Below are positions 1 to 64,000 of a DNA stretch of 64,000 bases, one piece after another. The stretch lies in NCBI GenBank assembly GCA_038093515.1, contig JBBPSI010000074.1:1-64000 (forward strand). The letters run 5' to 3'. The first letter of the stretch is position 1; each line of letters begins with the position of its first letter. The DNA comes from Butyriboletus loyo. Lineage: Eukaryota > Basidiomycota > Agaricomycetes > Boletales > Boletaceae. The position numbers were made by a program, and so were the translations under genes. The notes under the pieces were generated by a model. That model was not told the origin of the DNA and searched no databases. It saw only the letters and a list, made by a program, of their open reading frames with translations.

Positions 1-1704
1 GCGGGTTTATCGATAAGTGGGTGTTGGGGAGCCATTCTGAGCAAGTTCACAAGTGTTCCGATGCTCGTGTTACGAACGTGACTGAATGGTCGTTGGGAGA
101 GCGAGAAGGGTTCGGATTAGGGGCTCTATATTTGGGCCAACCATTCCATTGGCTCTCTCACACTGACATCGAAACAGTAAAACAGAACTCTGATTAAGTG
201 TGAACTTGTTCGACTGTGTATCAGATATCCGAGGAGGTATCGATCCGTGCCCGGGTACGACAAGGGCTAGCGAAGAATTCACGCCTATCGTACTAACCAA
301 ACCCGGAATAATAGACTAGTGATTACATCAAGTAATCGGGGCCGTAGAAAAACTGAGCCCGGGTCACTTTTCACTATGAACGCAACAGGTCCGTCGTGTC
401 GACGAAAAAAAAAGGCAAAGGTTCAACGTTCGCCATCATATTTGGTAGACGGTTTGTCCCACTGGGCCGAACACTTCGTTACTTGATATCGGGTAGAAAT
501 TCAATAACAAGAAAATACCATGGGAGAACAAGTATGGGAAATAGTCATGTTTCCATAACGCCTCCCGGCCCGAGGTGGGTGTTCAAACGTTCGTCCACGA
601 CACGCGGAATGCGGAGACGAGGCCTGGGATAAGGTCTCAGCCACTCCCACCAGGAATGGCAATCGAGTCAGCGTGAAACAAGATCCCATCACAGAAGAGT
701 GTGCAAGGGGAGACCGTGTTCAGACAGGCAGAAGAACTGTGGTAGAGATGCCTTCCCCTTGATAGCTAAAGGGTACCGACAAGTCCGTGGCAAGGAATTT
801 CGGCAACATCACCACAGCCCGGGTCGTTTCAGAGGCACTGGTGAACGTATTCAGAAACTCGCATGCACTAAATATACTGACCTGCAGGCTAGCCTCCTCG
901 AGAATCCGGTGCAGTGTGCTGGACAGCATCCTTGATATTTATCGACAAGACTTACAGCCTTCTCTTGAGCAAAATGTGAACCATATGATATTAGGGCAAA
1001 CAAGAAGCGCGAGATTATTCTAACACCTGTACGCATTCTCACATGAGCGCATGGTTCATGAGGGTCTTACCACGCTACAGGGCCAACTCAGCTACCGTCG
1101 GATCTGAGTTGTCGTGATCTTGAGATGCTGTGCCACGGAGACTGAGGGGATAATTCACGGCTTTGGTGGGCTCATTGCCTCTGAGAAAATAACATGAGCA
1201 GGGCGGACGAAACGTCCAAAACAGGGCGTACCAGCATTCAACTCCGCAAAGCGTTGGCCGACGCGTTCGGAGTGCTTTAGAAACTTGTCTGAGCAGTTAA
1301 GGGCACACTGCTCCTATAAATGGCGTTGGTTTGAATGACGGGATGGGAAGGGAAAAGTTAAACCTCTTTGGAGGACAGCGCCTTGCTCGTGAAATCGTTA
1401 CAACACGAATTGAAACATCTCTCCACGAGACCGGAGTAGAGACGAAGGAAGTCTTGCATCTAAACACCAATGAGGGGGGTCTTGAGAGCGGTATCTTTTC
1501 ATACCTGTTTCTTTTCGATGACCTTTGTCATCTGAGCCTGTTCCGCAGCGTTGAACTGTGAGAAATCCATGCTAAAGCAAAGGTAGTGCGGACGGAAAGA
1601 AAACGAGAAACGAATACGAAGAGGACTTGTCACGCTGTGAACTTGTTGGACTCGCCAGGAGCACGTGCTCGCTTTACCGATCGTGGCGTGGAAGGACTCG
1701 GAGA

Positions 1705-1710
1705 TGACTC
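1705..1710 (+). promoter_or_regulatory. Putative Gcn4/Cpc1-type element TGACTC
   Basis: TGACTC stands about 230 bp upstream of the DAHP synthase start codon. In fungi this is the core binding site of the Gcn4/CpcA bZIP activators of general amino-acid control, whose targets usually include aromatic amino-acid genes. A 6-mer occurs often by chance, so the support is positional plus the fitting function of the downstream gene. Confidence 0.35.
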
Positions 1711-1826
1711 CATCAGAAACTCGACATCGGACGAGTCCGCATCAACTGTTTTTCTCAAGTCTTTTCCACCCTGACCAAGGAGATCCCAACGTCTGGTATT
1801 GATCCCGTCGACGACAGAAAAAGCCC

Positions 1827-1837
1827 TATATATTATA
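1827..1837 (+). promoter_or_regulatory. TATA-like element of the DAHP synthase gene
   Basis: An A/T-only stretch reading TATATATTATA lies about 100 bp upstream of the ATG at 1937, a usual place for a fungal TATA box. No other experimental or comparative support is available. Confidence 0.35.
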
Positions 1838-1936
1838 GTCGTCTTCCAGCGGACAGTAGGTCCCCAACATACTCCCCGTTGATTGTTTTGTCTTCAACAG
1901 ATTAATTCATCACCGCCTTTTTCAGTGGACCTCACT

Positions 1937-3478
<1,542 letters not shown>

Positions 3479-3635
3479 GTAGTGTCGACGATCTAGTGTA
3501 CTCGGGGTTAGGTTTGTGACGTCATCTAATGCAATACCTGTACGATACTACAATACGCGATGGCCATTCTACTCATTTTTCAAACTTTCCGTTGTGGTTC
3601 ATCCAACTTTGGGACGATAGAGTTCGTGTCTGTCA

Positions 3636-4432
3636 ATGTCTGGTATCAACGCTGCTTTGAATACGTGTCGCCGTGCGTTCTCATCTCCAAGGGCGGCACT
3701 GTTGGTGGGTGCAAATTATCGCTCACGGGTTGCGTTGCTGATTGGGTGCAGATCACCTTCCTGGTGCTGTGGATACTGGCAGAGTCTATACGAGGGGATG
3801 AAGGGAGACAGCCTCAGGCTCACCAAGGCAGCCTCGACTTTGCTGCAAATGACCTCGTCAAGTCAATGCTTTCCTTTTCCCTGTGGTTTGTCTGCCGGCA
3901 ACTCCAAGGTGTACGTTCCTTATCGACTATCGTCGTCGGGACCTGTGGTTCCTCTGAATCACACCTCCCAACGTGCAACGTACCCTTTCACGAGCACCGG
4001 CAAGGGTTTCCCACCTCCAGGAGCTGTTCTAATTGCCGAGATCCACATACTCAATCGAGTATAGTCACTTCAACCATTTGCAGCGTGCGACTGACCCTGT
4101 CTATTCTTGTCGTCGCTCTTGTCTACACTCTCCGTGCCTATACGGTATATGCGGCTACAATTCGCTTTTATTTACGGACGCGCTTATCGGGGATGTTCCC
4201 ATAGGATCTCAGGACCCGAGAGTTCGTCGACCCCTTTACTCGGTCCCTCGCTTTCCCTGCGATAGTTCTGGGCATCCTTCTCATTCTGCGAATCATTTTC
4301 TGGAGAAACTTCCCTCCCCCTTTTTGGCATGCGACTGTCCTCCAAGTTCGTGATACGCCCCGAATGGCTGTCGCTTTAGAATGCCAAGCTCACCCTCATG
4401 TCAGTTTGCAGGGTTCTTCATTACTAGGGTAA
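3636..4432 (+). CDS. Possible small membrane protein, exon structure unresolved
   Basis: I do not recognise this gene. An open frame runs from an ATG at 3636 to about 4062. Downstream, two strongly hydrophobic segments can be joined in phase across an intron of about 70 nt: one at about 4066-4149 (core SILVVALVYTL) and one at about 4220-4300 (core AFPAIVLGILLILRIIFW). The second continues in frame to a TAA at 4430-4432. That gives at least two predicted membrane helices near the C-terminus. How the 3636 frame connects to the helices is not settled, so the 5' end is tentative. The segment sits between DAHP synthase and the next membrane-protein gene on the same strand. Confidence 0.3.
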
Positions 4433-4619
4433 GCCAACCTTGAAAGCCTGACCGCGCAGTGTCAGCTGAGTTGTCGATCAACATTCATAAGGATGCGCTT
4501 GTTCGCTCAGTGCCCCCACCCTGCAGTCTCTTGGCTGCGTTCGCTCTTTGCAATTCAATATGGATCTCTCTCGTTGACCTGGTTCGTAGTTCACTACCAT
4601 CTTCAGGCCGCCTAACAGC

Positions 4620-6698
4620 ATGGGTAACTAGATTTATGGACTTCACCCCTTGTCATCCGTCCACCTCACCAACACTGTAATATTTGCTCAATCGTGCCTC
4701 CTACATTCTTTATTGTTTCTATTGGACCCATCGCATCGCATCTTGCATTCATATATTCATCGTTTCGCAGCCGCACTACAAGTATTGCCTTTAATTGAGG
4801 CAGCAAAAGACATCGTAGCAATATTTATTATACAGCGTGAGTAACTGGTCGTTCCTTGATGCTATAATGATCTTATACTTCCGCAGAGTATGGTGCGATC
4901 AGTCAGGGTATTCATACTTCCTTGGCGGCGACCTTTCTAATTACCGTTGATACGTGGAAGTTAATCGAAGCCCCGTATTCCGCATTCCTGGGTTGTCTAA
5001 TCGCCCTCCTTGGATCTGGCGTATTTATTATTTACGGGAAACACACAGACGAGCAACAGACTCAGCGTGATCTCTTTATTTCAGTAAGCTTCTTACTCCG
5101 AGATACTGGTATTTTCTTGGCCGACGTCACATGGACCACAGGCTCGTCGATATTTTACAGTTGCGACCATATATTTGGTGGCATTGGGATATATTGTCGT
5201 GGTCATGACCCAGAACTCCGGGACTAATTCCCCGGACTTGTCCTCCATACGGAGAAAGTTGTCTGGTCTATCTAGGAGTCGTTCCGACTGCCGTGTGCCA
5301 GAATCATCGACTCTCGCTCATGCGCAGACAATCACCAATTACACTCATTTCGACAACGTTCTACTTATCGTGTTTTTTAGCCACGCTAGGTACGATGCCA
5401 ACTTGGACTTTCATAGGGAAGTGTATGCAGATTATTTCCCCAACGTGAGTAGTTGAAACAGTCAAAGCACGTAGAGTCTATTCTTACGATGAGTGATATG
5501 TTTTTAGATCGTTTATGTCGGTCCTGCAAGTCGCGAGGATAAGGGGTTTGCCCATTCCTATGATGTCCTTGTTGACTCGTTTCAATCGGAAGAGGATCTC
5601 AGCGACCCACTCTTTTATAGGATGTCAGGGCGGGTGAGTGCATACCATTATCTGTGCGGGAGTATGCAATTCCTCATGGTAGCAAAGATGGCCCACCATA
5701 TGCTCTACACAGCTTTGCGAGAATATGGCTGTTATGATGGTTATCTTTGGGTGCCTTTCGATACACTCCTTAATATTCCCCGACTCCAGCAATTCGATCA
5801 AAGCTTATTTTGGTATCATTCTCCATGGGGACAGCCCGTTCCGAATCCCGCCCTCGGTGACCCCGCAGCATCCGCGCTGAACATGAGCCGACATGCCCCT
5901 CCTGCGATGATCTCTCCCAATCCATCTATCAATCTCACAGAAACATGGAAGGGTTGGGGCCCTGACTGGTGGTAAGTCACGGCAGATGTGAAAATATCTC
6001 ATGGCTAAATAGGTTGCCTCTCCGATTTTAGGTGGGGGTAAGTTTCACACCGATTATATTATACCTTACTACTGACTATCCTCCTATATAAGTGACCCCC
6101 ACGTGGGCGTGTCCGTATGCATGAATGCCTTCCACAAGGTTCCCGAGGACATGCGTACTCACCTCGCTGAGCTGAACGACGGACAAACGAGGCTTATCGG
6201 TGGCTCCGTGGATACGCTGTACATTCCGGGCCGGCACCGCAAGGCGTTCATGGACGTATTAGCGCTGTTCCTCGAAACCAACTGCTTTCTAGAGATTGCG
6301 ATGCCCACGACCGTCCATCTCGTTGTTCCCACGGGGGAATCAATCCAGTTCGTGGACCATGTGCGTCATTTTACTTTGCCGTTTGCTTCCTTCCCCCCCC
6401 TTCCCTCGTCCCCTCTCGTCCGGGTTGGCGATCGAGTTTTTTGAATGTTATCCTACAGTGGTGGATTTATCAACCCCCGTTCAATGCGTCGTTTGTGAGG
6501 CAGAAGTGGGCCGAAGGCTACGAGGTGGACACGTTTCATACGTTCCACTGGGGCGAACGCGGCGAGGACGGGATCTGGCGGGGCGATCGTCGTCACGTTG
6601 CAGACGTGCGGCATCTCTTGCGAGAATCAGCAAATCGACAGGGTCTCAACGACACGTTTCCTGTGAACCCTGGAGAGGGCCAGTCCTTTTTGACGTGA
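4620..6698 (+). CDS. Uncharacterised protein: N-terminal membrane helices plus a conserved-looking soluble domain
   Basis: Not recognised. Coherent exons are about 4771-4839, 4886-5083, 5144-5453, 5510-5633, 5688-5973, 6092-6360 and 6461-6698. The proposed start is a tiny exon holding only ATG G at 4620-4623, which is in phase with 4771 but uncertain. The N-terminal ~150 residues hold about four hydrophobic helices (e.g. FLGCLIALLGSGVFIIYG and ATIYLVALGYIVVVM). A soluble domain of ~400 residues follows, beginning FDNVLLIVFFSHARYD, then FPNIVYVGPASRE, GYLWVPFDTLLN and FWYHSPWG. The layout of a helix followed by a D-containing, W/Y-rich luminal domain recalls Golgi glycosyltransferases, but I see no diagnostic catalytic motif and make no functional call. 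Splice phases agree at the junctions I checked. Confidence 0.6.
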
Positions 6699-6869
6699 TA
6701 TTGAGCATGTAGCCTCCTTTTCGATAACGTGTAAAACGTCAAGCTCCCAGCACTCGGACTGTCATGCACACGAGCAGTTGGCATTGTCGAGGAAGCCGAG
6801 ATTCATGTAGACAAATATGAAACGACGAGGGATACAGATAACGATACGACATGCCAAGAGAATCAAACT

Positions 6870-8279
6870 TTATGAGAAATGCAGGCGTTCGTGCAGGTAC
6901 CACGACAGTCGAGTCCCATGATTGGCTGTAAAGTTTCGGCATCCAGACACGACCACGTTTGTCAGCGTCTCGTTCGGCGTGGTAGCGTCTGTATAGGCGA
7001 CCCGAGCGCTGAGTGCCTCTACCAAAGCGTCTCCCGACAACTGCTGACATCCAAAGAGCTTGAGCGTCGTCAGCTGTGGAAGACGGACCCGGCAATGACC
7101 ATCGCCGGACCCGGGAACGACCGTCTCAATCGGTTCGGGTTTGAAGAGTTGCACGACCTTGTTGGACATGTCCGATCCGACGATAGAGAATTGCTTCAAG
7201 TGTGACAGTCTATCGAAAACCCATCTAAAGTCCTTTGTGCGCATGTCTGAAAGATCCATGTCCAGAATTTCGAGGGGTGGACGGGAACGTAGGATGAGTT
7301 TTCGAAGACCCATGCCGGTGTGGTAGTCGCTCGAAGGGGACTGGGAAAAGTCGTGGGCTTCGTCGTCGCTGTCGCCATACTCTTCGACGTGGTAGCCATC
7401 CAGAGAGACGTCCATGTTCAAATGACGAAGATGGAGCTCCCGGAGGGCGGGCAGGTGGAGATGTGAGAGGACGCTACGTTGGATGCAGATGATGTCCAAT
7501 AAGAGAGTGTGCAATCGCGGGAGCGTGACGGCGGCGGGCGACGCAGTCAAGATGCCCTCCTCACAGGATACACCATGCAAGTAAAAGTGTTCGAGATGGG
7601 AACAGCGAGCAAGGAAGCTGAGCAGCTCGGGGGAACGGACGGTGTGGGCAAAGGAGGATTCTGTGATGTCGAGAGAGGTGAAGTGGAGTGGGTTGATAAA
7701 GTCTGACGAGGGAAGACTAGAAGCTGCTATTTTCATGGAGACGTGTCGGAACGTGCTTGTTCCGCAAGAGAAGAAGATGTTGTCATCGTCATCTCTTTCG
7801 GCGGCGAAGGGAACCTTGAGGCGGACGTCGAGGTGGTGAAGGACGCGGCGAGGGGCAGACAAGGTGAGATCGGACAGTCTGGTGTGGATTGTACGGCCTT
7901 GAAATGATATTTTGCAATCCATCCAGCGAGATAGATAGGGAAGAAAACAAGACATGATTGGAAGGAGGCGCTCAAAGTCACCGAGCTCGACATCGACGTG
8001 GAAGGGGAGGAGACCTGAGCGAGCGATCCACAGATCTGCCTGGGCCTTGATGGAAGAGATGCGGCGCGAGGATTTGCTGACGATGATGAGCTGCCATGCT
8101 CTGGGGGCAGCGATACAGATGTTCCTCCAGAACTTGCAAACACTACAGATGACAATGGGCGTCAACGGAGCGCTTGACTGAGATGTCGATGCGAATATCT
8201 CGATGAGCAGTTCTGGAGGAAGAGAACGTATCGTTGTGGACGGGAAGAAGGCGGCTGGACAGGGCGTGATGTCGTCCAT
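6870..8279 (-). CDS. F-box protein
   Basis: An intronless gene for 469 residues. The F-box occupies about residues 15-60: IRSLPPELLIEIF, then a run ending with VCKFWRNICIAAPRAW. It would bind Skp1 and act as the substrate adaptor of an SCF ubiquitin ligase. The rest is leucine-rich with repeated hydrophobic/charged periodicity (e.g. LHLPALRELHLRHL and LRKLILRSRPPLEILDM), as in the degenerate leucine-rich repeats of the large basidiomycete F-box expansions. The substrate cannot be inferred. The start lies 195 bp from the divergent ribosomal protein S19 gene, so the two may share a promoter region. A GC-rich coding bias supports this frame over the several overlapping open frames. Confidence 0.85.
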   Translation of the reverse strand: MDDITPCPAAFFPSTTIRSLPPELLIEIFASTSQSSAPLTPIVICSVCKFWRNICIAAPRAWQLIIVSKSSRRISSIKAQADLWIARSGLLPFHVDVELGDFERLLPIMSCFLPYLSRWMDCKISFQGRTIHTRLSDLTLSAPRRVLHHLDVRLKVPFAAERDDDDNIFFSCGTSTFRHVSMKIAASSLPSSDFINPLHFTSLDITESSFAHTVRSPELLSFLARCSHLEHFYLHGVSCEEGILTASPAAVTLPRLHTLLLDIICIQRSVLSHLHLPALRELHLRHLNMDVSLDGYHVEEYGDSDDEAHDFSQSPSSDYHTGMGLRKLILRSRPPLEILDMDLSDMRTKDFRWVFDRLSHLKQFSIVGSDMSNKVVQLFKPEPIETVVPGSGDGHCRVRLPQLTTLKLFGCQQLSGDALVEALSARVAYTDATTPNETLTNVVVSGCRNFTANHGTRLSWYLHERLHFS

Positions 8280-8474
8280 GGTGGTTCAGTTCAGCTCAGC
8301 TCAAGTGGCCGGTCCGGGCAGAGGGCAGCCGAACGGCACTGGCGCGCCGACCACATGCACTGACTAAGCAGCAAACTACACAGACGTCGGTGGCTGAGTT
8401 CAAACTCTAATTACCTTGTACACACACGCCACCGCTGTGCTCGACGCATATCCTCATCCCCGCCGTTTCTCATC

Positions 8475-9070
8475 ATGCCAGGCGTAAGAGACATCAGGTG
8501 CGCTTTCAGAAAATTTCATTCACCTTCGCGGTTGACCTTACCCTCGCCCTGATCAGCGCAGAAGCCTTCATCTCAGCATACGCATCCCATCTCAAACGCT
8601 CTGGCAAGCTAGAGGTGCCAACATGGGTCGACCTCGTCAAAACTGGGGCTTTCAAAGAGCTTGCACCTTATGACCCCGACTGGTACTATGTTCGTGCAGG
8701 TAATCATCTCAAACACATCGAAATGTCCCCCACTCAAATGTCACCACCTGGAACTGTAGCTTCCCTTGCACGGCACATTTACCTTCGCAAAGACGTTGGC
8801 ATCGGCAAGCTTGTAAAACTTCACGGTGGCCGCAACAGACGTGGTAACCGTCCTTCACACCATGCCCACGCCTCTGCTTCCGTCCAACGCAAGATCTGCC
8901 AGTCCCTGGAAAAGATCGGTGTTCTGGAGCAGACCGATAACGGTGGCCGGAGAATTAGCCAGGACGGTCAACGCGACTTGGACCGAATCGCAACTGCTGT
9001 TGTCGAGGCTACAAAAGAAGATGAGGATGAGGAAGAAGAAGAAGAGGCTGAGGAGGAAGACGACGAATAA
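8475..9070 (+). CDS. RPS19: 40S ribosomal protein eS19
   Basis: A component of the small ribosomal subunit head, needed for 18S rRNA maturation. Three exons, 8475-8497, 8557-8699 and 8760-9070, give 158 residues. The protein starts MPGVRDIS and continues with the diagnostic AYASHLKRSGKLEVP, WVDLVKTG, DPDWYYVRAAS and ARHIYLR segments. Further on come GRNRRGNRPSHH, the C-terminal VQRKICQSLEKIG and QDGQRDLDRIA. The first intron interrupts the codon after the seventh residue, the early position usual for ribosomal protein genes. The last ~20 residues are almost entirely Glu/Asp, an acidic tail longer than that of typical eS19. Transcription probably diverges from the F-box gene. Confidence 0.96.
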
Positions 9071-9704
9071 GTGTATTGTCATCCCCCGCATATCCCGGTT
9101 CTCCGCATGCTGCTGCCATGGTCGCCTATGATTGTTGATCTTATGATGATATGGTATGATGCATGCAAAATACAGCATTCCATTGCTCCTCTGATTCCCG
9201 TGCTGACACCTGACTTAATACCCGACCGTATGAGCCCTAGGGCCACGACAGAGATTGCATCCAGGTGTTCCGATTTAAATCCTGGGATCCTTCTCGATTA
9301 GGCTTCTGGTGATCGCTTTATGTGTAAATGCATACCTTTAGTGCTAAATGACCCAAGTCTTGATAATCGGAAAAACTTGGATGCTGTGCAGCTAAGTGGG
9401 GTTCCCACGGAGAATCCCGGGGTTGCGCTCTCGCTTGCGTTGGACGAACACGGTTTGAGCAGTGGCAGTGCTACGCCAGCGCTCTCGTGACGCTCTTGTG
9501 GTACGATAACGATAACTTATCGGATTTATCGACGGCCGATTAGGAAGAAGACTGACTCAGGGGGTAACTTATGTAAATAAGCAAGTTAGTTCACGCGGCA
9601 ACGTCAGTGAAACAGACTGAATTTGTCTTGCCTTGGATCTAGACCTACTCATGTAGCCAGATTATAAAGAGCGTACCCGCCCCTCCCCGACTCACACCCA
9701 AACC
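9071..9704. other. Intergenic region upstream of the decarboxylase
   Basis: I see no gene. At 9661-9668 there is ATTATAAA, a TATA-box candidate about 40 bp before the decarboxylase start at 9705. A short run near 9505-9540 repeats CGATAA/TTATCG motifs in both orientations (GATA-like cores), which might bind GATA factors; this is only a sequence resemblance. Confidence 0.4.
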
Positions 9705-12268
<2,564 letters not shown>

Positions 12269-12544
12269 ATCCGCTGTGACGCTTTTCTTCCACCCTGCGT
12301 GTCGACCGAGGGCTGTATGAGTAGCGGTTGTGTAATTGTCTTTGGAACGAGTACTTGTTGTGTATACTATTGTGTTCACGTGACTGACGCGCTCGTAAGC
12401 TGCCGAACGTTGCAAGTTGACTTTTGGTTGATCTCGCGTCGGCATCCGTACTTTTGGTCTCGACGAGGACGTCTGTTGAACCCGACGACTTTCCTCACCT
12501 GCTGACTGTTGCATTGAACTACCTTTCGGCTGAGCACCGGCATC
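12269..12544. other. Short intergenic region between decarboxylase and kinase genes
   Basis: It contains the 3' end of the decarboxylase transcript and the promoter of the CK1-like kinase gene. I see no gene or clear regulatory motif. Confidence 0.4.
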
Positions 12545-14396
12545 ATGGTTCACAACTCTGAAGGGATCCCTCGCCGCCTAGGTAATTATTGGTTACATAC
12601 ACAGTTGGGGTCTGGTTATTCTGGTGAGCTAGTACATAGTCCCTTTTCCTTGGCACCATTGCTCAGCAAAAATGATGTAGGTTCGATCTTTAGCGCCAAC
12701 CACGTGCACAGTGGAGATTGGGTTGCACTCAAGGTGCAAGACGTCAATCACGAATGCCCCACTAACCGATATGAGGAATATTTCTATCCGTTGCTACAAG
12801 GCGAAGAAGGAATGCCGAGTCTGTTCGCCTCTGGCGTGCAAGGAAAATGGCACTATCTTGTTATCAGTCTGCTTGGATCAAGCTTAGATAACATATACCG
12901 CAAGAACGACAAGAAGACGTTCGATTTGCGGAGCGTTTGCTCGATTGCTTACCAAGTGGTACTGTGACACCGCCGGACTTTTGCATGGTTCAATCCATTC
13001 ATCATGCTTGATTGTAGATATCACGGCTCCGGACAATGCATCACCGGGAGGTCCTTCATCGTGACATTCAACTTGGAAATTGCGCAATTGGTTGTCCACC
13101 AAACGACGCTCTAATCTACATGATCGACTTTGGATTCTCCAAGCGCTACATCGATCCCATCACTCGCCGTCACATTCCTGATTCGAAGCACAAGAGAGAT
13201 TTTATCGGGAATTACTGGTTCACGTCAGTTGGCGTCCACTGTAAAGGCAAGGGTCAGTGTCCCAGGCTCTTTTGCTGGTTGATACCTCCCCATGAATTAT
13301 ACTGCAGTTCCGTCTCGTCGGGACGACCTTGAAGCTGCTGCACTGATGTTCATTCATCTTCTCACCCCCGGTGGACTTCCGTGGACTCGCAATGGCGTAC
13401 CCAAATCAGACGAGCAGCACATGCGTATAAAGCGTGCCAAAGAATCTGCTCGCCCAGAGGAACTTTGCCGTGGAATGCCCTCAGAGTTTGAAGAATTCTT
13501 GAGGTATTGTCGACGATTGAAATTCGCTGAGCGGCCTGATTATGACCACTGGATGAACGAGTTTCAAGAACTCGCCCGTGAGAACGGGTTTACGGACATT
13601 GACAAGTTTATCTGGCCGCCGCCGCCCCAACAGGTACGGTTGATTGCATGATACGATTTTATTTCGGATGAAAGAATATCCATCCTAGGCAAAACCGGTC
13701 CCACAGAAAGCGCCTAAACGACCTACATGTACCAAATCAGAAATGGAAGATGTACTCCAGGGTCTCGCCAAGCTGGAGCTCCATCACCGGCCAGCCCTCG
13801 CTGACCAGACGAATGCACCCACTCCAAATACACAGGCAGCGAAGCCAAACGATGGGAAGGGGGGCGATGTCAATTGTCTCGCTGACGATTCCATCGGAGA
13901 CCGCCGAACTCGAGAGCAACCGAGGGGCTTGCCACGTATCCCTGTGCGCATCAAGAAATCGGAACGACTCGCACAACTACGGGTGGCGGTGTCGAAATCT
14001 ACAGACAACACCGCCCTGTCAAAGATCGTGGCAGAATTTGTGGCAGTCCTCAAAGAGACTGGCACGTCGAGAGCGTTGACTATAGAAGGTTTCTGCTTCT
14101 TGGACGCCTTGCACAAGCAACTCGGTGACCCGGCAGTGGTCGTACAACCGATTCGGACATCGCGAACTCGGAGTACTAATCTAGATCAGGGTGCCGACAC
14201 TCAGCCTGCCTATGTGAAACTGAACCTGTTTGCGAGGTTGAAACGAGAGGTGGCAAGGGCAGTAGACAGTAAAGCACTTGCTCGGATGGTAGCAGACTTT
14301 GGGGCTGTGACGAACAGGAGCAGTAGCCGTACGATTACCAAGGACGGTCTTGCTTTCCTAGAGGGTCTAGCAACACGATTGCAAGCACTGAGCTGA
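12545..14396 (+). CDS. Divergent casein kinase 1-like protein with duplicated C-terminal repeat
   Basis: Five exons, 12545-12623, 12681-12958, 13018-13252, 13308-13633 and 13689-14396, give 541 residues. The kinase domain (about residues 10-290) has a glycine loop LGSGYSGSIF, the ATP-lysine in WVALKVQ, IDFGFSKRY in place of the CK1 IDFGLAKKY, and SRRDDLEA, a CK1 signature. The catalytic loop reads HRDIQLGN: the usual HRDIKPxN lysine is glutamine, so phosphotransfer may be weak or altered. The family SIN/APE-like region is also changed (GNYWFTSVGVH). The ~240-residue C-terminus is unlike ordinary CK1 tails and holds two related ~55-residue units, from LAQLRVAVSKSTDNTALSKI and from FARLKREVARAVDSKALARM. 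Function beyond a kinase fold is unknown. Confidence 0.85.
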
Positions 14397-14699
14397 CTTT
14401 GTTCTAGTATCTACAATGTTGTAGGATGACATAAATGCACGTTGTTCGGGTCGCTGGCCGTGATAAAATAAAACGAGCTAGCACCGGTACGATTGCTCCA
14501 ACGTTTTCACCCGTCAAGCCGTTGCTTTGGTTGCTAGCGTTGAGTAGTTCTTTTTTTTTTGGACAAGCGTGGATATCATTATGCAGCGACTACACAATGT
14601 ACGCTAAGGCGGTTGTACTAGTAACCGGTCCGTTGAGTAGTCTTCACATACATCCCACGTGCCCGGCCAAATCCGGTTCGTCTATTTGTCCCCAATAAA
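14397..14699. other. Intergenic region upstream of the desaturase
   Basis: No gene seen. It holds the kinase 3' end and desaturase promoter, including two nearly identical GTTGAGTAG words about 94 bp apart, without a known meaning. Confidence 0.35.
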
Positions 14700-16536
14700 A
14701 TGGCTTCACGCCAAGATTTACTTTCAGCTTTCCCCCCTTCCTTTTCTATTTGGATTGCTAGGAGCTCTCTTACGATCACTATGAGTGTCCAGTCAAAGAA
14801 TGGCGTGACGACTATTCAGCAAAACGAGGTGATTATTCCCAACCTCACTATCAAGGAATTGTTGGGTGCTATCCCGTAAGTTCACCGCTGCTCCCCAGTC
14901 TTTAACGGTGCCCAGCTAACATCGTTGCAATTCACAGTGCACACTGCTTCAAACGTTCCGCCCTTCGTTCGTCACTCTACATGTATCGCATCTGCCTTTT
15001 TCTCTCTCTACCACCTCGCTGACGTGCGAACTCCGTAACAGCGTGTATGACTCTATTGTCATTGGTGGTGTTTATAAAGCTTCGACATTCCTTGACGCTT
15101 TCATTACTCCAGAGGCCATCAGTTTGCCTCATCCCATTCTTTACCCGGTAGCACGGTTCTCGCTCTGGTCCCTGTACGGCTTCTGGACCGGTCTCTTCGC
15201 CACTGGTCTTTGGGTCGTAGCGCACGAGTGTGGCCACCAGGCATTCTCCGAGTCCAAGTTTATCAACAACAGCGTGGGCTGGCTGCTTCACTCGGCGTAC
15301 AGCATTTTCGCCTTTGAGGATATCACGTGATTGACGCGTTTTTTAATTTTTAATTCCAGATTGGGTGTTCCATACCACTCTTGGAGAATCACACATGCCA
15401 AGCACCATGCCTCAACCGGTCACATGACCCAAGACCAAGTCTTTGTTCCGAAGACTCGCTCCCAACTCGGTTTGCCTGCCTTTGATCCCACCCAGGAGAA
15501 CATCCTTGGCTCGAGCGTAAGCGACAAGGTCAAAAGTGAATTGTGGGATGCACTTGGTGATTCTCCGATCGGTGCTGCTCTCGGTGCTGCTGGTTATCTC
15601 GTGCGTTTTCAATCCAAGGTCTGTTACTGTCTATCCTCATTCTTCTCTTAGTTTGCGGGGTGGCCGATGTACCTGATCCGCAATGCTTCTGGTCAAAAGC
15701 GGTACCCTGCTGGCAGTAACCGTAAGTGCATAATTCTCTAGTTACGAGCACTCCCATCGAGTCCGATCAGACTTCAATCCAAGTGCTGCCATGTTTGCGC
15801 CCCACCAATATGGCTCAGTCATCATATCGGACATCGGCGTTTGGTTCTGGTTGGCTGGAGTTGTTGGGTCTATCTATAAATTCGGTTTCTGGGATGTTTT
15901 CCGTCTCTACCTCGTCCCTTACTTGTGGTGAGTCTCTATGTCTCTACAACCTTCATCTACTGATTGGTTATCTCAGGGTCAACCACTGGTTGGTATTGAT
16001 CACGTTCCTGCAGCATAGCGATCCCATTCTCCCTCACTACCGTCCGGGAGAGTTCACATTCTCTCGTGGCGCTTTGGCTACGCTCGATCGCAGTCTTTTG
16101 GGCGACTGTGGCAAGATCATGGCTTGGATCGGGGCTCACGCAACTCATGGTATCTCCGAGACGCACGTCGTGCACCACGTTTCCAGCAAGATCCCGCATT
16201 ACCATGCGTAAGATCCTGTTGTTGCCTTTATTCGCAACGCTGACTTGCCTCGCGTAGATGGGATGCTTCTGATGCTCTTCGTCGGCATTTAAATCAGGCA
16301 GGCATCGTTCTCGATGGAGCTCCTGGCGGATGGAGGGAAGTGTACCGAGTTTTCAAAGAGTGCAAGGTATTACCACATGTTCGGTCTCGTTTGCGAGATA
16401 CTGATAGATATCGCAGTTCGTCGAGGATGAAGGGGATATTATCTTCTACAAGAACGCCTTTGGCCTGGCTACCAGTAGACCCAAGATTGCAGACGATACC
16501 GCTAGCGACTCTGGTGTGGAAGTCGACAAGTTCTAA
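14700..16536 (+). CDS. Membrane fatty-acid desaturase, Delta-12 (oleate) type
   Basis: An endoplasmic-reticulum enzyme introducing the Delta-12 double bond (oleate to linoleate), drawing electrons through cytochrome b5. Nine exons: 14700-14875, 14938-14982, 15042-15326, 15360-15600, 15652-15721, 15771-15927, 15977-16207, 16258-16366 and 16417-16536. They encode 477 residues, or 450 if the in-frame ATG at 14781 is the start, which fits the usual family length better. The three histidine boxes are HECGHQ, HAKHH and HVVHH. AIPAHCFKRS near the N-terminus and WRITHAKHH are typical of Delta-12/omega-3 fungal desaturases. Hydrophobic pairs surround the boxes (e.g. LYGFWTGLFATGLWVV). Delta-12 versus omega-3 specificity cannot be separated with certainty. 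Confidence 0.92.
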
Positions 16537-16893
16537 ATGAGGAGATATACTATCACAGAATCTCGACACCCTTCACATATAGATATCACGACTTTTTTGC
16601 CCTATCCTTGGGGGATATATCGTGCGGTTTCAGGTTATTCCAATCGTAATGAGTCGACCTATGACATTCAGTTAGAGTTATTCTGCATCAGTGAAACGGT
16701 CATTGGTCGGAACCATAGTTCTGTCCAATCAAGTAATGTTGCCGCGAGACGAAGCAAAGCGAACCGGTGTATATTTTTGAGGCAGTTCGATTGAGTTCGA
16801 AAGCAATGAAGTAACCTCGTTCACTTCTTAAGTGAGTGGTCATGCGCGCCGAAAGCCTAGCCAATTAGAATTCACCGTCTAGATCCAAGTCTA
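16537..16893. other. Intergenic, with fragment of a dispersed repeat
   Basis: No gene is visible. The stretch at about 16788-16832 (GATTGAGTTCGAAAGC, then CCTCGTTCACTTC) resembles one end of the dispersed repeat at 28463-28598, so it is probably a decayed partial copy. Confidence 0.35.
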
Positions 16894-16984
16894 CTTGCAG
16901 CGTTTGCAAAAGTCCGTGGAAAATGCAAAATCCAGTTTCGCCCAGCGCGAACTGCCGGAGAAGGACCCCAGAAGCAGCCCTAGA
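16894..16984 (+). repeat. Left terminal inverted repeat
   Basis: It matches, as reverse complement, the right arm at about 17381-17471. The shared core includes CAGTTTCGCCCAGCGCGAACT, with differences at only a few positions, implying relatively recent insertion. Confidence 0.8.
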
Positions 16985-17380
16985 CATTTACTAGTAGCAG
17001 TTAGTGTTCGCAGTTGATACGTGACGAATACACCAAAATACTCCTCTCCTTCCATGCTTCGCAGATGTGCCTCAGACAACTTGAAGCCTCGTATCCCAAC
17101 CCTCAATCATGAGGGTTATTCAGTCAAAGATATCTATCACCTATTTGGTATCAAAAATCCCAAGCGATTTGAGTCATCGAGGGCGAAAAGTAGCTCCTTC
17201 ATTTTGGTGGATTTCTCTTCTTTAGATGTTGTTCTTCCCTGGGTCATTTTCTTGACTTTCAAATAGCCAGTGAGTGAGACTGAGAAAGGCTGCAAGATCT
17301 CACTGTCCTCTGGAGCTGGGGACTGCAACATGCTGGCTACACGAGGAAGGAGTAAGGCCAGTACTGACTACCAAATATGT

Positions 17381-17471
17381 CTAGGGCCGCTTCTGGGGTC
17401 CTTCTCTGGCAGTTCGCGCTGGGCGAAACTGGATTTTGCATTTTTCACGGATTTTTGCAAACCGCTGTAAG
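17381..17471 (-). repeat. Right terminal inverted repeat
   Basis: The reverse complement of the left arm at 16894-16984. It ends at CTGTAAG directly before the TA flank at 17472. Confidence 0.8.
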
Positions 17472-17473
17472 TA

Positions 17474-19742
17474 CCTGATGATGAAACGAATAAAAATAAT
17501 TGATTGGATTCAAACTTCAAAGACAATGCATTATCAGCCACAGTTCTGCAAGCTCATCAAGTTTTCCCGTAGCCATAAATCTACTGCTTTCGCAGTTACC
17601 CGACCAGAGATTACATAGTCCTGGACTCCTGCTTGTCGGCAATGATTAATGAAATCCGCTGTGAAGTTGAGACAGTCTTGCTTGTAAACAAATTTTAAAA
17701 TCTGTAAGGCCTCCAGCGTAGTGGGCAAGAGCCTATTGCGTTGATCCGTGCAAGTTCAGTTGCTGGACGAAGAAAATGTGTTCGGAAGGGACTGAGCGAC
17801 CTTGTATTTGTACTAGCCGAGTTACATGGTTAAGCGCTAAGCCTTGGTCATGCTCTCTGAGAGACAATTTGAGGCGGAAGAACATTTCTTCAGTGATTTA
17901 ATATTTATCCTTTGAAGCCAACACTGGACAGCATCAACAAGACTGAGTCTGACAGACAACGGCAAGTGGACAAGTACTTGGGTTGTCTTTGATAACGACT
18001 ACTAATAATCTGTACGAAATTTGTACATTTCGTTGGCACTTCACTGCGAAGTGAACGAGATAACTTCGATTTAATTCGGATGCATCGGGCTTCCCACGAG
18101 ATGGCTCACTTTCGAACTGAATCGATTTTACCTCGAAGTTATTTCGCCTCGACGGCAACACTACAATCAAGGATGAGTGTACGCATGAAAGAGATGGATA
18201 GGATATTTCGTGCGTCCCCTTCGATAGGCGTGCAAAAGTTGGGGGCATTTCCATCTACCGAAGTTGTCCGAAGTGGCCCTCGGAGCATCGTCAGGGCTCG
18301 CTGGCCTTATGAAATGGTTCGCACTTTTGCGTTGGGTTTCCCTCGTCGTTCACTTAAATTGTCGATGGAGAAAGTTGTGTAACACCTCGCGACGGCAACC
18401 TTGCACTCTCAAGGTACTCGCGGAGATGGATTTACCCTCAGGTCTCCAACCTTCTTGATGTCTGTGCCGATTTAGTGACGTATCTTGAGAGTTCTGCGTT
18501 GACTCTTACTTTAGCCACTTGAAAAAGTTTTTGGAGCCCATGACCAGTGCGAGCTCGATTGACCAGTGTGATTATTGCACCAGGCTGATTTGCCGTGTCC
18601 GCGACAAGCGATGCGTCCATCGCCACCTCAGTTGAGATGGAAATTACTAGTACGCGGTCGAGTCGGATCGCTCGCACCAGTATGTACGAGTTATGGGATA
18701 ACAGGGCCGCATCTCCGAAGAAGCATCGCCAGTGAGATCAGAAACACACCGCATTTCGGGTGAAGAACATAGCCCAGCTGCGGTAACGTGGTAGACTCGA
18801 AATTACGATGTCGGTATGCAGAGTGGGGCTGAAGTCCTTGACCGAGTCCCCCATCCGTCGCTGTCACACCTCCCAGTTGTACGCGATATTCAGAGGCGAG
18901 CGGGGAGACTTACAGTGTCTCGGGAGTGCCCCTCAACCGGGCATCCCAAGCTGCCCTCATGGCAAATGCAAAATCATATCAGTTCGCGAGTGGACTTGGC
19001 CGAGGACCTGGTAAACCCGTCGTTACCGGTGCTCAACCGGTACGACCACCCGGAGAACCATCGTAACCGCCTCAGATGCATATGTACGACCCAACAGTCG
19101 ATAAGCTGCGAACGAGAACGTATCCGTGGTTAGTTTCCCAAAAAAGTGAGATCGAGAAGACCGTAAGGAAGTTGTTCCGCGGGCAAATGATGCCCCTAAA
19201 CTGAAGCGATTGAATCAAGTCACAATGCGCAGCTTGAAGATGATCACGTCTCTTAGAGCTGATCTGCATCATGGAAATAATTTCTCAGCCTCCAGTACGT
19301 ACTAAGCTAGCATGGCGTCGGTGTTATTACCGAGTTTGACGGCGGTGCGTAGTATACCGGTGACGTTCAGGTTGGTCCTGTCTCGGTCTCACCTCCACTT
19401 TGACAGAGATTATTGAGACACACTGTTCTTGTCCTAATAATAACTAACGTCGTAAGTATGCAGCTTTTATTTGAAGGACAGTCGTTGTCAAGGTTATTGT
19501 CATCCGATGGAGTGGGAACTTCCCACACCACCGCCATCATCGAACACAGGCTGATGCAGATGCTTGATGGCGGCAGAGTTGTATTGTCATTCTCGAGGCA
19601 GTGCTCAGCTTCTCGCTGGTCTATTCCATTCAAAAAAGAGAACTCTTCCTGGGCCCTCCATTCCCCCCTTCTTGCAGTTGATCTGCAATTTCCTCCCATC
19701 TTTCCTTAATTATCCTACATCTTTCACGACTTCCTGAACATC
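17474..19742. other. Gene-poor region with a dispersed repeat copy
   Basis: No convincing gene is present; the frames are short, on both strands, and match no family I know. It contains one copy of the ~138-bp dispersed repeat (18027-18164, separate entry). The final ~200 bp before 19743 is pyrimidine-rich on the plus strand and is presumably the promoter and 5' leader of the seven-helix membrane protein gene. Confidence 0.4.
18027..18164 (+). repeat. Dispersed ~138-bp repeat, copy A
   Basis: From ATTTCGTTGGCACTTC to CTCGACGGCAACACTAC, this matches the reverse complement of 28463-28598 over its whole length, with scattered substitutions. It contains short palindromic modules such as GAAGT...ACTTC. 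No reading frame spans it. The short length and internal symmetry suggest a MITE-like or foldback element. Confidence 0.7.
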
Positions 19743-20691
19743 ATGACTATTGCCAACGACTACGGTATCGATTCCGTGGCTGGCGCCGTGATCTTTACCG
19801 TACTCTACGTTCCCCTCCTCTTGTTTTTCGTCAGGCAGGCGATCGTGCGACCGACGTACGTTTACATTGTCATTGCGTTTTTTTGCGCAAGTGAGGCTCT
19901 TTTGCACTTTTCGAGTGGCCATCACTAATTTGCCACCGTCCAGTTCGAATTGCTGCATTTGTTTTGAGGGCACTTTTAGCCGGTGTAGCATCAGATGGCC
20001 AGAACGTAAACTTGCTCGTCGCATTTGAAGTCATCTACAATGTCGGTTTCTTCGGTCTGCTGTACTCGGCGTACAGCCTCGTGGTTGACCGGTAAACACC
20101 TGGATTTTGGAATTCGGGGCGTATTACTAAATTCCGCTCCAGTGGTCGGTTGTCCGATATGCCCCTCCCACAGGATCCGATTTCGCGACTTACACGCAGA
20201 CCTCACATATTCCGCATTGCGTTGGTTGCGGCAGTTACGCTTGGTATCACTGGAGCCGTAGAGTCCGCGACAGGTTCCTCGCAGAGTACTGTCAACACTG
20301 GGAACATACTGCGCAAGGCCTCCATCTACATCTTCTTCATCCTGTGCATCCTCGTCGCGCTCCAGACGGTCTGTCTCGTTCGTGCTATGGCAAGTTGTCA
20401 GTGTCGTCTTGATCTCATTGCATTCATGATTGAGCTAATGGCTTGCATCCAGACGGCGCGTACAAGGTGCCAAACGGAGGCTTTGGTGCAACTTATGGGA
20501 TACACGTCCTTTGTGTCATCTCCCTCTTATTACTCGCTCGTGAAGCGTTCTTTGTTGCGACTTCCAACGACCCTACCAAGCAAAACAATGAGCATTGGTG
20601 GTACCCATTCGCTGCTCTTACCGAGTTTGTAGCGGTTGTCATGTTCGCTTCACCTGGACTCGTACCTTCACGCGAAGAGCTCCCCTCGTAA
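19743..20691 (+). CDS. Seven-helix membrane protein of an uncharacterised fungal family (DUF7702-like)
   Basis: Four exons, 19743-19890, 19944-20091, 20143-20393 and 20453-20691, join in phase to 261 residues. Seven hydrophobic segments are visible, for example VIFTVLYVPLLLFFV, YVYIVIAFF, VIYNVGFFGLLYSAYSLVV, YIFFILCILVALQTVCLV and CVISLLLLAREAFFVA. The order and the conserved-looking NVGFFGLLYSAYSLV motif recall, from memory, the fungal DUF7702 family of plasma- or vacuolar-membrane proteins of unknown role. I see no transporter or receptor signature that would justify more. It lies on the same strand about 0.75 kb upstream of the A-T-ABC fusion gene and, with it, between the inverted dispersed repeats. 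Confidence 0.75.
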
Positions 20692-21443
20692 ACGAAAGGG
20701 AAGAAAAATGCTGGAGACAATCAACGGCGAAATGGACAATATAGTGCACTGTATATATTTCTTGTGGACGCTATCTCGGTGATGATCTCATCGTAGAGCA
20801 TATTTAGAGTGTTCAGGTACATTAATGATAGTTGGTCACCTTCGTTCATCAACAAGTGAAAGTGAGGTTCGAGGACTCTGGTTGATTGCGATCGACATAT
20901 CAAGAATGAAGCCATGGAAAATATTTGATACCGATCTTGAAGCTTGAGGCTTGAGGTTTCAATGATGCGCCTCCAACTTGTGTACTGGCGTTGAACATTC
21001 CAAAGAAAAAGCTGATTATGTCACTTCAGGTTCATTACATAATCAACGGGTCACACCCATAATTGATGCCTCTGTCCATATGACACCATCAAATTTTGAT
21101 CATCAGCTACCACTAGGTGTCCCATATCGCCGGTGTTTGTGTGCTAAATGCAGTGGCCAGGTTACGGTCTAACGCAGCACCTACTGATCGCCGGCTGTTC
21201 CGGAACGAAATGTTCGGACTACCTACCAGGGGCGTTGCTTTGTAGAGTCCACAAGGCAGTTCGCATATAACGGAGTGTTTCTACGCCGGCGGTCGACATC
21301 TTGGCATCCCTTCGGTTTCCCCTGTTTTCTTTCTTTTTTATCGGGCTGGTTCCCGTAGTTCAACGTTCTTTCGCTTTATTTTATTTTATTCTTTCCAAGT
21401 TTTTGTGTTTTGCACGTCCATTCTCGAGCGGTAAATCCACGCA
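20692..21443. other. Intergenic region upstream of the A-T-ABC fusion gene
   Basis: No gene is seen. A TATATATTT run occurs at about 20752. The last 130 bp before 21444 are strongly T/C-rich (21300-21420), typical of a fungal pyrimidine-rich core promoter and transcript start region. Confidence 0.4.
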
Positions 21444-24400
21444 ATGATGGCCACCTCGCTGATTACTCCCACCGAAGCACTTCTGGAAGCTGCCAAGCAA
21501 CACCCGTTCCTCGTTGCTGTTAGAAGTGGAGAAGATCAATGGTCATATGCGGCCCTGTGGGCGCGCGTCAGACAGCTCGCAGACGAAATTCATAATCTCG
21601 ATGATACCAGGAATCCTATTGGCCTTTATATGGGGTGAGTACATTCGACGGTGTCTTGTTCAGTCGGTCGTATCGTATCTAATTTGGCCGCCTAGTCTTG
21701 AAATTGATTTCGTTGCTGCGGCGCATGCTATCTGGCTTTCAGGACGTACAGTTGTTTTACTATCTTCAAAGTGGACACCAGATGTCGTCCAGATTATTCT
21801 CGGGCGCGCCGATGTGCGTCTTATTCTTTTTGGCTCATCGGAGCCGCCAGCTGCACCGGGAGTCCGTGCCGTCTCTACTTTCAGCCTCGTCGACTCCCCG
21901 AAGCCTCCAAGCCACGTACTTGCTCCGTCGCCCGAAGAGGTGGTTGAAACGGTCCCCCGGATCTGTTCCATCACTCCCACCAGTGGTAGCACTGGTGTCC
22001 CAAAGAGCATTGTATACCCCATGCGCAGAAGCCTTGCTGTCCTCACTGAAGAGTCTTCTGCATACTTCAAACCTGTGGATGGGCAGTGGCTACGGGGCGG
22101 AACTGTCAGCGTTTACTTGACCATATTGACAGTTGACGCTGACTCGACAGCTAAAATAGACGTTCCTGCGCCCTCTTTTCGAGATTCGCCGTTTCATGTT
22201 CAACCGGACGACGTTATACCTTGATGCGTCCTCCTCAGTCGCTGACCAATGCATTGCATTGTATGAAGAACTTGAATCCGCTCGCATCTCTCAGATGATG
22301 CGAGTGCACTTTACACCCAGCGTCTTCCGTGCGTTCGCCGAGTATGCGCAAATGCGTGCTGGTGGATCAAGGCTTCCCCGTGGCTTTAACCGTATCTATT
22401 GGATGGTGATTGGTGGTGAAGCACTTGACGTTCGTGACCTTGATTTGGCTGCTGTCGTATTCCCAAGTGCAACGATCGCTTGTAACTATGTAGTCAGTTT
22501 TTTTTGACATTTTTCGTTCCATACTTATACTAAACACTTGTACAGTGTTCCGAGGTTGGTTTTGCGGGCATTTCGCAAATGTTGGTTTGGCCCACCGATC
22601 CCATCCCGTCCACGGTTTCATTTGGGCCCACACAAGGTTGTACAGATATTGTCCTCCTTGATGAGTCGTTGTCTGTCATTCCCCGGAGCGGAGAAGGTGC
22701 AACTGGGATCGTTGGGTTTATCACGAGTCAGAGCGCAACCCACTACCTTGACAATGAAGAAGCTTCCCAGCATATGTTCCGTCCATGGGCTGGGGATGAC
22801 ATACTCCTTTACACGGATGACATTGGTTGCATGCAAGTTGATGGTACCATTGCGATCCGTGGTCGTAGCTCGCGCAATGTCAAGATTAATGGTTTATTCG
22901 TGGATCTCGACTACGTCGAACGTGCATTGGCGCCTGCCTTTGCTGACAAGTCTCTCAACGTCACAGGATTCAAGCTCGTCAAGTCAACTACAGCCGAGAG
23001 GATCGTGCTGTTCGCGAGCACTCAGACCACCACTGATGCTATGTTCGTCCTGAAGCACGCCCGCGACCACCTGCGCGTTTCTCACAACAATGATCTTGCT
23101 TTGGTCATAAATTCTGTTCGTTGCATTCCGGAGATGCCCTTTAATTCTTCATACAAGATCGATCTTGCCGAGCTTCAGAAGATGGTTGACTCCACGGAAA
23201 CACTTCCTCATGGGCACTTTGCCGACGCTCCGGTGACCGCTCCTCTATCTGGGGTTGATGCGCTCGCCGAAAAGATTGCGGTCAAGGTTACGAAGCTGTC
23301 CCAGTCTCCTGATGCCATTCCGCCAGACCTACCTCTTCTTTACTCCGGCCTCACCTCGATCACTATGGTTCGCCTGTACTTCTGGTTGCAGTCCGAATAT
23401 GAGTACCCGGAGCAGATGGACCATCTCTTCGATGAGGAAGTTACCACTCGAACGATCGCTTTGGAGATTTTTGGCGACGAGGAGGAAGTAACTGAGGAGC
23501 TCGTCATGGGCCCTACCATCCCTAGCCGCCCCAACAGCCAGGCTACCGTGGTTGACAATGAGGACATTGACGACCTCGCCTCTGAGGAAGTTACAGATTT
23601 CCCACTCAAGGTTCCTGTTACGGCTGCTGGGGAAATTGTGGTCAGTGAAAAAACTCCGGATTATCTGTTCGAGAAGGAACATGAACACAATCCCACTCAC
23701 ACGTCCAAGTGCCACCCCGCAAGTATGCTGATCGTCATGCAACCTCCTGTCGAAACCGCCATCCCCGATACTATCAATAATATCGTCACTCACCCAACAC
23801 TACACATTACCCCCTATGCGTTTCTGTTTGTATCATGGATGACGCCGTTGCTCCGCTTGGGATCGAAGCGGCCATTGTTGGAATCGGTAGTTATATTCAC
23901 TTCTGGCTGAGTTGTACATCACATTAAATATATTTCTGGTCTTTTTCCTTGTAGGACCTGCTTCCTCTGAGACGGAACGACGAAGCAATCATGGTGGAGG
24001 GTTGGGTGGAGCCTTTCTGGACTCAATTGCGAGCGTGGTCCCTCGACAGGAACTGTAAGAACCCTGAATTGTTCGGAGCGATCTTTTCCGCCGCCAATAA
24101 ATTATGGCAAGTATTATCCCTGCCTGCGCGTGGGTTAAATCACTTTACTGACGAACATGATAGGATGATTTCCGGAGTTCTATGGTTCTTGTCCATCTGT
24201 TCAGCCATCCTTTCCCCACTAATGCTGCAGCAAATCATTGTCGCAGCGGAAGCTCCCGTCCCACCTATTGGCAACGCCACGGCGCTCGCGGAATGGACCT
24301 CAGTTATCAAATCAGACACCGGTGGTTTCCCACTGATCATCTACAATACTTACGCTTTGGGCGGTATCTTGATGGGACTCAAGTTAGTTTTCACGCTCTG

Positions 24401-27400
24401 TGGACGCTCTTCGGACCAACTTGTAAAGCGCATGGGCTTGGACGTCAAAACAGCTCTCATTTCAGCTGTTTACAAGAAGGCACTCCGTCTTTCTGCGGAG
24501 AGCAACCAAAAATATGGCAGGGGGTATATCATGAACCTTGTCAACGTTGACTGCGAATCTGTCTCTAAGGCATGGGAACTCGTCCACCAAGCCTGGAGCA
24601 TTCCCCTCCAGTTGGTCGCGGTCACGGTCCTTCTATCTCGTCTACTTGGGGTCTCCGCATGGGCCAGCGTTGGCGTCCTCGTATTCTCCCTCTTTCTCCT
24701 CATCATGGTCGTCCCAGTGTTCATGCGCAAAGCCACTCCTGGGTTCATGAAACTTGGTGATCGTCGCCTGAAGACTGTCCGTGAAGTCTTGGACGGTAAA
24801 TCTACTTTGAAACATTTATCACTGTTTTACTAACTATGTGGACATCCAGGTATCCGCGTAGTGAAGATCAATGGCCTTGAGAAGCACTTCTTGGTGAAGC
24901 TGGAAGGGATTCGTACAGAGCAGCTTTACTGGTTGCGTCAATTCAATATGGGGGTTGCAATTTTTGTCATCGTCGGGCAGGCAGGTCTGCGTACTCAGCG
25001 ATATAACTAGGATGTTGAAATTATCTCCTCCAGGTCGCCAACACTGTCATGCCCCTTGCTGCTTTCTCCCTCTTTGGCCACGAGAACATGGGTGAGATCC
25101 CCTCTTCAAGAGTTTTCCCCGCCCTTTCTTTCTTCGGTATGCTGGTGGACCCTCTTATAGCGCTTCCCCAGCTCCTTAGGTATGTCGTCGATTATTTTCA
25201 ACGATCAAAACTCACATTCATATCCACGTAGTGCGGTTGTCATTGCAGTCACATCCTGGGGTCGTATTTATTCCTTTTTGCTTGCTGACGAGAAAGCTTC
25301 GGCGACCGAGTCTTTGCCCTCTGTTATGGTCATCGGTCATGCTATTACCATTGCTGATGGTGCTTTCTCCTGGACCGCTCTCGACAGCAACGATATCCCT
25401 TCACTTGCCCAAGTAACAGATGACAATGCTGAAGTCTCTAGCATCGATAAGGTTGATAAGGATGAAGAACATGAAGTTTCTGCCCCTGGTCCATTCCTGC
25501 ACAATGTAAACATTTCGATTCACACTGGCTCCCTCACCGCTATCGTCGGCAATGTCGGATCTGGAAAAAGTTCTCTCTTGTCCGCTATTATTGGAGAGAT
25601 GGTGCATGTCTCTGGCGAGGTTCACTGCAACGGGTCTGTTGCATACTGTGCCCAACAACCCTGGGTTCAGACCTCCACCATTCAGGACAATATCTTGTTC
25701 GGTCGTCCCCTCGATATACATCAGCTCCAGAAGGCCCTCCAGACTACATGTTTCGATTCGGACCTCGAAACTTTCCCCCACGGCATGGCCACCCAGATGA
25801 GCGAGAAGGGAAGCAACCTTAGCGGTGGACAGAAAGCCCGCCTCGCCCTTTCCCGTGCAGTCTATTCTGACGCCGACATCTACCTTTTCGATGACGTTCT
25901 TGCTGCTTTAGACCCTCGCGTTGGTCGTAATGTCTTCAACAACTGTATCAGACACGGCTTGCAGGGAAAAACGCGCGTCCTCGTTACTCACCAGCTCCAG
26001 TACCTCAACCAGGTCGATCACATCATCGTTGTCTCCAATGGTACCGTTGTCGAGCAAGGCTCTTTCGATGACCTGGTTGCTAGGAATGGCGAGCTTACAC
26101 GTCTGCTCAGCGAAGTTCAAACGTCTTCGGGAGACTCTGATAATAAGAAGGATGAAAAGCGCAAGAGTACTTCTGACCCTCATAAGGCCACAGTTGAGCG
26201 GCAAGAAACCACTAGCCAAGTTATTGCCGAGGAAGAGCGCAACATGGGTGCCGTTGGTACAGCAACATGGTGGGCGTACCTCAAGGCTACTGGCGGTACC
26301 GGGATGATTATCATGCTGCTGCTTGAAACCATATTCCTACAAGGCAGCGTCGTCATTCTGAACCAATGGCTCACTTGGTGGACGGAAGACACTTGGCATG
26401 AGAAAGCTCAAGCTTGGATCGGCATTTACGATGGCATCGGTTTCGCCTCTGCTCTCGCCGTTGGTGAGCTTGCTGCATCTTTCCTCTACGTTTTTTCAAG
26501 GCTTAACATGTATAGTCATCCTCAACATAACTATTCTCCTGAGCAGCATCCGTGCCAGTCGCATGTTCCACTCCAAAGCCCTTCAAGGTGTCCTCCACGC
26601 TCCCCTGTGGTGGTTCGAGAGTCAACCAATTGGCCGCATCATGAACCGGTTTTCCAAGGACATTGAGTCTATTGATCAGCGTCTCATGCCCCAACTCTTT
26701 CAGCTGGTTGCAGGTGTTGGAAACTTGATCTCCACGGTCGTTATCTTGAGCTACAGCACTCCGATCATGATGGGTAAGCATAACATCTACTTGCTCGATC
26801 TCCGCTCATGAGTCGGTTAGCCTTCGTGTTCCCAATGGTCATCATCTATTGGTTTGTGCTCAAATTCTACCGCAAGTCCCTCCGTGAGCTCAAGCGCCTT
26901 GAATCTACTGGACGCGGTCCACTTCAGTCTCGCATCAATGAAACCCTCGATGGAATCCCGACAATCATGGCTTATGGACGCGAGACTGACTTTGAAAATG
27001 CAGTTGGGGGACTACTAGATGCAAGTAACCGCCCTACGTTCTTGAGGATGCATGCCGGTATGTCAGTTCTTTCACCGTTATTCGGGATGGCTGAAAGTCT
27101 GGCCAGAAATCTGGGTCACCCTTCGAATGGAAATCATGTCTTCGTCGATTGTCTTTGCCCTTGCCATGCTTGCACACACCAAGGTGGTCGGAAACGGCAC
27201 CCAATTCGTACTGGCATTGACCTATGCATCGACACTCACCTACATCATGAACCTGCTCCTCAGGAGTGCCGCCAACGTCGAAGCAGAGGTCCGTTTAAGC
27301 ATCTACTCTTTAGACTCTGAACTCAGTCGATCATCTCTAGATGAACGCTGTCGAACGTCTCATGAACTACACCACCTCGCTCCCCAAGGAAGATTCCGCG

Positions 27401-28303
27401 TACCTTGGCTCTGACCCTGCTGAGGGGATTTGGCCCTCGCGCGGCGAGATTGTTCTGCGTGACGTTGATGCTGCATACCACTCTCGCCCTGACAGGCTTG
27501 TCCTGCGCAATGTTAGCCTTACTTTCAATGCAGGAGAGACGGTCTTTATCGTCGGGCGCACTGGTTCTGGAAAGTCGACGCTTCTGTCTTTGTTGCTCCG
27601 CATGATTGAGTCCAGCAACGGCACGGTCGAGATCGATGGCAACGGTGAGGATGATCTACCGATCCGTACCGGCAGTTTCTGGTGTCTGGTCTTATTTTTC
27701 TTCGTTAGACATCAAGTCCCTTGGCGTGTCGACTTTGCGCCGTGGTATGCAGGTGATACCCCAAGGTGAGCAGCGGGTGTTAACTTGACGAGCATCCACG
27801 CTCTGAACCTGGAATCTACAGATCCTTTCATCTTCTCGGGCACGATCCGCTCCTCTCTCGATTTTGATGGCAAGCATGAAGACGATGTGCTCTGGCATGC
27901 GCTCGATCTTGTTGGTCTGAAGGACTTTGTTGCTTCCCAAGATTCCAAGCTCGACACGGTCGTCGAGGACAACGGGTCAAATTACTCTGTCGGCCAGCGC
28001 CAGCTCCTGTGTCTCGCGGCTGCCATCCTACGCAACCCCAGGATCCTACTGTTGGACGAGGCGACTGCATCGATCGACGCTGGTGCTGACGTGTTCATCC
28101 AGCAGGCGATGCGCCGGAGCTGCCCCCGCGCAACCATTCTCAGTGTCATGCACCGACTGAGCGACAGAATCTTGGAAGAGTGTGACAAGGTGTTGGTGAT
28201 GGAACAGGGTGTACCGATTGAGTATGCTTCACCTCGGGAGCTTCTCGCGCGACCCAACTCCATGTTTGCAAAGTTGATGGCTGCTACTAGAAACAGCCAT
28301 TAG
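21444..28303 (+). CDS. Fused NRPS-like adenylation-carrier protein and ABCC-type ABC transporter
   Basis: Fifteen exons (21444-21634, 21696-22104, 22160-22489, 22546-23886, 23955-24106, 24164-24795, 24850-24980, 25034-25179, 25232-26463, 26501-26773, 26821-27057, 27107-27288, 27341-27644, 27709-27765, 27822-28303) join in phase to 2,032 residues. Adenylation domain, residues ~1-520: TPTSGSTGVPK (~157), TDDIGCM, GRSSRNVKINGLFVDL (~416), and a terminal lysine in NSSYKIDL. Carrier domain ~545-620: YSGLTSITMV, with Ser ~581 the likely phosphopantetheine site. An acidic linker runs to ~730. An ABCC core follows: SWMTPLLRLGSKRPL, two helical bundles, NBD1 (GNVGSGKSS ~1217, LSGGQ ~1307, LFDDVLAALD) and NBD2 (GRTGSGKST ~1824, SVGQRQ ~1928, LLLDEATASID). 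Exon 4 alone spans adenylation, carrier, linker and transporter start. By family, the front activates a carboxylic acid and loads it on the carrier; the rear exports. Substrate and coupling are unknown. Confidence 0.88.
23887..23954 (+). other. Intron just after the fusion junction
   Basis: A GT-AG intron of 68 nt splits the transporter entry motif after KRPLLES and before DLLPL. It is phase 0. Because it lies downstream of the junction, the carrier-to-transporter linker is read from uninterrupted genomic sequence. Confidence 0.75.
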
Positions 28304-28935
28304 TTACAGTTGTCGCGATGGTTATAATTTAAGCTCGCCTTCGTGCATATCATCCGGTTCCGAACTTTGTCTATCTACTTATGTTACTGGGGGGGCTACA
28401 TAGTCCAATCTACTCTCAAGCTCGAGTGAAGTGGGGTTTTCTTACAAGAACGTTGTCGAGTCTAGTGTTGCTGTCGAGACGAAGTAACTTCGAGGTAATT
28501 TCGATTCGGTTCGAAAGTGAGCCACTTCGTGAGCGTTTCGATACATCCGAATTGAGTTGAAGTCACCTCGTTCACTTCGCGAAGTGCCAACGAAGTGTAC
28601 TGCCATCATCATGGTCTTCACTATCTGGCTAATTGCAGAAGCAGTGGATGAGCTCGCGGAAAACTTGGCGAGCTTTCGGAACTGTTTTTAAACGAGGCTG
28701 ATGATGAGTAGTCTTTTCTAAGACGTGTTTTCATCCTTTTTGTGCCGGTGGGTCAGACATATTACAGTACATGTAGACGTGAATTCTGATTGGCTGGTAT
28801 TTTCGGCCCGCGTAGCCGCTCACTTCGTCCCCCCAAAATACACTGCGATTCGATTCGGTTCGCAGCAACACTAGTCGAGTCACTCCCGTTTGGTTTACCC
28901 GGTAATTCACGCGGGTACTTTTCCCGGTAACCACA
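28304..28935. other. Intergenic region with dispersed repeat copy B
   Basis: It holds the 3' end of the fusion gene, the inverted copy of the dispersed repeat at 28463-28598, and the promoter of the ETF-beta gene. No gene is visible. Confidence 0.45.
28463..28598 (-). repeat. Dispersed ~138-bp repeat, copy B (inverted)
   Basis: The reverse complement matches 18027-18164 from end to end. It includes CACTTCGCGAAGTG-type palindromes and the shared core GTGAGCCACTTCG. A shorter related stretch (GATTCGATTCGGTTCGCAGC and the bases after it) lies at about 28846-28885. Confidence 0.7.
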
Positions 28936-30089
28936 ATGAGACCTTCCGCTGTGCGCCTGCTCAACATCCTCGTCCCAGTGAAGCGGTAAACCACACACAC
29001 ACCCCTCGTACAACGTCCCCGCTCACCCCACCTCCATTTCAAGCGCAGTAGACTATGCCGTCAAGATCCGCGTCAACCCCGAGCAGACCGGCATCGACCT
29101 CAACGTCAAACACTCCATGGTACCTCTCCTCCAAACGCTCGCCGTCTCTCTTTTAACTTGCACTTTCCATACAGAACCCCTTTGACGAGATCGGTGTGTG
29201 TCCTCCTTGACCTTGTCTACCACCACCATTTTTTGACTCGGATGACCGCCCCTCCCCAGCGGTGGAAGAGGCAGTCCAGATACGGGAACGCCTCAAAGAC
29301 GCCGTCAAGTCCATCAAAGTCGTCACTATCGGCCCACCGAAATCTTCCGAGACCCTCCGGACAGCACTCGCCATGGGCGCCGACTCGGCCGTCCACGTCG
29401 AGATTCCCGAATCCGCCCCCTCCCCCGAACCGCTCGGTGTCGCCAAAGCGCTCAAAGCGCTCATCGAACGTCAATCTGACGGCGTCGACGTCGTGATCAT
29501 GGGTAAACAAGCCATCGACGACGATGCGGGACAAACAGGCCAGATGCTCGCTGGTCTCATGGGCTGGGCACAGGCGACGTTTGCGAGCAAGGTTGATGTC
29601 GATGCGGTACAAAAGGTGGCGTATGTCACTCGGGAGATTGATGGTGGATTGGAACAACTCCGATGTAGACTTCCGCTCGTGGTCACCACGGATCTGAGGT
29701 GAGCGTCTTCGAGGGCATTGTCGGACTAGGTAAGCTGACCCGGTGCTCCTAGATTGAATGGTACGTGATAGCCACGTATGTGACATTTCCAGTTCCTTCA
29801 CACAATTATTTGTTCTCAGAGCCTAGATATGCGTCTTTGCCTAACATCATGAAAGCAAAGAAGAAACCCTTCGAAAAATTAACACCTGCAGATCTTGGCG
29901 TTGACTTGACCCCTCGCTTGGAGACCATCAGAGTTACTGAGCCTCCAAAGCGTGTTGGTGGTGGCAAGGTGTGTTATTTTTCATATTTGTTCCAGTAGCT
30001 CACGGGTGCTTCGCTTTTGACAGGTGGAAAACGTCGACCAGCTATTAGCAAAGCTTAAGGAAGCCGGGATCACTGCCAGGCGGGCATGA
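28936..30089 (+). CDS. Electron transfer flavoprotein subunit beta
   Basis: A mitochondrial-matrix protein that, with the alpha subunit, carries electrons from acyl-CoA and other dehydrogenases to ETF-ubiquinone oxidoreductase; the beta subunit binds AMP. Seven exons (28936-28985, 29044-29119, 29175-29193, 29260-29698, 29753-29760, 29820-29968, 30024-30089) give 268 residues, the usual family length. Seen are [31 protein letters not shown], the signature [17 protein letters not shown] and [17 protein letters not shown], which spans the membrane-free recognition loop region. Exon 5 is an 8-nt micro-exon; without it the RLNEPRYA motif cannot be read. No long mitochondrial presequence is visible, which is normal for ETF-beta. 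Confidence 0.94.
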
Positions 30090-30548
30090 GTACTTCGTCC
30101 CAATTGTGTGTATATACCTTGTTGCCTTGCTAAAACCAGTCTACCACTGAGTTACGAAAAACGAAAAACGCTGGGGAATAAGTTATTGATTCAAGCGTCG
30201 TCCTTGTTACTATCCCCCGAGTTAACGGTACACAAGAAAATGGTGAAAAAATTGAGCGAGGGTGATTGTGATTGCACCGTGTTTGTAGGTGAGGGCGAGT
30301 GTACTGTACGAAGCAGCCAATATATATCTGAGCAGGTCGAGGCACCGGCAAGCGAGATTGCAGGAAGTGAAAGGAAACGAGATGGGAACGAATAACATGC
30401 TACAGTCGACGAGTTCTGGTCTTGAAGATTTTTTCTGGTTACGTGAAGATGCGGAAATGAATGAAGGAATGACTTTTGTGGAATGAATGGTAGTACTGGT
30501 GAGTGCGCAGATTTACTGGAGCAGCTAGGTGTCCTGCAATAGCCGATT
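30090..30548. other. Convergent intergenic region
   Basis: This lies between the 3' ends of ETF-beta (plus) and the RING protein (minus). Short open frames on both strands have no family resemblance. It probably holds both 3' untranslated regions. Confidence 0.45.
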
Positions 30549-33500
30549 TCATGATGTTGCGGAACTAGGCCCTGCATTCTCATTACCAACGCCCTGACAA
30601 TGCAAATGATCGTTCAGCACCAGAATGCATAACTCACCACACTGGACAGACCTTTGTGCGGCATGCGGGGCAATTATTACGGCCTGTCTCAAGCCATCTG
30701 TCCACACAAGCCTGGTGGAACGTATGTTTACATGTGAGCACTCGCAGCTCATCCTCTGGGTTGTAGTCGTCGAGACAGATGAGGCACTGGAGTAAGGTCA
30801 GTGATAATTCTGTCACTTGATTTAAAAAAAACAAATAAATACGTACTCTCTCGATGCAACTGCTCGCGACATGCCCTTGCTTCTCGTATTCTTCGAGCAT
30901 CGATGCTTTGATGATTTCGAGGCCGGAGTTCTCAATGTCCTCTTTGGACACCGTTGGAGGCTTTACTTGACCCAACAGCTCGGCAAGTTCCCTGTTCATC
31001 ATAGTGATTTAAATATCCCACCCAAGAGAGGCACAGGAATATGAACGACTCACCACAGTGCTTCAAAAGAGTCCAAGTTACCACCTGTAATGATCTGGTG
31101 GTCAGGTGGGTAATACCCTAAGAGCGCACACATGAGCAACGACGGCAAAAAGAGAGACCTAGAGACGTACCTCCGATAACATAAATCAGGAACGTCCTCG
31201 AACCAGGCGTCTCTTGTGGCTGTGGGCTGGTGGCATCTGCGTTTCTCCTCGAAGGCCTCAAATTCCTAATCGCATTCGCAGCACGACTCTGCCACGTTCG
31301 TCCACGGGCTGGTTGTTGACCGCCCTGCTCTTGCTGGGTTGTATTGGAAGGGCCCGAATGGTGGCGGAATTCGGCTGGCTCGGGAATGTGCAGAGGCATC
31401 GACATTGGTTGTTCCAAGCCATCAAGTTCCATATTTTCCCCATCCTCGTCATCTATTGCAGGGGTGTGGTGTGGGTGTGGGTGAGGCGTACGTGGATGCT
31501 GTCTGTCCATGTTCACAGACTGCAGTCCAACCACGATGACAGGTACGACGACGTTACTACGATGTTCTGGGGGGTTGGTGCTCGTGTTCGTGGGAGGGTG
31601 GGAGTCTTGACCATTTGTGGACGAGGGTGTACTAGTACTCTGGTTGGCGGTAGACATCATTTCAGGCATGTTGGTGGGTGTAGCAGCAGAGGGGGTTAGT
31701 GCTGGCTGCGCCAGCCCACTATGTACACCTGGGACTTGGGCCATCCCACGTGGCGTAATGATTTCATTTTGCTGGTTCTGGTCTGTGGTGCGTGCCCAGG
31801 GAGAAGTAGAAGTGTGACTCGGACCTTGTGTTGAGTTGCGAAAAGCAGGTTGTGATAGTGGTGACGATCCTTGAGGCCCCCCCTGTTGTCCTAGACTTGA
31901 GGATGCTATTGCCGGGAATCGGTACATCCTCCACCAGTTGATGCCCCCCCCAGGTGTGTGCTCGGTACGCGAAGCAGAGCTTGGCGTGAACGGTAAACGG
32001 AAAGGCATCGATGAATCTGCTGGAGTTGGGTGTGTGGAAGATGAGCTCTGTGCGGTTGACTCGGAATCTGAAGACGGTATCGACGTTGAGGTTGGTGATT
32101 GTGTAGGAACCTGTGCAGTTGGCGCCGACCCTCCTGGTGATGAATCGGAGGTGTTGGGTGGCGAAGGATCAGACAAAGACGACGGTCCTAGGGGGAGAGA
32201 ATCCCGCCCAGTCCCGGGCTCCGGCGCATTTGAAGGATCCTGGGCGTCAAGTGGCGGCACAGCAAAAGCCCCCGAAACGGCACGACCACCCTCTACCTCC
32301 ACTCTCGGGCTGTGTGCCACGCCTAATACAGCACCCTGACCTTCTGGTTTTTCTGACGGGCCTCGAACGTCTACTGGAACATGAGTTCCTATTCTGCCAC
32401 CAACACTGGGGGATGCATGCGCAGCATTGACGCCTTCGCTCTTATCATTATTTGTGGCGGAATTATTTGCGCCAATCTTACCGTCGGCGCCCGAAAGGAT
32501 TGGTGTAGATATTGACTGTGAGGGTGCTGTATGAGATAGAGACATACCACTAGCGCGGAAAGAGGAAGATGACCCGGGTCTGGTTATTACACCGAACGGG
32601 GAGTGGATACCCGTACCGAGGGCAGAGACTGCTGGAGATGTACGTCCACTGAGCTGTTCCTGGGCGGTGTGCACATCCTCTTCATCGCCCTCGTCATCCA
32701 TATCCTCTTCGCAGTCGGGTTCGTCTTCCCCGTCGCTGAAGTGCCTCGTTTCAAACTCTTCCGAATCGGAATCGGAAGGACTTCGCAACTCAGGAATGGG
32801 TTGGTCCTCCTCTACATCCTCTGCAGTCTCACCAGCATCTCGCGGTGCCCCTCCAAGAACACCTGATTCCTGCTCTTGCATCAACGTAACCCTGAGATCG
32901 GTTTGTAAATCCATGAGGAACCGCTCAAAACTGTCAGGCGGAGGAAGCGATGGTGGTTGTCCGTCTCTGTCACCAGCTAGAATATCCCCGTCAACAGGCA
33001 TGGCGAGCTCCGGAGTGTTAGAATTTGCAAAGGCAGTAGCAGATGGAGTGTTTGTTGTTGTACCACCAAGCCCAAGCCCAAGGTTGAACGCTCTTGCCAT
33101 CTCGGCGAGCATAATCTCGCGGGGGTCACGGGGTCGTACGACGTCTGATGGCTGAGATAACGCACTTTGTCCTGGACCTGAGCTTGAGGTATCGTTAGAG
33201 TGAGTCGAGTTATGAGCTCCACTTCCGAGTCCAAGTCGATCTCGAAGGCTACTCCATACATGCCTCATTCGTCCTGCATCCGAGGTTGGGGTCGGGGAAA
33301 GTGGACGCTCGGATGGAACATTAGAATTTAAACCCGTGGGTTGAGGGATGGAATTAGAAGATGGTGGGGGTTGTGAGGATGTGAGGCCCGAAGAGAATAT
33401 GGGTTCTGATGAACCTGTCAAAAGAGATGCCGCTGTTGCCGCTGCCGCGACGCTATTTTATGTGAGAGGATTTGAGAAAAAAGGTGCCGAAGGTGGATAA

Positions 33501-34683
33501 CCAGGTGTTTAAAGACATACCTCAATAAAGTTCCCAAGACATCAATACTGCTCGCAGATAGACCAGATGCGCCGACAGGTCCCTGTGCCATCGAGATTCC
33601 ATGTGGATGTGTATGTGTGCGATCCTCGTCCTCGCTGTCCTCGGCTGCCCCACTAGCGTTCGATGTAACTTGTCGACTCTGAGAGCCAATGTTCGAGGAG
33701 CCAATGGTGGTGGACTCTGGGGGAGGTGAAGAAGGCACTGCGGGAACCATGCTAGTAGGGCGCGGCAAAATGCCTGACAGAGGGTTACGTGATCTAGGTT
33801 CGGGTGGGACGGAAGAAGGTCGTGTTGAACTGGGCTCGAAACTGGTGGTGGTGTTTGAATTTGAGGTATCGTTGGTCGTTGGGGGAGTTGGGTTAGATGT
33901 GGCTACGGGACGTTCTGAAGAGCGAGGAACATCTGTCGTATGCACAACACCTTGAACGACGACGAGGGTTCCAGGAGGCGGGAAAGGTCGGGGGGTAGCG
34001 GTAACCTGCTGGGGTGATACTTGTGGCGGGGACGGGGGCGTGGGTGCTGATGGGAGAGGGACGAAATATCGTTCGGACTCTCGTGTTGGTGGCGGTGAAG
34101 GGGAGGATTGACGAGGAGGAGAAGGAGGGACCGCTGGGGCGATGACAACTTCTTTATCTTCGATGTAATCCTTGCCAACTCCTGATGGGATAAGAGGGGG
34201 AGCAGTTGATGAGGATGAAATGGGGATTTCGTCGTCGTCTTCTTTGTCGTCCTCAATTTCGGAAACGTCTTTCGCCTTTTCCTTTCCCTTTGCGGATGCA
34301 GCCGGGGAGTCACCGGGGCTGTCGGGCACGCGATGTGTGATGACCCCAAATTCATCGACGTCACGATCAACCTGGTGCTCGTCATGCTCCGTCAAGGGGT
34401 TCATATGTTCAGAAACATCTCCTTCGGTGTTAGATGGTACGTTGTGGTTACGCGAGTGCCACCAGCGGCGCTTCTTGCCTCTGAGCGTCTGTTCGGGTTG
34501 AGACGGTAGGGTAAGAGAGGAAAGCGGACGCGATCTCAGAGACGGCTTTGGGAGGGACGAGAGAAACCGGCGAGGGAGAGAGCGACGAGGTGTGGGTGTG
34601 TCGTTTGAGTGTCCTGGGGCAGGCCCAGACGGTAACGCCGGCGTTGGAGATGGAACTGGACGACGAGAGAGCGACTGGCCCAT
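30549..34683 (-). CDS. Large RING-H2 E3 ubiquitin-ligase-like protein with long disordered region
   Basis: Six exons (34683-33521, 33452-31171, 31117-31054, 30991-30847, 30786-30652, 30593-30549 on the minus strand) join in phase to 1,277 residues. The RING-H2 domain near the C-terminus reads CLICLDDY...CKHTFHQACVDRWL...CPACR, the C3H2C3 zinc pattern of E2-binding E3 ligases. Upstream is a conserved-looking helix region (ELAELLGQVKPPTVSKEDIE) and YYPPDHQIITGG. The first ~1,050 residues are Pro/Ser/Thr-rich with acidic blocks and are almost certainly disordered. The N-terminus MGQSLSRR fits an N-myristoylation site (Gly2, Ser6), suggesting membrane attachment. The order of parts resembles fungal RING finger proteins of unknown substrate. 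Confidence 0.88.
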
Positions 34684-34957
34684 GGTGGCGTGAAAGGAAA
34701 GGAGGGCAAGAAAGTCGAGTTTCGCTGATACTTTGACCGCGAGCTGAGTTGATTGTGTCCGACAACGTCGAAATGGTGTCGCGGTTGTGCTCGACGACGA
34801 CGACGACAACAACAACGGGGGGTGCGATTATTCTGGCGTGTTTCGCAGTCTCATCACCAACAGGTCCAACTTCGGTAAACTCCGAGGAAAATGGCACGGC
34901 CACAGATACAATTTTATTTATTTAAGTAAATCTGTAAAAAAAAACATATCGAATTAT

Positions 34958-36994
34958 TCAAGCCTTCTGCTCCCGCCAAGAGACACCCTTGCGCAGGACA
35001 AGAACGATAAGTAGCTCCATCACGATCACGAGTCCCGCAAACCCAGTGTATAACCATCCATCGCCAACTGCATCTTCCAGCGGGACAGCAACCATCGTAG
35101 ACACGAATGCCAGCGTACCTCGGAACGAGCTGTTCGTCGCGACCGCGCTGCTTGATCGACCTGGGTTCGCGTCCACCAAGTACGCCAAGGTACTCACGTA
35201 CATCCATCTACAACACGTCAGCACATCCCACCAAGTCTTGATCCCACATCGCTCACATCGAAAAGAATCCACACAAGAATAACATTAGGCAGATCACACC
35301 CACGTGAACGTGCTTCTCTACCACCCATCCGTATGCAATGACGCTTGCGGGTAGCCAGACCATTGCGAGTGTCGCGCTTTTCAGGCGCATCTTGCGTGAC
35401 CCATCGTTATCCCCCTCTCATTTTCGAAATCAGGAGCACCTACCTCGGGATACCAGTTACCTGCATTCTCCTTTTTCATCTTCATCACGACGTGGTCCGA
35501 CCAGCGACCACCAACCACACTCCCTCCCATGCTTCCTGCTGCCGTCAGTTTCGTGCCTTCACAAATCAGCTGGTCACCTACCAGCTCCGAGTGAGAGAAG
35601 AACTATCCCAATAGAGAGTGAGTCATATCCGTAGTACTCGCTCAACGTTCGCGTGCACGTGTATGACAATGAATAGCTGAATGCAAATACCAATCCTAGT
35701 CATGCAATAAACACTCTGACCATACAAAACGATTCGCATCACCCACCGTTCGCCAACAGGATCGCAACGTTGTTTGTCCGTTGCACAATTTTCCAAAGCG
35801 GCGGAAAGGGATTAATATCCGAGAAAGACAGTCTCACGTCATTCATCCCTAGGTCATGCTTGATTATAGCCGTCCCATCTTCAATTGAACTTGGCTGCGA
35901 CGACACTTTCTTGCCGCTTGCTTGCTTCTCCTCTGTCTCTGCTCTGCTCTCCGCAATTGTGGAGTCGGTAGTAGACTTGAGGTTCCCTGTGGTAATCGTC
36001 CGCCTGCGTAACGCAGCTTGGTAAGTCAAGCTACGTTCGAAGCGGAACGTATCCTTGAACAAAAATATGAATGCCGCCAAAATGACACCTCCGCATGCGA
36101 CGAGAAAATAAAAAGATGCTGGCCACCCAAAAGCTCCCGACAGGCAACCCCCGAGAACAGGTCCGAGGGCTGGTCCAAGAAGCGGTGCAGCGTAGAAAAT
36201 GCCCATCATCGTCCCTCGTTCGTGCGTTTCATATATGTCGGCCAGGGTTGCTGCCGAGATTGCGATTGCTGCGCTAGATCTGTAAGCCGCTTCATTCAGC
36301 CCACTGGCCTACAAATGGAAGAAAATTCCGACCCCGCAGCTTGTACGACACGCATGCCAATCAACATGTTGATCGTTCGAGCGTTGGCCAAAATGGCGCA
36401 TGCCAGAACGAAAATAGTGGTAGCTGTAATGTAGACCAACTGTTCCATTCTTGAGCCTGAGCTTCAACTACTTGTAGGAGTAACGAACCTTTCGACCTTT
36501 GATTTCGCTGGCGGCGCTCCAGACGAGCGGGAAGGTGCCCTGCACAATGATGAATGCCGCGAGTGTCCAGCTAATCTGGATCTTCGTAGCATGCAAATCT
36601 TGCTCAATCTGTGCATTCATAGCTGCCCAGGACATTGTTTAGCCACTCTCATCGAGCTCTGGCAGGACCTGACATACGATTCTGTATATTCGACGCAAGA
36701 GTTGAAATCAAAGACGCCGTGGATACGATCCACAGCGTCGCTGTCTGTCATAGAATAATCAATGCCAACAGTCCACACGTGAAAGTACTCAAGATGATTA
36801 CATGCCTTTCTTATGTAGCTCCATTTGTGCGGGTCGTCATTTACAGGAACGTGTTCGATATCTGGAATGGGTTCTTCGGCGGCCTCCTTCAGCGACCGGC
36901 ATGCTATATCTGCAGCGGAAGATTCAATAAAATGAGGCCCAGGGGTGTCAACCCGGAAGGTTTGGTTCGTCGTCGTAGGGATAGACGTGTTCAT
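34958..36994 (-). CDS. MFS transporter, drug:H+ antiporter (DHA1) type
   Basis: A twelve-helix plasma-membrane exporter of the major facilitator superfamily. The N-terminus from 36994 is a ~63-residue cytoplasmic tail ending KWSYIRK. The first helix (TLWIVSTASLISTLASNI) follows an intron whose donor is GC (36745-36805). Further segments are ISWTLAAFIIVQGTFPLVWS, GRK, MRVVQAAGSSAAIAISAATLADI (motif C region) and MMGIFYAAPLLGPALGPVLGG, typical of DHA1 drug exporters. A ~90-residue charged central loop follows, then the C-terminal half (SMGGSVVGGRWSD, YVSTLAYLVDANPGRSSSAVA). The protein ends after SWREQKA, with TGA at 34958. The substrate is unknown. Confidence 0.88.
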
Positions 36995-37839
36995 GAACGG
37001 TCGTGAAGGACGAAGTACACTCAAAAAAGCCGGAGAAGTAGATGCTTGGAATGTGCTCCACCCACCTTTCTACGACTCGGTCTTATATTCGACCTAGCAT
37101 CGCTTCACCACTTGTACCACCCAAGAATAATCGAGGAATAGTCGTGTCCCTGACTTCCCGCTAGCTCATGCCACAATTGCCAGGCTACTGCATGCCAACG
37201 TCTGAGAGAGCGCTCCGTTCTGACTAACGTCGTCGGAAATGAATTAAAGAATCCAGCGTTTTCCTGCATGTGAGGTATATCTGCCTCCTCCTCACCAGCC
37301 TTCTTCCATCCTTCATAAATCTGAGTCATGACCTCTCACCTATAGTTGAGTGTTGAGTGCGTCACCAGAAGAGTGGCGCAGTTCAACTCTGAGCTCGAAG
37401 GTTCAAATGGCAGAAGAGCAAAATCTGCTCAAAATATCTGTGTTCATAGAAACGATAGTACTCTCGCGCTTTGGCCCATGCCTGACGCGCCTGGACTTTG
37501 CCATGGTACGCCGCTCGACAAATCGTGATGAAGGAGTCGGGCCAGGAGGTTTGCGCCACTTCTTGAAAGAAAGATATGTATATGATCTCATCTAAACGTG
37601 TGAGTTTTATTACCACTCCTAACTTCCCGTTGGTCTCGCGGCGGCACCCGAAAGTTGCCGTACTCGAAGAGTCCAGATCCTGAGATAAAATTTAGTCATT
37701 CATAAACGAAGAATAGACAGAAGGACAAGAGATTCGCCAATACTTTGTCTGCCAAGAGCAAATACTTGGATAGCAGATGTGGTCTCGTGCCAGATTGAAG
37801 ACAAAGCAGATTCCACGCAGGGAGCATAGCGTGTGGCGT
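36995..37839. other. Intergenic region with possible gene fragments on the minus strand
   Basis: Two minus-strand open frames, about 37383-37616 and 37105-37329, have a peptide composition that looks coding: aromatic- and charge-patterned segments such as REYYRFYEHRYFEQILLF and RRWHAVAWQLWHELAG. They are separated by stops and no splice plan rescues a start, so they may be remnants of a broken gene or an unresolved small gene. I do not recognise a family. Confidence 0.3.
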
Positions 37840-40800
37840 TCACTTTTTTTTTCCCCCAAAACGTTGATTGGGAGAAGACGTCAACACACCTTTCCCATGT
37901 CTCTGCTTCTTTGTCCTCCTTTCGTCTTCTTCGTGCACACCCTCTACATCTCCACGCTTGCTCTCGTTGTCCAACAAATTAGGGACACTCGAATAATCGA
38001 ATTCCTCCGCTTCCCGATCATGATCGGCGATGGAAAGAGGTGTCTCAGCACCACCCAATCGCGTCCCTGATTTGGACTGTGGTGTCGGTGGGATGGCTCT
38101 GGCCTTGTCGCGTTTTCGTTTTCGTTGCCTTGCACCAGCCTGACCAACGACGACAATCGTATCGTCTTTGATTTCATAATTTTGCGGGTTTGAAAGGGTT
38201 TGACGTTTATGAGCAGGAACAAACGGAATCTCAATTTGACCCTCAGGACCGGGCATAAGATCAGATGTTTCAGGCACAGCAGGATTGGTTTGATCCACCC
38301 TAACATTCACGGGAACACCCGGGAACGACGTCTCCAAAGCCTGCGTCTACATCGAGGCGAAAGTAGGATTTGTCAATTGAGCGACATCTCAACGACCAGT
38401 CGCCGAACGAGAACGTCCGGGATGACATGGAAAACGTACCTGAGCAGAAGCTGTAAATGATGGCATCGACACGACTGGCGCAATAATTAACGTCTTGTGA
38501 ATCTTTTCCATGAGGTCTTTGAAGCGTTCGGCGGAATCATCCGATACCTGTGCATGTGTAAAAGTGGATCTGGTCGTGCTAGGCGAAGAAGCTGTTGTAC
38601 TCTAGGCAGGACAGAAACATGAGTTGTGTAAGCAATGGTGTATGAATATAGGACATCGCAAAGTGAAGGAACCAATCATGGAAAGGCCATATCTGCGCAA
38701 GGTGTAACAGCCAAGCGGAGAGCAGCACAAAAATATCAGGAGATGAAGCGCAGTAGGCTTGTCACGGTGGCGAGAGGAAAGTAACTCGGGCCGTGACGCC
38801 GATTTACGAGTCGAGAAGCAGAAATGAGGGCTACACGTTTTAAACTACAAAACTTACCTTGGCCAATGCGCTTCCAAACACACTTCCTGTGGAAAAGTAG
38901 GTTTCCTTTCCGCCGATCGAAGATGACGGGGAAACCCCTCTCTCTTGTGCACGTTCCCCGGAAATCCCAACGCCAAACAAAGACGAACGTGAGATTGAGA
39001 TGGTTGTAGCTGACGTTGACGAAGAAGCGATGGTCCAAAGCCGTGACTCTTTAGTCGGCTTAGCAGCTGGCGATGAAGGCGTTGTAGAGCTGATCACTTC
39101 CGACTCCTCGACAACTGCCGAAACTACCAATTCAGCACCGTCGCGTCTATCCTTGGCTACCCGTTGTGGACTAGAGGTTGACTTGGTAGCCTCAATAGCG
39201 TTCTCAATAACCATCACCAGCTCTCCTGTGCGACGCTTCAATACAGGGGGCATACCTCCATTGACACCCCCCGGTCCACCGAACAACGCGAGTAAATCCG
39301 GAACGGTGGTAGGGACGCATTCCGCCAGAAGGAAGAGGCGATGAGTCGGGAGTACATAGCTGAAAAACTCTCTGTTGGGTTAAAGCGGGGGAAATGGGAC
39401 AGGAAAGACAAACCGTGTACTCTCATCTTCCTCCCGAGCCGTATCTTCTCTCCATCGATGCACGGCCTTGTATACTGCTGCTCGTGACCCCTGAACATCG
39501 ATTCCTCGCATTTGCGAAGGTGAACCAACTAACCCAAGCTTGTTCCACTTCCTCGCAAGTGTATCCCACCCACTAGAACCCGTGCCACCCTCTGCATCGT
39601 ATATCTCAATTTCGTACAGCCTAAGGGCAGTACGGGATGAACGAGTCAGAACACCATAAATAAGGGCACAACCATGATGTGTTTGTTTCGTATTCGTGAG
39701 GGGGATAGTTTCATCGGACATAGCTGGGGCAGTGGATGATCGCTCGATGAGCAAGAGACGGAGCATATCATATACGTATAGGAGGAAGTGTGTGTCAGAG
39801 CGGGCATAGGTCGACATTTCAGTCGGGAGTGGCCTGTCGTGCAGAGATAATGGGTGGTAGAGGTCCATCAGCCAATGAGGGGTACATCAAAGCGAAGCAA
39901 AAGCTTACCGAATCCTCCAATCAGCAAGCTGGTACCGTTTGTCGGGTATGAAGTCACAGTACGTCTCGAGCAGATAGGCAAGGCTATGTTTTGGGAACTC
40001 TAGTAGCATCCGTGAAGGTCAGTTGCTTCCACAACAAAATGCGACTATTAGCGCATACCCAGTAGTTTCGACGCATGAAATGTATCAAATAATCCAACGA
40101 CAAATATATTGAAGTCTTGCTGGAGCCACACAACATCTGACTCTGCACCATGGAAGACCTAGGCGTAGAATCCAGGGGAAAATTCGAACAGAGATTCAGC
40201 GTGAGCAAACAGAATCAAGCATACCTTGATAACCGAAGGATCTACGAAGACCCTTGCAATGATTTCACCAGCTTCGCTAGCCATGCGTGCCTCTTCATTC
40301 TTCTCAACATTCTTACCCTTTGCTTGTCTGAGTCCCTCCCTAACTTCTGGTACCAATAGGTCAACCAGGAAGTCTTCTTGCCTAGTCGATACTTGCATAA
40401 GGGCCAGGAATCCCTTGTATGACCTGTATGAATGGTGTTCGAGATCGACGGCGAGCTCTGTTGCTGAAGAGATGGTGTTCGCCATGGAGAGAAGAGCTTT
40501 GGGAGTCGAGATGAATGTCAGGGGATGTGGGGTTGTCGGAGCACCCGATGAAGGAGTGTTGAAGGATGGAGGGAGTGAAGGCTCCAATGGCGATGCGAAT
40601 ACGTGATCGGGATAGGAAGGATGAGTCAATTCATAATAATAAGGATGCAACATGCTTTTTTTCCTCTCTTCTTCATTGTCATCCTCACGGACACCCTCAA
40701 TACCCTGATTCGGTCCCTCGTCGTGAAAAACGTACCCGAGGGGCACCTTAGCACACCGTTTGTGTGGTATGAGAGCTGCGGGGATGTAAGGGGACTCGTC

Positions 40801-41359
40801 GGTGTTGGAAGGGGTGTGCTTGAACGATAACTGCGGTTTTGGTATATGAGAAGCATGAGTAAGGGCGGGATCTAGTCGTGCACGGAATGGTTGTTTCTGT
40901 TGGCCATGTTAGTGGCTCTAAAAAGGGCTAAATGCTAGTGCGTGCCTTTGGTTTGTTCTGGTGGGGGTCGACAGGAACAGCGGGGATGTGGATGGCGGGT
41001 TCTTTTCTTTTGCCGAGGAACACATCCAGTGCACCGTCCGTACTTTCCAACATCCCCTCCATCGGGTCTATGATATTGCGTACGAATTCATCCACGACAT
41101 CCTCCTCTTCTCGTATTCTGATTGTCTTTCCACTTGCGATGCAAGTTAGTTTACTAGCCAAGGCAAGAACGCGATCTGAGAACACATCAACATCGCGAGC
41201 GAGCGCTGGATCGATGGAACGGTAAAAAGAGAGGTCGGCTGGGAGAGATGTCGCTGCCAGACGGGTGGTGGTAAGCGCTGCTGCTTGAAGCGCGTCAGAG
41301 TAGGTGGTGAATGTGTCCGTATCAATGTTCAAAGGTATCTCTGACGGTGTCGCCATCAT
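37840..41359 (-). CDS. RRP6: Exosome-associated 3'-5' exoribonuclease Rrp6/EXOSC10
   Basis: A nuclear exosome catalytic subunit that trims and degrades rRNA, snoRNA and aberrant transcripts. The N-terminal ~130 residues resemble the PMC2NT domain that binds Rrp47. The DEDDy exonuclease domain shows [17 protein letters not shown] (Asp, Glu), [15 protein letters not shown] (Asp) and [14 protein letters not shown] (Tyr, Asp), so all five catalytic residues are kept. It is followed by an HRDC region ([16 protein letters not shown], then VPDLLALFG). The C-terminus, ending GGKKK, is basic (RQRKRKRDK) and likely nuclear-localising. Several ~50-60 nt introns lie within; I did not phase each one. The start is the first of two tandem ATGs, 107 bp from the divergent D123 gene. 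Confidence 0.92.
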
Positions 41360-41466
41360 CGGCGGAGAGCTCGGGTGGGTTGCTCGTGCTGGGCAGAGTG
41401 CAAAATGGATGTCACGTGACTTTGCACTCGATGATCTCTGGCACTATGTGAACGGTTGAGTAGGCC

Positions 41467-42831
41467 ATGGTCTTAACTAGTCAAGCAACACATGTCGGGG
41501 AGGCATCCTCCACTGTGTTTCCCCGGTTTAATGCAAGTTACATTCTGGCATTCCAATTCTCTTCTTGGTTTCCTTCCTTCTCCTCCATGTCCATCAGATC
41601 GACCATAATCAGACCCCTGGACCAGCCATTTAAATGTTATCTCGAATCAGATGGGGTATTCGTTCCGGAAGGATCTGAAGACGGGTTTGTTTGTTTCTTG
41701 GCATTCTAATAGCATCGCTGAGAGACCTATCTACAGTGTAGCTGAGAGCACACTTTCAGACGATGGGGAAAGCGAGACCTCTGGTAGTTCGGAACCCGAG
41801 GCTCCGCATTTCGCGTTTCCGGAGCTGGACGCAGGAATACGAGTTGCTATTGAGAAATATCAAGCAGTCTTCCCAAAATTAAATTTCTCTTCCCCAAAGG
41901 TGTGCACAAAATGAAACCCGCATTATTTGCATGCATGACCGGGATAATCAGGACGCAGCATGGATCTTACCCATGTCCTCTCCTCTCAAATGCACCTCTC
42001 CCGCCGATGTTTACCTTCTACTGAAGTCGTCCGACTTCATCACACACGACTTGAATGTCGAACGTGTCTTCGAGGGGTGTGGCAGAGATGACCAACCATC
42101 ATATGACCTGGAGCTTGTACTCAGGAAGTGGCACCCCGTGGACCGCAGTCGAGAGATACGATGTTTCGTAAGGAATGACACACTTATCGGTCTGTGCAAT
42201 CCGATTCGAATCATGGGCTGCATCACCCATCTAACATGTCTAGGTATCACCCAAAGAGACATGAATTTTTACGATTATATGATCGATCCCGTAACACAGA
42301 ACAAGATTAAATCGACAGTACGCCGTTTATGGGAAGAAAACATTCGGCCCAATTGGACGATGACTCAACCAGACTGTACGCACCCTCTGTCGGACGACCA
42401 GGTGGTGTAGGGCTGACTGTTGGATTTCGAACGACTGATGGCTATCTCGGGCAGATGTCTTTGATCTTCTACTCACTCGTGACCTTTCTCGGGGACATGT
42501 CCTCGACTTCAACCCTTATGCACCGCGCACGGATCCACTCCTATTCAGTTACGAAGAACTACACACTCTTTTCATCCGGACAGCTCGCGAGCATGATCAG
42601 TCATTCAGTGACCCAACAACTACCCTTGACCTCCCGGAACTCCGAGTAGTAGATTCCCCAATGCATCCGGCTGCGACACGCAACGCGCCAGCACATCAGC
42701 ACAACATGGTACCTATAGAGGCGCTGAACCTCAGTGAGGGCAAGAGCATAACTGAATTTTCCGAGATTTGGAGAGATGAAGTTAGGCGAGCCACGCAGGA
42801 TGAGGGTGACACAGCCCATGTTACGCATTAG
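41467..42831 (+). CDS. D123/Cdc123 eIF2-assembly factor
   Basis: An ATP-grasp-like chaperone that promotes assembly of the eIF2 gamma and alpha subunits and so start-codon initiation and G1 progression. Visible family features are FSSWFPSF, STIIRPL, the FVPEGSED motif, DAAWILPMSSPLKCTSPADVYLLLKSSDF, LVLRKWHPVDRSREIRCFVRN, GITQRDMNFYD and DLSRGHVLDFNPYAPRTDPLLFSYEEL. An intron follows FVPEGSEDG (acceptor CTACAG). The protein runs to a TAG at 42829-42831, with a short unrelated-looking tail. Its promoter is the 107-bp gap shared with RRP6, so the two may be co-regulated as growth genes. Confidence 0.93.
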
Positions 42832-42914
42832 TCCTCGGACTAGAAAGATCGAATCCATCCATCGTGTTCACACAAACTCGTTACAAGTATACGGCATTGC
42901 AGGGTATTCTATTC

Positions 42915-44464
42915 CTATAGCTTGGCCCTGGGATTAATTTGCTTTCTCATTCTTTCGATGATTTCTTCTGCCTCGCTCTCAATTCTGCGAAGCAGAACTT
43001 CGCATGTAGGGATATCTTTGATGAGGCCCATAGCAATGCCAGCAGTCCAGATCCCATACTCCGGGTCTCCAATGTCATATACAACCTTTCCTCTTGCGCC
43101 CGACACAAGATCGCGTAAATCGGCGAATTGCGCGCCACCTGGTCTTCGCTCAAGCGCGACAACCTGCTTTGACACTGAGTTCTTAAACACTCGTGCTGTA
43201 TTATTCAGGGTGCGGAAGATATGGACAGTATCTTGTTCGGTGGATGCGACAATCTTCTCCTTGATGAGCTGGTGGATGGGACTGATCGTATTTTAGCGAA
43301 ATGAATTGCCATAGAAACAGTTATAAATGTACCTCTCCACTGTACACATGAAACATGTACCTGGAACGCGCGTTTGAGAGCTTCAGAAAGCTGAGCTTGG
43401 ATCACGCACCCATATTTATACCCTGTTGAAGTGGAGTAATTTAAGCACCTTAATGCATGTTTCCTGGCTGAGGGTCATAGCATAAACTTACCGCAGCACC
43501 AAGGGCAATGGCAGCCGCCAAACCGCGGCCATCGGCAAACCCTCCAGATGCGATATATGGTACCTTCAGCTCTTGTGCCGCTCTGGCCAACTATACAGAA
43601 GTCAGTGTCACAGCAATTCGCAGAAGATATGAATCCCCTACCAAAACGAGGCCCCCGATGTCTTCTTCTCCAGGGTGGCCCGCGCCTTGAAGTAGTTATT
43701 AGGCACGTTCCCGAAAATTGAATCCACACTCGCCATACATTCAAAGCCATCGATGCTGAGGACATCAACACCCATCCGTTCCGCGGACTATGATTAGATT
43801 GGGTTCGTGATGTCAAAACACAGGAGAGAGAGGGAGACAGCTTGATCCAGACCTTTGCATGTCTGATGGTCGTGCATTTGTGGATCACGACGCACCCGTG
43901 TGATTTAAAGAAGCTAATGAGTTTTCCCGCTGCAACCCATTATCAGAGGTACAAGAAACCTCGGGAGGCGAAACCTACGATTGTTCCCAGCGGTCTCGAA
44001 AATCCGGACACCCTCCTCGACAGCAGCACGAGCGTAACCTTCATAGTCTGGTGGATTGATGGTAGGAAGGAGGGTGAGGTTTACACCAAATGGCTCGTCG
44101 GTAGTTGCTCTTGTCTCGCGGATAGCGATGCGTAGGGCGTCAGGACTGGGTTGAGTGAGAGCTGTCAGGATTCCTGGAAATAACGCCATTAGCTATACAG
44201 TGTTGTACCACGCTCAACGAACTCACCGAGACCACCTGCATTGGAGACGGCGGCGACAAGTGGAGGAGTTCCAACCCTATGAAGTAAAGCTAGGGTGGTC
44301 CCCATGGAATAATGTTAACATGCGATGCCCGTACCATTGCATTCCACCCTGGACGACCGGTCTAGGAACGTGAATGATGGTAAGGGAACGTATATCAACC
44401 TGATTGCTTCGGGAGGTACGCACATACGTATGTGCAAGAGCTCGGTGAGAGGGGTGGTTATCAT
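42915..44464 (-). CDS. Nitronate monooxygenase (2-nitropropane dioxygenase family)
   Basis: An FMN-dependent TIM-barrel enzyme that oxidises alkyl nitronates (e.g. propionate 3-nitronate) to carbonyl compounds. The proposed start at 44464 reads MITTPLTELL, spliced to IPVVQGGMQW, then VGTPPLVAAVSNAGGLG, as in the family N-terminus with its FMN-phosphate site. Further motifs are PFGVNLTLLP, KSHGCVVIHKCTTIRHAK, SAERMGVDVLSIDGFE and VPYIASGGFADGRGLAAAIALGA. The C-terminus from about 43190 reads PGGAQFADLRDLVSGARG. The usual HPGE-type segment is present within an intron-rich stretch. The end is a stop at 42915-42917. Several introns are ~50-60 nt. The physiological substrate is not fixed by sequence; detoxification of nitronates is the likely role. 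Confidence 0.9.
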
Positions 44465-45187
44465 CTTCACTGCGAGAGTCAGAACAAAGGTTGTAGTTCA
44501 ACATAGCCGCCGGTCCGGTGCATGTGATACAATTCCGGTTAAATCTCCTTCCTGACAGAGTGAAACTTGGCTCGACATTGATACCGTGAAATCTGCGGCC
44601 AAGGCGCTATGGTTCACTTGTGTGGAGTATCACGGGGCTAGCATGTTATCGGTCCTTGATCAGCGAAGAACCAGGTGGGTATCGTGCCATATGGTAGGTT
44701 TGTTGCTGTCGCTGTTCGCTTTGCAGAAGTTCCTGAATCTGACAATACTCATTGGACAAGGGTACTACGGTTGTCATGCACAACGGACATAACATGCAAA
44801 CTGCATCTATAACACATGCAGCAATGCATCTTTTAATGTTGTATTGACGGGATCATATATACACCCTTTAGACCACGAAAAAAAAAGATGTTGTGGAAAG
44901 TGCAACGGCTCAAAAAGTGGTGAGACAGTACTTGAAGAAGTTGGTTTCATAGCGACACTGATACACCAAACAGGTTCGCACATGGATCGCATCGCAGTAG
45001 GGATTATCGGCCTCACTGAATACGTCGCACTGAAAATAGTTTCACCGGCGCTTTGGTCCGCTAGAACCCTCTCGAAATCGGGAGCTCGCGCCACCTACAT
45101 GCCATCGGTTGATTATCTATAGCAACACGAGCTGTCCGTATTCCGCGACATAACCTGCCCTCGCAGGTATTGCTCATCCGTCCCCCC
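44465..45187. other. Divergent intergenic region between nitronate monooxygenase and pectinesterase
   Basis: I see no supported gene. The open frames here are short and without a family pattern. It should contain the promoters of both flanking divergent genes. Confidence 0.4.
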
Positions 45188-46761
45188 ATGAACTGTCTTT
45201 TCCTCACATTCATTTGTCTTTCTGTCTGGTTTCCGCTTGTTCGGAGTCTTTCTCCGACTTACTTGGCATGCCAGCTTCTGAAATATGCCGGAGAATCAGC
45301 CCTCACAGGATGTCCTAATGGAACACTGTATGTTTCGCAGACGGATCCAAGTGCAAATTTTAGCAGCGTCCAGGAGGCCATCAGTTCCCTGTGAGCTCTG
45401 CCATCTTGCAGTGGAGGCACACTGACGCCCAACAGCCCCCAAACAGACAAGCATACCGTCATCCTTATAGGTCAAGGACAGTACTTCGAAAGCATTAACA
45501 TCTCACTTGCTGCACCTCTCACACTGTTGGTGAGCCTATCTACAATGTCCAATATTACTGTGGAGGTTAACACATTGTTCAGGGTCAGCTAGACCCTGCC
45601 ACTGCCTCCATCCGAGGTGCGAATGCTTCCCAGCGCAACTGTGTGCAGATCCGGAACAGCCGATATGCCGGGGACAACGTAACAGATGAACAGACCGCAA
45701 CAGTGACTGTGGCTCCTACCGTCGGCTTCTCCTTTGGAAACGTTGATTTCAAGGCTTATAACATCAACTTCGAAAATAGTGCTGTTAGTCTGGCTTGCTT
45801 GAACAGAGAATCCAACAACCATTGTGTTTCTTGTAGGCCAATTACTCGATCTCTCAAGCACTCGTGATGTCTGTCGTGTTGGCAAACGCATCATTCTATG
45901 GGTGCACCTTCGCAAGTTGGCAGGATACGTGGTTTACCGGTTTTGAAGCCAATACGTACGTTGTTGATAGCATCATATATGGCCAAGTTGACTGTAGGCT
46001 TTTCCTTCCGTTCCGTCCCTAATCTTTTGTTGATCCTCGCTAGATCTCTTTGGGTTTGGACGCGCGTATGATTTGTGTTGTTTGGGTTCCAGAGCCACGA
46101 CAGTTAATTTTTTTTTACAGTTGGTTTCAATCAGTGACCTTAGCAAACCGTGCACCTGGAGGTAGTATTACCGCCTGGGCGGGGACACCTGGTACAACAA
46201 ATGGCGTATATATCGTCGACTCAAAAATCATCCGTGTAAGTTCGCAATGTTGTGATGGTGTACCTGATGTCAGATATCTTGTCACAGTCGCCAGATTCAA
46301 CCGGTACGACCGATGGAAACTGCTTCCTTGGTAACTGACAATGCTATTTCGAGGGTGGGTTACTAATATCCACTTAGGGCGCCCGTGGAATGAGTATGCG
46401 CGTGCGATCTACCTCCGCAACTATATGGACGACAGTATTCACTCCACTGGATTCACTGCATGGTCTGGCATAGGGTAAGTAGTTTGGGTTACCTTGCACT
46501 TGCCGTAATTAAATCTGCATGCGTGTCACGACAGTGGCACATTGGCCCCCACAATCTACTACGCCGAGTCTGGCTCACACGGTAGTTATTCCATGAATCT
46601 ATGTGATTACTCGCGCTAAGTACGCTGTAGGTCCGGGAGGCAACACATCCGCTCGGATTAAACAGGAACATATCCTGAGTGCAGAAGAGGCACAAATTTA
46701 TACCCTCAAATATGTGTTCGGCAGCAAACCGAAATGGATCGAGTATAGATACCAGTACTAA
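45188..46761 (+). CDS. Secreted pectinesterase (carbohydrate esterase family 8)
   Basis: An extracellular enzyme that removes methyl groups from pectin, making it accessible to pectate-cleaving enzymes. An N-terminal signal peptide is visible: a short charged start, then FLTFICLSVWFPLV with cleavage near RSLS. The beta-helix hallmarks follow in order: VQEAISSLP, ILIGQGQYFESINIS, SQALVMSVV, FYGCTFASWQDTWF with the first catalytic Asp, GQVDYLFG with the second Asp, and FLGRPWNEYARA with the catalytic Arg. The protein ends KWIEYRYQY before TAA. At least six short introns interrupt it. Presence of this enzyme points to a lifestyle touching plant cell walls. Confidence 0.92.
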
Positions 46762-47563
46762 ACCTGGATACCCGTCACTAGACCTAGTGTTGAAGCCTGA
46801 TAGCTCCGACGCTAGCACTATCGTGTAAAGCCTTGGTTTACTTCTCACTTCCCTTTCCTCAGTTTGTTCCAGCGGAACGCTGAGGGTAAGTCATGCTGTT
46901 ATCCTGCCGACCTTGTTTCCTTCAAGTACGACCTTTGACATTGAATATATAGGTTTCGTTCCACCGTAACGCCGAGGTTGACATTATCTATCTCTATGCA
47001 CAGACTCAAACCGGTCAACATCAATCAGATTAGAGACTGAGTCGACTATGCCAGACGGCAGTTCGCCAGTGAAAGATATCCTCGTTGACAAAAGACCTTC
47101 TTCGTTTACGAGACTCGTCCTTTTCAACGTCTCCCGAATCAGCTGTGGTTGAAACGTTGGATCTGACAACCTCGATCTTCTCTCCTATCCGATCCGCCAG
47201 TGATGTCTGATTGGACCTGCTCTCTGTGGATTGGGGGTGATGATAACCGAACTGCTCGATTAGAGGAATCGACTTCATCAAGCATTGCGGGATAGCCTCT
47301 TCAATGCGTTGTTCCGACGAGAGGGCAGCTTGGATGACGAGAATGGCTCCTGCCTTTGAGATATCTGACTTTCGATACTGATCGATGAGTGAAATTGTTG
47401 AAAATACACGCGACGGCGAGAGATCAGAAAACATAATAACCAGATGAACCGAATGCACGTGACCGCGACGCGAGTTTCTTTCGCTCCTTCCTCACAGGCT
47501 CGATTGTCTTGTTCCAAGGCTCGCCGCAACTGCGAAACGTCTTGAACTCCTCAGATCAGAAAC
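46762..47563. other. Intergenic region with a retroelement-like fragment and Aurora promoter
   Basis: It holds the pectinesterase 3' end, a minus-strand fragment (47030-47458, separate entry) and the ~100 bp upstream of the Aurora kinase gene. Otherwise nothing distinctive. Confidence 0.4.
47030..47458 (-). pseudogene. Possible remnant of a repetitive gag-like basidiomycete protein
   Basis: A minus-strand frame of ~142 codons contains a helix-rich segment (SLIDQYRKSDISKAGAILVIQ) and, after a polar stretch, KRRRSFVNEDIFHW. From memory, proteins with a region of this pattern (a short ...KGEAI..IQ helix, then ...KRRRxDE...FxW) are common in agaricomycete genomes and often sit beside retrotransposon open frames. 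No reverse transcriptase, protease or LTR is visible, and the frame lacks a good start, so at most it is a truncated remnant. Confidence 0.3.
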
Positions 47564-48930
47564 ATGGCCTCAATTGGCAGCGTTACGAAGCAAATTGCAG
47601 CGCTTGAGATCTCCTCCAAGAAGCAAGCCAATCCACCACCGACTCGACCAACGCACTCGGGGCAGTCGAGTCAAACGAGCGTTGCAAAACTCCTCACCAA
47701 ATATGCTGCACCCAACCCCATACCAAAACCTGTCCAACCATCCGCTCTCCGAAATCAGACGAACACAGAGAACAGAACTACCACGCCACCGTGCACGACT
47801 AAGCCCGTCGCCAAACCGCCCACCATTGACATTGGAAAGTACGACGGTGGGTTCGAGATAGACAATGAGAAAAGAGGCGAGAAGGTGTACGGGGAAGCCG
47901 CTGAAGACTTGGCACTTGATTCGAGCGTCTCGAGGTGTGTCTCGCTGATGTACTGCTGTTCTCGATCGTGACATCCCTGCAGAACACAACCGACCCGCGA
48001 ATGGAACCTGAACTCGTTCGACATCGGCCGCCCTCTTGGAAAGGGCAAATTCGGTCGCGTATACATGGTCCGCACCAAAGTTGAACCGTACTACATCCTC
48101 GCGCTCAAGTGCCTGTACAAATCCGAAATCGTCCAGTCTCGCGTCGAGAAGCAGATCCGTCGAGAAATAGAAATCCAGCAGAACCTTCGTCATCCGAATG
48201 TTCTGCGTTTATATGGCTATTTCCACGACGAGAAGCGTATTTTCCTCATGCTCGAATTTGCTGGAAAAGGCGAACTTTACAAGCAACTGAGCAAACATGG
48301 GAGCTTCTCCGAGAAGCGCAGCTCGAGATATGTTGACCAAATGGCGGACGCACTGCACTATTTGCACTCGAAACATGTTATCCACAGAGACATCAAGCCG
48401 GAGAATCTTTTGCTAGGTATCAATGGCGAACTCAAGATTGGAGATTTCGGCTGGAGCGTACATGCGCCGAGCAACCGACGAATGACGCTTTGTGGTACAT
48501 TAGACTACCTTCCCCCGGAGATGGTGGAGGGGAAAGAACATAATGAAAAGGTGGATTACTGGGCACTCGGAGTGCTCACCTATGAATTTATGGTTGGGAA
48601 TCCACCCTTTGAAGACAGAAACAGCGTCAACGGTCAGTGCCTCTGCCCTACTCATGCAAGTCAAGCTCATCTTGGTGCAGCCACGTATCGACGGATAGCA
48701 AAGGTTGATCTCCGCATACCGTCCCACGTTTCGCCTGAAGCGGGAGACCTCATTTCCAAGGTGGACTCTGTCCCTTGCTTCCGCGTACCCAAGCCCGGCA
48801 TACTAATCTTACCTCTTAGCTTCTGAAATACAACCCGGAGGAACGGCTTCCCTTGGAGGAAGTTTCCCGGCATCCTTGGATTGTCAGATACCGTCCAAAG
48901 GGGATATCACGGGGTGGGAGTGGCGCCTAA
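47564..48930 (+). CDS. Aurora serine/threonine kinase (Ipl1/Ark1 type)
   Basis: A mitotic kinase, the catalytic part of the chromosomal passenger complex, which corrects kinetochore-microtubule attachments. The basic, low-complexity N-terminus (~130 residues) precedes an intron at about 47936-47982. The kinase domain starts [21 protein letters not shown] with [30 protein letters not shown] and the Aurora-specific activation loop [19 protein letters not shown] with its conserved Thr. Next are [22 protein letters not shown] and the C-terminal [15 protein letters not shown]. Two further introns lie in the last quarter. A single Aurora is usual in fungi. Length and motif order are normal. Confidence 0.95.
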
Positions 48931-49258
48931 ATCCAATCGCTGCAGTATTCTTCGAACTTGCTCTCAAGTGTTTCGTCATCTACAGTTGTATGTACCTTTC
49001 CATGTACTGACCTCGCATTGAATATTGAATGCTCGATATCAAAAAAATGGCATGGGACATGAATTCACCAATCTGCAGGGACATTATCGTCTAGCATTTC
49101 AAAAATCATCTTAATGTGAAGGGCAAGATCACTTTCGGTATTAAAAGTCCTTTATTCCGTGGTCGAATGACAGGAACGTAAAATTGTCTATCCACCTGCC
49201 GTAGTCACTGTCCTACGATATACTTAGACAAAACATGAGAACGAAGGAGCACCATACC
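48931..49258. other. Convergent intergenic region
   Basis: The 3' ends of Aurora kinase (plus) and MPP-beta (minus) meet here. No gene or clear terminator structure is visible. Confidence 0.45.
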
Positions 49259-50837
49259 TTAGTAGATCATTGAGGACATGTCTGCCCGCATGCGGTTGTA
49301 ATCAAAGAGACCCTCGATGGGCCCAAGAGCTGCAATGGCGATCTATGCAAAGCTTATCAATATCCGCATACCACAAAAAGGCACAAGACAGCGGACATAC
49401 ATCCTTGTCCCAGAGATACTTTTGAGCAACGCGCTTGATTTCTTCAGGGGTAACGGCATCGACAGCGTTCTCAATCTGCTTGGGTGTCATACGGCGACCG
49501 GTGGTGACTAGCTGTCGGCCAATGTCTTCAGCGATAGCGGTAGTTCCATCCAAGCTAAGAAGAAGGCCAGCTTTGAGTTGGCTCTTAGCACGCTCGACCT
49601 CAACGTCAGTAGGCGCCATAGACATGCGTGTCCATTCCTTGAGTGTGAAATGAGCCATATCGTCGAGGTTCATGAAGTTCTCTGACACCAGGTAGATACC
49701 CCAAAGACCGGTATCTGAGTAAGATGTGGAGAAAGACATGAAGCTGTTGGCGAGGTTGTTGGAAGAAATGATATGAGAGAGTCGAGAAGATAGTAGAGAG
49801 GATGCACCCAAGGAACGGTCCCAGTTACCCATGATCGACTGCATTGCCAACATGGGGAAATAGTCGGGGGAACTCCAACCCACGCCTTCGACAGTAATAG
49901 CAACGTGAGCGCATGGGATCTCGTCGTCGCGGATCCGAACTTCTGAGCCAACGAAGTTGGTGCGAGGATGGGCAAGACGACCAAGAGGTATTGGATTAGT
50001 GGAGACAGGAAGGGAAGAGAAATGTTTTTCGGCCAGTTTTACAAGTTCTTGGTGGTCAACACCGCCCGCGCCGACCAGAACCATACGATCAGCGGTGTAG
50101 TTGGTCTTGATGTAGTTCGCGAGATCATCACGCTTGATGGACAAAATGTTGGCTTTCGGTCCGAGAATTGTCCGACCAAGGGGTTGACCTATGGGATGTT
50201 GGTAATAGCACGAAAGAGAAGAGCGATGGTATACCTTGGAATGCGACTGAATGCAAATGGTCGAAGACAACTTCTTCAAGTTGCTTGTCAACTTCCTGTT
50301 GCTCACGAAGAATGACATCTCGCTCGCGCTCAACGGCAGCATTCTCCAGCTTAGAGTTTTGCAGTATGTCACTGATGATATCGACAGCGACCGGGACGTC
50401 CTTGCGGAAGCTCTTGGCGTAGTAAACGGTTTGTTCGCGTGAGGTATACGCGTTCAGGTGTGCACCATGATTTTCTACTTCCAGCTCAAGCGCGTGTTGG
50501 TTTCTGCGGCTTGTTCCCTTGAAAGCCATATGTTCCAAAAAGTGTGCAGTCCCATTCGTTTTGTCGGTCTCTGCGCGAGAGCCTGCGTCTATCCAGACAC
50601 CGACAGTAGCGGTCTGCGCGTGCGGATGAGACTCTGTTGCAACAGTGAGACCATTTGAGAGTGTGGTTGTCTCGGTGATGGGCGCCGGGATGTTCACAGC
50701 CGTCGCAAACGATCGCAAGGGCCGCTGGGCGTTGTGTCAGATTTGGAGGTGCTCAACGAGGGCGGTGGACTCACGGGATGACGAGTTGTGCTACGGAGGG
50801 CACGACCCAGCGACGCCGACAACGTTCGAGAGACCAT
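49259..50837 (-). CDS. Mitochondrial processing peptidase beta subunit
   Basis: The zinc metallopeptidase subunit that cleaves presequences from imported mitochondrial proteins in the matrix. The first exon from 50837 encodes [21 protein letters not shown], an Arg/Ser-rich targeting peptide. Exon 2 continues [10 protein letters not shown] and [14 protein letters not shown]. The zinc motif HFLEH is intact ([12 protein letters not shown]), with the downstream [21 protein letters not shown] supplying the third ligand Glu. Further family blocks are [67 protein letters not shown] and [13 protein letters not shown]. It ends before TAA at 49259-49261. The HxxEH motif separates it from the catalytically dead core-1 proteins of complex III. 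Confidence 0.94.
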
Positions 50838-51001
50838 TCGGAAAAAAAGGTAGAGTGAGTACGGTCCGACTCCACACAAAACCTCGGGTGATCTCGGTCA
50901 ATCGGAATTTGCCGAATTTCTTTCTCCGACTCAATCACGTGATGAAAACATGTATACGTGCTACCCTCTTCCAGTGAGCTAGTAGTAGTATGCTAACACG
51001 T

Positions 51002-52782
51002 TCATTTCGCGGCAGGACAGTTCCATGACAATCCCGTACGTCCCCCGGGAACGACACACTTCCAAGGCCCTTGCGCGCCATGTGAGAGGGTAAACCCATT
51101 CTCAGATGCTGCGAGGAATGCATTCGAAACAGTCGAGCAATCACTATCTGCTGTTAGACCGTCTACAAGTTCATCCTCGAAGCTTGACGTCGGTGTCATC
51201 TCTGGTGCAACAAATAGTGAGATATTTTTGAGACTGGCGTCTGGGATGTATGTCGGGGCATCCGTTACAGGGTCTCTGGGCAAGTGGTATAGCTGCCAAC
51301 AAAATCGTAAGTTGACGATAGTATTACAGGCAAGACGACCAACTCACACGGACAATAGAACCTTCTCTTGGTGTTGAACCAATGTCGAGAGCGATAGCTC
51401 CACGTGATGGATCGCCGGCATTGATGCGATGGAGTTGGGAGACCTGGATGGTCCAACAGAGTGATTTTTTTTGGATAGAACAACATTGGTTATCTGGTGA
51501 TAGACAAGGACGTAAGACGTAAATTGGTACCACGTACCTGTTGAGTTGACGGATCCATGATACCGACGTAAAACTCGTCCTCTTTTCCTACCCATGTTGT
51601 ATATGAGGTGGAAAGGCCATGTTTCTGGATAGCGCTGAGCAACAATAAAGTGGGATTCCCAGAATCTAGTGATAGAATCAGATTTCCTGCAGAACTGACG
51701 TCGAAGATGTAGATGACGCGAATCGATCGAATGCAAAATTATTAGATCAGTCTCGCACAGCGAGGAAGGGCTACTGGATACCTCGTAACGTTCAGATCAG
51801 TGCTTAGCGCGACCAGCGGAGGGAAGGAAAGCTCGACCACCGGTGGAGATGAAGAAGGGGAAGTGTTGAACGCGATACCAACGGCCCCGTTCGATAAAAT
51901 AGACCCATTGCGAAAGAGCGTAACTGGACGACCAGTAGTGAAAGGAGTGGATGAAGCGATAAGAGAGAGCTGTATAGCATCAAAGATTGCACCGGGTGTA
52001 GATGAGGTTGTAAGACGGAAAATGGGTTGAAATAAACGTTGCGATATTACAGACCTTGTTCGCTTGCGGAAACGCACCTTCTAGCACAGTCGCAAGCCCT
52101 TCCGGTGCCTTGTCAGAGAAGTAGAGAATATTGTCTACGGTTGATGGGCTGACGGACATGGCATTTGCAAAGGGATGTTGTTATTTGAGAAGAAGACATA
52201 CTCAAGATTTCGCAGTGCATCAGGCAGCGTCGAGTCTACGCCATTTCCGTGTCTTGATGACGACGAACAAGTCACCGAGTTTGCGGTGTGATCCCAGACG
52301 TCATCCCAATTAACCTTACCATCAGACTCGGAAAGATCACGGATAATTTGCATTTGTGAATTCTCAATATTGACTCGCGTTGCTCCATTCGTGTTCTCAA
52401 TTCTCCTCTGTCGAGCAGCGTGCCACCTCCCGACTTGTGCCTCTGCACGACCCGAGATCGTGGAACGGAAGGACACACCATTTACGAACGCGTACGCGAG
52501 GGAGCATGAATGTGGTCCAGTGCGTACCCTCGGGTCGAAGTATTGATCGGGTAGTGGTGCGGATATGCAGCCGACATGCTCAGGATAGAGCTGGGTGAGA
52601 GTGGATGTGATATCAGACAGAACCCCTGGAGGAGTTGCCGACGAGGGAGCAAGTGCGAAAAGTAAGATTGGGTTTGGTGAGGACAGTTTATGTCTTCTCT
52701 GGAGTGACTGGGGAAGGACGTTGAGCAGTGAGCGCGCACATCGAGAATTGTACGTGACCGCGGTGGAAATTTGCGAAGACAT
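51002..52782 (-). CDS. FIST-domain protein
   Basis: The start is the ATG at 52782 (MSSQISTAVTYNS). About 450-500 residues in several exons end with NCPAAK and a TGA at 51002. The order LLFALAPSS, then LTQLYPEHVGCIS, NILYFSDKAPEGLATVLEGAFPQA, LIASSTPFTTGRPVTLFRNG and SNGAVGIAF matches the FIST (F-box and intracellular signal transduction) N-terminal fold, a putative small-ligand sensory domain. I see no F-box in the N-terminal exon. The role in fungi is unknown; a ligand is only inferred from bacterial family members. It lies head-to-tail 164 bp upstream of MPP-beta on the same strand. Confidence 0.75.
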
Positions 52783-55126
52783 TCGTGAATCGACGTCGAC
52801 GTTTATGCAGAAAAAAACCTCGACAGCCTGTCCCCTGGCTGTGATGTATGATTTCGTTGTGGGTGGTCTGGAGGCTGGGGTGATACTCAGAGCCAAGTCA
52901 CAAGTCGGCTTAGACTGCGTCAGTCCCGACACCACTCAGAGCCAAAATACATGTTCACTATTCATACAACGTGTCACCGTCATTCCGGTACAATGATTCT
53001 CTCTTCTGAAACAGATTGGGTACGAATGAAAGTGCTACCATGCATGCGACCATGAAAGCGCTTCTCTAGCATTTCGCGACCAGTCCGACAGACCCAGTTC
53101 GTACGTTTTGAGTCCTAGTTCACCACGAGGAGACAGATGCTGATGCGTCATGTATGCAGCAGTAAAACCGCTCGCAATCCCCTTGTATGTGCGCCGGTGA
53201 GTAAGACCATTGAACATTGCCATTCCATTTGGTTATATTCGACATCAACATCCTCGGTGGATTAACATTCAATCGAATCACTCCACGTTTGCAGCTTCTC
53301 GACCACCAGCAAGAAGGGATCGGCGGGGAGCTAGGGATCGGTGGGGGTGTCCGCCATTACCTCTTCGCTTCCGGAAAAACTGGTACTACGAGGGCTGTCT
53401 TGATATCCTTTTCTAGCTGATTCAGCTCATCCTGAGTGAAGGATCTGAAACCATCAATCGTCACGTCTCAAAAGTGCATCTGTTAAGATGACCGAATCGA
53501 CAATAGAAACAGAAACTTGGCGCTTGGTTGTGGTCGCTAGCGGCGTAAGAGATGCTATTGGTTGGCTATTCTTCAGTTCTGCTTGAATAATATTCGACGT
53601 CCTGCAGTCAATCTGTCGAAAAACCATACACTAGTGTAGAGTTATCTCACGACAGAAGTTACTTAAGCGTATCACCATAAGTCTGAGAAATTACACCGGC
53701 TTGGATTGTTTGATCGATCAAGGATTCGGCCGTGGACGGAGTCACTTAACCACTGGAGGCGCTCCTCTTGCAGCTTTGGGACCGCCAGCAAGAAGGAATC
53801 GAGGATGAAGTGGGAATCGGGGGTGTCCAGTCTCCCTTTCATCCCGCTCGCAGCTCCTGGACCACCAACACGAAGGAATCGGCGGGGGAGTCCACCACGC
53901 CCTCTCCGCTTGTGTCTTGGTGTTCGTTGCCGTGGCACTACCAGTAGAATCGGAGAGCAGCGACGCGATATTGGTCGCTAGTGGCTCAAGGAGGAGGAGT
54001 AAATCGTCAGGGGTTGTGACAATTTTATGCTCAGTTAGTATTTTATCGTAATCCATCTTATTTTGCTCTGTACTGAAGAAGCCAGAGGATATTAGAAAGG
54101 TGGTGGACTCCACGATCTCCTCCTGAGTTGCAACTGGAGAACTCGGGTCCGTTACTGGAAAGAAGTCAGCGAGTAATGACCTTTGTTTGCCTATTTATTC
54201 ACGGAGCGGGTGCGGGAAGAGACATGACCGAGGAGGTGACGGCAGCGGTCACGAAAGATAGAGCATAACACGGGAACGCATCCTGCAATGTGGCAATAAT
54301 TAACAAAGAAATTCGAACAACGAGAGCACTATCAGGCCGTTAACGGGAAACTGATCCTGGTCGGGGAATATAGAAAAGGCTAACAGAAAGCAGACTATGA
54401 GGATGTCAACACGAAATGGGTGTATAGACTTACTAGCCAGTACCTGGAGCCGAAGAAGGCTGCTGGAACGAGAGTAAAGGGTGGGAATTCATACGCTCAT
54501 AAAATGAGGTAGGCATATCTGCCGGAACACCATCAAATGACTCACGGCCCGCTCGCACTCGCGGTCGCCAAACCATCAGCGACGGACTTGTGAACCTTGT
54601 GATCACCCCCAAAACCTGTGCGGTTTTCTCGGACACCATGAATTACTGACGTACGGATCAATGGTAGTAGATGTGAAGCTTGAGAAGGAGCGCTTCCCGT
54701 CGCATGGGCCACCGCATGAATGGGCGAACTAACGTGGATGCTCTGTCGCCGAGCGGCGATCCTTTGAGTGCCAGTGGGCGCTGGCTGAGGCCGCCATCAT
54801 AGATTGGAGCTGCGCATGGGATTCCCTCAAAACGCTTAGTCACAAGTGAATGATCGACTTGTAAATTAGATTGTGAACATATGTGGGATCATGTACACGA
54901 CACAATTTAAACGCACAAGATCACGGACAGATTGTGTAAAGCACACAAGGATGAAGAACATACAACTGAGAGACTTCTAAGACGATACATCGGAGGTCGT
55001 TCAGTAGCAAAGTGTAGCAACCGATGCGCTGCTGCTCCTGCGAGTGTGTTGCTGGTACCTGTGACCTGTCCATTCTCCTCTCCAGCCAAAATCTACTAGG
55101 GGTATAATTGGGTCTAGCTGCTACCT
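52783..55126. other. Gene-poor region with short repeated coding-like units
   Basis: No full gene can be supported. Fragments with a repeated word lie at 53296-53375, 53768-53842 and 53848-53925 (separate entry). A plus-strand frame at 53210-53420 and a minus-strand frame at 53742-54113 cross these repeats. A minus-strand frame at 54433-54639 has no recognisable family. The last part (54840-55126) is the 3' flank of the phosphate exporter gene. Confidence 0.35.
53296..53925 (+). repeat. Three imperfect copies of a ~30-75 bp word
   Basis: The word GCAGCTTCTCGACCACCAGC followed by AAGAAGGGATCGGCGGGG begins at about 53293. It recurs, diverged, at about 53770 (GGGACCGCCAGCAAGAAGG) and about 53849 (GCAGCTCCTGGACCACCAAC). 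In the plus-strand frame it reads close to QLLDHQQEGIGG in copies one and three. The second and third copies are adjacent (about 80 bp apart); the first lies 0.5 kb away. Confidence 0.6.
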
Positions 55127-58100
55127 TCAGCTCAAACGGAATATCCGTTTCCTCAACCGCGCCTCCTCGTTGGAGTACACGTCAAGGTCATACGGCAGGG
55201 GTGCCTCGTGCATAATTCGGTGCAGAGCCGTATTATGAAGGTGCTTGTTCTCGAGTCGATCTGGAACCGTCGAACGCGTGAGCTGTAGCCACAAGGAAAG
55301 GGAAAATGGCTTACAAAAGTTCCACAGTACCCTCCGTAACATTTCCAACAAGGCAATGATGAACGATAATAGTTCGTAATTTTCCCCTTTGACGGTTGCG
55401 AAAACTACCCAATCGAAACGCAAGCATAGGTTGGATATCTGTGAAGAGGACTTAGATTTAGGTATGAGAGGGAATCGATCCGTGATCGTACCATAGAAAA
55501 GTAGTAGTGCTACGACATCGTCAGTGGCGTTGACAAGATCGGGACAAGGAAACACACCGGAATATGTGATTTATAGACGAAATCTGATCTAAGGAGTGGA
55601 TATCGAGCATGTGGTTTACACATTCCCCAGTCCATTGTTATGTCCTGAGACACAAATATGTCATGGATGTCGAGACGTACGGAGGCGGAGGAACTTACCC
55701 AAACACACGAATATATCGCATTGACAGTCGCTGCGAAACACCAGAGAATGTAGGTTTTACCGGTGCGGGGACTCACTGAGAGATGATTTCAGCAGCGTGT
55801 TGACCATCATAGAGTCAGACATACTTTGGTGCCTCCAGTAGTAGTAACAAAAGTAATATATCATACCCATCCCGTACTTCCCAGCCTATTTGAACCAGGT
55901 GATGAAAATTGAATGAATGGAGATCATATAAATAACATACGTTGAGAAGTTGGCTGGGGAGTTTTGAATCCCAGTATCGCCTCAGGGACTGTGCAAAACG
56001 TGCTAGGAAGGGCAAGATACCAAGAAGACAATACCATCCCCAATTCTGAGCTATGCTGCACGTCGACCATACTTCTTGCGCTTGAGGGGCGCTAGCCGAG
56101 GATAGGAGACTCCGAGATGCACCATGGAGAGCGGACGATTCCATGTGATACAGAGTTGTGACGTTGGATGTAGCATATAACGAGGATTGCGAATAAATTG
56201 GGGATTGCACGGTCGAACTGGAGAAGTCGAGGGAGAAACGGGTGTAGAAGCAGCCCACGAAGTACAGGTTGGAAAGCGAATACACAAGACTGCAGAGTTG
56301 ATCACTGGTAGTAACAGCCTGAGGGTGAGCTGGATTTGCTGAAGCAAACATAAGGATCATACCCGAGCCAGACGTCTGTGAACTGGAATATTATCAGATT
56401 TCGAAGGTGTATCGTGACGTCGATACTGGAGGCATACCTCGACCACCCGCATCCCACTAACCCCAAGCCTAGCTATTTGCTTAATTGTCCACCAACGAGC
56501 GCCCCCTCGCATAAAACTCTGTTTGTCCAGACGTGGCTGGCGTCAGACCTGGATGAGGAGCATCAGAAGGTGGTTGAAGTACTTACACGGAGTGGATTTA
56601 ACATAACCGCGAGGGTGAGAGCGAGCCAGATCAAGGGCCACAGCATTGGGGAACCAATTTGAGCCAAGGAGAACCAGTATGCGTAAGCGAGGGTGCACAA
56701 GAAGAAGGAAGGAAGCTTTTGCGCCAAGTCAAAATAAGTTGTGTGTGGTAGCCATATAGCACATACTTCAAAATATTGATGACGATCAATCCTTGATCTT
56801 GAGTTCAGTTCTGTGCAGATTGTCAGAGAGTGAATAAAGCGTGTTGGTAGTGACGTACTAAAGATAAAGACGTAGCTGATTCTTTTTTCCTCCCATACGA
56901 GGATATTGACACCAATCAGCAGCACCAGAAGTATCGGTACGATGAATATCGAGTAAATAAAGAGCAGGATATCCCATGACGGGAGTGTTTTCCGTGTATA
57001 CTCCTGGAAAGCTACAAATGAAGTTCAGAATGATACGGCTGAACAGTCTTGAAAGAAGTTCCTACATAGATAGGAACCTGCACCAATCGCAGGAACTGCT
57101 AGCCCCAACCACACCCCTGAGCGGAATGTGCTGGAATGGTACGTCATCGATGATAACATGACTCGAAGGCGGCTCATCGCTTTCTTTCTGTTTCCGTGTT
57201 CTGGATACGAGGTCCACGTGTCAGTAACATATAATTAAAACATATGAATCCCACCGCGCTCGAACGTGGAAGGACGTACCGAATCGTGCCGCGAAAAGGT
57301 GTTCCATTTCCTTGAGCATAGTGCTGACCATAGCACCAGAGCCAAAGGCGGAAGGCTCGACCTACAAGAATTCAGTCCATGAGTGTTGCAACATCACTCA
57401 CCAGTGCAGCTCCATACCTTGTCCTTCATGTACGCGTCCATGACAGAAATCTTGGTAATCTTCCTATATTTCTTCAACGCTTTGCGAAATCCGGTAAGGT
57501 TAACAATCTTTGTACACAACGCAAGGAAATCATGGGCGTGGTTCAACAATAGCACGACGATAGTCCAAGGTCGATCGAGAATCCGGCCGAGTAAATTTGA
57601 ATGAGGATCCGAAGGTCAAAAAATAAAATGTCAACATGCAACAAAAAGGCACTCACTCTGTAACTGTTTAAGACCTCGAGGCCGCTGTAAATACATGGCG
57701 CATATCAGCATCAAGCAAGGCATTCAACAGAAAACAAATAAGTTGCATTGTGCGAGACCCGCCTCTCCCCAACCTTTCATTGTACAGTTTCTGAAGGAAG
57801 AGCATTGTTCCAACCTACCGGTAATGTTCAATGACAGCATGTCGGAGTCGCCTTTTTGCGTGTCGATACTCATGGGGGTCGAGGGGATGCTTGCTTCCTG
57901 GGAAGCTATTCCAACGTTCGCTTAGCGACCTAGTACAGTCATTTAGCGTCGCAGAGGATGCGGTACTACGGTATGTTCCGGCTGCGTCACTTGCCACTGC
58001 ACGCTTTCCAGAATTATTGGCATTCGGACGCTGGCGTTCAGATACTTTCCTACCTAAGTTGAATGTATCAACGAAACCAAAATATCTGTGAGTCAAATTT

Positions 58101-59362
58101 GGAGCACTTTCGGAAAAAAAAGCCTTACCACCACGTCCCGTGCCCCGGAACCACTTGACCAATGACGAAAGTGCAGGTTGGATAGAAAGACACGCTCTCT
58201 TAGCCCAGTTCTGAGACTTCAAGTGCGCGGATGATTCCTAACGGGGTCACAGTTTAGTGGCATATGCGCCTATCCACAATAAAGAGCACCAACATAGAAC
58301 ATTTGCTTGTGTATTCCAAGTTCATCTAGTTGTTTTCTTAGCATTTTGGCACGTTCGTGCATCTCTTTCGCCCTTTCTGTATAAAATGTTTCTACTTTGT
58401 CTAGTTCAGCATCGAACATATCGAAAAATTCGGCATGGATGGCGGGCAGGTTGGAAAGTATTGTATACAAAGTCGGAGGTGTGGGAGATCCTGTCAAAAC
58501 CGCGATTAAGTTATGGTTAGGCCTTGACAGACAGGGGAAACAGATACCTGAACCCCTGAGTGGAGCACGGTGGGTTCTTGGGAGTAACAACGCTTGTGGA
58601 AATGGTGCGTTTATTCCTGTTTCGGTCACACCAAGTGGAGGACCGGTTGACGTCAAACCGAAGGAAGATACTGATATATTTTGTGAGCACCCGAACTCAA
58701 CCGTTGTCAGTGAATTCATGGCTTACTTTCCTGGTGACTCATTCTCCGCCCCGTAGAGGAAGCTAGCCCATGGCTACTCAAGTCCATAGTACCATCCGTT
58801 GTAGGGTCAGTTCCCGAGACCCATACGCCCGCGATGCGCGCTACTGCTGTGGTTCCTCGATTAAAGTACACCCCTGTCATGATTAAGAATGAATGCACTT
58901 CATTTTCAGGCACATAATCAGTGCCCAGGAGTGCTCTCACCTTCGGAGTCATCATATGTCTCCTCATTATCTGGAGAGATATTGAGAACATGGTCGATGT
59001 CCATATCCCCAAAGGAACTCCATGTATCGGCTTGCCGCGAAACCCTTGCTCGTATAAGTGCTAGCTGTACTTTAAGTTTGCGATAGTCTCTGTGGAACAG
59101 GAAGCAATCATATGTTTCCCAAGGTATGGGAGTCACGTTAGGGCATGGACATTCGAACAGTAAACTCATTACATGTAAGCTTTCCCCCACTCGGAGGTCT
59201 ATGGAGAGCAGTTAATACGAGGAATATGCAGGAATGCGGCTCGGAGACTCTCACCTGGGTATCTTGGAGGTATCTGCGGTGAAGCGGAAGATGAAAAGTA
59301 GGCGTTTGGTCAGGAATGACCGATGCAGTGAAGAAAACTGCTGCTCACCGTGCAAACTTCAT
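55127..59362 (-). CDS. Xpr1/Syg1-type phosphate exporter (SPX-EXS)
   Basis: A membrane protein exporting inorganic phosphate and regulated by inositol pyrophosphates through its SPX domain. Three tiny 5' exons (59349-59362, 14 nt; 59255-59273, 19 nt; 59173-59198, 26 nt) encode the SPX start MKFARYLQDTQTSEWGKAYI, continuing DYRKLKVQLALIRA. Later SPX helices read FDMFDAELDKVETFYTERAKEM. The transmembrane part includes IFIVPILLVLLIGVNILVWEE and WPLIWLALTLAVMLNP. The EXS domain shows CSLVYSLSNLYFVGCFYT, WGWYCLLGILPFLARFAQSLRRYWDSK and the later segments RFDWVVFATVKGENYE. Stop TGA at 55127-55129. I did not phase every internal exon. Confidence 0.9.
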
Positions 59363-61735
59363 GTCTCAACGTTGGGTCTATCCAATCCGACTAGTTGGGT
59401 ATATGGTTGGTTATCAACGAAACCAACGATTCCCTCGAATATAACTGAGAAACCGATTACTGGGGTGGGGCATGATACCATCAGGGAGCGGGACGGATCG
59501 GAATATTTATGCATCCTGGAAAGCAGCGAGTCACGCCGCAAGAAATGGGGTAGACTCCGCAATCAATTCGGTCACTTTGAAACTTTTGAAACGACACGAT
59601 CATACAGGGCCCGCACGGATCGACCGGGACCAATATTTGTGTCCGTGAATCACAGTGGGGAAACCTTCCTAACGAGGGAAAAAAAACATCATCATCGGTA
59701 CCATAGGTCCCCTATATGGCATCGTAGTTTTCCGTTTCTTGCAGAGGGGATCATGAGGGATCGCAAGGTGCAGAAGGGAGAGGGAGAGTTGAAACGGCAA
59801 TTCACTCGTTGCGCGAAAACTTAATTAATTAATTCCCACGGGAGCGGCACAACACAGCGAGCCACGAAACTGCAGCCTCGGGCACATAAAATCCGGATAC
59901 ACATGACAACGCATTGATTCGCTTGGACAGCGTCGCCGCACAATCAGAACCAGGAGTGAATACGGTTTCTCATAGAGTCATATAGCACTGCCTCGGTATG
60001 GTCTGGCTAATCACCGAAGTTCAAAAGCCTCGGAATTTGCTTCATCCATTTCTCAGATATAACATGTTTCATTAGTTCATGGTATCCAAATATCATATAC
60101 ATCCTCCCCCGACGACCGGAACACCCATTTATCCAAACCCAAATCCAAGGGGTTAGGCTCGGGCACAAGAAATGGCCACGTGTCCTTTCTTGCTTCTTTC
60201 TTTGAAACACAGTGGCTGGAGAGGCGATCTGTCCAAATATTGGTGCAAGTACTACGGGTGGTACCGGTAAGTACTTATCGGATTCGAATAAAACCTGATT
60301 TCATCTGTCTGATTCATCAACTACAGAAATAAGCTGACTACAACGAAGGAGATCGGCACAACCGTGTGAAATTTTAATTTTCGTGCGTTGCAATTGGGTG
60401 AATGTACTGCTTATTTCTCGGGTTTGTGCCCAGCCTATCTGGTCCCTAGTTGATCGTGTCACCTCTGTTTCGCTTCACTTGTCTGCGACCGTGGCGCGTG
60501 CACATGGTTATCTAGTGTGTGGTTACTAGCCAAATACAGTAAATCTACCCGGATCTGTGTTTCAGAACAAGGCACACGACTGTTTTTTGTAATGTACTTC
60601 CTACCTGGGTTATCTAGTGTGTGGTTAGCCAAATACAGTAAATCTACCATCTGTGTTTCAGAACAAGGCACGCGACTGTTTTTTGTAATGTGAACAGAAC
60701 TTCGAGAGAAATTTGATAAATCGCGAAAGGATTCTTGTCGGGGAAGGATGTATCTGCAGGAATTTGAATAGTATGAACTAATGAAACGTGTTGTGTTTGA
60801 GAAATGGACAAAGCATTGGAGTTACTTTGAACTTCTGTGCGATCTGTGATTGGCTAGACCAATGTTATCGTGATATGAGATCTAACCGTATTCACTCCTG
60901 CTACAGTGCTACCTCTCAGTTCTGATTGTGTGGCGCCGCTGTCCAGGCGAATGATTGTGTATTTAGATTCGTTGTCATGTGTATTCGGATTTATGTATTT
61001 GCCTCTCGTGCCTGAGGCCGGCGTACGTAGTAGTACCGCAGTAGGTTTTTACATTGATCATGAGTTTCCATAACAAACTTCTCGGCTTATTTTGTGATTT
61101 GATCTTTTTTTGTCATTCACACTTTCTGTGTATGGATCTCTCGCAGAAATTCTGGTCCTCCCTACATCTACAAACGTAGCCGACCCAAAAGCTCGAACTA
61201 GACTCTCCATCTATAGATCGTCCAATCAGAACTCTCAAATGACTGCGGTAGAGTAGTCAAGCGATGACGTTACATAGCGCCTTTGCAAATGTAGGAAGTA
61301 TGAGACACGGGGAAATCCGACGTGTCGTAGTTTGGCGAATTCGGAACAAAGGGGTCATCGGTCATCGAATCTGTCACGGCGGAGGACTTCTTGTACACGA
61401 ATACCATTGGCTGTGGGGTCCTTGACTGCAAGCTGCGACGTCCGGGCCTCTGGCAGAAACTCGCTGACCTCGACATCCATAGCGACCACACCGCAGCGAC
61501 CATATTTGAAACTCCGCTTCGGCATGCACTCCATGACTCAGGACATTGAATTATTTTTTGTTCGATGAACTTTGAAAACGTAGGTTATAGGATAAGAACT
61601 AACGTGCATGAAATAAAATAATGTTGTGAGGTAGTGGTGGGCCGATTCGAGGATGGGATTGCAGTGCAACTCGAGTCACGTGGTCATCCTCTTCGTTGCT
61701 GCGACTCCTGACCCGTTTCATCCACATCCTTCAGC
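59363..61735. other. Intergenic region between phosphate exporter and syntaxin genes
   Basis: The exporter promoter lies at the left, the syntaxin promoter at the right. An open plus-strand frame of ~196 codons at 59234-59824 overlaps the exporter's 5' exons in antisense and has no family resemblance; I do not accept it. A tandem direct repeat lies at 60506-60691. No gene can be supported in the rest. Confidence 0.4.
60506..60691 (+). repeat. Two-copy tandem direct repeat
   Basis: Unit 1 (60506-60607, 102 bp) and unit 2 (60608-60691, 84 bp) both begin GGTTATCTAGTGTGTGGTTA and run through CAAATACAGTAAATCTACC and GAACAAGGCAC to TTTTTTGTAATGT. Inside the aligned part they differ by two 3-base indels (ACT and CGG), one substitution, and unit 1 has an extra tail. 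On the minus strand both units read as the same peptide frame. Confidence 0.85.
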
Positions 61736-62817
61736 ATGAGCTTTCAAGATATCGAGACTGGCCAATCTCGTCCAGCTCAGCCGAGTAGCATATCCTCCCA
61801 GTCGCTGGAAAACTCCACTTTCTTGTCCTTGCAGTCCTCCTTGTCTCTTCAGGTGTTCAAGATCAATAGCAATGTTCAGGGAATTTTGAAATTGGTGGAC
61901 CAACTTGGCACTACGAAAGACTCTTCCTTTCTCCGTAAACAGCTGTAAGTCACCTTCGAATTGTCTGTCGAGGTATTCTCAATAGGTCCGCGGAAGCCAT
62001 GATCTCACGGAAACAACGAGAGCTATGGCTAAACGTGGGTCGGAGGATTTGAAGAAGCTTTCCGCTATACCGGCCGCGAGCGTAAGTCAATGTGTGATGA
62101 ATAATGTTTGCGTTTAGACTCAGCTCATCCTTCAGTCCCATCACAAGACCCCACTACAGAAGACGTCACACGATCTTCAATTGTCACTCGTGGCGTTCCA
62201 GCGAGCACAACAGCTTAGCGCAGAGAGACAGCGAACGGTAGTCGAGGGCGTGAGGCTTGCGGTAGAAGACGATCGTTCCCATCTTTCGTAAGAAATTTTG
62301 CGCAGGTTGTACTGCCCATCTAAGCTGGTCAAGTGAAACCTCCCCCACACCACAGCAGCAGCAGGCACAGATACTTCAATCCCAGTTGTCCCCCCATGAA
62401 CTTGCTTACCAAGAATCATTGATTCGCGAACGAGAAGTCGAGATTCAGGAGATTGAGACGGGTATTCACGAATTGTCGGAAATTTTCCGTGATCTTGGTA
62501 CACTGGTGAATCAACAGGGTGGCATGCTTGGTCCGTCTGCCCGCTGCATTTTTATCTGGCCTTCCTGAAACTCTGTTGAAATTCTAGATAACATCGAGTC
62601 GAATATCTATTCGATATCTTCTGATACTCGGGGAGCTGCTGAGGAGCTTTCTACTGCCGAGGAGCATCAGCGAAAGGCTGGCCGTCGCGCTGCATGTCTG
62701 ATGCTGATCATTGTGTTCGTAGTGGCCATTGTGCTTATGGCAGTGAGTCATTGTGAATTCACACTTTTCGTCGAGTTACTGAGCGTACCTGTTTACCCCC
62801 AGATCTTGTTGCCATAA
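61736..62817 (+). CDS. Qa-SNARE, Pep12/syntaxin-7 type
   Basis: A membrane-anchored SNARE of endosome-vacuole fusion. The N-terminus has an Habc-like three-helix region (LQVFKINSNVQGILKLVDQLG; HDLTETTRAMAKRGSEDLKKL; LQLSLVAFQRAQQLSAERQRT). The SNARE motif begins LIREREVEIQEIETGIHELSEIFRDLGTLVNQQG and continues MLDNIESNIYSISSDTRGAAEEL, with the central layer Gln of a Q-SNARE. The C-terminal anchor is CLMLIIVFVVAIVLMAILLP, with TAA at 62815-62817. The IFRDLGTLVNQQG...MLDNIE pattern is the Qa signature. Five or more short introns interrupt it; the first acceptor after 61944 is just before a CATGATCTC. Confidence 0.92.
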
Positions 62818-64000
62818 AAATAGTCTACGCCTTGTGAGATTAGTAAGGTCCTGTATGGTGAAGTTGTCGCCCTTCATACTCTTGCTGGAGCATCGTAATG
62901 GACATCGTTGCATTTTTAGTTTTCTTTATTTCTAAAGTCCCTATCATATCCATTTCCACGGTACGGTCTCGGACAACTAAATCCCCAACCCAACCCGTTC
63001 TTGAAGTGGCTGGAGCAGTGTTTCATGAACGAACGATTGGCAGGTACCGCTGCTTGCCACTATGCAATGACTGTCACCCATGGCTTGATGGCGGCGTTCA
63101 TATAAACACAGCAATTTTGTCAGGCACCGCCGCAGTGGCAGGCATCATATCGACCAACTACTTCTTCCATGACGTAGATGGCGGCCCACCCCGGGGGGCG
63201 CCGCCAGCCATTAATTTCATTGGCATGGCGCCATTCACGGTTTCGTCGCCCTTCCCACGGGCGCACCCGTGGCTCTTCAAAATCGGCGGGAAGCATCTGC
63301 TATATGCGATGTCATGACCGGTCATTGGCTTTCCATGGGTCCGTGAAACATGGCACACAATCATTCATCGCGGTAACCACCGGCCATGACGTGTACACAT
63401 GTCACGGTCCTTACCGAACCCCGCGGGGGAAGAACGTGGGGAGCGCCCATCTGCCATGTTTATGGCATTGGCTATGGAGAACGTTGACATTGGTGCCTCA
63501 CGTTGGTCATACCCTCACGTTCCGTAAAGTGTTCTGATGGCTGGGCCGGCCATCCAGCCACCATACACAGCCAAGGTTGCTCCGAGATTATAGGCTATTG
63601 CAGCGCGCCATCTGTGGTGTCTCATTACCGTCATATACGAGTCAGCCCTGCGCCTTGCTCGGTCACCCGCATCTTAACGCTGCATCAGACTCTGTTCATC
63701 CACACAACAACCCCTAGCCCTTTCGTTGCCTATGTCTGAACCCTCAGCCTACAGGCAGGCCGTCCATCAGGATGTGATCGACACGTTCGTACTCCCGAGT
63801 CCTTTACCCTGCGGTCGAGTTTACATCTCTTAATAATACTTAGGCGTAACACAGTCGTACGTAGCATGACTGGGGTTATTACTTGCAACTGAAACTTCAA
63901 AGATGGTGGCTATTTCTGGATTTACAATACTCGTTTGGGATCACCTCATAACATTCGACGACGAGGTAGGTGGTTCGTAGAGGTTCTGTGTTTCCCTCCC
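62818..64000. other. Intergenic region, GC-rich palindrome-bearing segment at 63.1-63.6 kb
   Basis: I see no supported gene. The part from about 63120 to 63580 is markedly richer in G+C than its flanks and is full of CATG and GGCGCC-like words. It includes the near-palindrome GGCTGGGCCGGCCATCCAGCC (63544-63564). Open frames here are short, and on both strands. It could be a decayed mobile element; nothing diagnostic is present. Confidence 0.4.

Follow-up and report, generated by a model that had tools for sequence, protein, structure and literature searches.

One gene for an adenylation-carrier enzyme and an ABCC exporter in Butyriboletus loyo, with a probable second end in intron 4

Does a single gene join an enzyme that activates an acid to a transporter that exports compounds, and if so, does it make one product or two? 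The question arises from a 64,000-nt stretch of DNA from Butyriboletus loyo (GenBank assembly GCA_038093515.1, contig JBBPSI010000074.1, positions 1 to 64,000; hereafter the window), in which a first-pass annotation had proposed an in-frame fusion of an adenylation-carrier (A-T) pair to a complete ABCC exporter. We found this fusion confirmed by an open exon spanning the join, by the reading frame of all 15 exons, by Pfam matches, and by a relative that is 82% identical over the full length.

The fusion gene and its domains

In a splice-site model corrected with homologs, the gene (21444-28303, + strand, 6,860 nt) has 15 exons and 14 introns and encodes a protein of 2,028 residues, with no stop in the joined reading frame of all 15 exons. 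The domains follow one another as an adenylation domain, one carrier (Ser582), a linker, and a full ABCC exporter. The 15 exons had been reported to join in phase to 2,032 residues; the phase stood, while the length became 2,028 after homologs set the ends of exon 2 (22104) and exon 3 (22492) and introns 5 and 7 were modelled as GC-AG type (GC at 24107 and 24981). The junctions across these two introns, NKLW-MISG and VGQ-VANT, agree with P0001 and other relatives, in which the TPTEALL start of the protein is also conserved. The description of 22546-23886 as one uninterrupted exon of 1,341 nt was accurate: it is open and in frame and carries the adenylation lid, GLTSI, the acidic linker, and the ABCC entry. 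The features of the gene are given below.

21444..21634, + strand: exon 1, start codon and N-terminus of the adenylation domain, from the relatives' TPTEALL start
21696..22104, + strand: exon 2, adenylation core with TSGSTGVPK (residue 159), end set from the relatives' GGT-TFLRP
22160..22492, + strand: exon 3, adenylation core, TFLRPLFEIRRF to NYV
22546..23886, + strand: exon 4, a single open exon with the end of the adenylation core, the lid, carrier, linker, and ABCC entry
23254..23472, + strand: carrier (T) domain, residues ~548-620, with Ser582 at 23356-23358, placed from PF00550 in relatives and a motif scan
23488..23796, + strand: linker, acidic and proline-rich, residues 626-728
23887..23954, + strand: intron 4, donor GTAGTT (T at +5)
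23887..23910, + strand: candidate alternative C-terminus with intron 4 kept, VVIFTSG and a TGA stop (23908-23910), conserved in relatives
23955..24106, + strand: exon 5, ABCC, upstream of the first membrane helix; followed by a GC-AG intron
24164..24795, + strand: exon 6, first transmembrane domain
24850..24980, + strand: exon 7, first transmembrane domain; followed by a GC-AG intron, with a GQ-V junction that agrees with P0001
25034..25179, + strand: exon 8, first transmembrane domain
25232..26463, + strand: exon 9, first nucleotide-binding domain with Walker A, LSGGQ, and LFDD, plus the beginning of the second transmembrane domain
26516..26773, + strand: exon 10, second transmembrane domain
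26821..27057, + strand: exon 11, second transmembrane domain
27107..27288, + strand: exon 12, second transmembrane domain
27341..27644, + strand: exon 13, second nucleotide-binding domain (Walker A)
27709..27765, + strand: exon 14, second nucleotide-binding domain
27822..28303, + strand: exon 15, second nucleotide-binding domain (SVGQ, LLLDE) and stop

The Pfam scan, for which the query was a slightly earlier model of 2,029 residues, placed PF00501 (AMP-binding) at residues 15-363 (9.3e-21) and identified two stretches each of PF00664 (ABC_membrane) and PF00005 (ABC_tran). A3, A5, A7, A8, and A10 are the motif names of NRPS-type adenylation domains, and these motifs are present as TSGSTGVPK at residue 159, NYVCSE at 309 (A5), YTDDIG at 400, GRSSRNVKING at 417, which is the adenylation lid, and the A10-type SYKID at 513, with Lys515. 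GLTSI, the carrier motif, lies at residue 579 and has Ser582 as its modifiable serine; the serine of this motif had been numbered about 581 and is residue 582 in the 2,028-residue model. Taken alone, the window carrier scored 14.0 bits for PF00550 against a cut-off of 20.8, and the carriers of P0235, P0248, and a paralog on contig C130 of the same genome exceed that cut-off. A motif scan of 83 sequences (the window protein, C130, P0001-P0006, P0134-P0137, and P0235-P0305) found serine in 162 of 163 carriers, with a single proline in the Chiua virens fusion P0004. Among the scan rows up to P0269, P0269 itself gave no carrier and P0258 a single one. No releasing domain follows the carrier in the window protein.

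In NRPS adenylation domains, the Asp of the FDxS motif anchors the alpha-amino group. When aligned with 25 NRPS-type rows, all selected for having FD, all six family rows lacked this Asp and had Leu203 of FLRP at the aligned position, which suggests that the activated acid is likelier to be a non-amino acid than an ordinary amino acid. The structure predicted for one free A-T relative, P0240, from 26 alignment rows was poor (mean pLDDT 58.7), and the 50 Foldseek rows for this model, largely NRPS-type adenylation domains and their kin at a low TM (query) of 0.20-0.27, were uninformative on the substrate.

By its sequence, the exporter part is of the full-size ABCC type without an N-terminal TMD0; its first predicted membrane helix spans residues 808-826, and Walker A motifs occur at residues 1218 and 1820. 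The two ATPase sites are uneven, with LSGGQ (1308) and LFDD (1330) in the first and SVGQ (1924) and LLLDE (1944) in the second. Around the gene, Pfam matches were obtained for 10 of the 20 window ORFs scanned: ribosomal S19e, DAHP synthase, ETF, MFS, PMC2NT, exonuclease (two ORFs), kinase, M16 peptidase, and EXS. Among these 20 ORFs, a set that left out shorter exons, there was no condensation, polyketide, or terpene enzyme and no typical secondary-metabolism partner. The DAHP synthase among the neighbours belongs to the shikimate route. Two matches of phosphopantetheinyl-transferase type (ACPS family) were found in the genome.

Fused and separate relatives

Both sides of the join were matched in six proteins, P0001-P0006, in the full-length search (best 120 of 172 matches). 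P0001 covers window residues 2-2028 at 82% identity in an uninterrupted ORF of 2,004 residues on a 6,368-nt contig, and its similarity is even along the protein (82% in the A-T part, 81% over residues 720-1500). P0002 is 70% identical, with an uninterrupted ORF of 2,021 residues and a longest contig of 8,188 nt. A chance ORF, or a sequencing error hiding a stop, is ruled out by the full-length agreement of P0001 (82%) and P0002 (70%). The same A-T-ABCC order occurs in P0003 from Astraeus odoratus and in P0005 and P0006, which are fusions of the chytrid Irineochytrium annulatum; the A-T part of P0005 is 47% identical to that of the window protein. In the Chiua virens fusion, the carrier reads GLTPI, with the serine lost, and the model is without the N-terminal part and A3. 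A3, A8, A10, and the carrier serine are intact in the window protein and in five of the six other fused proteins. A search for this order in other proteins, which the first-pass annotation had recommended, thus recovered it in P0001, P0002, Astraeus, and Irineochytrium. On these sequences the order is conserved in Boletales and one chytrid, a distribution that is a lower bound because each protein search scored only about 8,000 candidates.

Introns are read through in frame in further entries of the same sources (P0259 from jgi, P0251 from lgn/ena, and P0249 and P0253-P0256 from ena), and therefore the protein calls there are not splice-aware. We infer that P0001 and P0002 are spliced cDNA. 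For P0001, this follows from a contig shorter than the 6,860-nt window gene, the lack of introns, and calls that are not splice-aware; P0002 is read in the same way from its missing introns only, and its 8,188-nt contig could hold a genomic copy. In these relatives, the fusion protein is very probably made from one transcript.

An ABC-C transporter with an AMP-binding N-terminal domain is described as a Boletales feature in the part of Kovalchuk et al. 2015 (PMC4692070) available to us, where the authors credit their own 2013 paper (Mycologia) with the first report and hypothesise a coupling of synthesis to transport. The adenylation-ABCC order, which had been put forward as undescribed, was therefore already in print together with the coupling hypothesis, and a new architecture is ruled out. 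The survey reported the AMP-binding sequence in all species having the gene and tied the gene to NRPS clusters in Coniophora and Serpula, an association absent from the mycorrhizal species; the window, over the 20 ORFs scanned, agrees with that absence. Architecture, fungal order, and coupling hypothesis are the same for both, and the window gene and the one they describe are most likely orthologs. In its available part, their account covers Boletales and Ceriporiopsis only, whereas the chytrid fusion, the fusions with a carrier only, and the A-T-T paralog are added here. Neither there nor in the literature searched did we meet a mention of the carrier and alternative end of the Boletales ABC-C, or of carrier-exporters without an adenylation core, the chytrid fusion, or the A-T-T paralog.

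A search with residues 720-1500 gave 12 close ABCC models in Boletales among the best 120 of 1,293 matches. Identity to the window protein over the aligned part was 71-86% in Gyrodon, Boletus, Paxillus, Pisolithus, Phlebopus, Hygrophoropsis, Coniophora, and one Melanogaster copy, and 68% in the other Melanogaster copy. Nine of the 12 models begin at a methionine aligned with Met899 of the window protein (e.g., P0123, P0126, P0132). A quick tree built from the ABCC part of 47 rows, with SH-aLRT as the one support measure, joined the fused Boletales proteins, P0134-P0137, Obba, Irineochytrium, and four further sequences from chytrids in one group with a support of 100. The window protein was placed beside Boletus, Chiua, and P0001, and sequences from Coniophora, Boletus edulis, and Pisolithus grouped with it; this ABCC tree is the one basis for the Boletales placement of the window gene.

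P0134-P0137, also listed among the best 120 of 1,293 ABCC matches, lie on contigs of 5.1-5.6 kb and are 48% identical to the window protein. They consist of lid, carrier, and complete ABCC, with the adenylation core gone. All four share one start place, keep the carrier serine, and have no match to A3, A8, or A10, as if the link between carrier and exporter were what is maintained. The search with the A-T part returned 83 proteins, 71 of the window protein's family (P0235-P0305, many partial) and 12 distant NRPS-like ones. Family members comprise A-T ends of the fusion gene, stand-alone A-T-T proteins (P0235-P0239, P0241), and A-T-T-T proteins (P0244-P0248, Gelatoporia included) whose adenylation part is about 53-57% identical to that of the window protein. 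The paralog on C130 is an A-T-T protein of 858 residues with an adenylation part 73% identical to the window gene's, and the two genes share introns 1-3. It stops two residues past the ABCC entry SSWIT, and none of the 35 matches listed in the ABCC search of the genome lies on C130. Six A-T-T sequences stop 6-7 residues beyond the same boundary motif as in the fusion gene. These stand-alone enzymes have two or three carriers and no transporter, whereas the window gene has one carrier and an exporter.

A second end in intron 4

If intron 4 (23887-23954) is kept, the frame adds VVIFTSG and then a stop. Among all fetched proteins, 19 sequences run on from the end of exon 4 into intron 4 (P0290 is the window's own), while the spliced fusions P0001-P0004 continue into exon 5 instead. 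All 19 carry a tail of V-V/L-I/M-F plus three similar residues, although they are not independent, coming from related species and including the window's own. The protein ends after exactly seven tail residues in 18 of them, and P0305 runs 21 further; the stops of the relatives' tails are read from protein ends, as the comparison was one of proteins. The profile of the A-T search ended near residue 632, before the tail, which thus had no influence on which sequences were retrieved. The second tail codon is Val or Leu in 19/19, which places T at the +5 position of the intron 4 donor in all of them. In the window gene, G was counted by eye at donor +5 in 12 of 14 introns, compared with T in intron 4.

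Identity of tail residues 3-7 was 0.65, 0.66, and 0.82 at mean exon identities of 0.57, 0.64, and 0.74 (160 of 171 pairs). As a control, intron 2, which seven related ORFs read through, gave 0.10 at an exon identity of 0.68 (6 pairs) and 0.20 at 0.87 (13 pairs), with 0.60 in the closest bin at 0.91 (2 pairs; in one of them, P0254 and P0256 share the same tail). The exon identities refer to the last 330 residues in the tail comparison and to the first 500 in the control comparison. The intron-4 tail is as conserved as the exon and well above the control intron at similar divergence.

P0240 (733 aa, on a 2,422-nt contig) is without introns 1-3 and ends in the intron-4 tail, as do the public models P0242 (Boletus coccyginus) and P0243 (Pisolithus marmoratus). 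A quick tree of A-T parts placed P0240 and P0242 with the window protein and P0001, and P0243 with P0002 and Astraeus. We infer a conserved second product, a free A-T enzyme, beside the exporter-tethered A-T-ABCC protein. P0240 could be an unfinished transcript, the tailed form could be a splicing intermediate, and the tail conservation could be that of a splicing signal rather than of coding selection; the fixed stop could also stem from a branch-point-like GGCTGA. The first-pass annotation had considered the fusion refuted if a transcript were to end between 23500 and 23750, with a separate promoter and start for the transporter. That view did not hold, as the conserved stop at 23908-23910 lies just beyond this interval and both products appear probable. 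The alternative end and the two GC-AG introns may explain why public gene models split the fusion gene in two.

Tethered and free forms of the enzyme

Our preferred reading, which we hold with slightly more confidence than doubt, is one gene with probably two products, the exporter-tethered A-T-ABCC protein and the free A-T enzyme. With intron 4 removed, the product would be an ABCC membrane exporter that carries an adenylation-carrier enzyme as its N-terminus on the cytosolic side. The adenylation part would activate a carboxylic acid with ATP and load the carrier arm at Ser582, the loaded arm would stand beside the inward-facing exporter cavity, and the acid, or a compound made from it, would be exported as it is made. 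With intron 4, whose donor is weak, kept, the stop after seven residues would yield the same enzyme untethered, presumably with a role of its own. More tentatively, and with doubt somewhat outweighing conviction, a splice switch at the weakly defined intron 4 may decide whether the enzyme is tethered or free, with other lineages having permanently split the two roles into carrier-exporters without an adenylation core and multi-carrier enzymes that load them in trans.

Parts of this arrangement have known counterparts. Peptidase-containing ABC transporters (PCAT) combine an ABC exporter with a cytosolic N-terminal C39 peptidase that acts on the peptide cargo; they resemble the window protein in working only and have no adenylation or carrier domain. 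The fungal A-T-R and A-T-TE adenylate-forming enzymes pair adenylation and carrier with no condensation domain, but have a reductase or thioesterase after the carrier, where the window protein has an exporter.

The enzyme part could instead be a regulator, with carrier loading or acid binding opening or closing the exporter of another substrate. We regard this as unlikely. It would suit the lack of a releasing domain behind the carrier, and also P0134-P0137, in which a carrier sits on an exporter that has lost the adenylation core and with it in-line synthesis; however, such carriers might be loaded in trans by the fungal A-T-T and A-T-T-T enzymes, an arrangement just as compatible with delivery, and nothing speaks positively for regulation. 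A still more doubtful alternative has two genes, an A-T enzyme ending at the intron-4 stop and an ABCC transporter starting separately, with the fusion an occasional splice product. The ABCC models starting at the Met899-aligned methionine (9/12), the A-T models P0242 and P0243 with their intron-4 tails, and the T at donor +5 in 19/19 all agree with such a division, yet a start at Met899 would remove the first predicted membrane helix and the ABCC entry. The uninterrupted fusion ORFs of P0001 and P0002, the carrier-ABCC ORFs of P0134-P0137, the chytrid fusions, and the AMP-binding sequence found in every species with the gene in the 2015 survey (PMC4692070, as far as available) also argue against it. 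That the fusion is a relic, with an unused adenylation-carrier part and only the exporter mattering, is very improbable: the Chiua virens protein, lacking the carrier serine and, in its model, A3, would fit, but the motifs and serine are intact in the window protein and five of P0001-P0006, and P0001 is as similar to the window protein in its A-T part as in residues 720-1500.

If the tethered form works as we propose, the carrier arm on the exporter would connect the making and the export of a metabolite in mushrooms by a direct physical link, one of the kind already suggested in print for the Boletales ABC-C (PMC4692070, in the part available).

Carrier motifs and paralogs of the fusion

A motif scan of the Chiua virens fusion protein P0004 found GLTPI in place of GLTSI, so that the carrier serine is lost; in its paralog P0239, a stand-alone adenylation protein with two carriers (A-T-T), the same scan found both carrier serines retained. 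The Butyriboletus loyo assembly itself encodes an intact A-T-T paralog on contig C130:

L037:4701-7434, A-T-T paralog, 858 residues

This protein retains the ABCC entry stretch PFSFMFSSWIT at its C-terminus, while the transporter itself is gone.

Chytrid matches to the ABCC part

The gene models P0133 and P0138 (Dinochytrium and Phlyctochytrium; 2,602 and 2,869 residues), which are possibly merged, each gave two tandem matches to the ABCC part. No AMP-binding domain was among the domains listed for them.

Repeats and a partial copy of the gene

Two inverted arrangements were observed in the window:

18046-18168 and 28458-28580, dispersed repeat copies, mutually inverted, 82% identity, one on each side of the fusion gene
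16902-16987 and 17377-17462, 86-nt inverted repeat, arms 95% complementary, 389 nt between

The dispersed repeat looks MITE-like by eye, and the stretch 28420-28700 has at least 47 matches in the genome, its own locus included. The 3' part of the fusion gene and its flank recur on another contig of the assembly, where C200:1-2301 matches window 28673-26373 in inverted orientation with 100% identity (0 mismatches over 2,301 bases). Identity stops at window 26373, where C200 joins a retroelement-like ORF. Either the C200 copy belongs to a second haplotype into which an element has inserted, or it arose by very recent copying, or it is an assembly error.
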